Virus record (IMG/VR): IMGVR_UViG_3300017963_000426 | Span: 1 to 41,416 of that record | DNA: 41,416 nucleotides | Strand: one strand, 5' to 3' | Origin: a virus | Shown: piece after piece, positions 1 through 41,416 of the stretch | Layout: each line of letters opens with the position of its first letter | Numbering within the stretch: the stretch's first letter is position 1 | Translations under genes and position numbers: made by a program | The notes under the pieces: generated by a model | Told to the model about the DNA's origin: nothing | Seen by the model: only the letters and a program-made list of their open reading frames with translations | Databases searched by the model: none

Positions 1-206
1 ACACTAAAGGTTATTATTTAGTATGTCCTGAAAAGGGGGCATTTATAGCATACAAGAAATGCCAATATGATGTTATGGTTACACTTAAAGTGCCAGCATC
101 GTCTAAGCGTAGTTCTGCTACTACAAAGAAATGTAGATGTAGTAAAGCTAAAGTAGTAGAAATATCTAACGGTGAGAAAGTTGCATATTCTACCCATGAC
201 CCTGAT
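1..206 (+). repeat. Imperfect terminal direct repeat, left copy
   Basis: Bases 1-206 align without gaps to 41211-41416 with 9 substitutions, at 38, 69, 77, 92, 94, 168, 185, 194 and 195. Eight are transitions. Four are silent in the reading frame; the others change D/N, M/I, P/L, N/D and H/Y. Both copies encode the same protein domain in frame, so this is coding similarity rather than a non-coding terminal repeat. Confidence 0.9.
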
Positions 207-323
207 TTTAAATACGAACTAGGCAAGATGGTAGAAGTGAAAGACTTTGACAATGACCGATGGGTAGAATGTGGCTCAGGGATACACTTTTTTATGAACC
301 GGGAATGTGCGGAGAAATATTAA
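1..323 (+). CDS. Pentapeptide-repeat protein, C-terminal domain (5' end missing)
   Basis: The reading frame is open from base 3 to the TAA at 321-323 and is already inside the gene at the window edge, so this is the 3' part only. The 106 visible residues carry a conserved phage C-terminal domain: a YLVCPEKG start, an RSSATTKKCRCSKAKV core, an AYSTHDPDF segment and an ECGSGIHFFMNREC end. In phages this domain commonly follows pentapeptide repeats. The same domain, preceded by its repeats, is at the other end of the window (40727 onward), in a frame consistent with joining the two ends: 484 + 323 nt = 807 nt, about 268 codons. Role unknown; pentapeptide beta-helices can mimic DNA, as in Qnr/MfpA, but that is not shown here. 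Confidence 0.8.
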   Translation, partial: TKGYYLVCPEKGAFIAYKKCQYDVMVTLKVPASSKRSSATTKKCRCSKAKVVEISNGEKVAYSTHDPDFKYELGKMVEVKDFDNDRWVECGSGIHFFMNRECAEKY

Positions 324-341
324 ACGATGAGGAGGTAGAAG

Positions 342-428
342 ATGTTTAATTTAATACTTGGAATCGTAGGTGTACTAATGGCGCTAGTGGGAATAATATT
401 TCTTGTTATTGATTTGTATGTTAAATAA
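342..428 (+). CDS. 28-residue single-pass membrane micro-protein
   Basis: ATG at 342 follows a strong ribosome binding site (AGGAGG at 330-335), and the frame stops at TAA 426-428. The protein is almost entirely one hydrophobic helix (FNLILGIVGVLMALVGIIF) followed by LVIDLYVK, with a positively charged end. It sits 18 nt after the pentapeptide gene and before the broken gene at 450. Function unknown. The perfect Shine-Dalgarno and clean helix are the reasons for calling it; similar micro-proteins recur in this window at 3710 and 40579. Confidence 0.55.
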   Translation: MFNLILGIVGVLMALVGIIFLVIDLYVK

Positions 429-449
429 ACAAAAAATAAGGATAGCAAA

Positions 450-761
450 ATGACAACTTGGCGTAAAAAAATTGAGAAATCATTAAAATTTAACAATGAA
501 ACATGGGATGATATTGTTGATATAGCTATATATGGAGGCTTAAATAATTTAGACAGAGACTTTGATGATGGCTTTGGGAGTGCAGAAGGAAACCCCATAA
601 CAATATAGACTAAAGAAAGAGTATACTTTCCTGTGACCTATGAAGGTGCAGAATGGTTAAGTTATATACATAGAAACCCTGTTCCAATAGCAACCAAACA
701 TTTTGGAGGAGAAGAACGAGATATTAGTAAAATTATCAATAATTTAAAGGGTGTACAATAA
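450..761 (+). pseudogene. Small conserved phage protein interrupted by in-frame TAG
   Basis: ATG at 450 (MTTWRKKIEKSLKF...) reads 52 codons to a TAG at 606-608, then continues in the same frame for 50 more codons (TKERVYFPVTYEGAEWLSYI...) to TAA at 759-761. The part after the stop matches a motif I know from phage proteins of about 100 residues, in which xTxWTxxRVYFPVxYxGAEWV spans this junction. The TAG therefore most likely replaces a TGG Trp codon (one G to A change). Elsewhere TAG ends genes in this phage immediately before ribosome sites (for example 3994-3996), so recoding is unlikely. Either a nonsense mutation, an amber-suppressed gene or a sequencing error. Confidence 0.7.
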
Positions 762-764
762 GAA

Positions 765-795
765 TTAACTTGACTTTATAAAAATAAGATATATT
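765..795 (+). promoter_or_regulatory. Weak candidate promoter before the replication block
   Basis: The gap 762-861 has TTAACT at 765-770 and TATATT at 790-795, 19 bp apart, with an overlapping TTGACT at 770-775 that is too close (14 bp) to the same -10. No hairpin is seen. It is the only non-coding gap before the genes at 862-7517, so a promoter is expected here, but spacing is poor. Confidence 0.25.
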
Positions 796-861
796 GTTGA
801 GTAGACTTAATAAAATTAGGTCAATGAATAAGGAAAAAGTAAAAGATAAAGGAGAAAGCAA

Positions 862-1086
862 TTGAATAATCAAAAAGAGCTTACCGAAGCACTCAATGGA
901 CTTTCTAGAGAAATAGTAGCTAAAGTATTAGATTTACTTGAAGTTGCTAATTGTAATCAGAAATTGTGTAATCTTGTAAGAGACACAATCTATGACTCTA
1001 AGAATAAGTTTGAATTAAGAATTTTAGGAGAAAGAAAAAAGGAAAATGACTACAAAAAAGACTCACAAAAGAATTCCCTATATTGA
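862..1086 (+). CDS. Hypothetical 74-residue protein, TTG start
   Basis: The frame starts with TTG at 862, seven bases after GGAG at 851-854; there is no in-frame ATG nearby, so the ribosome site decides the start. The product has a helical N-terminal half (LTEALNGLSREIVAKVLDLL), two cysteines and a strongly basic, Lys-rich tail. Its position directly upstream of the replication genes suggests an early role, perhaps nucleic-acid binding, but no family is recognised. Confidence 0.5.
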   Translation: MNNQKELTEALNGLSREIVAKVLDLLEVANCNQKLCNLVRDTIYDSKNKFELRILGERKKENDYKKDSQKNSLY

Positions 1087-1183
1087 TAAGATTGTAATTT
1101 ATATTTGTGAAGAAATTATCTTGATATTAGAAAAGATAAGATCAAATAGAATACAAAAATCTTTAAATAAGGGAATAAAATGA
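1046..1183 (+). CDS. Hypothetical 45-residue protein linking two genes
   Basis: ATG at 1046 (after AAAAGGAA) opens a second frame that overlaps the end of the 862 gene by 41 nt. Its TGA (1181-1183) overlaps the ATG of the replication gene at 1180 as ATGA. The protein begins MTTKKTHKRIPYIDKIVIYI, followed by a hydrophobic-acidic helix and a basic tail. The double overlap suggests translational coupling into the replication gene. No family recognised. Confidence 0.45.
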   Translation: MTTKKTHKRIPYIDKIVIYICEEIILILEKIRSNRIQKSLNKGIK

Positions 1184-1899
1184 ACTGGCTAAATATAGAA
1201 ATTAAAACTCTTACCTCAAGTGAATTTCTTGGTTCTGATCCTATAGAAAGAGCAACATGGCTTTGTTTACTTCGTTATTGTGCACAACAAGAAAATGGTG
1301 GAATAATTAAGGATTGCTTTTCTTGGAAAGATAGAAAATGGATGCAATTATCTGGAGTAATATGTGATGAAGTTAAAACAAAATCATCTTTATGGAAATG
1401 GAAAGAAAATGACTTAATTGTTTGGAATTATCCGATAGAAAAAGAGTTAGAAGTTATTGCAAATAGAGAAAACGGAAAGAAAGGTGGGAGGCCAAGAAAA
1501 AGCAAAACAAAACCATGTGGTTATGAACTAGAAAAACCAAGTGGTTCAAAATCGGTGAAACGGAAAGGAAAGGAAAGGAAAGGAAAGGAAGAGGAAAAAG
1601 AAAAAAATAAAAAAGAAAGTTTTGATTTTTGTTGGTCTCTTTTTGGCAGTTATGGAAATAAACAAAAAGCTTCAAGATATTGGATGAGATTATCAGAAAA
1701 GGATCAGAAAAACATTAAAAGCAGAATTCCAATTTATTTGCAATATTTGAAAGATACTGGCGTATCAAAGAAAATGTTTGATGGATGGATAAATCCAGAA
1801 AATAGGATATGGGAAACAACCTATGAAAACTTATCAGTAAAAAAACAAAATCATAATGCTGATATGTCTTTTATGCTTGCAGCGGACGAGGAGTTGTAA
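1180..1899 (+). CDS. Phage replication initiation-type protein
   Basis: 239 residues. The N-terminal ~90 residues (MNWLNIEIKTLTSSEF...LLRYCAQQENGG...) resemble the winged-helix N-domain of phage replisome organisers. A linker with KKGGRPRK (about residues 98-106) and a basic/acidic low-complexity stretch KRKGKERKGKEEEKEK (about 127-142) follows. The C-terminal ~90 residues (GNKQKASRYWMRL...DGWINPENRIWE) look like the conserved W-containing tail of phage replication proteins. It lies two bases before the primase-helicase gene and probably opens the origin or loads that helicase. The linker is encoded by a GGAAA pentanucleotide repeat. The family call is by motif resemblance, not a search. Confidence 0.65.
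   Translation: MNWLNIEIKTLTSSEFLGSDPIERATWLCLLRYCAQQENGGIIKDCFSWKDRKWMQLSGVICDEVKTKSSLWKWKENDLIVWNYPIEKELEVIANRENGKKGGRPRKSKTKPCGYELEKPSGSKSVKRKGKERKGKEEEKEKNKKESFDFCWSLFGSYGNKQKASRYWMRLSEKDQKNIKSRIPIYLQYLKDTGVSKKMFDGWINPENRIWETTYENLSVKKQNHNADMSFMLAADEEL
1562..1589 (+). repeat. GGAAA pentanucleotide tandem repeat, about 5.6 copies
   Basis: Bases 1562-1589 read as five perfect GGAAA units plus GGA, inside the coding region of the replication gene. The unit is not a multiple of three, so gain or loss of one copy would shift the frame; the repeat encodes the alternating K-G-K-E-R-K-G-K-E linker. Such purine-only tracts in replication genes may also be part of the phage origin. Confidence 0.85.
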
Positions 1900-1900
1900 A

Positions 1901-3706
1901 ATGAGATTAACAGAATTAAAAAAACTTATCGGCAACCAAGCACAGCAAATAATAGTTTCTGATTTATCGTTAAAGCAAAAAGGTAGCTTGTACTCATGTC
2001 CTATAACAAAACATCACAAAGACACCATATCTACCAAGTGGTATTCCGACTCCTGTAAGTTCTATTGTCACGACTGCAAAAAAACATACGATATTATTGA
2101 TCATTCAAATAATGAATCTAATCGAATGGAATATCTATGTAAGCTTGCAAATATTGATTATACGCCTAAAGAATTTAAAGCACTTAAACCAATTACAACA
2201 AAAACAAGCACCGAGGGTTATAATTATTTACAGGAAAGAGGAATATCAAAAAGAACTATAAAAGATTACAAAGTTAGGGCTGACAAAGAAACGCTTTATT
2301 TTCACTATGCAACACCTGATAAAAAGCTGGTAAAGATTAAAAAGCGTTTAATAGCAGAGAAGAAATTTTTTGCTGAAGCTGGAGGAGAAGAAATATTATA
2401 CGGACTCCATTTATTTAAAAACCAAAAAGGTTTAATTCTTTGCGAAGGTGAAATTGATTGTTTAACAATTTATGAAATTATTTGCCAGATGGGAAAAGAA
2501 AAAGAATTCTTATGTAGTAGCGTTCCCAATGGTGCAGGTTCACTTAATGAATCTTGTATAAATAATTGTAGCGAATATTTAGATCAATTTGAGTTCATAA
2601 CTATTATACCCGATAATGATGAAGCTGGTAAAATATTAGAATACAATGCACTAAAATATTTAGGACAATATAAGCTTGATTCAATTAGATTACCCAGAGG
2701 TATAAAAGATGTTAATGAGTTGTACCAAAGTCCAGATCATAACCCATGTGATATATTTAAGCTCTCCAAAAAGCTTATACCTCGTTTAAGCGGTGTTTAT
2801 AGTTCTTCTAAAGTATCTGTTACAAAATTAAAGGATGGGGTTAGAACTGGGTTTATCACGCATGATTATAATGATAATGGGTTAAAACAAGGTAAACTAA
2901 CAGTAATAACAGGTAAAAGAGGGGACGGGAAAACAACCTATTGCAGACAAATTATTATTAGTTGTGCTAAGCAAGGTGTTAAGTCATTTATGTTTTGTGG
3001 TGAAACTAAAACATCAAATGAAAAGAGCAAGCTAGCAAGATTATGTGCAGAAAAGGGAGAAATAGTTAAGAATACAGGTATAGCAGGTAATTATATTTAC
3101 ACCCCTTCATTGCAAGCAGAGGAAAGATATAATAAATATTACTCAAATCATATCTTTATGGCTGATATTGATACAATTAAACGAAATGGAAAGCTATTTA
3201 AAAATCTTTTAATAGAAATGCGCAAAATGGCTCTTCATTATGGTGTAGAGGTCTTTGAGTTAGATAATTTAATGGTAATGTGTGAGCAGCAGGGTTCATA
3301 TTTATTCAGTGAACAAAAAAACATAATAATTAGTTTAGGGGCATTTGCTGAAGAAATGAATGTACATGTAATAATAGTGGCACACCCGAAAAAAGGGAAA
3401 GGTGAAGAGCTTGTTTCTGGGGCTGCTGAAATAGAAAACTATGCTGACACAATAATTAGGTATCTAAGATTAGATGATGAACAAAAGGCTCAGCTAGCTA
3501 AAAAAATGCCATCTCATAAGCTTGATTTATTAGAAAGAGCATCAGCTAGAACTAAAGTGGAAAAAATAAGAGATGATGGAAATAAAAAGATAGGATGGTT
3601 CGAGTGGGATGCAGTTAAGGGTGCTGTTTATGATATTTCAGATCTTGACGCATCAAAATGGTATGAAGAGCAAGGATATTGGACAAAAAGTTTACTTAGG
3701 AGGTAA
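1901..3706 (+). CDS. Primase-helicase, T7 gp4-like
   Basis: 601 residues. Start chosen at ATG 1901, eight bases after GAGGAG at 1888-1893; an upstream in-frame ATG at 1856 lies inside the previous gene. Domains in order: an N-terminal zinc-binding module (C33, H38/H39, C56-x2-C59); a TOPRIM primase core with LILCEGEIDCL near residues 180-190 and the acidic IIPDNDEAG near 235; and a DnaB/RecA-type helicase with Walker A GKRGDGKTT near 338-346 and a VIIVAHPKKGKG motif near 490. This is the layout of bifunctional primase-helicases that unwind the fork 5' to 3' and lay primers. No DNA polymerase gene is seen in the window, so host polymerase is presumably used. Confidence 0.9.
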   Translation: MRLTELKKLIGNQAQQIIVSDLSLKQKGSLYSCPITKHHKDTISTKWYSDSCKFYCHDCKKTYDIIDHSNNESNRMEYLCKLANIDYTPKEFKALKPITTKTSTEGYNYLQERGISKRTIKDYKVRADKETLYFHYATPDKKLVKIKKRLIAEKKFFAEAGGEEILYGLHLFKNQKGLILCEGEIDCLTIYEIICQMGKEKEFLCSSVPNGAGSLNESCINNCSEYLDQFEFITIIPDNDEAGKILEYNALKYLGQYKLDSIRLPRGIKDVNELYQSPDHNPCDIFKLSKKLIPRLSGVYSSSKVSVTKLKDGVRTGFITHDYNDNGLKQGKLTVITGKRGDGKTTYCRQIIISCAKQGVKSFMFCGETKTSNEKSKLARLCAEKGEIVKNTGIAGNYIYTPSLQAEERYNKYYSNHIFMADIDTIKRNGKLFKNLLIEMRKMALHYGVEVFELDNLMVMCEQQGSYLFSEQKNIIISLGAFAEEMNVHVIIVAHPKKGKGEELVSGAAEIENYADTIIRYLRLDDEQKAQLAKKMPSHKLDLLERASARTKVEKIRDDGNKKIGWFEWDAVKGAVYDISDLDASKWYEEQGYWTKSLLRR

Positions 3707-3709
3707 AAG

Positions 3710-3793
3710 GTGATTTACTTTGTTATTGTTGTAGCTGGGCTATTTGCTGTTGGGCTATATAGAAATTCTTTAATTAATTATTATGTGAGGTGA
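3710..3793 (+). CDS. 27-residue membrane micro-protein, GTG start
   Basis: GTG at 3710 lies eight bases after AGGAGG at 3698-3703, which overlaps the end of the primase-helicase gene; no ATG competes. The product is a single hydrophobic helix (IYFVIVVAGLFAVGLYR) with a short tail, ending at TGA 3791-3793. The next gene starts three bases later, so the two are likely coupled. Function unknown. Confidence 0.45.
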   Translation: MIYFVIVVAGLFAVGLYRNSLINYYVR

Positions 3794-3795
3794 AC

Positions 3796-3996
3796 ATGCA
3801 ATACAAAAAGTTAATTGTAAATATTATGGTGGCAATATTATTAATAAATCAAGCGCATAGGCTTGCATTCTATTTTGCACCGCTTGTAATTCTTAAATGT
3901 AACAATGCGATTCATATGTTTAATATTTATTATTGGATGTCAGCAGTATTCACAGGAGTAATTATAGCTTTAACAAAAATTCTATGGATAGAATAG
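3796..3996 (+). CDS. Small two-helix membrane protein
   Basis: 66 residues from ATG 3796. A GTG at 3790 in the same frame is possible but overlaps the preceding GAGGTG ribosome site, so ATG is preferred. Two predicted membrane helices: residues ~7-30 (KLIVNIMVAILLINQAHRLA) and ~45-63 (YWMSAVFTGVIIALTKILW). TAG at 3994-3996 runs straight into the AGGAGG of the next gene. No family recognised. Confidence 0.5.
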   Translation: MQYKKLIVNIMVAILLINQAHRLAFYFAPLVILKCNNAIHMFNIYYWMSAVFTGVIIALTKILWIE

Positions 3997-4006
3997 GAGG
4001 TAAAAC

Positions 4007-4192
4007 ATGAAATACATATTAGCTTTTGAGCATCCTTATTATCCAGAGATTGAAATTTATGAAGACCGCCAAGAGGTTAAAAAAAGAGCTAAGGAAATAT
4101 TAAAAAATGAACATGTTGAAGACGGAGAACATAAATAAAAGATATGCATAGGCGAACTTAAAGACGTAATGGAATTAAAAACTTGGCACTAA
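4007..4192 (+). pseudogene. Small gene split by an in-frame TAA
   Basis: ATG at 4007 follows a perfect AGGAGG (3995-4000). The frame gives 43 residues starting MKYILAFEHPYYPEIEIYED, stops at TAA 4136-4138, then continues in the same frame for 17 codons (KICIGELKDVMELKTWH) to TAA 4190-4192, immediately before the next AGGAGG. The second segment keeps sense-like codon use and ends exactly at the next gene's ribosome site, so the parts were probably one protein of about 61 residues. It may still yield the shorter product. Confidence 0.55.
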
Positions 4193-4203
4193 GGAGGTGA
4201 AGG

Positions 4204-4530
4204 ATGAAAGTATTAAAAACAACGTTAAAAGAACTGGCTGAACCTATTATCAAAGAACTTGGAACTATTAAGTATGATGATTATGTAGTTGCATATTCTG
4301 GACCAAATGCAGAAGATTATTTAATATTGTCTGGGAGGGGGGAATGGTGGTTTTGGTATGATATGCATAAAAAAGATGAGCTACGCAACGAATATAGTGA
4401 ATATTTTGAAAGCAAAAAAGATGCTCTATTTTATGCCATAAAAGAAGAATGGGTATTGATAAAAATTAATGGATTATTCAAAGATATATTTGATAAAATA
4501 TATAAAGCAAGACAGGAGCGTGTAAAATGA
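4204..4530 (+). CDS. Hypothetical 108-residue protein
   Basis: ATG 4204 follows AAGGAGGTGAAGG. The product has a Trp/Tyr-rich centre (GRGEWWFWYDMHKKDEL) with flanking acidic and basic helices, no membrane segment and no signal peptide. TGA 4528-4530 overlaps the next ATG (ATGA), placing it in the coupled chain of small genes between helicase and RusA. No family recognised. Confidence 0.65.
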   Translation: MKVLKTTLKELAEPIIKELGTIKYDDYVVAYSGPNAEDYLILSGRGEWWFWYDMHKKDELRNEYSEYFESKKDALFYAIKEEWVLIKINGLFKDIFDKIYKARQERVK

Positions 4531-4673
4531 AAACTTACACAAAGCCAAAGCTGCATCAACTTAGTTCAAGAAATGCCAAAATAAGCGCATTCCGAAAATA
4601 TGGAGAGCAATTTATTCAAAAGATGAATGCAACATCGCAAAGCGCAAAAAGAGGAAGGAAACCACCTCTATGA
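4527..4673 (+). CDS. Hypothetical 48-residue basic protein
   Basis: ATG 4527 overlaps the previous stop (ATGA) and its own TGA (4671-4673) overlaps the next ATG at 4670 in the same way. An AGGAG at 4513-4517 serves as ribosome site. The product is basic (MKTYTKPKLHQLSSRNAKIS..., end KRGRKPPL), as expected for a small nucleic-acid-binding or host-interacting protein, but no family is recognised. Confidence 0.5.
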   Translation: MKTYTKPKLHQLSSRNAKISAFRKYGEQFIQKMNATSQSAKRGRKPPL

Positions 4674-4840
4674 CAGTAAAAACTAAAAACAATGATTTAG
4701 CACTTTTTATAGGCGTAATTGTATTATTTATTGTCCTTGCATTTATAGGGACCTTAGAATATTATTTATGGGCAAAATATTGCATAAAGCACAATCAAAA
4801 GGTATCTTATGTTGAGTATTATATAGGAGTGAGAGGATGA
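4670..4840 (+). CDS. 56-residue single-pass membrane protein
   Basis: ATG 4670 overlaps the preceding stop. After a polar N-terminus (MTVKTKNNDLA) comes one membrane helix (LFIGVIVLFIVLAFIGTL, residues ~12-29), then a Tyr/Lys-rich tail of about 27 residues. TGA 4838-4840 overlaps the next ATG 4837. Tail-out or tail-in topology cannot be decided. Function unknown. Confidence 0.5.
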   Translation: MTVKTKNNDLALFIGVIVLFIVLAFIGTLEYYLWAKYCIKHNQKVSYVEYYIGVRG

Positions 4841-5037
4841 GTAAAATAAAAATGACAGAAGAAGAATATTCATTTATAAGAGATTTATCTAATCTTGAAA
4901 CTATCAGAAGAATAGCAATAGATATTTGCCCAAGTCTATCTAACATAATTGAAGAAGAAAAATTTAAAGAAATTATGAATCAATTTGCAAAGTGGATAGT
5001 AAAACATTACGACATATTGGAGGATCAATGCGAATAA
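4837..5037 (+). CDS. Hypothetical 66-residue acidic protein
   Basis: ATG 4837 is coupled to the previous gene by ATGA and has GAGAGG just upstream. The product is mostly helical and acidic (MSKIKMTEEEYSFIRDLSNL...), with a central IDICPSLSNIIEEEKF stretch. It overlaps the next gene by 10 nt. No motif recognised. Confidence 0.55.
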   Translation: MSKIKMTEEEYSFIRDLSNLETIRRIAIDICPSLSNIIEEEKFKEIMNQFAKWIVKHYDILEDQCE

Positions 5038-5294
5038 ACGATAAATGGATATTGAGACATGATGGTAACTGCTGGGTAGTACAAAAAATAATTATTAATC
5101 ACGATAGAGTTACAAAAGAAATAAAAGAAAAATACTCAAACACTTATCATCCAACACTTATACAGGCATGTGAATATTTAATTAATAATTCAATATACGA
5201 AGAAAACACAACAAAATACTTAAAAGACCTTAAGCAAGAAATAATTAAGACAAGAACAATGCTTATAGACGCGATAAATGCAAAATATATTTAA
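5028..5294 (+). CDS. Hypothetical 88-residue phage protein
   Basis: Start chosen at ATG 5028, seven bases after GGAGG at 5019-5023; an in-frame ATG at 4992 has no ribosome site. The N-terminus (MRINDKWILRHDGNCWVVQK) predicts a beta-hairpin in which a residue is 'at rest' on aromatic strands, followed by a helix (TLIQACEYLINNSIY) and a C-terminal coiled helix. This pattern resembles short proteins in many phage early regions with a YxTLEQAL-type segment, but I cannot name the family. Confidence 0.6.
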   Translation: MRINDKWILRHDGNCWVVQKIIINHDRVTKEIKEKYSNTYHPTLIQACEYLINNSIYEENTTKYLKDLKQEIIKTRTMLIDAINAKYI

Positions 5295-5313
5295 ACGGTA
5301 AAAAAGGAGAAGG

Positions 5314-5670
5314 ATGATGGAAGCTAAGGGAACAATGATAGAAGGCCTAACTTTCAAAGAACTAAAAGAAATGATGGATTTAAAATTTAATTATGAAGGT
5401 AAGATTAATGATTTGAAGAAGAAAGAAGAAGAATTAAAGGAAAAATATAAACTTGGAACTATAGAATTTCCCCCTTCACCTGGGTATAGATATCAAGTAG
5501 GCAGCTTTTTTGAAACTAAAGATGAAGCAATTAATCTATTAAAAGAAAACATTGAAGCTCTGAAAAACAATAATAAAGAACTTTTAGATCAATTGGATAA
5601 GCTTAAATATGATATACAACAAATAAAGAAGTATCATTCTTCAATAACACACTTATATGATAAAATATAA
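5314..5670 (+). CDS. Coiled-coil hypothetical protein, 118 residues
   Basis: ATG 5314 (a second ATG follows directly) lies after AAAAAGGAGAAGG. Two charged helical stretches with heptad character, residues ~25-45 (YEGKINDLKKKEEELKEKY) and ~68-105 (LKENIEALKNNNKELLDQLD), flank a proline-containing insert (IEFPPSPGYRYQVG). A cytoplasmic, probably oligomeric protein. No family recognised. Confidence 0.6.
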   Translation: MMEAKGTMIEGLTFKELKEMMDLKFNYEGKINDLKKKEEELKEKYKLGTIEFPPSPGYRYQVGSFFETKDEAINLLKENIEALKNNNKELLDQLDKLKYDIQQIKKYHSSITHLYDKI

Positions 5671-5719
5671 AAGATAAGAAAAAATTATGAATTAACCCTG
5701 TATAAAAAGCGATCAACAT

Positions 5720-5896
5720 ATGAAAACGTATAGCAAAGAAGAAATAGAATGTGCTGACTGTGAAAATATTGCAGAAATACAATGCGAAGAGTGTGCAACA
5801 AAATTTTGTATATCATGTGCATCAAAACAATACGATTATATTTGTCCTGTATGTTCGCCAAGAAATATTAAAATATTGTGTGAGGAGCGACAATGA
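5720..5896 (+). CDS. Small cysteine-rich zinc-binding protein
   Basis: 58 residues from ATG 5720; stop TGA 5894-5896 overlaps the RusA ATG (ATGA). Eight cysteines form four CxxC pairs (C11/C14, C22/C25, C30/C33, C42/C45), the pattern of a B-box or double zinc-ribbon module likely holding two zinc ions. The ribosome site is poor, so translation level or start is uncertain. In bases 5671-5719 before it nothing else is seen. Coupling to RusA suggests a role in DNA metabolism, which is inference only. Confidence 0.55.
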   Translation: MKTYSKEEIECADCENIAEIQCEECATKFCISCASKQYDYICPVCSPRNIKILCEERQ

Positions 5897-6333
5897 AGCT
5901 ATCATTTACTTTTAATACTGAGCCTAAAGCCATACAGTCAGTCAGGTTTGCAAGGATGGGAAGATTTGTGAATACTTACCAGCCCAAATCTAATAAAGAC
6001 TGGAAAAATTTTATAAAGCTACAAGCATTATCTCAGCTTCCATATCCATTTAAGCTAATAGATGAAGCAATAGCAATTAGCAAGTGTCACTTTATTTTTA
6101 GCCCTTTAAGGTCTTTTCCAAAGTATAAGCTAAAAATGATAGAAGAGGGAAAAATTTTATACAAAACAACAAAACCTGATCTAGACAGCAATCTACTGAA
6201 GGGGCTGATTGATGCACTAAATGGTATTGTATTTAAAGATGATTCTTTAATAGTATCAACAAATAATATAAAAAAATACTACGGTCTTGAACCAAAGATT
6301 GAACTTGAAATAAAAACTATAAATCAAGATTAA
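5893..6333 (+). CDS. rusA: RusA-type Holliday junction resolvase
   Basis: 146 residues, typical for the family. The RusA signature is clear: KPDLDSNLLKGLIDALNGIV then FKDDSLI, giving the acidic residues D96, D98 and D116/D117 that bind Mg2+ in RusA. The N-terminus (MKLSFTFNTEPKAIQSVRFAR) matches the first strand region, with R20/R23 probably contacting DNA. The enzyme cuts four-way junctions and so resolves recombination or replication intermediates before packaging. It is the last gene of the first early run; the following 160 bp are AT-rich and non-coding. Confidence 0.9.
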   Translation: MKLSFTFNTEPKAIQSVRFARMGRFVNTYQPKSNKDWKNFIKLQALSQLPYPFKLIDEAIAISKCHFIFSPLRSFPKYKLKMIEEGKILYKTTKPDLDSNLLKGLIDALNGIVFKDDSLIVSTNNIKKYYGLEPKIELEIKTINQD

Positions 6334-6494
6334 TTTTACATTCTTGTAAAGTAAGATCTTCACATAAATACAAAATTATATAAATATATAGTTAAATAAT
6401 TATAAACTAATAAAAAGGTGATATCTTTATATTAAGCAAAATAAAATATTTGAAAATATTATATCATAAACATACTAAATATAAAGTTAATAAT

Positions 6495-6722
6495 ATGTTA
6501 TACTGCAAAAATTGTGAATATTTTAGAGAGATAATATCAGAAAAGCACGCTCAATGTGTAAAAAATATTGATTATTCACGAGATTTAGTATATGGAAAAA
6601 TAAATTTTGTTGGGGGAGGCGACTTCTTATCATGTGAATATGCTCGCAATAAGCCAAGTTTATGCGGAAAGCTAGCGAGATGGTATAAAAACAATAAAGA
6701 AAGGGATAACAATGGAACTTAA
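6495..6722 (+). CDS. Conserved small cysteine-containing phage protein
   Basis: 75 residues if begun at ATG 6495; a TTG at 6450 would add 15 residues but has no ribosome site, and the first CxxC then sits at the usual distance from the start. C4/C7 (YCKNCEYF), C20, C46 (FLSCEYAR) and C56 (SLCGKLARWY) match a common phage protein with the order CxxC...DxVxGK...CxxxR...CGxxxxxF, probably one zinc site. It overlaps the PAS-domain gene by 11 nt. The gap 6334-6494 is AT-rich; I see only a weak TTTAC/GTAAA hairpin at about 6336-6351. Confidence 0.65.
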   Translation: MLYCKNCEYFREIISEKHAQCVKNIDYSRDLVYGKINFVGGGDFLSCEYARNKPSLCGKLARWYKNNKERDNNGT

Positions 6723-7083
6723 TAACGATCAAATTGAAAAAATGATTGGTAAAGTCATACCTAAATCCACCGTGTGTATAACTGTTTATGACTTAGATCA
6801 AAAAAATGTGCTTTTTACTACTCCAGGATCATATGCAACATTCGGGGTACCTAAAAATTTAAAATATTCAGAATTAGTTAAATATTTCTTGGATAATATT
6901 ATTCATCCAGACTATAAAAAAGAACAAGTTGAAATATATAAAAGTGGAAAATTTCCACCAAGTCGAGAATATAGAATTATTCATCCAGTAAACGGTGAAA
7001 GACATATACGCGTAGAAACTTCCAGACCTATAAAAATGGAAAATAATAATATAATTATATGTGTACTAATGGATATAACATAA
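6712..7083 (+). CDS. Stand-alone PAS-domain protein
   Basis: 123 residues made up almost entirely of one PAS fold of the PAS_3 type. Landmarks in order: TVYDLDQKNVLFTTPGSYATF (first strands and the E/F helices), FLDNIIHPDYKKEQVE (the HPdD helix signature), SREYRIIHPVNGERHIRVET (G-H strands) and the closing VLMDIT. No kinase, cyclase, HTH or membrane segment is attached. PAS domains bind small ligands, haem or flavin, or mediate dimerisation of host signalling proteins. A free PAS domain in a phage early operon could act as a partner or decoy for a host sensor; that is inference. ATG 6712 overlaps the preceding gene. Confidence 0.8.
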   Translation: MELNNDQIEKMIGKVIPKSTVCITVYDLDQKNVLFTTPGSYATFGVPKNLKYSELVKYFLDNIIHPDYKKEQVEIYKSGKFPPSREYRIIHPVNGERHIRVETSRPIKMENNNIIICVLMDIT

Positions 7084-7232
7084 TGAATATAAAAATAGCA
7101 TCGTTAACCAGCATGTCTTTTGCATTAAATAACGATGAAAGATATTACATATTATATTTATTATTAGCTGCTATGGCAGGCATTAAAAGGTTAAATACTA
7201 CATATAATAAAAATACTATTAAAAGGAGATAA
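7083..7232 (+). CDS. Hypothetical 49-residue protein with hydrophobic centre
   Basis: ATG 7083 overlaps the PAS gene stop by one base. The centre (YYILYLLLAAMAGI) is hydrophobic but short for a membrane span, and the tail is basic (NKNTIKRR). Its last codons form the AAAAGGAGAT ribosome site of the next gene. No clear Shine-Dalgarno of its own; expression would rely on coupling. Unknown function. Confidence 0.4.
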   Translation: MNIKIASLTSMSFALNNDERYYILYLLLAAMAGIKRLNTTYNKNTIKRR

Positions 7233-7235
7233 AAA

Positions 7236-7412
7236 ATGGAAAACTCAAATATATCATTTTCTTTTGACAAAGATAATTGCAAATGTTATATAACTATAGA
7301 CAATGTTAACAGTTTTGAAGAAATAGAGCAGGGTGTTTATAAGTTAACAACGTCTCTCGCACCATCATTAAATATAGACTATCAAAATCTTATATCATAT
7401 GTATGTGAATAA
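7236..7412 (+). CDS. Hypothetical 58-residue protein
   Basis: ATG 7236 has an ideal ribosome site (AAAAGGAGAT at 7221-7230). The product is acidic (MENSNISFSFDKDNCKCYIT...) with alternating strands and a final ISYVCE. The stop TAA 7410-7412 directly abuts the next ATG. No family recognised. Confidence 0.55.
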   Translation: MENSNISFSFDKDNCKCYITIDNVNSFEEIEQGVYKLTTSLAPSLNIDYQNLISYVCE

Positions 7413-7517
7413 ATGAAAAATTATAATAATAAAACTCAGGCTGGAAAAGGAGATAAACCTAGAAAAATAGACTTAAAAAAATATAGGGTTAACTATACAA
7501 AAATTTTTAAAAAATAA
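7413..7517 (+). CDS. Short conserved phage protein with GKGDKPR motif
   Basis: 34 residues. The motif GKGDKPRKIDLKKYRVNYTK followed by IFKK resembles a short phage protein ending GKGDxPRPxxxxxYxxNxxxIFGK that I know from many tailed-phage early regions; function there is unknown. ATG 7413 abuts the previous stop, and this is the last gene before the structural promoters. Confidence 0.5.
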   Translation: MKNYNNKTQAGKGDKPRKIDLKKYRVNYTKIFKK

Positions 7518-7518
7518 G

Positions 7519-7548
7519 TTGATTTTAAACTCTAACATAATATATAAT
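7519..7548 (+). promoter_or_regulatory. Sigma70-type promoter P1 for the structural region
   Basis: TTGATT at 7519-7524 and TATAAT at 7543-7548 with an 18-bp spacer, in the gap after the last early gene and 105 bp before the first fibre-like gene. A second promoter follows just downstream (7558-7586). Confidence 0.5.
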
Positions 7549-7557
7549 ATTTATAGC

Positions 7558-7586
7558 TTGAATATACACATATAACATGATATTAT
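7558..7586 (+). promoter_or_regulatory. Sigma70-type promoter P2 for the structural region
   Basis: TTGAAT at 7558-7563 and TATTAT at 7581-7586 with an exact 17-bp spacer; a second possible -10, TATAAT, lies at 7587-7592. Together with P1 it would drive the fibre, packaging and head genes. Confidence 0.5.
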
Positions 7587-7652
7587 TATAATGAAGACAT
7601 GTATAAAAAATATATTATATATAATCAGTTAGCTTAATAAGGAATATTTAAT

Positions 7653-7994
7653 ATGACGGCTAAATGGCGAAGTTTATTATCATGGGGCGCGGCTAGAACT
7701 CAATCTGCAGTTAATTATAATCCATCAGTATTAACTTCTGATTACTTAATTGCTATTACCGACACATCTGTTCCCAGAACTGTAATAATATCAACAGAAG
7801 ATATACAATCAGCATCTCCAACCAACTTAAGATTTTTTGTAGTAAAAGATGAAAGCGGAACTGCAGGAACTAACAATATAACAGTAAGTGGTGAGACTGG
7901 AAATATAGATGGAGCAGCAAATAAAGCAATATCAAGCAATTATGGTGCTCTTTATTTTTATTCAGATGGAACGGATTTATTTTCAATAATATAA
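7653..7994 (+). CDS. Fibre- or decoration-like structural protein, 113 residues
   Basis: ATG 7653 follows AAGGAA. After an N-terminal anchor-like segment (MTAKWRSLLSWGAARTQSAV) the protein is beta-rich and Ser/Thr/Gly-rich, with VVKDESGTAGTNNITVSG, GNIDGAANKAIS and GALYFYSDGTDLFSII. That string is a frequent C-terminal module of phage fibres and head decoration fibres. First gene of the late block. The exact place in the virion is unknown. Confidence 0.55.
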   Translation: MTAKWRSLLSWGAARTQSAVNYNPSVLTSDYLIAITDTSVPRTVIISTEDIQSASPTNLRFFVVKDESGTAGTNNITVSGETGNIDGAANKAISSNYGALYFYSDGTDLFSII

Positions 7995-8017
7995 ATATAA
8001 AATATATTACATATAGA

Positions 8018-8242
8018 ATGATATCAGAAAACGAAAACTATAAAAATAAATATCTCGCTTTTTTGGAAGTTTTAGAATTTCCTAATAAAGATAGAATGGT
8101 AGAGTTAAATATTAAAGATACTATTTTATATGCACGATTGATAAAAAAATATATTGAAAAAATTCAAAAGCACGATCCAAATGCAAAAAAATATAAATTG
8201 TCCAAAAGAATAATTTCTAAACTACTTAAGAGAAATAAATAA
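8018..8242 (+). CDS. Hypothetical 74-residue basic helical protein
   Basis: ATG 8018 lacks a good ribosome site. The product is helical and Lys-rich (MISENENYKNKYLAFLEVLE..., end KLSKRIISKLLKRNK) and lies between two fibre-like genes. It could be an assembly factor, but no family is recognised. Confidence 0.5.
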   Translation: MISENENYKNKYLAFLEVLEFPNKDRMVELNIKDTILYARLIKKYIEKIQKHDPNAKKYKLSKRIISKLLKRNK

Positions 8243-8252
8243 GGGAATTCTT

Positions 8253-9458
8253 GTGATACGTTGGTCTTTAATTTTACCATTAAACCCTACCTTTGATAGC
8301 GTTACAATAAATGGAATGTCAGGCACTATTATAACAACAGACGAGGTAAAAACATCTATAGAAGAGCTTGATACTGCATTAGCATCTACAACAACGTATT
8401 GGAATAGAGTTGGATCTGTTTTATCACCAAAAAATTCAGGAGATAGCATAAATCTAGACTTAGGCAGCAATACAGGGCCTGCAGTTGATATATCAGCTAC
8501 AGGATCAGGAGCATTTACTGGCGTATACATAGATAGTGATACCGATAATTCAGCAAGCTCAGGTTTTAAATATACTACTAATAATCTTTCTGGCGGAAGA
8601 GGATCAGCAGTTGTAATTGATGTTACGACTGCTGGAGTACATGATATAAAAGCATTTAAAGCAAATTTTGATTGTCAAAGCATTGCTACAGGATTTAGAT
8701 CTGGAAATGTATTTGAACTAACAGATCGGCGAATAGGAACCTTTTCTGCTCCTACAGAAAACTATAATTTGGCATATTTCCAACGACATACTAGAACTGC
8801 AGTTGTAGGCACTACAAATACACAAAGTGGAACAGTTATAACAATTGAAAATGCTGACACTCGAGTTGCTGGAACAATTATAGATAGCATTACAGTACTT
8901 AGAATAATTCAGGATTCTTTATCTACTGGAATTCCTCTCAGTATAGATCAAAATGCGACTATATCCACAAACTTTAGGAAAACTATCAGAGAAGAAAATA
9001 CAGGAGTATCTCTTTGGTTTTCTAATGGAAATAATCCAGATGGTACATTATCAGGAACAACAGGAGATGTTTTATTTAAAGGTGATGACAATGAACCAGC
9101 CCTTTGTAATGGAACTACAAACTGGTCTAGAATAACTAGCAGAAAGATAGATACACTTGTTTCTGTTGTTGCTGGAACAGGCATATCTTCAATATCCGAT
9201 AACTCAGATGTTATTGTTCCTGTAGAAAGTTCTACAGCTGGAGATACTACTATAACAGCAAATCCTGCGATAGTAGCAGGTCATGACGGGCAAAGATTAA
9301 CTATAATAGGTACAGATAATACTAAAACAGTAACATTTAATGATGGGAATGGATTGGCCCTAGATAATGGACAATCTTTTACACTAGGCGAAAACGACAT
9401 CTTGGAACTTATTTATTATAATAGTTTATGGATAGAAATAACGAGAAAAGATAATTAG
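8253..9458 (+). CDS. Large beta-rich fibre-like protein, 401 residues
   Basis: GTG 8253 is preferred: AAGGGAATT lies at the right distance and no ATG is available. The protein is Ser/Thr/Asn/Gly-rich with short repeated beta segments. Its N-terminal third contains DEVKTSIEELDTALASTTTY, a short helix typical of fibre trimerisation or attachment. Residues ~320-400 (AGDTTITANPAIVAGHDGQR... LGENDILELIYYNSLWIEI) match the widespread terminal module of phage fibre and tailspike proteins. Probably a virion fibre; its location upstream of the terminase is unusual for a tail fibre, so a head fibre is possible. Confidence 0.6.
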   Translation: MIRWSLILPLNPTFDSVTINGMSGTIITTDEVKTSIEELDTALASTTTYWNRVGSVLSPKNSGDSINLDLGSNTGPAVDISATGSGAFTGVYIDSDTDNSASSGFKYTTNNLSGGRGSAVVIDVTTAGVHDIKAFKANFDCQSIATGFRSGNVFELTDRRIGTFSAPTENYNLAYFQRHTRTAVVGTTNTQSGTVITIENADTRVAGTIIDSITVLRIIQDSLSTGIPLSIDQNATISTNFRKTIREENTGVSLWFSNGNNPDGTLSGTTGDVLFKGDDNEPALCNGTTNWSRITSRKIDTLVSVVAGTGISSISDNSDVIVPVESSTAGDTTITANPAIVAGHDGQRLTIIGTDNTKTVTFNDGNGLALDNGQSFTLGENDILELIYYNSLWIEITRKDN

Positions 9459-9467
9459 TGAGATATT

Positions 9468-10505
9468 ATGGCAGATCTAGGACATAGTAAAGCAGTAAAA
9501 TTTATCAAAGATGTAGAAATTACGTCTCAGCTTGATGTAGACAATATCAATATCGATGGGAATACAATTTCTGCAACAAATGACTCTGGACTTGCTCTTT
9601 ATGATAATGCAGCAACTGGTATCTATATTGCAGATGGAGGAAATGTAGGGCTAGGCACTACTAGCTTAACAAATTCAAATTTTAAAATTGATAGAAATAA
9701 TTCTGCAATTGATCAACAACAAACAAGCTCTTCAAATGTTTGGACTACTACCGATATTTGGCAATCTTTTACTACTGGATATACTGGTTATTTAACTCAG
9801 GTAGACTGGTATCGAATATCTACAAGCGGAGCTACAACAGGAACATTTAGTATTCGAACTGGAGAAGGAACAGGAGGAACATTATTATATTCTGATTCAG
9901 TAAGTATAGATAATACTGTAGGATGGAAAAGTAAAGACCTAACTAACAACCCACCATATCTTAGCGCATCAACAAAATACACTGTAAGGTGGCAAGTAAC
10001 TGGCAATTCAGACTTCGGTGCGCAATCTGGAGATCTGTATCCTGGAGGAAGGGGCTCACAATCATCAACTTTTGATTTAAGATTTAGAACCCATATGGCT
10101 ACAAACTTAGCTCAGTATGTAATAAATAATTTGGGATATTTAGGCCTAAGAAATCTAAATCCAGCATATCCGCTTGATCTAATAGGGAACGCTCAAATAG
10201 ATGGATACATAAAGATTGGAACAGGAAGTAATAGTATATTTATTAAAAATAAAAAATTAACAGGTACAACAAATGCGAGTGCTAGCGAAACAATAGTGAG
10301 TGGTGTAATACTAGGAAAAATTATATCAGTAAATCCAATTGTATATGTTTCAGGAGTAGGAGAGTTTCAGCCAAACTATACTACAACATCAAATGCCAAC
10401 TATTATTCCAGTTTTACAGATCCAGGTGGTAACATAGTATTAAATAATAAACAAGTGAATATTTTAAATCGTCCATATCGCATTACAATATGGTATGAAG
10501 AATAA
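9468..10505 (+). CDS. Fibre-like protein with GLGTT-type repeat module, 345 residues
   Basis: ATG 9468 after a GAGATATT spacer. The N-terminal part has DVDNINIDGNTISATNDSGL and IADGGNVGLGTTSLTNSNFK, a motif (DGNVGIGTTxP) common in phage fibres. Residues ~90-200 (WQSFTTGYTGYLTQVDWY ... STKYTVRWQVTG) resemble a carbohydrate-binding-like beta-sandwich found in surface proteins. A second GYLGLRNLNPAYPLDLIGN repeats the first motif near residue 225. Likely a receptor-binding or decoration fibre. Confidence 0.6.
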   Translation: MADLGHSKAVKFIKDVEITSQLDVDNINIDGNTISATNDSGLALYDNAATGIYIADGGNVGLGTTSLTNSNFKIDRNNSAIDQQQTSSSNVWTTTDIWQSFTTGYTGYLTQVDWYRISTSGATTGTFSIRTGEGTGGTLLYSDSVSIDNTVGWKSKDLTNNPPYLSASTKYTVRWQVTGNSDFGAQSGDLYPGGRGSQSSTFDLRFRTHMATNLAQYVINNLGYLGLRNLNPAYPLDLIGNAQIDGYIKIGTGSNSIFIKNKKLTGTTNASASETIVSGVILGKIISVNPIVYVSGVGEFQPNYTTTSNANYYSSFTDPGGNIVLNNKQVNILNRPYRITIWYEE

Positions 10506-10617
10506 AGCAAGGGAAGAAGTTCCACTAAAAAATCCAAATTTAGTTTTATACGGACATCAATATAACGACAATATTTATGAGATAGAAACAATAACAATAT
10601 CGAGATGCTATAGTTGA
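10495..10617 (+). CDS. Doubtful 40-residue ORF overlapping the fibre gene
   Basis: ATG 10495 overlaps the end of the fibre gene by 11 nt and gives 40 residues, starting MKNKAREEVPLKNPNLVLYG. Overlaps of this size are normal here, but no ribosome site is seen. In the rest of the gap to 10670 only the AAGGAA ribosome site of the next gene is visible. Confidence 0.25.
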   Translation: MKNKAREEVPLKNPNLVLYGHQYNDNIYEIETITISRCYS

Positions 10618-10670
10618 TCAAACTATATTAAGAGATTTTATTATTGTGTAATTAGAAGAAAGGAAATAAA

Positions 10671-11012
10671 ATGGCAGATGTAATACTAGGAAATGATAGA
10701 ACTGTAACCGTTGCACCGTCAACAGTTACTAATATTTATTTACCATTTAACATTAGACGTGCGGAAATTGAAAAAGAAGGCCAACCATCTTTTTATATTA
10801 AAATAGATGGAGAGGTTAACCCAGCTGCACTTTCTGAATCAAAAGTAATCTCTGCAAATATCTTAAGTTTTGATATAGAAGCAGAACCAAACCCATCTAC
10901 TCCAGAAAGACCAGGACCAGGCATTGAAGCATCATTTAAAAAAATATCTGTGTATAGCACTTCAGGTTTTACTATAAATTTTATTAATCTAACAGCAAGG
11001 GCCAGTAATTAA
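10671..11012 (+). CDS. Hypothetical 113-residue structural-type protein
   Basis: ATG 10671 after AGAAAGGAA. Beta-rich with a proline-rich loop (AEPNPSTPERPGPGIEA) and paired strands (SFYIKIDGEV, ISVYSTSGFTINFINLT). Composition and position between the fibres and the terminase suggest a small capsid or fibre component. No family recognised. Confidence 0.5.
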   Translation: MADVILGNDRTVTVAPSTVTNIYLPFNIRRAEIEKEGQPSFYIKIDGEVNPAALSESKVISANILSFDIEAEPNPSTPERPGPGIEASFKKISVYSTSGFTINFINLTARASN

Positions 11013-11024
11013 TGAAACCTATAA

Positions 11025-11180
11025 AATGGTCATTACAATAAAAAAATATATCAGAGCTTAAAGAATAGAAAATGTTTAATGATGGAACTTGACCCAAAAT
11101 ATTGTGATGTAATAATAAAGCGATATTGTAAACACAAGCAAATAGAACCTAGTGAAGTATTTGAAAAAGGCTATTATTAA
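11025..11180 (+). pseudogene. Remnant of a DNA methyltransferase C-terminus
   Basis: The frame is open from 11025 to TAA 11178-11180. From about 11052 it reads SLKNRKCLMMELDPKYCDV followed by IIKRYCKHK. This is the characteristic C-terminal signature of phage N6/N4-type DNA methyltransferases (gxxCxGMELDPxYCDVIxxRW). The catalytic DPPY and the SAM-binding FxGxG motifs are absent; the upstream sequence is the unrelated 10671 gene. Phages often place a methyltransferase just before the small terminase, as here. An ATG at 11079 could still give a 33-residue peptide. Best read as a deletion remnant. Confidence 0.75.
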
Positions 11181-11197
11181 CTTATTGGAAAAAGATT

Positions 11198-11593
11198 ATG
11201 ACAAAGCAAGAATCAAAAGGACAGAACCGAACAAGAACTGCTAAAAAACAAATGCTTGCAGCCTTAGAGAAATCTTTAGGCATTGTCACTGTTGCGATAA
11301 GAAACACAGGTTTTTCAAGGACTCAATATTATCAATGGCTAAAAGAAGATGAAGAATTTGCACAACAAGTCAAAGATATTGATAATATAACAATAGACTT
11401 TGCGGAAGCAGAGCTATATAAACAGATAAAAAATGGAAATCCTACATCAACAATATTTTTTCTAAAAACAAAAGGAAAACATAGAGGGTATGTAGAACGA
11501 ATTGAAACAACAGGTGTGGACGGAGAACCAATTAATCATAAACATGAAGTTATTGTTGTAAAGCCATCATTCAAAAAAAATAATGAAAATTAA
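11198..11593 (+). CDS. terS: Terminase small subunit
   Basis: 131 residues. An N-terminal helix-turn-helix-like region (KKQMLAALEKSLGIVTVAIR...FSRTQYYQWLKEDEEFAQQV, residues ~16-60) recognises phage DNA, followed by an oligomerisation helix (DFAEAELYKQIKNGN) and the frequent FFLKTKGKHRGYVER segment of phage small terminases. Start ATG 11198 follows GGAAAAAG. The end overlaps terL by 11 nt, the usual gene order. Confidence 0.85.
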   Translation: MTKQESKGQNRTRTAKKQMLAALEKSLGIVTVAIRNTGFSRTQYYQWLKEDEEFAQQVKDIDNITIDFAEAELYKQIKNGNPTSTIFFLKTKGKHRGYVERIETTGVDGEPINHKHEVIVVKPSFKKNNEN

Positions 11594-12878
11594 TATTGAT
11601 TTATCGGATCCACAATTATATTCTGATATATATATGGATGTATTAAAGGATAAGAATAGATATATCCTCCTATATGGTGGCAGAGACAGCGCAAAAAGTT
11701 ATACTGCTGCTCAAAAGATAGTATTAGATATATTATCAGAACAATATTATAAATGTGTTTGTTTAAGAAAAATATTTGCTGATATAAAAGATTCACAATT
11801 TGAAACAATATGGTCAATTATAGAAAATTATGATCTAGGTAGATATTTTAAATATACAAAATCACCATTAGAAATAACATGTTTATTGAATGGCAATAAG
11901 ATATTAGCTAGAGGCTTAGATAGACCAGCTAAGTTAAAATCAATAAAAGACCCGAGTGTAGTATGGCTAGAAGAAGCCGATGAAGTAAAACTAGAAGATT
12001 TTATAAAGTCAGATACTTCTATAAGGGCAAGTGATAAAAATGTTCTTTTACAATTTATAATGACGTTTAACTCAGAACAAGAGGAAAGTTGGCTGAATGA
12101 TTATTTCTTTCCTCCTAAAAACCAATATGAGCGTGAAGATGGTAATTTTAATTATGTAAATTCTATAAAACCTAATACAACAATTCTTCATACTACATAT
12201 AAAGATAATCAATTTTGTCCAATAGAGCGAGGTGATAAGTACGAACAATTAAAAGAGATTGCTGCATTAGATGAAAACTGGTATAGGGTTTATTGTTTAG
12301 GCCTGTGGGGAAATGCTTTAAAGGGACTTGTTTTTCCTGATGTAGTATATCAAAATTTGTTTCCTGAACGAGATAATTGTAAATTATTTGGTTATGCGAT
12401 TGATTTTGGATTTACAAATGATCCTAGTACAATAATTAAATGTGCTTTAGCACACGGAGAACTGTGGTTTCAAGAATTAACCTATAAAACCGGGTTAGTT
12501 AATACAGGCAGAACAAATAGCATAGAGTCAGAACTAAAAAAACATCAAGTTTTAATGACAGATCAAATAATAGCAGATTCAGCAGAACCTAAATCAATAG
12601 AAGAAATAAAAAGAACAGGATTCAATATAAAAGGAGTTACAAAATATAAAGGTAGTATTGAGTCTTCGATAAGCGAGATGCGAAAATATAAAATAAATAT
12701 TGTAGGATCGCCAAACTTAAAAAAAGAGTTAAAATCTTATAAGTATAAAGACGATAAAGAAGGCAAAGCCACCAATGTTCCAATCGATGCCTGGAATCAT
12801 GCTATTGATAGTTGTAGATATTTTATAATAGAAAAAATTATGAACAGGCCTAAACAATTAAAGGTATTTAGTGCATAA
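11583..12878 (+). CDS. terL: Terminase large subunit (PBSX/Terminase_3 type)
   Basis: 431 residues, normal length. ATPase domain: Walker A-like YGGRDSAKSY at residues 31-40 and a Walker B segment VVWLEEADEV near 128-137. Nuclease domain: AIDFGFTNDPSTI near 273-285, IIADSAEP near 323-330 and a final DAWNHAIDSCRYFI that supplies the last acidic/His residues. Together these mark the motor that pumps and cuts DNA at the portal. The gene overlaps terS by 11 nt and is followed by the portal after 14 nt. Confidence 0.93.
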   Translation: MKINIDLSDPQLYSDIYMDVLKDKNRYILLYGGRDSAKSYTAAQKIVLDILSEQYYKCVCLRKIFADIKDSQFETIWSIIENYDLGRYFKYTKSPLEITCLLNGNKILARGLDRPAKLKSIKDPSVVWLEEADEVKLEDFIKSDTSIRASDKNVLLQFIMTFNSEQEESWLNDYFFPPKNQYEREDGNFNYVNSIKPNTTILHTTYKDNQFCPIERGDKYEQLKEIAALDENWYRVYCLGLWGNALKGLVFPDVVYQNLFPERDNCKLFGYAIDFGFTNDPSTIIKCALAHGELWFQELTYKTGLVNTGRTNSIESELKKHQVLMTDQIIADSAEPKSIEEIKRTGFNIKGVTKYKGSIESSISEMRKYKINIVGSPNLKKELKSYKYKDDKEGKATNVPIDAWNHAIDSCRYFIIEKIMNRPKQLKVFSA

Positions 12879-12892
12879 ACAAAGAGGTTGAA

Positions 12893-14302
12893 ATGCGTTT
12901 ATTTCCCAAAATTTTAAATAAAAATAAAACAGATATAATAAAAAAATCATATCATTCACTAAATTTAAACAAAAGAAATTGTTCATTGATAGGGATATCA
13001 ACTGCAGGAAAAATGCAATGGCATCAAATATCAAATTATACAGCATGGACATATTACATGAGAGTTGCAGTTGTATATAATGCTATAGATATCATATCAC
13101 AGGCTTTTTCAGTAATAGAGCCCGCTATTTGGGATAACGCTGAACAAAGATATTTAACGAGTCAAGATAAGAATATAAAAGCATTAGATCTTTTAGAACT
13201 ATTAAAAAGACCTTCATTTGGGAAATCATACAATGAATTTGCACGAGAAATAGTTCCAAATTATTTAGTTACTGGAGATTTGTATTTTAGGATTAAAGCT
13301 ATAAACGAAAACGATGAACCAGTTGAACTTCAAGTAATTAATTCTAAAGATGTATCTCCTGAAGAAGATTGCGAAGAAGGGAATGCAATAAAATATTATG
13401 TAAGCTTTGTGGGGGGAGAAAATATTTTTAATAAAGACCCTAAAAATGGGAGATTTTATAACCCCAATAAAATACAAGAATTATGGCATACAAAGATATT
13501 TAATCCAACAAATAAGGTAAAAGGATTTTCTCCCCTCAATCCATTATTTTATGAAATAGAGCAATTTATAGCATCATCTGTACACAATGGGAATATGTTA
13601 AAACAAGGCGCACGGCCTTCTGGTGTATTGAATATAGAGCCAGAATTTGATTTAAATGATAAAAATTACCAGAAAATTAAAGAAGAGATTCACAAATTCT
13701 ATCAAGGCGAATCCAACACTGGCAATATACTGATATTGCAGGGAGGAAAGCAATTTGAGCAATTATCTATATCAAATAAGGATATGGACTTTTCAACCTT
13801 AAAAAAAACAATTACAGAGCAGATATATAGAAATCTTAAAATTCCAATGTCCTTGGTACTATCGGAATCAATGACACTAGATAATTTTAAGATGGCAATT
13901 CCAGTTTTATATAAAATGGCTGTTTTGCCACTAGCAGATATTTTGTTTCAAGAATTAAACTTATTTTTAATGCACAGATATGATGACACTGAACGCTATG
14001 AATTAACATATAACAAAAAAGACATAGATGCATTATCCACGGAGTTTAATCTTGAAATAGATAGATTGATAAAAACAGAACTATTAACAATAAATGAAGG
14101 TAGGGGATTATTAGGCTTACCTCCATTAATAGGAGAGGCTGGGAATCAGATTGCAAGGCCTTCTAACTTATTGCCTGTGGGAACTGTAGCACAAAATAAA
14201 CAAATAACTAAAGAGAAGTATGCAGAGATACTGCGCAATAATAATTTTAATGAAAAACAGATCAATTCATATATAGAAAAATATTATTCTGACAATACAT
14301 AA
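12893..14302 (+). CDS. Portal protein, HK97 type
   Basis: 469 residues. Typical segments: VAVVYNAIDIISQAFSVIEP near 63-82, the LLELLKRPSFGKSYNEFA region, YLVTGDLYFRI, ELWHTKIFNPTNKVKGFSPL, and LKIPMSLVLSESMTLDNFK near 320-340. These are hallmarks of the HK97-family dodecameric portal at the capsid vertex. ATG 12893 after AAAGAGGTTGAA. The C-terminal tail (about 415-469) is charged and variable. Confidence 0.92.
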   Translation: MRLFPKILNKNKTDIIKKSYHSLNLNKRNCSLIGISTAGKMQWHQISNYTAWTYYMRVAVVYNAIDIISQAFSVIEPAIWDNAEQRYLTSQDKNIKALDLLELLKRPSFGKSYNEFAREIVPNYLVTGDLYFRIKAINENDEPVELQVINSKDVSPEEDCEEGNAIKYYVSFVGGENIFNKDPKNGRFYNPNKIQELWHTKIFNPTNKVKGFSPLNPLFYEIEQFIASSVHNGNMLKQGARPSGVLNIEPEFDLNDKNYQKIKEEIHKFYQGESNTGNILILQGGKQFEQLSISNKDMDFSTLKKTITEQIYRNLKIPMSLVLSESMTLDNFKMAIPVLYKMAVLPLADILFQELNLFLMHRYDDTERYELTYNKKDIDALSTEFNLEIDRLIKTELLTINEGRGLLGLPPLIGEAGNQIARPSNLLPVGTVAQNKQITKEKYAEILRNNNFNEKQINSYIEKYYSDNT

Positions 14303-14310
14303 ATATTTAT

Positions 14311-14386
14311 GCCAATTTAGCTCAGTTGGTAGAGCAAGTGATTTGTAATCTCTAGGTCGTTGGTTCGAATCCGACAATTGGCTCCA
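14311..14386 (+). tRNA. tRNA-Thr, anticodon TGT
   Basis: Cloverleaf: acceptor GCCAATT (14311-14317) pairs perfectly with AATTGGC; D-stem GCTC/GAGC; anticodon stem AGTGA/TCTCT with one central T-T mismatch; loop TTTGTAA with anticodon TGT reading ACA; T-arm GTTGG-TTCGAAT-CCGAC. CCA is encoded at the 3' end. It lies between portal and the MuF-like gene and is presumably cut from the late transcript. Confidence 0.92.
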
Positions 14387-14402
14387 GATAAGTTGTAAAC
14401 CT

Positions 14403-15263
14403 ATGGCTATTTTAGTTAAGAATACAGATGATAGAAAAAAAGATGCTCAGAATCAAGATGATATTGATGCTATGTTTGAGAAAACAATGCAAAGAAAGCT
14501 TAATTCTTTGGTTCGAACAATAGTAGATGATTTTACCATTTTATATTCTACCACAGGAACTATTATTAATACTCAACAGTATAAAGATGAGCTACAAGCT
14601 ATAATAACTCAAACATATAGACGTGTAAACAATGAATTTTCACAAACTTATTTAGATGATTTAGAAGAAGCTAGAAGTAAAGCTAAAACAGAACAAACTA
14701 AAACAAAATATAATGATCTGATAACTGTAAGAGAAGCAACTGCAGCAGCTATTGCGACTTCGCTTCTTCAATGGTCACTAGCAACAGCACCAGTACAGAG
14801 TCAATTTGTTGTAGATACATGGGATAAAATAATAAGAAAGAATGTTAATAATTCATTAGCTGAAAATATATTGGCAGAATTGTCAACTGATGATAAAACA
14901 ATAGCGAATAAAACTAAAAAACCGCTTACGGATGATTTAATAACTCATAATGAAGTTGTATCAATGCAAGAGGTACAAACGGCAACAGAAAACGCTAAAT
15001 TTACTGAAGTTGATGAACTTAACAATAATCTTCAAGTAGAAGAGGCTATTGTTGCTATAGGTGTTCTAAACATAGAAAAGGTATGGATAACTCAAGGTGA
15101 TTCAAGAGTTAGAAATGCTCATATGATAGCTAATGGTCAAAGAAGATTATTAAAAGATCCCTTTTTAGTAGGTGGAGAGTTATTGCAGTACCCTAAAGAT
15201 ACATCTTTGGGGGCAAGCATGGGAAACGTTATTAATTGTAGGTGTAAAAGTATTTATCAGTGA
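14403..15263 (+). CDS. MuF-like minor head protein
   Basis: 286 residues. The C-terminal ~60 residues contain the Mu gpF-type signature: WITQGDSRVRNAHMIANGQR followed later by LQYPKDTSLG and NVINCRCKSIYQ, the CRC motif being near the end. The N-terminal part is helical and charged. MuF proteins sit at the portal and take part in capsid assembly or DNA ejection. The position directly after the portal agrees. ATG 14403 immediately follows the tRNA. Confidence 0.85.
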   Translation: MAILVKNTDDRKKDAQNQDDIDAMFEKTMQRKLNSLVRTIVDDFTILYSTTGTIINTQQYKDELQAIITQTYRRVNNEFSQTYLDDLEEARSKAKTEQTKTKYNDLITVREATAAAIATSLLQWSLATAPVQSQFVVDTWDKIIRKNVNNSLAENILAELSTDDKTIANKTKKPLTDDLITHNEVVSMQEVQTATENAKFTEVDELNNNLQVEEAIVAIGVLNIEKVWITQGDSRVRNAHMIANGQRRLLKDPFLVGGELLQYPKDTSLGASMGNVINCRCKSIYQ

Positions 15264-15274
15264 TATCAATATAA

Positions 15275-15303
15275 TTGCAATTAAAGTACTTTTATGATAT
15301 ATT
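15275..15303 (+). promoter_or_regulatory. Internal promoter before protease and capsid genes
   Basis: TTGCAA at 15275-15280 and TATATT at 15298-15303 with an exact 17-bp spacer, in the only sizeable gap (15264-15364) of the head cluster and just before the genes whose products are needed in highest amount. Confidence 0.5.
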
Positions 15304-15364
15304 ATTTATAATAAAAGAAATAAAAAAATAATGATTGAGAAAATCATTAAGGAGATTCTTAATA

Positions 15365-16486
15365 ATGAATTCCAGCAAGATAAAAGAATATAAAAAAATA
15401 CAAGTACCATTTTTATTGGAAAAAAGTAATCTTAGCGAAGATAATGAATACTTTACTTTTTCTGGATATGGATCAACATTTGATAACATCGATAGAGATC
15501 AAGATGTAATAGAAAAAGGGGCATTCAATAAAACAATAGAAAAGATAATCAGTAAAGGTGATAATTTACCTATATTATGGCAGCATGACATGAGTATACC
15601 TTTGGGAATCTACATAAAATTTGCTGAAGATGAAAAAGGTCTATTCGTAAAAGGGAGAATGCCAAAAGATGATTCATTTGTCCGTGAAAGAGTAATGCCC
15701 CAAATGAAAATAGGATCAGTAAGAAAGCTGTCTATTGGATTTTTTATAAAAGAATGGGAATTTGAAACACGTGAGGGTAAATCAGTAAGAATTATTAAGG
15801 AGGTAGAATTATTTGAGATAAGTCTAGTTACAATACCAGCAAATGAAGAGGCGAGTGTCACAGAAATAAAGGCAGCTACCCCATATAAAGATCTTCCACT
15901 TGCTGCTAGGGATTTAGAGTGGAGCAAGGAGGATGCACTTGGTAGAGTAAGACGATTTACTGGATCAACTGAAGAACCAAGTACAAAATATAAAAATGCA
16001 TTTTTTTGGTATGATGAAAATAATGAGGAACTATTTGGTGCATATAAGCTACCTTTTGTAGATATAGTTGATGGCTCTTTGCATGCTGTGCCTAGAGCTA
16101 TATTTGCAGTAGCTGCTGCATTGAGGGGTGCAAGAGGTGGTGTTAACATTCCTGAAGACGATAGGCAAAAGGTTATTGCAAATGTTAATAGATATTATGA
16201 TAAAATGCGTAATGAGTTTAATGATGAAGGAATTATATCACCATTTAAAGAAGATGTAAAAGGGCTGATTAATAAATGCAATAAATTATCAGATATTGAA
16301 ACTATACTAAAAAAACATTATTTTTCTAATAAAGAATCGGAAATGATAATTTCAAAAATCTCTGAGATAAAAAGGCTTGGTGATCAAGTTATATTAGGTG
16401 AAGAGTTGGAATCTTCGCAAAACAGGGAAGTTAAAGAAATTATACAAGGATTAAAAGAGATCACACAAGCAATACAAGGAGATTAA
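15365..16486 (+). CDS. Prohead protease with conserved C-terminal extension
   Basis: 373 residues from ATG 15365, which follows AAGGAG at 15350-15355; a TTG at 15335 is less likely. Protease domain (residues ~1-160): FSGYGSTFDNIDRDQDVIEK, the His-bearing LPILWQHDMSIPLG, the Ser-bearing RKLSIGFFIKEW and LFEISLVTIPANEEASV, as in HK97 gp4 (U35 family). Residues ~175-290 form a second domain (DLPLAARDLEWSKEDALGRV ... IPEDDRQKVIANVNRYYDKM) that also occurs joined to or next to head proteins in other phages. It matures the capsid by cutting the scaffolding part of the capsid protein. Confidence 0.88.
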   Translation: MNSSKIKEYKKIQVPFLLEKSNLSEDNEYFTFSGYGSTFDNIDRDQDVIEKGAFNKTIEKIISKGDNLPILWQHDMSIPLGIYIKFAEDEKGLFVKGRMPKDDSFVRERVMPQMKIGSVRKLSIGFFIKEWEFETREGKSVRIIKEVELFEISLVTIPANEEASVTEIKAATPYKDLPLAARDLEWSKEDALGRVRRFTGSTEEPSTKYKNAFFWYDENNEELFGAYKLPFVDIVDGSLHAVPRAIFAVAAALRGARGGVNIPEDDRQKVIANVNRYYDKMRNEFNDEGIISPFKEDVKGLINKCNKLSDIETILKKHYFSNKESEMIISKISEIKRLGDQVILGEELESSQNREVKEIIQGLKEITQAIQGD

Positions 16487-16489
16487 AAA

Positions 16490-17800
16490 ATGAGAGAAGA
16501 AAACGCTCCAGTAATGGAAGAGTTCAAAGGTGTTGTTGATACACTAAAAACTGACATTGCTAATCTGTGCAAAGCACAAAAGAAGGCAGTTGATCAGGTA
16601 GAAAATCAAGGGAAAGAAAATGCTGATACAATTGTAAAAATTAATAATACAATTGAGGGAATTCAAAAAGATTTTGAAGCAAAGGAAAAAGAATATAAAA
16701 AATCAATTAATGATTTAAAGAAAACTGTTTCAACTTTGAGCGCATTCGAAAATTCAGGCGATATTTCTAAGCAAGTAAAACATTTCAACAAAATTTTAAA
16801 AAGTCATGGCAAAGCACCTATACAGATAGAAGACACTGCTGAAATAAAAGCAGCCCTTGACATGTATATTACTCGTGGTGAAAGGATGATGTCTGATACA
16901 CAAAGAAAATTTATCAATACTATCATAGACTCAGATGGTGGCTTTTTAGCAGTTCCAGAATATAACACAGTCTTGGAGTCAAAAGAATTTGATGCTCATG
17001 GATTCATGAATGCAGCAAAAAATGTTGTTATTGGAAGTAACGAATATAAAACAATTGTTGACTGGGAAGACTATGATGAATCCTTTTATGAGAACGAGCT
17101 TAGCGAAACGACGCCATCAGATACTAATGACTTTAAAGAGGTTACAATCAATGCAACTCAGCAAATATTTAGTAAAAAGTTTTCAAGAAACGCACTAGAA
17201 GATTCAATAATTGACATTGAGAATGAAGTGATTGCAGCAATGCGTGCTGGTATGATTCGCAAGGATGGTACTAACGTTATTACAGGAAATGGAGTGGATA
17301 AACCACGTGGTGCTATCACATTTGCAGATGGTACAGCTTATGGACAAGTAGAGCAAATTGAAAGTAATGATAGCGGTGTTGTTGGATGGGTTGATGTGCT
17401 GCAGTTGCTCCCAGCAGAATTAAAAGATATGTATCATGCAAATGCATCTTATGTAATGCCTAGGGCTGCATTTTTTGGTATCTTAGCTGATAAGTCTGGG
17501 GCAGATAATTTCCAGATTGGATCACAAGTGAATTTCTTTGATCGTTCAGGCGTATCGCTTAGATTGTTGGGCTATCCTGTTGTATGGGAAGCTGGGCTTC
17601 CTGCAGTTGATGGTGCAACAAATTCACTGTCAGTAATTTTTGGTGATATTGCTAGATTTTACACATACGTAAGACGTTTGGGTGTATCTTTGATTCGTGA
17701 CGAAACAAACCCTAGATATGTATGGTTGCATCTCCGACAACGTTCAGGCGGAAATGTTATTAATTTTGAAGCAGCCAAAATCTTAAAAACAAAAACCTGA
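16490..17800 (+). CDS. Major capsid protein, HK97 fold
   Basis: 436 residues. Residues ~5-90 form a charged coiled coil typical of the removable scaffolding delta domain. The mature part begins near MSDTQRKFINTIIDSDGGF and carries FLAVPEYNTVL, an E-loop-like WEDYDESFYENEL, ITGNGVDKPRGAI, the P-domain and a final FGDIARFYTYVRRLGVSLIR. This order is diagnostic of the Phage_capsid (HK97) family. ATG 16490 follows AAGGAGATTAAAAA, four bases after the protease stop. A terminator follows at 17816. Confidence 0.93.
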   Translation: MREENAPVMEEFKGVVDTLKTDIANLCKAQKKAVDQVENQGKENADTIVKINNTIEGIQKDFEAKEKEYKKSINDLKKTVSTLSAFENSGDISKQVKHFNKILKSHGKAPIQIEDTAEIKAALDMYITRGERMMSDTQRKFINTIIDSDGGFLAVPEYNTVLESKEFDAHGFMNAAKNVVIGSNEYKTIVDWEDYDESFYENELSETTPSDTNDFKEVTINATQQIFSKKFSRNALEDSIIDIENEVIAAMRAGMIRKDGTNVITGNGVDKPRGAITFADGTAYGQVEQIESNDSGVVGWVDVLQLLPAELKDMYHANASYVMPRAAFFGILADKSGADNFQIGSQVNFFDRSGVSLRLLGYPVVWEAGLPAVDGATNSLSVIFGDIARFYTYVRRLGVSLIRDETNPRYVWLHLRQRSGGNVINFEAAKILKTKT

Positions 17801-17815
17801 TTAACTTTATATTTA

Positions 17816-17848
17816 ATATCCCTCTCAATTGGGGGATATATTAACTTT
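17816..17848 (+). terminator. Terminator-like hairpin after capsid gene
   Basis: ATATCCC (17816-17822) pairs with GGGATAT (17833-17839) across a 10-nt loop; a T-rich stretch follows at 17846-17850. The short stem and distance to the T-run suggest partial termination, a way to make more capsid than downstream protein. Confidence 0.5.
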
Positions 17849-17876
17849 TTAATTTCTAAAAGAAAGGCTATATAAA

Positions 17877-18272
17877 ATGCATAAGGATGGAATAAGTAGA
17901 ACAAACTCAAATATTGCTTTAAAGCTTCAAACTATTTCTAGTGATACAGCTACAGCTGGTGAAATAATTGATACACAGGGTTATGAATCATTAAAGCTTA
18001 TAACAGCTGTAGGAACAGTTACCGCAGGTGATGTGACGGTTACAGCTATTAACGAGTCAGATGATGCTGCTATGGCTGGTGCAACTGCAGTTCCAGCTGC
18101 TAGGCTTATTGGTACAAATGCTACTCTTGACACAAGTGATACGCTTGATGAAATAGGCGTAGTTCTTACAAAACAATATGTACAAGTAACATATACAACA
18201 GCAAATAGTGCTAACTTGGTTGTTGGTTCTCTTGCTGAGCTTGGACATGCACAAATAGCATCTAGTGTATAA
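17877..18272 (+). CDS. Head decoration-like protein, 131 residues
   Basis: ATG 17877 after AGAAAGGCTATATAAA. Ala/Thr/Val-rich beta protein (GYESLKLITAVGTVTAGDVTV..., LTKQYVQVTYTTANSANLVV). The composition and place directly after the capsid gene are those of phage head decoration or capsid-stabilising proteins. It is enclosed by two terminators, forming its own high-expression unit. No family name can be assigned with certainty. Confidence 0.6.
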   Translation: MHKDGISRTNSNIALKLQTISSDTATAGEIIDTQGYESLKLITAVGTVTAGDVTVTAINESDDAAMAGATAVPAARLIGTNATLDTSDTLDEIGVVLTKQYVQVTYTTANSANLVVGSLAELGHAQIASSV

Positions 18273-18277
18273 TATTT

Positions 18278-18306
18278 AAGCTGGCCTTTAATTAGGCCAG
18301 CTTTTA
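18278..18306 (+). terminator. Intrinsic terminator
   Basis: A perfect 9-bp stem, AAGCTGGCC (18278-18286) with GGCCAGCTT (18295-18303), closes an 8-nt AT loop and runs into TTTT. It lies 5 bp after the decoration gene stop and is the strongest terminator in the window. Confidence 0.85.
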
Positions 18307-18327
18307 AATCTATAAATGGAGGATCAC

Positions 18328-18585
18328 GTGTTAGTTAGATATCTAAAAAATAGATCGATCGCTTATGATGGAATCCATACTAAATATGAGAAAAAAGGCA
18401 ATGAGGTAGAAGTAAAAGATATTATTGCTGAAAGACTTATTAAGAGAGGCGATGTAGAAAAAGTCGGAATATTTAACAAAAAAGAAAAAAATCAAAAAAA
18501 AAACGATTCATACGATAATAAAATGTATAAAAAGTATGAGAATAAAGTAATCAATAAAAAACGTAGTAAAAAAATAGAGAAATAA
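18328..18585 (+). CDS. Small head-region protein, GTG start
   Basis: 85 residues from GTG 18328, five bases after GGAGG at 18318-18322. An in-frame ATG at 18316 contains that ribosome site, so it is probably not used. The N-terminal ~45 residues (VRYLKNRSIAYDGIHTKYEK ... EVEVKDIIAERLIKRGDVEK) match a short phage module often found between capsid and connector genes. The rest is an extremely Lys-rich tail with A-runs in the DNA. Confidence 0.65.
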   Translation: MLVRYLKNRSIAYDGIHTKYEKKGNEVEVKDIIAERLIKRGDVEKVGIFNKKEKNQKKNDSYDNKMYKKYENKVINKKRSKKIEK

Positions 18586-18587
18586 AA

Positions 18588-19196
18588 ATGTATGTATATC
18601 CCTATAGAGAAGAAGATCGTGTTGATGTGTTGCCAGTTAGCGTGGCTAATGCGAAAGAATATCTATATATAGGGGCATCTGTAACAATTCATGATGATTT
18701 AATAGCAAGACTACTAAAAGCAGTAAGAAACTTTTTTGAAAATGCTACAAATCACTATACAACAGAAATAACTTTTAAAACATATAGAGACTCTTTTTTA
18801 GATGGTTGCTATGAAATACGCAAAAGTCCACTTAAAAGCATAGTATCAATTCAATATTATGACTCTGACGACAATATACAAACAATCAACAGCACTAATT
18901 ATTTTATCAAACCAATGAATGGATACGATAGAGTTGTCTTTAAACAAGATTACGTATTTCCTGAGCTATCAATAGATGTTGGGTGGCCTATAGAAATAAC
19001 ATTTAAGGCTGGATATACGGATCAACCAAATGAAATACCAGAGGATATTGAAACAGCGATATTATCACATTTGGCAATGATATTTGAAAATAGAGGAGAT
19101 TGCGAGGTAATAAATTCTTCACTTATAAAGAAATTTGTACCTGTAACAACAAAACTTGCTATTAAAAATTATAAAATAGAAGAAATAGGCGTATAA
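18588..19196 (+). CDS. Head-tail connector, gp6-like
   Basis: 202 residues. VSVANAKEYLYIGASVTIHD, ARLLKAVRNFFENATNHY, the central strands and EIPEDIETAILSHLAMIFEN are typical of the HK97 gp6/SPP1 gp15-like adaptor that joins the portal to the neck. It follows the Lys-rich small gene by two bases and precedes the head-tail adaptor. Confidence 0.8.
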   Translation: MYVYPYREEDRVDVLPVSVANAKEYLYIGASVTIHDDLIARLLKAVRNFFENATNHYTTEITFKTYRDSFLDGCYEIRKSPLKSIVSIQYYDSDDNIQTINSTNYFIKPMNGYDRVVFKQDYVFPELSIDVGWPIEITFKAGYTDQPNEIPEDIETAILSHLAMIFENRGDCEVINSSLIKKFVPVTTKLAIKNYKIEEIGV

Positions 19197-19214
19197 TAAT
19201 AATGTGAGGTATTT

Positions 19215-19454
19215 ATGAAGCTGAAAATGACCGAAAACAATCAAAAAGATATTTTTAAAAAACTTAAGTTAGAGGCACAAAAAGCTAAAGAAATAAACAG
19301 ATCAAAAGCAATAATTGAAAAAGCTAAAAAAGAGAAAAAGAACAAACAATCATCAAATGATGCCATAAAAGTAAAAAATAAAATTTCTGTTAACAAAGAT
19401 AATAAAAATAGAAAAAATAAAAGATTAAGAAGGAACTTAAATGACACGGTGTAA
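19215..19454 (+). CDS. Lys-rich 79-residue protein
   Basis: ATG 19215 after TGAGGTATTT. Highly charged and helical: LEAQKAKEINRSKAIIEKAK, then a run of Lys/Asn and a basic end (RKNKRLRRNLNDTV). It overlaps the adaptor gene by 14 nt. A small basic helical protein in the connector cluster; no family recognised. Codon and amino-acid bias toward AAA is stronger than in its neighbours. Confidence 0.5.
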   Translation: MKLKMTENNQKDIFKKLKLEAQKAKEINRSKAIIEKAKKEKKNKQSSNDAIKVKNKISVNKDNKNRKNKRLRRNLNDTV

Positions 19455-19824
19455 ACGTATATCTCCTAAAAAGCGTTTAATATGTATAGGAAGCATGAAG
19501 CATCCTATTAGTATAATAGATAGAGAAATAGAAACGCTTAGCGAAGGGTATACTATGGATTTTAGCAATTCTACAAGTGTATTAGCAGCTATAGAAACAA
19601 GGAATGGAACACCAGTCTTTAATGGTGTTAATATTGAGCAAGAACTTACTCATATATTTTATATAAGATATGGAGAGTCTACAGTCGAAAACAATTATAC
19701 TATTTTGTTTAATAATAAATATTATCGAGTTATAGATTTTGAAAATTTAGAAGAAGAAAATAGATTTTTAAAAATAACTACAATAGAGCGTGGAGATATA
19801 GCTAAAAAAGCAAATTGGGCTTAA
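19441..19824 (+). CDS. Head-tail adaptor (joining protein)
   Basis: 127 residues. HPISIIDREIETLSEGYTMD, the strand-rich middle (VLAAIETRNGTPVFNGVNIE, THIFYIRYGE) and KYYRVIDFENLEEENRFLKI match the phage head-tail joining protein family (HK97 gp7-like). It forms the ring below the connector. Basic N-terminal extension (TRCKRISPKKR). Confidence 0.8.
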   Translation: MTRCKRISPKKRLICIGSMKHPISIIDREIETLSEGYTMDFSNSTSVLAAIETRNGTPVFNGVNIEQELTHIFYIRYGESTVENNYTILFNNKYYRVIDFENLEEENRFLKITTIERGDIAKKANWA

Positions 19825-19826
19825 AA

Positions 19827-20279
19827 ATGATAAAGATAAAAATTAAAGAAATTGTATCACCTAGTACGCTAAGAGCAATGAATCCACGAAATATTCAGAA
19901 ATCAATTACAGTGTCTTTAAAAGAAATTGGGGAAAAATTAGTTAAAACCGCAAAAGATGGAATAAAAACATCACCTAAAACGTATAAGCGTTATTTTTAT
20001 CCAGGTATTGGTTATGTTAGGTCTTCAAGGCCAGGTACATATCCAGCAGATCAAAGTGGTTCATTAAGGCGTTCAGTTGCGACTAGAACAGAAGGATATA
20101 GAATGTATTTTGGTGCAAAAAAAGATTATGCAAAATATCTACAACAAACCAATTCTCCAGAAAAATTATCAACATGGATACGTATAGCACCAAGACCTTT
20201 TTTAACATTAGCGCATAACCAAAATGCACCACAATTTGGTGATATAATGGAAGAAAATATAAATAAATTAACAAAGTAA
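19827..20279 (+). CDS. HK97 gp10-like tail completion protein
   Basis: 150 residues from ATG 19827, just after the previous stop; a TTG at 19815 would add four residues. The segments LKEIGEKLVKTAKDGIKTSP, RPGTYPADQSGSLRRSV, YAKYLQQ and APRPFLTLA are characteristic of the gp10-like family, which caps or terminates the tail at the neck. Ribosome site weak, so coupling to the adaptor gene is likely. Confidence 0.75.
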   Translation: MIKIKIKEIVSPSTLRAMNPRNIQKSITVSLKEIGEKLVKTAKDGIKTSPKTYKRYFYPGIGYVRSSRPGTYPADQSGSLRRSVATRTEGYRMYFGAKKDYAKYLQQTNSPEKLSTWIRIAPRPFLTLAHNQNAPQFGDIMEENINKLTK

Positions 20280-20290
20280 ATTATTTTATT

Positions 20291-21361
20291 ATGAGAATAA
20301 GAGAAATAGAATATCAGCTAAGAACATATATACCATTACATACAGATAAATTTGTAAGTTGGTCCAGTGTTGTTTCATATTCAGTTAGCACTAATATAGC
20401 TACAATACAAACTACTTTATCACATGGTTTAAGTGTTGGTGATATAGTCCATTTAAGAGATGTAATATTTCCAAACCCAATTACTAGCCTTACTCAGTCA
20501 CAAGGCGTAGGAACAGCTATATTACAACATGATACAGACTTTACGTTTCCTAATTCAGAAACAATAACAATATCAGGCGCAAATGAAGCCGATTACAACG
20601 GTACATTTAATATTATTTCTATTCCAGATAGACAAACAATAAACTTTGACATACCATTTACAGCTCCAGTAACAGCAACTGGTTCTCCTGTTTCAGAAGA
20701 AGTTAATTTGTTACGCTACAATGGACTATTCCAGGTGGTATCTATACCAACAGCTACAACATTTACAATTGCTGTTGATGGGCCAAATTTTATTGCATTA
20801 TCTGGGGTAGAATTTTATAATATTGCCGATGTTAGAATAGTTGGAGAAATCTCAGAAGAAAGAATGTTGAATTCATACACAAACCAAGATATAGATGTAT
20901 GGTGGATGTTTATTGTGGCATCAACAAGCAATGTATCAAAGAATAAAGATATAGCAACTGATTTTGATTTTAGCTATTCACAGGGCGACTATATAAGGCA
21001 ACAAGTGCAAGAAAGCTTTACATTATATGTTGTTGTTCCAAGTCAAGACACTATAACAACTGTAGACGATCAAGACATTTGCAGAAATGAACTAAAATTA
21101 TCAATAATTAATTCTATTGTGGGCTTTTTCCCATTAAAATTATATCGAAATTCATATGAAGGGGTATATTATGAGTCAGATAGCATAAGTACTTATAATA
21201 CATCATATTATATACATGCTTATAATTTTAGTACAACGGTTAATCTTGCAAGTCCAGATACCTTTGTGCCAAATAGCATTGCAATAAAAACAATAGAATT
21301 TAATCATATAGATACAATAAAAGACGTAAAATCAACAGATTTAATTAACCTAGAAGACTAA
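20291..21361 (+). CDS. Neck/tail terminator protein with inserted beta domain
   Basis: 356 residues, long for a tail terminator. The C-terminal half (residues ~195-340: NQDIDVWWMFIVASTSNVSK, QESFTLYVVVPSQDT, DICRNELKLSIINSIVGFF) looks like the LIC_12616/gp12-type neck terminator. Residues ~25-150 are an inserted beta-sandwich with HGLSVGDIV and ISGANEADYNGTFNII. The latter motif is repeated twice in the baseplate J-like protein at 29097 (ISGANEPEYNGTY, VSGANQALFNGTF). The insert is therefore a mobile structural module. Gene order just before the sheath supports the neck role. Confidence 0.65.
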   Translation: MRIREIEYQLRTYIPLHTDKFVSWSSVVSYSVSTNIATIQTTLSHGLSVGDIVHLRDVIFPNPITSLTQSQGVGTAILQHDTDFTFPNSETITISGANEADYNGTFNIISIPDRQTINFDIPFTAPVTATGSPVSEEVNLLRYNGLFQVVSIPTATTFTIAVDGPNFIALSGVEFYNIADVRIVGEISEERMLNSYTNQDIDVWWMFIVASTSNVSKNKDIATDFDFSYSQGDYIRQQVQESFTLYVVVPSQDTITTVDDQDICRNELKLSIINSIVGFFPLKLYRNSYEGVYYESDSISTYNTSYYIHAYNFSTTVNLASPDTFVPNSIAIKTIEFNHIDTIKDVKSTDLINLED

Positions 21362-21371
21362 GGAGAAAAAA

Positions 21372-22925
21372 ATGGCACAGAGAATCTCATTACCTGTTGT
21401 GAATGCACCGCTAGTTCCAGCTGCACCAATTCCACAGGTATTACCAAAGGTAACAACATTTATAGGGCAAAAACTTGTTGCTGGTTCAGCTAGCACTGGG
21501 TTTTTGGAAAACATCGCTCTTGGTACTGAAGATACATTGTTCGGTGCTGGTTCAATGCTGGCAACAATGATTAAAACATTCAGGAAAGTAGATATTAATT
21601 CAAGGGTCAATGCGTATGTATTAGACGATAATGGAGCTGGAGTAGATGCAACTGGCACAGTAGCGTTTTCTGGGACTGCAAGTGCATCTGGCACAATTAA
21701 TGTCTATGTAGGAAATACTGATAGACTGTATGCTGTACCTGTGGCTACCAGTGATACTGCCACTGATGTAGGGGATGCGCTAGAAGCATTAATAACTGCC
21801 GACACAGATGCTTTGGTTACTGCTTCAAACACAACTGGTACAGTAACTCTTACAGCAAAAAATGCAGGAACTGTTGGGAATAATATAGGTATCCTTATAG
21901 ATGGAGAAGTAGCTGGTATTACTACAACATTAACTGCTTTTGCTTCAGGTGCAACTGATCCAGTTCTGACAAGTATTCCTACAGACATTGGGGATGTCAG
22001 AACAGATATTGTAATGCCATCAAGTTACTCATATGATGCTATTCTTACTTGGTTAGACGGTCGTTTTAATTCTAATAATAAAGTTCTTAATGGAATTATG
22101 ATATTATCTGAGACAGACACCGCCTCAAATATAGCAACCACACTATCAACAGAAAATTCACAAAGTCTTGTCTATTTTGGTGACAAGCCTGTAGATAAAG
22201 CAACTAAAAAGGGCTCTGCAATATTTGCTATGCCATATGAAAAGTCATCACTTTTTGCATCTGTTAGAACTTTAAGATTCAGTGATGGTGCTATTATTAC
22301 GGATTATGTAGTCACGACTGAATCAAAAGATCAATTTGGTGGCACACATACAGCAAGCTTGCCTTATCATAACACGCCTTTACCATTACCAGTAATACCA
22401 ACCAATGAAGGTTTTACAGAAACAGAAGTTTCTTCAATAAACGATGAAAACGGTTCTGTGATGGGTAATAATATAGCATCTAACACAATTATTTGTGGTG
22501 ACATATTTACTACATATAAAACAAATGCTGCTGGTCAAGTAGACTTAACTTATAAATATTTAAATTATGTAGATACAGCTACAGCAGCACGTGAATATAT
22601 TTTCAATGGATTAAAAATTGATTATGCACAAAAGCGTTTAACTGCTGGAACTGGTGTGGCTGGCTATTCGTTTGCTTCTCAAGGAGAAATTAGGTCTAAT
22701 ATAATTAAATATTTGGGTGTTTTGCAGGGAGAAGATTACGTTTTAATACAAAGTGGTGTTATGGAAAACGGAGAAACCGTTATTAATGTAGTAAAAAGAT
22801 ATTTAACTGTTGAAATAGATAATTCAGATGGATCAGTAGAAATATCTAGTATTTTACCAATAGTATCACAGGTAAGAAGTATTAGCATTCCATTGAATAT
22901 TGTGTTTAATCCACAAAATCTATAA
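21372..22925 (+). CDS. Tail sheath protein, Mu gpL-like
   Basis: 517 residues. The N-terminus (RISLPVVNAPLVPAAPIPQV), a Gly/Ala/Thr-rich middle and the C-terminal VAGYSFASQGEIRSNIIKYL ... VQLVIVR-type end (here SQVRSISIPLNIVFNPQNL) correspond to Mu-type sheath proteins that contract during infection. A typical sheath domain with ATTLSTENSQSLVYFG precedes the end. ATG 21372 follows AAGGAGAAAAA. Confidence 0.88.
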   Translation: MAQRISLPVVNAPLVPAAPIPQVLPKVTTFIGQKLVAGSASTGFLENIALGTEDTLFGAGSMLATMIKTFRKVDINSRVNAYVLDDNGAGVDATGTVAFSGTASASGTINVYVGNTDRLYAVPVATSDTATDVGDALEALITADTDALVTASNTTGTVTLTAKNAGTVGNNIGILIDGEVAGITTTLTAFASGATDPVLTSIPTDIGDVRTDIVMPSSYSYDAILTWLDGRFNSNNKVLNGIMILSETDTASNIATTLSTENSQSLVYFGDKPVDKATKKGSAIFAMPYEKSSLFASVRTLRFSDGAIITDYVVTTESKDQFGGTHTASLPYHNTPLPLPVIPTNEGFTETEVSSINDENGSVMGNNIASNTIICGDIFTTYKTNAAGQVDLTYKYLNYVDTATAAREYIFNGLKIDYAQKRLTAGTGVAGYSFASQGEIRSNIIKYLGVLQGEDYVLIQSGVMENGETVINVVKRYLTVEIDNSDGSVEISSILPIVSQVRSISIPLNIVFNPQNL

Positions 22926-22949
22926 TTAATTATTAAGGAGATATAAACA

Positions 22950-23330
22950 ATGTCTGGCGATCTTAAACGTGTTGTAAGTGCGGTAAAAATGCAAGTTGAT
23001 GAGTTTGAGTTTAGTCTAATCCCAAACTCATTAACATTTAAAGATGGTTTTCCAGAAAGAACCACAAAGGGACTTGATAATGGAGATATAACTTACTCTG
23101 AAGATCAAGAAACAGCTGTTGGAATGATAAAAGCGGATATTCCATCGGTTATAGAATTTATAGAAAATGCTAAAACTATAGCAAGCCGTCAAGGTAGTAC
23201 TGTAAAGTTCTATGATGATAATGGAATGGAGCGAGTTATGAAAAAAGGTGTTTGTAAAAATGATACTGAATTTTCTGTGGGAACCGATGGTAAGTTCACA
23301 TTAAGCTTTGATGGGACACCGCTTGATTAA
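22950..23330 (+). CDS. Tail tube protein, Mu gpM-like
   Basis: 126 residues, the usual size. VVSAVKMQVDEFEFSLIPNS, LTFKDGFPERTTKGLDNGDI and YSEDQETAVGMIKADIPSVI match Mu-type tube proteins, which stack as hexamers inside the sheath. ATG 22950 after AAGGAGATATAAACA; 24 nt behind the sheath gene. Confidence 0.88.
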   Translation: MSGDLKRVVSAVKMQVDEFEFSLIPNSLTFKDGFPERTTKGLDNGDITYSEDQETAVGMIKADIPSVIEFIENAKTIASRQGSTVKFYDDNGMERVMKKGVCKNDTEFSVGTDGKFTLSFDGTPLD

Positions 23331-23351
23331 TAGTAATATAGGTGATAAGAA

Positions 23352-23774
23352 ATGAAATATTATTTTAATGAGCCATTTATGTTGGTATCACATGGAAAAG
23401 ATAACGAGATTGAGTTTATACAAGTTCCAGCGCCTACAGCTAGGATAATTGCATGTTGCGAGCTAGAAGAAGAAGTGAACAAGGCACTCATGTATTTAGC
23501 AAATAACAAACAAGATATGATATCAGATGAAACTGCATTATCTCAAAAAGAAGAAGATATAAAAATATCTGAACAAATTGGATATTTATTATCAATGGGA
23601 AATGCTAGTTTACAGAAATGCTATAGCGCACTCAGAAGTTGTATAACTCAATCAAAATCTTTGCTTAATGGTGATATCAAATGTACAAATTCGATTTATG
23701 ATGAAATTCCATATTGCGAGTTGAAAGGATTGCTAGGTGAATATATAGCAAATTTTATCAATTCCTTGCAATAG
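23352..23774 (+). CDS. Tail assembly chaperone, short (0-frame) form
   Basis: 140 residues ending at TAG 23772-23774. A helical, soluble protein between tube and tape measure, the position of Mu gp41 and lambda gpG. The -1 frame is open past this stop and the slippery sequence lies 15 nt before it, so this is the major product of a frameshifting pair that keeps the tape measure soluble during tail assembly. Confidence 0.85.
   Translation: MKYYFNEPFMLVSHGKDNEIEFIQVPAPTARIIACCELEEEVNKALMYLANNKQDMISDETALSQKEEDIKISEQIGYLLSMGNASLQKCYSALRSCITQSKSLLNGDIKCTNSIYDEIPYCELKGLLGEYIANFINSLQ
23750..23756 (+). promoter_or_regulatory. Programmed -1 frameshift site A AAT TTT
   Basis: In the 0 frame the codons read GCA AAT TTT ATC; the heptamer AAATTTT fits X XXY YYZ exactly. 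The -1 frame is closed by TGA at 23738-23740 upstream, so the shift must happen in 23741-23774, where this is the only canonical heptamer. No strong stimulatory hairpin is obvious just downstream. Confidence 0.85.
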
Positions 23775-23920
23775 GCAAGGATGAAATAAAAGAAAATATT
23801 ATAGCTCTTTTAATGGGATTTAAAGGAGCTATAAGTTATACTGAAGCAAACGATATGCCTCTTGATGATGTATATTTCTATCTAAAGCAGCTTAAAAATT
23901 ATTATCCCGAAAGAAACTAA
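23756..23920 (+). CDS. Tail assembly chaperone, -1 frame extension
   Basis: After slippage at 23750-23756 reading continues YQFLAIGKDEIKENIIALLM and on to QLKNYYPERN, TAA 23918-23920. The fusion would be 189 residues (135 + 54). This corresponds to the Mu gp42 / lambda gpGT type extension that recruits the tape measure protein. The extension has no start codon of its own with a ribosome site, and it ends one base before the tape measure ATG. Confidence 0.82.
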   Translation, partial: YQFLAIGKDEIKENIIALLMGFKGAISYTEANDMPLDDVYFYLKQLKNYYPERN

Positions 23921-23921
23921 G

Positions 23922-25664
23922 ATGAGTTTTTCCAGAACATTTATATATCAAGCTGTAGACAAAATAACTCCAACGCTAAATAAAATAACTCTAAAAACAG
24001 AGCAGTTATCTAAAAAAGCAGCCAAAGTTGGGCAAGAAATGTCCAGTGTTGGTAGAAATTTGACAACAAAACTGACAGCACCTATTGCAATAATGGGTGG
24101 AGTGTCAATACGAAATTTCTCAAAGTTAGAAGAAGGACTTACTAATACTACAAACTTGCTTAATAGTGAAGAAATAAAAAAGTATACATCATCATTAAAA
24201 AATATGCAAAAACAAGCTATTCTAAATGGTTTTTCTATTGAAGATGTTAATAAATCTCTATTTGATAATATTTCTGCGCTAGGTACTAGTAAAGAGGCAA
24301 TAAATTCATACTCAGAAGCACAAAAGTTGTCTGTTGCTGGTGCAGCGCCTCTTTCAGCTACAGTTGATGGGCTTACCTCTATAATCAATGCATATGGTAG
24401 AGAAACAACAAAAGCGAATGAAGTTGCAAATGCGTTATTCTCTGCACAGCAAAAAGGAAAAACTACCGTAGCTGCACTATCAGCAAATATAGGTAAAGTG
24501 GCCCCAATAGCACGACAAGCTGGAGTTGGCTACAAGGAACTACTTGCAGCAATGGCAACGTTAACTCTTGGTGGATTGTCAACCGAAGAAAGTGCAACTG
24601 CTTTAAGGGGTGCAATTGCTTCTCTTATTAAACCTTCAGCAGAGGCAAAAAAAGTTTTAACGAAATTAAATATTCCTTTTGGAACTACCCAAATAAGAGC
24701 AAAGGGACTTGGGAATACCCTGCAAATGCTAACTGAAGCTAGCGAAAAATATCCTGATCTTTTAGCTCAAGCAATTCCAAATGTAAGGGCATTTACTGGA
24801 GTAGCATCATTTAGCACAGAAAAATTAAAGATACTAAATGATATACAGGATAAAATAAATAAAGATATACTTAATGGTACAGGCCTACAAGATAAATATT
24901 CAATATCAATGGAAATTGCATCACGCAAAATTTCTAAGTTAAAGGGTAAAATGACCATACTGACTGCAGAAATTGGTCAAAGATTATTCCCTGTTTTAGA
25001 TAATATAATTACAAAAGCCATCATCCCATTTATAAATAAAATAACTAGTTGGATAGTCAAAAATCCAGAGCTTTCAAAGACAATAATAAAACTAACGGCT
25101 GCATTAGCTGCAATAGGCCCCATACTAATAGGATTAGGTACTTTAATATCAATTATTGCTTTTGCGTTATCGCCACTAACTTTAACTATAATGGGTGTGA
25201 CAGCTGCAATAGTAGCGACTAGCATTGCCGGTTTTTATTTGTGGCAACAATGGAACAAAATTCCTAATATCTTTAAAAAAATAAGCAGTATTCTTTTAAC
25301 ATTGACTGGTCCATTTGGGAGTGCTATTAATTTGGCTTTAAAATTAGGTGATATGGCAAAATATATTGTAGATAATTGGAAATCTGTTATAGACACATTT
25401 GATAGTTTGGCAAATAAATTTAGTCCTGGTGGAGCATGGGAAGGATTAAAGGAATTGATTGGAATTGGTGAAGAAAGTAAAAGAGAATTACCTACATTAG
25501 GGCCAAAAGCTCAAGAATTGCTTAAAACAGAAGAAGGCAAAAAAGCACTAGAGAAGCTACAGATGGAAGTGGCATTTAAACCTGAAGGTGCAAAAGTGAC
25601 AGGAGTCTCAACCAAAATGATTGGCAACAATCCTTTAGGCATAAATATTATTGGAGCATTTTAA
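23922..25664 (+). CDS. Tail tape measure protein
   Basis: 580 residues. An N-terminal coiled coil (PTLNKITLKTEQLSKKAAKV) leads into a TP901/PhageMin_Tail core (GFSIEDVNKSLFDNISALGT, LSATVDGLTSIINAYG, AALSANIGKVAPIARQAGVG). Residues ~390-450 contain two long hydrophobic segments (LTAALAAIGPILIGLGTLIS, LTIMGVTAAIVATSIAGFYL), probably membrane-inserting. Short for a myovirus; with about 0.15 nm per residue the tail would be near 85-90 nm, an estimate from family rules. ATG 23922 after the frameshift gene. Confidence 0.9.
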   Translation: MSFSRTFIYQAVDKITPTLNKITLKTEQLSKKAAKVGQEMSSVGRNLTTKLTAPIAIMGGVSIRNFSKLEEGLTNTTNLLNSEEIKKYTSSLKNMQKQAILNGFSIEDVNKSLFDNISALGTSKEAINSYSEAQKLSVAGAAPLSATVDGLTSIINAYGRETTKANEVANALFSAQQKGKTTVAALSANIGKVAPIARQAGVGYKELLAAMATLTLGGLSTEESATALRGAIASLIKPSAEAKKVLTKLNIPFGTTQIRAKGLGNTLQMLTEASEKYPDLLAQAIPNVRAFTGVASFSTEKLKILNDIQDKINKDILNGTGLQDKYSISMEIASRKISKLKGKMTILTAEIGQRLFPVLDNIITKAIIPFINKITSWIVKNPELSKTIIKLTAALAAIGPILIGLGTLISIIAFALSPLTLTIMGVTAAIVATSIAGFYLWQQWNKIPNIFKKISSILLTLTGPFGSAINLALKLGDMAKYIVDNWKSVIDTFDSLANKFSPGGAWEGLKELIGIGEESKRELPTLGPKAQELLKTEEGKKALEKLQMEVAFKPEGAKVTGVSTKMIGNNPLGINIIGAF

Positions 25665-25666
25665 GA

Positions 25667-26914
25667 ATGATAAAAGATAAATTACTAATAGCAACATATC
25701 GAGGTATAACTTTTAGTTTTAGGGAAGCGGGTCGTCTAGGAGGAAGAAAAACAGTCTTTCATACCTACCCTAACTCAGATATTGTTTTGGCAGAAGATCT
25801 TGGGAGATCGCCAATTGTTATACCGATTGTTATTATTGTAAAAGGAGAAGGGGATGCCTATTACGAAGCAAGAGATGCCATAATAAAAGCATTGGAAAGT
25901 GATGGGCCTTCAATATTAGAACATCCAACCTATGGACAATTAAAGGTTCAGATAGATGATAGCTATAGGCTAAATGAAAAAATTACACAATTAGGCTATT
26001 CAGAGATAAATGTATCATTTAGAATAGTTGATAATAAAAAATTTCTTGAAGCAGATAAAAACACTGAATCATATATAGATGCTCAAAAAGATGACATAAA
26101 TAAAGATCTTGAAGATTCTTTTATGTCAAAAATATATTCTAAAGCTAAAAGTGCTTATGAGACATTAGCGGATTATACAGAACAGGCGATAGAATTTGGT
26201 GAAGATGTTAGTAGCGCTATTTTTGAAACAATAGCAGCATATAATAATTACAAAGCTCAGCTGGTTGCATTTATTACCTATTATCCCAGCAAGATAAGTT
26301 CATTGGGTTCTAATGTTAGCAGTATATTTAAATCAATAAATAATACCGTATCTAATCCATTAGATCAATTAAACATTTATGAAAGATATTTTAACTTTTT
26401 GGATGATGAACCTCAATTCCTTCCAACTACAAGAGATTTATATTATTCACAACAAAATCAAAACGCATACAAAGGCTTTGTACAGGGTACTGCTTTGGCT
26501 TATGCAGCCTCAGCAGCCTCAAAAATTGACTATAGTACAGATCAACAACAAGCAGCCGTTATACAATCTATATCAGATCAATATACAAAGGTTATGGATC
26601 TTCCGTTAATAAAATCAGATCAAACTGTTTCTTTAATAGATACTCCTCCTCAATTTTCAAATGAGTTTGAAACAACAGATCCAACAGCTATATATAATCT
26701 CTTGCAAAATCAAAAAACCGCTTTTTTGGAGGTTATGAAAAATAAAACAGTTACTATACCTAAAGTTACTACCGTTGAAGTATCAAATGAAAGTTTAACT
26801 AATTTAGTATATCGATACTATGGAAGTTTAGAAAATTATGATCTAATAAAAGATTTAAATGATCTAGAAGAAACAAGCTTATTAAATGGAACATATAAAA
26901 TAGTTACTGCATAA
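25667..26914 (+). CDS. Mu gp43-like baseplate/DNA circularisation protein
   Basis: 415 residues. The N-terminal ~120 residues (TYRGITFSFREAGRLGGRKT, HTYPNSDIVLAEDLGRSP, YEARDAIIKALESDGPSILE, HPTYGQLKVQI) are the DNA circularisation N-domain of Mu gpN (gp43). The C-terminal ~50 residues (VSNESLTNLVYRYYGSLENY, LIKDLNDLEETSLLNGTYKI) look like a LysM-like module. It links the tape measure end to the baseplate hub. Starts three bases after the tape measure gene and overlaps the next by one base. Confidence 0.85.
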   Translation: MIKDKLLIATYRGITFSFREAGRLGGRKTVFHTYPNSDIVLAEDLGRSPIVIPIVIIVKGEGDAYYEARDAIIKALESDGPSILEHPTYGQLKVQIDDSYRLNEKITQLGYSEINVSFRIVDNKKFLEADKNTESYIDAQKDDINKDLEDSFMSKIYSKAKSAYETLADYTEQAIEFGEDVSSAIFETIAAYNNYKAQLVAFITYYPSKISSLGSNVSSIFKSINNTVSNPLDQLNIYERYFNFLDDEPQFLPTTRDLYYSQQNQNAYKGFVQGTALAYAASAASKIDYSTDQQQAAVIQSISDQYTKVMDLPLIKSDQTVSLIDTPPQFSNEFETTDPTAIYNLLQNQKTAFLEVMKNKTVTIPKVTTVEVSNESLTNLVYRYYGSLENYDLIKDLNDLEETSLLNGTYKIVTA

Positions 26915-27984
26915 TGGATATTAATACAAACAAAATAGCATTACTTGTTAATGGGAGAGAATATATACAATTTAGTGAGATATCTGTAAAAAGAAACATA
27001 GAGGCAATATCATCTTCTTTCGAATTTGTAGCAACCAATGAAACAGCAGATATATTCCCATTCAAGGTGTATGATGATTGTACAGTAACCGTTAATGGAA
27101 AAACTGTAATAACAGGATATATAAATAGAATAAGACCATCTTATTCAAACACTTCGCACAGTATAAATATACTAGGAAATGATATAACAAGAGATATAGT
27201 TGATAGCGAAATATATAATAACTCTCAAATATCAGAAGCCAAAACATTTACTAGTTTGATAGAGACTGTGTTAGAATCGAATGGAATTGAGGGAATAACT
27301 GTTTTTAGTTTAATAGATGACCCACCTCTTGGAACAGAAGAGAGTTTTACTGCAAGTGAAACAGGAACGACTATTTTTGATTATATAAAATCAATTGCAA
27401 ATAAACGCCAAGTGTTATTGACTACTGACGGACAAGGGAGATTGATTATTTATAGAAATGAGGTTCCTGAACAAACAAATCTAAGCTTAATTAATAAAGT
27501 AAATAGGTCAAATAACATAATAAAAAGTGCAGAAAGTGACATTAACTATACAAATAGGTATAAAACAATTAAAATATTTTCTCAATCTGGAATTGATACA
27601 TCAATTCAGGGAGAAGCTATAGATAATACTATAAATAGAAATAGAGTTAAATCTATTGTATCGGATTTGATATACAATCAAGATGATTGTAAAAATTTAG
27701 CTACTTGGGAGATAAACAAAAGAAGAGCTAATTCGATAATATATAATTGTATTGTAGCTGGGTTTTGGGCTAAAAATAATGTAATATTTGAACCTAATCA
27801 ATACTTTACAATTGAAGATGATTATTGTAACATAAGTAATGTTATGTTGCTAAAAAATCTTGAATACAAATATTCAGAAACAAGTGGCTCAATTACAAAT
27901 TTATCTTTTGTTTCAGCAGATGCATATACTCTATCTGCAAATGCAGTAGGTGCAAACAAAAGCTTAGGTGGCGCATTAGCATGA
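26914..27984 (+). CDS. Baseplate hub protein, Mu gp44-like
   Basis: 356 residues. INTNKIALLVNGREYIQFSE, SSSFEFVATNETADIFPF, VTVNGKTVITGYINRIRPSY and IVDSEIYNNSQI match the Mu gpP / T4 gp27 hub family, with the later ANKRQVLLTTDGQGRLIIYR. This ring sits at the tail tip around the spike. Overlaps both neighbours by a few bases (ATAATGG at the start). Confidence 0.87.
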   Translation: MDINTNKIALLVNGREYIQFSEISVKRNIEAISSSFEFVATNETADIFPFKVYDDCTVTVNGKTVITGYINRIRPSYSNTSHSINILGNDITRDIVDSEIYNNSQISEAKTFTSLIETVLESNGIEGITVFSLIDDPPLGTEESFTASETGTTIFDYIKSIANKRQVLLTTDGQGRLIIYRNEVPEQTNLSLINKVNRSNNIIKSAESDINYTNRYKTIKIFSQSGIDTSIQGEAIDNTINRNRVKSIVSDLIYNQDDCKNLATWEINKRRANSIIYNCIVAGFWAKNNVIFEPNQYFTIEDDYCNISNVMLLKNLEYKYSETSGSITNLSFVSADAYTLSANAVGANKSLGGALA

Positions 27985-28604
27985 ATATATTAAATATGAT
28001 AAAAAATTTAGTTAAAAAATCAATTCAAACATTATCTGTGGATGATACTGGAAATTATCAAACGGCTCAAGTGTCTTTTTTAGGTCAAACCCATACAGTT
28101 AAACAGCTAATTCCTTATGGTTTATACTCTAATAGTCCAATAAGTTCTGAATGGATAATATTGAGTTTAAGAGCAAATCCAAACGACAAAGTGGGAATTG
28201 CCAATGATTACAGTAATAGACCTAAAAACTTAAAAGAGGGAGAAGTTGTTTTATATAATATAAAAACTAATACTTCTATAAAGTTGGACTCAAATGGTGA
28301 TATATTACTAAATGCAAAAAATATAAATGAAACAGCGCAAGAAAATATTATTTTGAATTTTGAAGATGCAACACTAGAAGGAACAAATATTAATATAATA
28401 GGTAGTGGAACAATAAACTTAAATGATGCCGAAGTTAATATTGATGCCGACAACAACGATATTACATTAACCACCACTGGCAATATAAACATTAATGGCG
28501 GTAGTGTGACTATTCAATCTGCAACTTCAATTGATGGTAAGGATTTTTTAAGTCATACGCACCCAGCAGGAACACCACCAGGCAATACAGGGCCTGTAAA
28601 TTAA
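27981..28604 (+). CDS. Baseplate spike protein, Mu gp45-like
   Basis: 207 residues. An OB-fold N-domain (QTLSVDDTGNYQTAQVSFLG, YGLYSNSPISSEWIILSLRA), a repetitive beta-prism with alternating NIN/LTT strands, and the tip KDFLSHTHPAGTPPGNTGPV. The His-Thr-His at the tip is the iron-binding signature of membrane-piercing spikes of this family. No lysozyme domain. Start ATG 27981 overlaps the hub gene. Confidence 0.9.
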   Translation: MNILNMIKNLVKKSIQTLSVDDTGNYQTAQVSFLGQTHTVKQLIPYGLYSNSPISSEWIILSLRANPNDKVGIANDYSNRPKNLKEGEVVLYNIKTNTSIKLDSNGDILLNAKNINETAQENIILNFEDATLEGTNINIIGSGTINLNDAEVNIDADNNDITLTTTGNININGGSVTIQSATSIDGKDFLSHTHPAGTPPGNTGPVN

Positions 28605-28614
28605 GGCTTATATA

Positions 28615-29085
28615 ATGGCAACTAGAACTGAAATAAAAATGACATTAAACGAATATGGAATATATGATATATCTGTAGACCCAAATACACAAGATCTTTT
28701 AATTGAAGATAGCTATGATACTGATATTGTTTGCGCATTGTTTACTGATAAACGAGCAGATTCATCTCAGATAGCTGAAAGCTCTAATAGAAGGGGATGG
28801 AATGGTGACACAGTTGCAGCCCTAACAAATTATGAGATAGGATCATGGATTTGGCTTTTATCACAAGAAAGGCTAACTAACCAAACTGTTAATAAAGCTG
28901 TATCTTATGCCAAAGATTCCCTACAATGGGTTTTAGATTTAGATTTGGCAACTAGAATTGATGTACAAGGTTCAAAAGATGGAATAGAAGGTATTCAACT
29001 ATTAGTAAAAATATATGTGGAAAAAGATCTAGTAAGTCAATATACGGTTAATATTTGGGAAAATTCCATGTATAAAACAATATAA
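28615..29085 (+). CDS. Baseplate protein, Mu gp46-like
   Basis: 156 residues. ISVDPNTQDLLIEDSYDTDI, LFTDKRADSSQIAESSNRRG, NGDTVAALTNYEIGSWIWLL and AVSYAKDSLQWVLDLDLATR are the strings of the phage GP46 family, the baseplate wedge component next to gp45 in Mu-like phages. 156 residues is normal. Confidence 0.9.
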   Translation: MATRTEIKMTLNEYGIYDISVDPNTQDLLIEDSYDTDIVCALFTDKRADSSQIAESSNRRGWNGDTVAALTNYEIGSWIWLLSQERLTNQTVNKAVSYAKDSLQWVLDLDLATRIDVQGSKDGIEGIQLLVKIYVEKDLVSQYTVNIWENSMYKTI

Positions 29086-29096
29086 GGAGAGATATA

Positions 29097-30641
29097 ATGC
29101 CATTAAATTTTCCAACTTTTGATGAAATTGTTAATAGAAGTAGAGCAGATATTAAAGCCCAGCTTACAGACTCAGACCCATATCAACCTGATAGCATATT
29201 AAATGCCATTGCGGTGTCTGATGCAGGGAGAATAAGAGAAATATATGATCAACTTTTAGTATTAAAAAATGACAGTTTAGCTACAACTGCAAGTGATGTG
29301 GCGCTAGAAGATATAGGTCAGGTTTATAATTTAAGCCTTAATCCTGCCACTCAAGCATCTGGAAATGTGATAATTACTGGAACTGTTTCATCATCAGTTC
29401 CAGCATTTACTAGTTTACAGGCATCTGGTGGAGAAACATATAAAACTCAGGCTGGAGGTTCTATATCAGCACAAACAGTATCTATAAGTACATTAACTCG
29501 CATAGGCACAACGGTTACTGCAACCACTCCAACTAATCATAACCTTGGCACTGGTATGTCAATTGTTATTAGTGGAGCAAATGAACCAGAATATAATGGG
29601 ACATATACTATAACAGTAACTACATTAACCAATTTTCAATATGAAATATCTGGAACTCCAACTACTCCAGCCACAGGTACAATAATAGGTTCGTATGACG
29701 GTATATTGTTAGAAGTGCTTTCTGATAATACAGGCCAATTAACAAATGTTTTGGGAGGATCCACTTTAACGCTCACAACTCCAATTGTTGGTGTTTCTAG
29801 TACTGCTTTTACCACTTTTTTAGGTATAGATGGTGGTGCTGATATAGAAACATATGAAGAATTTAGGCAACGTTTATTATTAAGGATACAAAATCCAATT
29901 ACACCATATAATTCTGCTAATATTAAACTAACTGCTAAATCAGTTTCAGGCGTTACAAGGGTTTGGGTATATGAGCCAGATGATATTACAACTAGTGTTA
30001 ATCCTATAATAATTCTTACAGTGGTGGCTGGAGTAGTACTAGTTCAATTCCCATCATCTCATAATTTGTTAGATGGAATGGAAATAACGGTATCGGGAGC
30101 AAATCAAGCATTATTTAATGGTACATTTAGAGTTTTAGTAGCTTCCACTGATCTTGTTATATATCTTTCACCTGGTGCTACTGGTGTTGCAACTGGAACA
30201 ATAATAGTATCATATAGTAATGTTCAATTGGGCCAAACACGTATATTGTTTGTAAGAGATAATGATACTAGCATTATTCCATCAGCAGCAGAAATAGCCA
30301 ATGTCAAAGATGAAATATTAACAATTAAACCAGCGAATACTTCGGATAATGATGTAATAGTGGAAGCACCTGTTTTAAACTCAGTAGATTTTACTTTTAC
30401 AAGCTTGATCCCAGATACACCAGAGCTTAGAGCTAGTATAGAAGAAAACCTAAATAATATATTTTTAACAACAGATCTAGGCCAAACTATAACTGAATCT
30501 CAATATTTAACAGCTATACAAAACTCTTATGATACTTCTGCAGGGCAAGGAATAAATTCTTTTGCTTTATCTTCTCCGAGCGGAGATATCGTAGTAACAT
30601 ATAATGAAATATCAGCATTAGGGACAATTACATATCCATAG
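29097..30641 (+). CDS. Baseplate J-like protein (gp47) with two inserted domains
   Basis: 514 residues, clearly longer than Mu gp47 (about 360). The core strings LNFPTFDEIVNRSRADIKAQ, DSILNAIAVSDAGRIREIYD, ETYEEFRQRLLLRIQNPITP and the C-terminal NFTF/SLIPDTPELRASIEEN are those of baseplate_J. Two insertions of about 70-80 residues, near 128-198 and 302-373, share HNLxxGMxIxISGANxxxYN GT and ATGTI with each other and with the neck protein at 20291. Ig-like domains of this kind decorate virions or extend wedges. Confidence 0.88.
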   Translation: MPLNFPTFDEIVNRSRADIKAQLTDSDPYQPDSILNAIAVSDAGRIREIYDQLLVLKNDSLATTASDVALEDIGQVYNLSLNPATQASGNVIITGTVSSSVPAFTSLQASGGETYKTQAGGSISAQTVSISTLTRIGTTVTATTPTNHNLGTGMSIVISGANEPEYNGTYTITVTTLTNFQYEISGTPTTPATGTIIGSYDGILLEVLSDNTGQLTNVLGGSTLTLTTPIVGVSSTAFTTFLGIDGGADIETYEEFRQRLLLRIQNPITPYNSANIKLTAKSVSGVTRVWVYEPDDITTSVNPIIILTVVAGVVLVQFPSSHNLLDGMEITVSGANQALFNGTFRVLVASTDLVIYLSPGATGVATGTIIVSYSNVQLGQTRILFVRDNDTSIIPSAAEIANVKDEILTIKPANTSDNDVIVEAPVLNSVDFTFTSLIPDTPELRASIEENLNNIFLTTDLGQTITESQYLTAIQNSYDTSAGQGINSFALSSPSGDIVVTYNEISALGTITYP

Positions 30642-30650
30642 GAGGCTAAT

Positions 30651-31268
30651 ATGGAAAATCGTTTTATTGAGCATACACAAGAGCAGCAAGCTGATATTTT
30701 AGCACAGAAGTTGCCAGATGGCGAATTTTGGCAAGCAAAATATGACACAAGATCTACACTGTATAAGCTGTTATTTTCTATGGGGCTAGAATTGTTGAGA
30801 ATAGAACAGGGTTTAAATTATACATATGACGAGTTGCATATAACTAATTGCCAAGATATGATAACTGATTGGGAAACTGAATATGGAATGAGCGGTGGAT
30901 GTTTTGATTCAGCAATAAGAAGCGGAACTCTTGAGGAAAGAATTGAGAATATTTTAATCAAAATATCTGCAGATGGTACTAATACAGCAGAACAATTTGA
31001 AAATATTGCTGCTAAATTGGGAGTTAATGTTAAAGTTTATAATGGAACAGAACCAGAAATTTTTACATTCCCTTTTACATTTCCTGTCTTTTTGTCAGAT
31101 ACAGTAAGAAATACTAGATATATTATATATGTGCAATGGCTAGACCAACAGCCAAGCGTATTTCCTTTTACGTTTCCAATAACATTCGGAACTCTAGCTC
31201 AAAGCATTTTAATATGTTTTTTTAATAAATTAAAGCCAGCAAACTGTAAGATAATATATATTAACTAA
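30651..31268 (+). CDS. Baseplate protein, Mu gp48/YmfQ-like
   Basis: 205 residues. DILAQKLPDGEFWQAKYD, LLFSMGLELLRIEQGLNYTY, DMITDWETEYGMSGGCFD and RSGTLEERIENILIKISADG match the YmfQ (DUF2313) family at the end of Mu-type baseplate operons. The C-terminal half has repeated FPFTFPVF / FPFTFPITFG strings, typical for attachment of tail fibres. ATG 30651 after AGGAGG. Confidence 0.87.
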   Translation: MENRFIEHTQEQQADILAQKLPDGEFWQAKYDTRSTLYKLLFSMGLELLRIEQGLNYTYDELHITNCQDMITDWETEYGMSGGCFDSAIRSGTLEERIENILIKISADGTNTAEQFENIAAKLGVNVKVYNGTEPEIFTFPFTFPVFLSDTVRNTRYIIYVQWLDQQPSVFPFTFPITFGTLAQSILICFFNKLKPANCKIIYIN

Positions 31269-31286
31269 TAAAAGAAAGGTTATAGA

Positions 31287-32267
31287 ATGAATATTTCTGA
31301 TAAAATTACAGGTAATTCTTATACTGCTGCAGAATTTAATCAGTTTAAAAATGAAACACAAAACACTATTACAAGTACTGGTCTATCATTAGCTTCTAGT
31401 TCAACACAACTTAAAGAGGCCCTAAAAAGATACGCTTTATCTGGAGCCTTTTTTGTAGATTCTGGCGCTGCCGATGCTTATGTGTTAAATGTGGTAGGAA
31501 GTTATGGTGCTATAACTGCCTATATAGACGGAATGCGCTGCTTTTTTATTGCAAATGCAACTAATACTGGAACAAGTACAGTAAATGTATCAGGACTAGG
31601 CGCTACTACTATTAAAAAGCAACAGTTCTCTACAGACTTATCTGCTGGAGATATAGAAGCTGGGAAATTATATGAGATACAATATGATTCATCTTCTGGT
31701 TTTTTTAATCTTATAAAAATTATAGAAGGTGGTTATATAAAAGATGGTTCGGTGACAGGTCAAATTTTAACTTGGAATAATACTAGTAAAGAATGGGATG
31801 TGTCTGCATCTCAAACTCCATTAACTACTTTTATTAAAGATGAAAAGGCAAGCACAACACAAGGAGGTACTTTTACTTCTGGTGCTTGGCGAACAAGGGA
31901 TCTAAATACTCAAACTGGCAATACATCATTTTCTTCTGTAGTTTCAAATCAAATAATAATTTCTACTGCTGGCACTTATATTGTAGAAGCTACTGCGCCA
32001 GCAAGAGCAGTAAATGATCATGTCGTTAAGTTGTATAACATATCGGATGCATCAGATGAAATTATAGGATCAACAACATACGCCAATCCAGCAGCTAGTG
32101 AACAAACCATATCTCATATAACTGGTGAAATAACTATAGCATCATCAAAAACATTTGAGATACAACATCAATGTCAAACAACTAGGGCGACAGATGGCTT
32201 TGGAACATCTTCAGGCTTTGGAGTAAATGAAGTTTATACACAAGTCAAAATAACAAAGATTGCTTAA
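31287..32267 (+). CDS. Tail fibre with C-terminal jelly-roll domain
   Basis: 326 residues. N-terminal attachment helix (AAEFNQFKNETQNTITSTGL), a middle beta region, and C-terminal ~140 residues: TQGGTFTSGAWRTRDLNTQT, STAGTYIVEATAPARAVNDH and FGVNEVYTQVKITKIA. The last part is a common C1q/TNF-like receptor-binding domain of phage fibres. It follows the gp48-like gene, the normal fibre position in Mu-like phages, and is followed by an assembly-type gene. Confidence 0.82.
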   Translation: MNISDKITGNSYTAAEFNQFKNETQNTITSTGLSLASSSTQLKEALKRYALSGAFFVDSGAADAYVLNVVGSYGAITAYIDGMRCFFIANATNTGTSTVNVSGLGATTIKKQQFSTDLSAGDIEAGKLYEIQYDSSSGFFNLIKIIEGGYIKDGSVTGQILTWNNTSKEWDVSASQTPLTTFIKDEKASTTQGGTFTSGAWRTRDLNTQTGNTSFSSVVSNQIIISTAGTYIVEATAPARAVNDHVVKLYNISDASDEIIGSTTYANPAASEQTISHITGEITIASSKTFEIQHQCQTTRATDGFGTSSGFGVNEVYTQVKITKIA

Positions 32268-32294
32268 TTATTGAATAAATGAGAGGATAGAAAT

Positions 32295-32795
32295 ATGACT
32301 GATTATGCTTTAGCAATAGAATACTTAATGGGGGTAGCTAAATATAGATGTGCTGAAAATTATGACATATTAAAGCAAACATGGGAAGATGAAAGACCAA
32401 TTCCATCAAAGAGTGCTCTTGATTCTGCCTGGATTAATGTATATAAAAACATAAAAAATGATTCAATAAATAAAATAAGAGAAGAGAGGAAATATAAAGA
32501 TAATATAGGGTATGATGGATACATATATAACAGTGACGAAGCATCTTATCGATTAATAGCTGATGCAGTTAATATTTATTCAAATGATGGTATAACTGAA
32601 TTGCCACAAGCATGGTGGGATATTAATAACGTTGACACGCTTACAACGCTTAGTTCATTAAAGGGGCTTGCAAATACAATTGCAACAAGAACACAAACTG
32701 TCATGGTAATGGCTAGAAGCGCAAAAACAGAAATAACAAATGCAAATACAATAGAAGAAATTGATTCTATCTATAACAATTATATAAGTCAGTAA
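32295..32795 (+). CDS. Probable tail fibre assembly protein (DUF4376-like)
   Basis: 166 residues, helical. The central KIREERKYKDNIGYDGYIYN and the final helical part with EITNANTIEEIDSIYN resemble the DUF4376 region of tail fibre assembly proteins, and WWDINNVDTLTTLSSLKGLA is typical of it. Position after the fibre supports a chaperone role. ATG 32295 after TGAGAGGATAGAAAT. Confidence 0.6.
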   Translation: MTDYALAIEYLMGVAKYRCAENYDILKQTWEDERPIPSKSALDSAWINVYKNIKNDSINKIREERKYKDNIGYDGYIYNSDEASYRLIADAVNIYSNDGITELPQAWWDINNVDTLTTLSSLKGLANTIATRTQTVMVMARSAKTEITNANTIEEIDSIYNNYISQ

Positions 32796-32875
32796 TAGTT
32801 TACAAAATAGTAAAGTTTTATATCTCATTACTTGCCAAAAATATAAATAATTAATAATTATAGATAAAAATATAA

Positions 32876-32904
32876 TTGTTAGACATGTACTTATAGTATA
32901 TAAT
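32876..32904 (+). promoter_or_regulatory. Sigma70-type promoter before the lysis-type genes
   Basis: TTGTTA at 32876-32881 and a perfect TATAAT at 32899-32904, 17 bp apart, in the 139-bp gap after the fibre genes and 31 bp before the next ATG. No terminator is seen in the gap. Confidence 0.6.
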
Positions 32905-32934
32905 TATTATTAAATAATATAACATTTATATACC

Positions 32935-33315
32935 ATGCGTACATCAAAAGATAAACAATTCAAAAAATATATATATGGAGCAGGCACGGCGATTCTTGCA
33001 ACTCTAACAGGTGCAATATATGTAGCAAATCAAAATGCAAATAAAGAAAAGTTGCAATTTATGCGCCAATCTCGGGAAGCTGACTTGGCCCATCACATAA
33101 CAGTTAAAGAATTTGAAAAAGATATTCAAATAATTAATGAAAGAAGTAAAAAGAATACAAAACATATTGGTATACTTAATATTAAACAAGCTGAAACCAC
33201 AGTTATTCTGAGGCATATAAATAAGCAATTGGATCAAACTCAAAAGCTTCTGGAATCTTTTATAAATTTTAAAAAAATAGCAACTAAAGATTACATAAAC
33301 TTAAACGAGGGATAA
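32935..33315 (+). CDS. Membrane-anchored coiled-coil protein, i-spanin candidate
   Basis: 126 residues. A basic N-terminus (MRTSKDKQFKKYIYGAG) followed by one hydrophobic helix (YGAGTAILATLTGAIYVA, ~14-31) and a long charged coiled coil (residues ~40-115). This N-in, C-out topology with a periplasmic coiled coil is that of Rz-type inner-membrane spanins. The adjacent downstream gene encodes a lipoprotein, as expected for Rz1. A structural or holin role remains possible. No sequence-level Rz similarity is claimed. Confidence 0.5.
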   Translation: MRTSKDKQFKKYIYGAGTAILATLTGAIYVANQNANKEKLQFMRQSREADLAHHITVKEFEKDIQIINERSKKNTKHIGILNIKQAETTVILRHINKQLDQTQKLLESFINFKKIATKDYINLNEG

Positions 33316-33316
33316 A

Positions 33317-33559
33317 ATGAGATTATTAATTATCATATCTAGCATTTTTATGCTAACAAGTTGCAATCCATACTTACAGCATTTTAGAAACTTAACTGCA
33401 AAAAATGGTGTATTAGATCGCCATGATGCTTATGTTCAAAATGATCAAGAGCTTAAAAATTTACCTGAAGTTAAAGCTGCTTATCTAAATGAAAGTAATT
33501 CCTATCGAATAACTGCCAAGCGAGCTTTAAACGAAAAGGATAACACATGTCAGAAATAA
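33317..33559 (+). CDS. Lipoprotein, o-spanin candidate
   Basis: 80 residues. A 15-residue signal (MRLLIIISSIFMLTS) ends in the lipobox L-T-S-C with C16 as lipidated residue, so the protein should reach the outer membrane in a Gram-negative host. The mature part is polar and lacks the proline richness of lambda Rz1. Gene starts two bases after the coiled-coil gene and overlaps the next by 13 nt. Position suggests an Rz/Rz1-like pair; superinfection exclusion is an alternative. Confidence 0.6.
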   Translation: MRLLIIISSIFMLTSCNPYLQHFRNLTAKNGVLDRHDAYVQNDQELKNLPEVKAAYLNESNSYRITAKRALNEKDNTCQK

Positions 33560-33864
33560 GCGATATAAAATCTTTATCGGAAAAAGAAATAAAAGAGTTT
33601 CTTGAATCATTAAACGAAAATGAAAAAAACAATTTTATAAAAACTCTAGAAAATTATAAATCCCTAAAAGAAAAATTCAAGAATGGAGTTTATACTAATA
33701 AAGAAAAAGAACTAATTAAAATGGGGATAAAGGCATCTGAAACAGCGTTTAAAGAACTAGCCCTTGTTTCTGCGCCTATAGGGGGATATAGAGCTATGTT
33801 TAGGTTGTCAGGCGTAGTTTTAGGCATAGTGGCAAAATCAGCGATTAAAACCTTGTTTATATAA
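33547..33864 (+). CDS. Hypothetical 105-residue protein with hydrophobic C-terminus
   Basis: An acidic, helical N-terminal part (SEISDIKSLSEKEIKEFLES) followed by a C-terminal ~40 residues with moderate hydrophobicity (ELALVSAPIGGYRAMFRLSG, VVLGIVAKSAIKTLFI). Could insert in the membrane, so a holin-type role is imaginable, but no family is recognised. Ends 15 bp before tRNA-Glu. Confidence 0.5.
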   Translation: MSEISDIKSLSEKEIKEFLESLNENEKNNFIKTLENYKSLKEKFKNGVYTNKEKELIKMGIKASETAFKELALVSAPIGGYRAMFRLSGVVLGIVAKSAIKTLFI

Positions 33865-33879
33865 AAACAAATAATAATA

Positions 33880-33958
33880 GCCCGTATGGTGTAATTGGCT
33901 AACACGTCGCACTTTCTATGCGAAGATATAGTCGGTTCGAGTCCGCTTGCGGGTACCA
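33880..33958 (+). tRNA. tRNA-Glu, anticodon TTC
   Basis: Acceptor GCCCGTA pairs with TGCGGGT (two G-T pairs); D-stem GTGT/ACAC; anticodon stem TCGCA/TGCGA perfect, loop CTTTCTA with anticodon TTC reading GAA; T-loop TTCGAGT with a stem GTCGG/CCGCT that has one mismatch and one G-T pair. CCA is encoded. The variable region looks 1-2 nt longer than usual. Lies between two lysis-region genes. Confidence 0.85.
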
Positions 33959-33965
33959 TTAAATT

Positions 33966-34370
33966 ATGAATATACCATATCCAATTGCTATCAATATTTC
34001 TGATAGAGAAAGACAAATTCAAGAAGACTATTTGTGTGATTTGCCAAATGGAGTAATATTAACTATTAATCGTGGGTTTATTTACGATGGAGCCAGTATT
34101 CCTAGATTATTTTGGTCATTAATTGGTAGTCCATTTACAGGAACGCATCAAAGAGCCGCATTAATTCATGATGCTCTTTATGCAGCAGAATTATATAGCA
34201 GAGAAACGTGTGATTGGATATTTCTACAAATAATGCAATATCATGGGTGCAACTGGCTTAAACGTAATTTAATGTGGAGTGCTGTAAAGATATTTGGTCG
34301 TTCTGTTTGGAAAAGTCACAAAAAAGAAGAGGTTGAAAAAGCTAGAAAGTTAGTTAAGTTAATATCTTGA
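33966..34370 (+). CDS. DUF1353-family phage protein
   Basis: 134 residues. The family strings are clear: GVILTINRGFIYDGASIPRL, FWSLIGSPFTGTHQRAALIH, the HDALY motif and SRETCDWIFLQIMQYHG. DUF1353 proteins are common near phage lysis or tail genes and have conserved His/Asp residues, which has led to suggestions of metal-dependent function; no activity is established to my knowledge. Last gene of the late operon, with its TGA inside the left arm of the following hairpin. Confidence 0.85.
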   Translation: MNIPYPIAINISDRERQIQEDYLCDLPNGVILTINRGFIYDGASIPRLFWSLIGSPFTGTHQRAALIHDALYAAELYSRETCDWIFLQIMQYHGCNWLKRNLMWSAVKIFGRSVWKSHKKEEVEKARKLVKLIS

Positions 34371-34447
34371 CGATACTAATAATATATTCCCCTTGCATTG
34401 ACTAACCTAATGCCTCCCACATAATTATTTTAGTATCGTCCTTTTTT
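34369..34447 (+). terminator. Long-loop hairpin with T-run ending the late operon
   Basis: GACGATACTAA (34369-34379) and TTAGTATCGTC (34430-34440) form a perfect 11-bp stem around a 50-nt loop that contains a second small hairpin, GCATT-9 nt-AATGC (34395-34413). The right arm is followed by CTTTTTT at 34441-34447. Late genes from the left and the leftward operon from the right converge here. The right arm belongs to the 132-bp repeat. Confidence 0.6.
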
Positions 34448-34552
34448 ATTATGTTCTGAATATATGTATAATCTTCATTGTTGAAAATACTACAAGCAAT
34501 AATATAAAAATTATACAAGAAATATTTGCAGAAACAATGTGGTTAAAAAAAT
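34421..34552. repeat. 132-bp direct repeat, left copy
   Basis: Identical to 35353-35484 except at two positions (34529 C/T and 34543 T/C). It holds the C-terminal half of a small leftward membrane-protein gene plus about 28 bp downstream of its stop, including the hairpin arm. The two copies are 932 bp apart and flank the thermonuclease gene. Confidence 0.95.
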
Positions 34553-34613
34553 TATATAATAAATGATCCATAGTTTTGTAAAATAAATTCAAATTATTAA
34601 ACATAGCAGTCAT
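34449..34613 (-). CDS. 54-residue membrane protein, copy A
   Basis: Leftward gene from ATG at 34613 to TAA at 34449-34451; GGTGG lies just upstream. N-terminus MTAMFNNLNLFYKTMDHLLY is unique, whereas the last ~31 residues (HIVSANISCIIFILLLVVFS... ending IHIFRT) are the same as in the 35578 gene, apart from one Ala/Thr change, because of the 132-bp repeat. One membrane helix. Last gene of the leftward operon. Function unknown; sharing only the membrane half suggests a common anchor with different heads. Confidence 0.55.
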   Translation of the reverse strand: MTAMFNNLNLFYKTMDHLLYNFFNHIVSANISCIIFILLLVVFSTMKIIHIFRT

Positions 34614-34690
34614 TATCCACCACAAACCATACAGGCCCTTCCATCGTTATTGCTGCATGATTTATAAGATGTATTATAATATTTACAAGT

Positions 34691-35293
34691 TTAATTATGT
34701 CTAATGTTGCTTCTTATATTTAATTTATATATGATTTCTTGATTTTGTAGTGATTGAGAAGAATATTTATTCGCAAGTGTAGAATTTGGGTCTGGCCCAA
34801 TATCTTTATATGGTCTTATTCCTCTTCGCCAAGCCCAAGGAGGAATAGGGTTATTTTGCTTCCATAGCCCCATTTTATCTCTTTTGGCCTCTGCTTCTGC
34901 TTTTGCTAAGTCTTTATCTTTAGAGTATTGTTTATAATGCCAAGCCAAGCCTAGTTTAACAAGCCTTTTGTTTACGTATACATTATTACAATATACTTTG
35001 CCTATAATTCTTCCGTATCTTCCCTTTTTATCATATCCAACTCTAACAATATTATTGTTTGTAAGAAAGCTGAGAAGGTTTTTTGCGTCATTACCATATG
35101 GTTGTGCCTTTTCTGGACAATCAATACCATATAGCCTTACTTTAATTTTATCTCCACTATGTGTTAGTATTTGTATGGTATCCCCATCATATACTTTAAT
35201 AACTTTTCCAGAAATTTGAGAAGAATATAAGCAGTTTATAAATAGCGAAAAATATGCCAATAAGATACTTTTAATTATTATTTTCATTTTCAT
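34691..35293 (-). CDS. Secreted thermonuclease (SNase family)
   Basis: 200 residues from ATG 35293, preceded by GGAG at the right distance; an upstream ATG at 35305 contains that ribosome site. A signal peptide (MKMKIIIKSILLAYFSLFIN, ending near residue 25) targets it for export. The staphylococcal-nuclease fold is complete: VYDGDTI (D36/D38), R53 in KVRLYGID, D58, E61, and R95 in KGRYGR correspond to the Ca2+ ligands D21/D40 and catalytic R35, E43, R87 of SNase. C-terminal WKQNNPIPPWAWRRG follows as in many bacterial homologues. It would cut DNA or RNA in the periplasm or outside; a role against incoming phage DNA is inference. The 77-bp gap 34614-34690 holds nothing else. Confidence 0.88.
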   Translation of the reverse strand: MKMKIIIKSILLAYFSLFINCLYSSQISGKVIKVYDGDTIQILTHSGDKIKVRLYGIDCPEKAQPYGNDAKNLLSFLTNNNIVRVGYDKKGRYGRIIGKVYCNNVYVNKRLVKLGLAWHYKQYSKDKDLAKAEAEAKRDKMGLWKQNNPIPPWAWRRGIRPYKDIGPDPNSTLANKYSSQSLQNQEIIYKLNIRSNIRHN

Positions 35294-35352
35294 TGTTGAC
35301 TCCATTTTAGATTAAATAGAATAGCATCGCAAACAATATAGCAGCAATACCT

Positions 35353-35484
35353 ATAATTATTTTAGTATCGTCCTTTTTTATTATGTTCTGAATATATGTA
35401 TAATCTTCATTGTTGAAAATACTACAAGCAATAATATAAAAATTATACAAGAAATATTTGTAGAAACAATGTGGCTAAAAAAAT
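35353..35484. repeat. 132-bp direct repeat, right copy
   Basis: Second copy of 34421-34552 (two mismatches). Encodes the C-terminal half of the 35578 gene. In this copy another frame is also open across the end of the repeat and gives a hydrophobic peptide ending GIAAILFAMLFYLI just before the thermonuclease start, but without an ATG. Confidence 0.95.
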
Positions 35485-35578
35485 AAGCATTTACTCCTAT
35501 AGTAGTTGCAATATAACGCCTAGCTTCAATTGATGCTGCCTTTTTATCGTCGTAAAATAAGTGTTCATTTAATTTCAT
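35381..35578 (-). CDS. 65-residue membrane protein, copy B
   Basis: Leftward from ATG 35578 (GGAGTAAACA upstream, a good ribosome site) to TAA 35381-35383. N-terminus MKLNEHLFYDDKKAASIEAR is soluble and charged; the C-terminal half has one membrane helix (ISCIIFILLLVVFSTM) identical to copy A. It lies upstream of the thermonuclease in the same operon and may be an accessory membrane partner; no family is known to me. Confidence 0.6.
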   Translation of the reverse strand: MKLNEHLFYDDKKAASIEARRYIATTIGVNAYFFSHIVSTNISCIIFILLLVVFSTMKIIHIFRT

Positions 35579-35587
35579 TGTTTACTC

Positions 35588-35761
35588 CTATCTATAGTCA
35601 TACATTAATTGTTGCTCTGTATCATAGAAATCTTTAGCTTCATTTCTTAAATATGTGCATTCTTCACAAAGATATGTTGTAGAAAGTATATTATCTGGCT
35701 CAAAGTCTTTTATTTCATCTTCTGAAAAATGTTGCTTGCAATCTTCACATAAAACTTTCAT
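35588..35761 (-). CDS. Small zinc-ribbon protein
   Basis: 57 residues from ATG 35761 (AGGAGATAAAAA upstream). C5-x2-C8 and C32-x2-C35 form a zinc ribbon (VLCEDCKQHF, YLCEECTYLR); the rest is acidic. The stop TAG overlaps the GGAG ribosome site of the next gene. Probably a regulatory or protein-binding zinc protein; function unknown. Confidence 0.55.
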   Translation of the reverse strand: MKVLCEDCKQHFSEDEIKDFEPDNILSTTYLCEECTYLRNEAKDFYDTEQQLMYDYR

Positions 35762-35970
35762 TTTTTATCTCCTAGCATATTAAATTGTAGTTTTGTTATA
35801 TGAACATTAAATTCAAGTAGACTTTTAATAGCTTTATTATATATCTCTGTACATATTTTTTCTCTTTGGGTGTTAAACTCAATAATATCTAATATAGAAT
35901 CTATTACAGAGAGATGATGTTTGATGCTATCAAACTTCTTTTGCAGTTGTAGTTCTCTTATTTCGTTCAT
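35758..35970 (-). CDS. Hypothetical 70-residue helical protein
   Basis: Leftward from ATG 35970 with AAAGGATTATC upstream; its TGA overlaps the next ATG (ATGA). Predicted as two helices (LQLQKKFDSIKHHLSVIDSI, YNKAIKSLLEFNVHITKLQF). No family recognised; operon context only. Confidence 0.55.
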   Translation of the reverse strand: MNEIRELQLQKKFDSIKHHLSVIDSILDIIEFNTQREKICTEIYNKAIKSLLEFNVHITKLQFNMLGDKK

Positions 35971-36002
35971 GATAATCCTTTGTTTTTATTGTAATATAAT
36001 CA

Positions 36003-36269
36003 TTAGCCAGAGCCATTGCCATTGCCATAGCCATTGCCATCGCCAGAGCCATCGCCAGAGCCATCGCCATAGCCATCGCCATAGCCATCGCCATTGCCAT
36101 AGCCATCGCCAGAGCCATCGCCATAGCCAGAGCCATAGCCAGAGCCATTGCCAGAGCCATCGCCAGAGCCATCGCCAGAGCCATTGCCAGAGCCATCGCC
36201 AGAGCCATCGCCAGAGCCATAGCCAGAGCCATCGCCATAATTTATAGGTTGTTTATTTATTTTTTCCAT
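36003..36269 (-). CDS. Gly-rich GDGSG-repeat protein
   Basis: 88 residues from ATG 36269, with AAAGAGGT upstream; the gene overlaps the 36601 gene by 13 nt. After MEKINKQPINY the whole protein is alternating glycine with Asp, Ser, Tyr or Asn (GDGSGYGSGDGSG...). It is encoded by a hexanucleotide repeat. Such G-x repeat proteins are found in phages next to the conserved gene seen here at 36601. The sequence should be disordered and may bind Ca2+ through its aspartates, or serve as a flexible linker; neither is shown. Confidence 0.6.
   Translation of the reverse strand: MEKINKQPINYGDGSGYGSGDGSGDGSGNGSGDGSGDGSGNGSGYGSGYGDGSGDGYGNGDGYGDGYGDGSGDGSGDGNGYGNGNGSG
36007..36236. repeat. Hexanucleotide microsatellite, about 38 units
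   Basis: On the + strand the tract is a chain of 6-mers GCCAGA, GCCATT, GCCATC and GCCATA in irregular order for about 230 bp. Unit length is a multiple of three, so copy-number change keeps all frames: all three frames on the minus strand and one on the plus strand stay open. Local GC is far above the surrounding AT-rich DNA. Confidence 0.9.
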
Positions 36270-36601
36270 TCTGGGACCTCTTTGATTGATTTAATTGCCT
36301 TTTTAGTACATGGGATGATTTCTATTGCTTCTAGCAACGTTATCTTTTCTATCTCACAAGAAAACTTGCAATTATCTGGAGCATTTGTTCCATCTTTAGA
36401 TAACTGGCTGAGAGAACATGCACCATCCCAATACCAGATGCGCCTTGTATTAATCAGTTCTACCTCTTTGCCTTTTCTTGATTTTAGATAGCCAGCATGT
36501 ACACCAGCCGAAAAAGTGCGAATGATTACGTACTCTAAGCCTTCTTGTTTGTTTTCTTTAGATACATACTCAATGCCGTTAATTGTTAATGTCTCTTCCA
36601 T
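36257..36601 (-). CDS. Conserved phage protein of unknown function (DUF6948-like)
   Basis: 114 residues from ATG 36601, with AAGGATAAAAAA upstream; an upstream in-frame ATG at 36853 lies beyond the divergent promoters and is not used. Strings: TINGIEYVSKENKQEGLEYV, TFSAGVHAGYLKSRKGKEVE, RRIWYWDGACSLSQLSKDGT, NAPDNCKFSCEIEKITLLEA, ending SIKEVPEW. I recognise these as a widespread phage family of unknown role (DUF6948 from memory). First gene of the leftward operon, transcribed from the promoter at 36636-36663. Confidence 0.75.
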   Translation of the reverse strand: MEETLTINGIEYVSKENKQEGLEYVIIRTFSAGVHAGYLKSRKGKEVELINTRRIWYWDGACSLSQLSKDGTNAPDNCKFSCEIEKITLLEAIEIIPCTKKAIKSIKEVPEWKK

Positions 36602-36635
36602 TTTTTTATCCTTTCTTGTTTTGGTTCTATTATCA

Positions 36636-36663
36636 ATTTTACCTCTTAATATATTAATTACAA
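36636..36663 (-). promoter_or_regulatory. Leftward promoter with palindromic spacer
   Basis: On the minus strand TTGTAA (36663-36658) and TAAAAT (36641-36636) are 16 bp apart. The spacer contains TTAATATATTAA (36646-36657), a perfect 12-bp palindrome that could be an operator. It lies 35 bp upstream of the leftward operon's first gene. Confidence 0.5.
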
Positions 36664-36704
36664 GAGAAAATACAAAAAAAATATAATATTTTTGCAAAAT
36701 AGGC

Positions 36705-36732
36705 TTGAAAAGAGTAGATGACTCTATATAAT
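36705..36732 (+). promoter_or_regulatory. Rightward early promoter
   Basis: TTGAAA at 36705-36710 and TATAAT at 36727-36732, spacer 16 bp. The spacer holds a short dyad GAGT-5-ACTC (36712-36724). The octamer CTTGAAAA covering the -35 (36704-36711) recurs in the dyad of the second early promoter at 40090. Confidence 0.65.
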
Positions 36733-36777
36733 AATTAGTAAAGAGAACTAAAATAAACCAAGATAGAAGGAACAAAC

Positions 36778-36945
36778 ATGGAGAGAAAAACAATAATAAT
36801 AAACAAATTTGCTCATTCAATTTTAAAGAAAGAGTCAAAGAGACGAAGAGCAAATAAAGAGGTAAGCCTAAGCAAAGCTATAAGCGATATAGGTTCAGAA
36901 TATATAATTGAATATTCAAAACAAATAAAGGAGTCAAAAAAATGA
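36778..36945 (+). CDS. Small basic protein, possible ribbon-helix-helix
   Basis: 55 residues from ATG 36778 (AGAAGGAACAAAC). Pattern: a short strand-like basic start (MERKTIIINKF), a basic stretch KKESKRRRANK, then EVSLSKAISDIGSEYIIEYS, which resembles the second helix of RHH repressors. First gene behind the rightward early promoter, a typical place for a regulator. TGA 36943-36945 overlaps the next ATG. RHH assignment is tentative. Confidence 0.5.
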   Translation: MERKTIIINKFAHSILKKESKRRRANKEVSLSKAISDIGSEYIIEYSKQIKESKK

Positions 36946-37064
36946 GCCAAGAAATTGAAAAACTAAAAAATAGGATTAAAGAGCTTGAATTTAAAGTAAA
37001 AGCACAGGAGCTAATAATAGTAAACAATTCTAAGCTTATTAAAAACTTATTGAAGGTGACATAA
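36942..37064 (+). CDS. 40-residue coiled-coil peptide
   Basis: ATG 36942 overlaps the preceding stop (ATGA) and AAAGGAG lies at 36926-36932. The product (MSQEIEKLKNRIKELEFKVK...) is one amphipathic coiled coil, probably a dimerising partner. Its TAA shares the final A with the ATG of the next gene. Function unknown. Confidence 0.5.
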   Translation: MSQEIEKLKNRIKELEFKVKAQELIIVNNSKLIKNLLKVT

Positions 37065-37594
37065 TGAAAACAGTAGATATTAAGGGAAAACCATATGTAG
37101 AAGTTAATCAAAGGCTAAAATATTTTAGAGAAAAATTTGGAGGATATTGTCTATTATCAGAAATAATTGAGTTGGATCATGATAGATGCATTATAAAAGC
37201 TAAAATAATAAATAATGAAGGGACAGAGGTAGCTAACGGGACTGCATATGAAGATGCAAATTCTACATTTATCAATAAAACCTCATATATTGAGAATTGT
37301 GAGACGTCAGCGTGGGGGAGATGCTTAGCCAATTTTGGTATTGGTGTAGATTCTTCTGTAGCTTCAGCAGATGAAGTGTTAAATGCTATTAATAATCGGT
37401 CCAGCAAAAAACCACAAAACGAAATAATATCAAAAGTTAAAAGCCAGAAAGACCTATGGCAAATCTGCCAAGATAATAAGCTGGAAGAGTCTGAGATAAT
37501 ACAAATATACAAAAAATCAGGAGGTACAATAAACGCATTCAAAAAAGAAGTCATTAAATATGTTGATGAATTAAATAGCAAAGGATTATTTTAA
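37064..37594 (+). CDS. Putative ssDNA-annealing protein (Rad52/Erf-like)
   Basis: 176 residues. The N-terminal ~115 residues hold KPYVEVNQRLKYFREKFG, CIIKAKIINNEGTEVANG, FINKTSYIENCETSAWGR and CLANFGIGVDSSVASADEVL. The E-T-x-A-x-x-R-x-L-x-x-F-G core is the hallmark of Rad52/Erf/DdrA-type annealing proteins, and this exact version is frequent in phages. The C-terminal ~55 residues form a helical tail. It would bind ssDNA and pair ends; RusA and the NinB-like gene fit a recombination pathway. Similarity judged by eye. Confidence 0.65.
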   Translation: MKTVDIKGKPYVEVNQRLKYFREKFGGYCLLSEIIELDHDRCIIKAKIINNEGTEVANGTAYEDANSTFINKTSYIENCETSAWGRCLANFGIGVDSSVASADEVLNAINNRSSKKPQNEIISKVKSQKDLWQICQDNKLEESEIIQIYKKSGGTINAFKKEVIKYVDELNSKGLF

Positions 37595-37747
37595 GTGAAA
37601 GATCTAATAATTATATTGTTAATATCACCATTAATATTTTTAGCGGTATTAATATTTTTTATAGTATTGGGCTTTATGTTTGCATCACTTGCTCCAATAG
37701 CATTTTACTATGATTTGAAAGGGAAGGAAAACATATGGATGATTTAA
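37595..37747 (+). CDS. 50-residue membrane protein, GTG start
   Basis: GTG 37595 directly follows the previous stop, with AAGGA nine bases upstream. Almost entirely hydrophobic (LIIILLISPLIFLAVLIFFI, VLGFMFASLAPIAFYYDL), one long or two short membrane helices. Its 3' end overlaps the next gene by 13 nt, and it contains that gene's ribosome site GGGAAGG. Function unknown. Confidence 0.45.
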   Translation: MKDLIIILLISPLIFLAVLIFFIVLGFMFASLAPIAFYYDLKGKENIWMI

Positions 37748-38175
37748 TTAGATTAGATAGCAGCATATATAAAAAAGAAGCATCTCAATTAACAAATCAA
37801 GAGGTATCTGTTAACCTAGAATCATTTGACAAGGTAATTAAAGAACTTCAAAAGGTACAAAAGAAGCTAAAAGACGAGGCACAAAAAAGAATGGTTGAAG
37901 GGGAAAATATACCAAAGTACTATCTGATTAAATCAAAGACTAGAAAAGCAAAAGACATTAAAAAATTGTTTGGATTCTTGAGGGAGCATAATATTGACAA
38001 TGAAGCCTTTTTAAGCGCATGTAGTGTATCTGTAACATCACTAGAGGGTGAATACATAAAAGCTACTCAGAACATATCAGGACGGCCTAAAAAGGAGCTT
38101 AAGGAAGAGTTTAACGAATTGGTCAAGCCATATTTAGAAGATACTAAAGAAACATTAAGTGTAAGGAGGGTATAA
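37735..38175 (+). CDS. Hypothetical 146-residue protein
   Basis: ATG 37735 after GGGAAGGAAAACAT. Helical; a coiled segment (ESFDKVIKELQKVQKKLKDE) then GENIPKYYLIKSKTRKAKDI and KLFGFLREHNIDNEAFLSAC. The second part faintly resembles the C-terminal region of DUF2800 nuclease-like proteins, without the nuclease part. Located between an annealing-type and a lipoprotein gene. I would not name a function. Confidence 0.6.
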   Translation: MDDLIRLDSSIYKKEASQLTNQEVSVNLESFDKVIKELQKVQKKLKDEAQKRMVEGENIPKYYLIKSKTRKAKDIKKLFGFLREHNIDNEAFLSACSVSVTSLEGEYIKATQNISGRPKKELKEEFNELVKPYLEDTKETLSVRRV

Positions 38176-38176
38176 G

Positions 38177-38485
38177 GTGAAAGTATATATAACATCTGTT
38201 GTAATAAGTATTGTAATATCTATTCTATGTGGATGCACAAGAAATGTATCGTATGTAAAAAAACACGCGAATAGAGCAGCTAAGGATTTAGGATTTAAAA
38301 TAATTGGATATGAGGGATATCAGTGGGATCCTTGTTTTGGGGGACGGGTTTATTATACGCTGGTGAGACTAAACAGCAACGATAAAACAATATATGATGC
38401 AGGCTTTGTTTATGCTCCCATTGCTAAAGAAATAAATATCTATAACTTAAGGGCTATTAATGCTGTTTCTACAAATAATAAATAG
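38177..38485 (+). CDS. Phage-encoded lipoprotein
   Basis: 102 residues, GTG start at 38177 with GGAGGG in front. Signal MKVYITSVVISIVISILCG ends at lipobox L-C-G-C (C20). The mature part has GFKIIGYEGYQWDPCFGGRV and YYTLVRLNSN, as in small phage lipoproteins of early regions. In other phages such proteins sit in the outer membrane and block receptors (superinfection exclusion); that role is inference here. Confidence 0.65.
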   Translation: MKVYITSVVISIVISILCGCTRNVSYVKKHANRAAKDLGFKIIGYEGYQWDPCFGGRVYYTLVRLNSNDKTIYDAGFVYAPIAKEINIYNLRAINAVSTNNK

Positions 38486-38512
38486 GTTTAATATCTTAAA
38501 GAGGTGTAAACA

Positions 38513-38686
38513 ATGAGAATTAAAGAAGCATATAAAGAGTTACAAGACTGTGAAAGTAAAGGATGCGATAGCATTTTAATAGCTATATCATTGTACAAAA
38601 AAATATTTTTAAGATATCAAAAGCTCAAAAAGCAAAATAAGAAGCTTAAGAAGAGAATTAAGAAGGATAGAAAAATAAGATGGTAG
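38513..38686 (+). CDS. Hypothetical 57-residue basic protein
   Basis: ATG 38513 with GAGGTGTAAACA upstream. N-terminal helix with two cysteines (LQDCESKGCDSILIAISLYK) and a very basic tail (QKLKKQNKKLKKRIKKDRKI). Possibly nucleic-acid binding. The 35 bp after it hold GGGGGG and no gene. Confidence 0.5.
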   Translation: MRIKEAYKELQDCESKGCDSILIAISLYKKIFLRYQKLKKQNKKLKKRIKKDRKIRW

Positions 38687-38721
38687 TGATAATGGGTATA
38701 TGGGGGGAATTAAAATAGCAG

Positions 38722-39129
38722 ATGACTAAAATAATTCCAAAATTTGAAGGTCATATAAATGAGCTTGGCAAACTTGAGCTAAAGAACAGGGCAGTATTTA
38801 AGCAATACTTAATAACTCTAAAAGGCGACGTTGAGATTATCGTTAAGCGAAAGAGCAGCCGAAAAACGAGAAGCAATGAACAAAATAAATATTACTGGGG
38901 AGTTGTATTACCCCTAATAGCTCAGTGGATGGGGGATACTCCAGAAAGCACACATGATGCTTTGAGAATGTTATTTTTAAAGGATATAAGTAAAAGATTA
39001 ACTAGAATAAAATCAACGACTGAGCTTACTACAAGCCAATTTGAAGAATATATGAAAAATATAAGAGAGTATATGGCAATAGAATATAATGTGTATATAC
39101 CATTGCCGAACGAATATTGGGAGGAGTAA
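38722..39129 (+). CDS. NinB-like recombination protein
   Basis: 135 residues. RKSSRKTRSNEQNKYYWGVV followed by LPLIAQWMGDTPESTHDALR and the final LTTSQFEEYMKNIREYMAIE ... IPLPNEYWEE match the phage family of NinB/Orf type and related proteins (RSxxQNxYYWG signature). Lambda Orf/NinB binds ssDNA/SSB and helps recombination, consistent with neighbours. Its TAA shares a base with the next ATG (39129). Confidence 0.65.
   Translation: MTKIIPKFEGHINELGKLELKNRAVFKQYLITLKGDVEIIVKRKSSRKTRSNEQNKYYWGVVLPLIAQWMGDTPESTHDALRMLFLKDISKRLTRIKSTTELTTSQFEEYMKNIREYMAIEYNVYIPLPNEYWEE

Positions 39130-41416: not shown

Follow-up and report, generated by a model that had tools for sequence, protein, structure and literature searches.

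PAS domains that lack an effector

The short LOV proteins (DsLOV, RsLOV, PpSB1 and VVD) are a well-known class of PAS-fold proteins without an effector domain, believed to pass on their signal via partner proteins (PMC4335406). DsLOV carries an N-cap, lacks a C-terminal extension and dimerises via its N-terminus (PMC4335406). Among phages, VP882 encodes the regulator VqmA, whose PAS domain serves as the dimerisation unit and reads the autoinducer DPO (PMC8284805). The early phage protein PIT4 is reported to bind several host histidine kinases; its targets are the kinase domains and the abstract does not call it a PAS protein (PMC10714779), and it serves here purely as a functional precedent. 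In the literature searched, no PAS-only phage protein is described as interfering with bacterial signalling.

The window analysed here is the whole 41,416-nucleotide stretch of the virus record IMGVR_UViG_3300017963_000426. It contains a gene whose product, 123 amino acids long, consists of a single divergent PAS domain of the PAS_3 type. Such a stand-alone phage protein is uncommon and tidy, yet of a known kind, output-less PAS proteins being known from cells and seemingly present in a few other viruses.

The gene and its neighbourhood

The PAS gene sits in a dense run of plus-strand genes, the relevant members of which are as follows:

1856-3706, plus strand: primase/DnaB-type helicase, by which the run is recognised as the replication module
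5893-6333, plus strand: RusA Holliday-junction resolvase (PF05866, E 1.6e-20), upstream of the PAS gene
6495-6722, plus strand: Cys-rich 75-aa protein with 5 Cys, its end overlapping the PAS start by 11 nt
6712-7083, plus strand: stand-alone PAS-domain protein, 123 aa, ATG start
7083-7232, plus strand: 49-aa protein that contains a hydrophobic stretch and whose ATG overlaps the PAS stop (TAATG at 7083)
7236-7412, plus strand: 58-aa protein with its own Shine-Dalgarno sequence, AAAGGAGAT

The open reading frame at 6712-7083 was found where the sequence-only reading had placed it, and every motif quoted in that reading is present in its product. The sequence GAAAGGGATAACAATG occurs at the start of the gene, which begins directly behind a Shine-Dalgarno-like AAAGGGAT. 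Codon log-odds are +0.32 per codon in frame versus -0.13 and -0.12 in the other two forward frames, a signal as strong as that of known neighbouring genes. This Shine-Dalgarno-like site, the coding signal and the overlap with both neighbours identify 6712-7083 as a genuine gene. Scans for promoter and terminator consensus sequences gave results at or near chance.

The genes following the 58-aa gene are of tail/baseplate type (phrog_20556) and are succeeded by the small (11198) and large (11583) terminase genes. Because RusA and primase precede it and tail and terminase genes follow, the PAS gene marks the end of the replication module, adjoining the late genes. Its earlier placement in an early or replication operon thus agrees with the gene content and needs amending as to position, since the gene is among the last of the module.

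No Pfam, PHROG or PADLOC family was found for the Cys-rich 75-aa protein, which is possibly a small metal-binding protein; the 49-aa protein has no family match and the 58-aa protein no Pfam or PHROG family. The 49-aa gene is without a clear Shine-Dalgarno sequence of its own and is therefore probably translationally coupled. From the overlaps we infer co-translation of the PAS gene with the 75-aa and 49-aa genes.

Elsewhere in the window, a 206-bp direct repeat with 95.6% identity lies at 1-206 and 41211-41416, inside a pentapeptide-repeat gene. Because this repeat is terminal, the record probably represents a nearly complete genome, circular or terminally redundant, with ends derived from slightly different variants. 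Genes for tRNA-Thr(tgt) and tRNA-Glu(ttc) are located at 14311-14386, between the portal and head genes, and at 33880-33958, respectively. On the minus strand, opposite to most genes, 34691-35305 encodes an SNase-type nuclease (PF00565, E 1e-25) with an apparent signal-peptide-like start, which looks like an exported nuclease carried by the phage. In the list of open reading frames, MALAMAMA and HSHRQSHR runs on opposite strands at 35930-36247 reveal about 300 bp of simple-sequence repeat, adjoined by the gene of a DUF6948 protein (36257-36853, minus strand; PF22253, E 6.7e-31).

Sequence and fold of the PAS protein

The best Pfam match of the 123-aa protein, and the only near-significant one, is PAS_3 (PF08447), at 21.5 bits (E 2.9e-4) over residues 57-115 only and below the curated cut-off of 25.6 bits for this family. 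PHROGs, NCBIfam and PADLOC returned no family for it. A dedicated profile made from 17 PAS domains, with the 123-aa protein left out, scores it at 15.9 bits, compared with 7.3 bits for the best of 2000 shuffles and 7.1 bits for the next open reading frame of the window. When 9,850 open frames taken from the terminase-related loci described below are scored by HMM, again with a model built without this protein, the 123-aa protein reaches E 0.006 versus E 0.32 for the next-best frame outside the PAS-holding loci. Profile-profile comparison (hhalign) gives E 1.7e-4 and a probability of 50% over residues 58-123. By the shuffles and by hhalign, the similarity to PAS domains is thus statistically significant. 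In addition, the HPD, EYRI, G and DIT motifs follow one another in the same order as in other PAS domains. A tblastn search of plasmids recovered only weak PAS similarity; its top match is an annotated PAS protein, and another match scores as PAS on the dedicated profile.

AlphaFold2 run on the lone sequence, with no alignment, gave a pLDDT of 37.8. When seven remote PAS domains taken from viral contigs were supplied as an alignment, it returned a complete PAS topology (pLDDT 84.6, pTM 0.73). As this input itself consisted of PAS domains, the model is partly circular and speaks for compatibility more than as independent proof. The predicted elements are:

Residues 5-13: predicted N-cap helix
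Residues 20-123: predicted PAS core, comprising strands 21-27 and 32-36, helices 39-44, 52-63 and 66-78, and strands 84-90, 97-108 and 113-121

The order of elements in the model matches the PAS topology of two strands, helices and three strands, which make up a five-stranded sheet. A structure search with the model gives 181 matching PDB chains at E up to 0.001, and among the matches listed all are PAS/LOV-type domains. A second aligner gives Z scores of up to 13.3 against solved PAS domains, the best being the PAS domain of Brucella LOV-HK (6pps); a further solved PAS match, 3h9w, has a Z of 12.0. Structure prediction, which had been named as a check, accordingly returned a PAS fold, albeit from PAS-derived input.

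The chain ends precisely with the last PAS strand, that of 'DIT', and has no C-terminal linker helix; no output domain was found in it or in the two genes downstream. The description of a complete PAS fold and nothing else is therefore upheld, only an N-cap helix being added and nothing lying past 'DIT'. Taken together, the sequence tests and the model make it almost certain that the 123-aa protein is a PAS domain. The sub-threshold Pfam score, the failed single-sequence prediction, the PAS alignment behind the confident model and the middling hhalign probability would all suit a chance match or another alpha/beta fold; this is nevertheless very improbable given the margin over 2000 shuffles, the conserved motif order and the PAS character of the plasmid matches.

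Relatives and comparison with described proteins

The phage belongs to a poorly sampled lineage, its terminase reaching at most about 60% identity to the nearest fragments. Sequence searches of viral contigs, genome contigs, phage records and plasmids yielded no convincing orthologue of the PAS protein. For want of any relative by sequence, the survey of related phages is empty rather than negative. A set of about 165 loci related through the terminase was assembled, 54 of which extend at least 5 kb upstream of that gene. Exhaustive HMM scoring of 9,850 open frames from these loci, in which the window's PAS protein acted as positive control, detected no second stand-alone PAS. This does not imply that close relatives lack the gene, because most of these loci are fragments and are related through the terminase only. 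A Pfam-family search of 39 records misses the window's own PAS gene and is for that reason uninformative for divergent PAS domains; a search with PAS_9 suffers from this defect too, and the single weak match that it gave (locus L098) lies in an unrelated frame at a contig end. With no orthologue known, there is no conservation that supports any interface.

PAS matches found by sequence in viral contigs are large multi-domain proteins of cellular type. For one generic query, 6 of 50,697 phage records contain a PAS match; the frames of four were read, two Acinetobacter phage matches being left out, and these encode large proteins that are multi-domain, kinase or GGDEF-type. A structure search of BFVD, on the other hand, returned phage proteins that measure 165-205 aa and carry the label 'PAS domain' or 'histidine kinase'. 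Four of these (A0A6J5NY05, 205 aa; A0A6J5KZZ3, 169 aa; A0A6J5QVN9, 195 aa; A0A8D9CBR8, 165 aa) resemble the present protein in being small phage proteins with a PAS fold, but they are 40-80 residues longer and share 9-15% identity with it over the structural alignment. Output-less phage PAS proteins appear to exist already, those in BFVD being known by label, size and structural match. Cellulophaga phi18:3 gp090 was set aside as a weak structural match with no Pfam PAS hit, tied to a BFVD entry by length only.

The PAS_3 domains of bacterial sensor kinases and diguanylate cyclases share with the phage protein the order of HPD, EYRI, G and DIT and the predicted fold. The phage protein differs from them in falling under the family cut-off, in being several residues shorter between HPD and EYRI, and in having neither linker helix nor output domain. 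The short LOV proteins (DsLOV, PpSB1-LOV, W619_1 and VVD), like the phage protein, consist of a single PAS-fold domain with an N-cap helix and no effector. W619_1 and PpSB1 align structurally from residue 1 or 2 to residue 123, so that the N-cap is covered, and an N-cap and core without a C-terminal helix is the architecture reported for DsLOV and VVD (PMC4335406). In contrast to the short LOV proteins, however, the phage protein has no LOV cysteine/flavin motif, is outside the LOV sequence family and is encoded by a phage rather than a cellular gene. VqmA of phage VP882 is also a phage-encoded PAS protein with a regulatory role, but its PAS is fused to an HTH DNA-binding domain, whereas the 123-aa protein ends at the last PAS strand. 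The generalisation that PAS domains are nearly always fused must accordingly be softened, in view of the short LOV class (PMC4335406) and of the BFVD phage proteins.

Possible modes of action

Since it contains no enzyme or DNA-binding part, the PAS protein must presumably act in trans. By analogy with the short LOV proteins, its N-cap/beta-sheet face would pair with another protein and thereby change the activity of that partner. The partner would most likely be a host sensor that bears a PAS domain, be it a kinase, cyclase or regulator, and less likely the coupled phage proteins, and a small molecule, if the PAS protein binds one, would gate the pairing. Action in trans by PAS pairing, most likely with a host sensor as the predicted partner, is the leading reading, though a tentative one. 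The fuller prediction, that a minimal PAS without the usual haem or flavin site heterodimerises into PAS-bearing host sensors during infection, is doubtful. A putative resetting of host signalling is possible. Alternatively, the PAS protein may form a small phage-encoded complex together with the 75-aa and 49-aa proteins, in which its fold would serve as a scaffold in DNA metabolism or in the change to late genes, with no link to host signalling. The start/stop overlaps on both sides suggest co-translation and perhaps a fixed stoichiometry, and the PAS gene stands between RusA and the late genes; however, both neighbours are without a known family, and compact phage genomes often contain overlaps, which need not entail a complex, so that this alternative appears rather unlikely. 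The data fit a pairing with host sensors and such a phage complex alike, and a purely structural use of the PAS fold would suit the sequence equally well.

A ligand pocket is a frequent feature of PAS cores, and the sequence-only reading had raised the prospect of bound haem or flavin. When the FixL and DosP sequences, verified against PDB entries beforehand, are aligned with the 123-aa protein, their axial histidines, which are located in the helix that follows the HPD-like motif, coincide with Val73, and the only cysteines of the protein, Cys22 and Cys116, are not in a GxNCRFLQ-type LOV motif. Because of Val73 and the missing LOV cysteine motif, FixL/DosP-type haem and LOV flavin chemistry are not expected, and a haem or flavin ligand is disfavoured. 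The same residues weigh against a free-standing small-molecule sensor, metabolite- or redox-gated, that steers a phage decision in the manner of an output-less VqmA or a PYP-like protein. The frequency of ligand pockets in PAS cores and the reading of DPO by the VP882 PAS domain (PMC8284805) lend this idea some substance; lacking a DNA-binding part as well, the protein is unlikely to be such a sensor. A sensor kinase gene captured from a host and left as a truncated, functionless relic would account for a domain that ends exactly where the linker to an output domain would begin, and most PAS_3 domains found do lie in long multi-domain frames. Yet the start, Shine-Dalgarno sequence, coding signal and overlapping neighbours are intact, the fold is complete with its own N-cap, no remnant of an output domain lies downstream, and divergence from all PAS domains found points to a long independent history, all of which makes a relic distinctly unlikely.

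If the PAS protein does act on host sensors, it would be a natural dominant-negative of PAS signalling in compact form, and phage replication would be tied to two-component or cyclic-dinucleotide control in the host. Apart from any such action, it is a very small phage PAS protein and a tractable bait for pull-down experiments.
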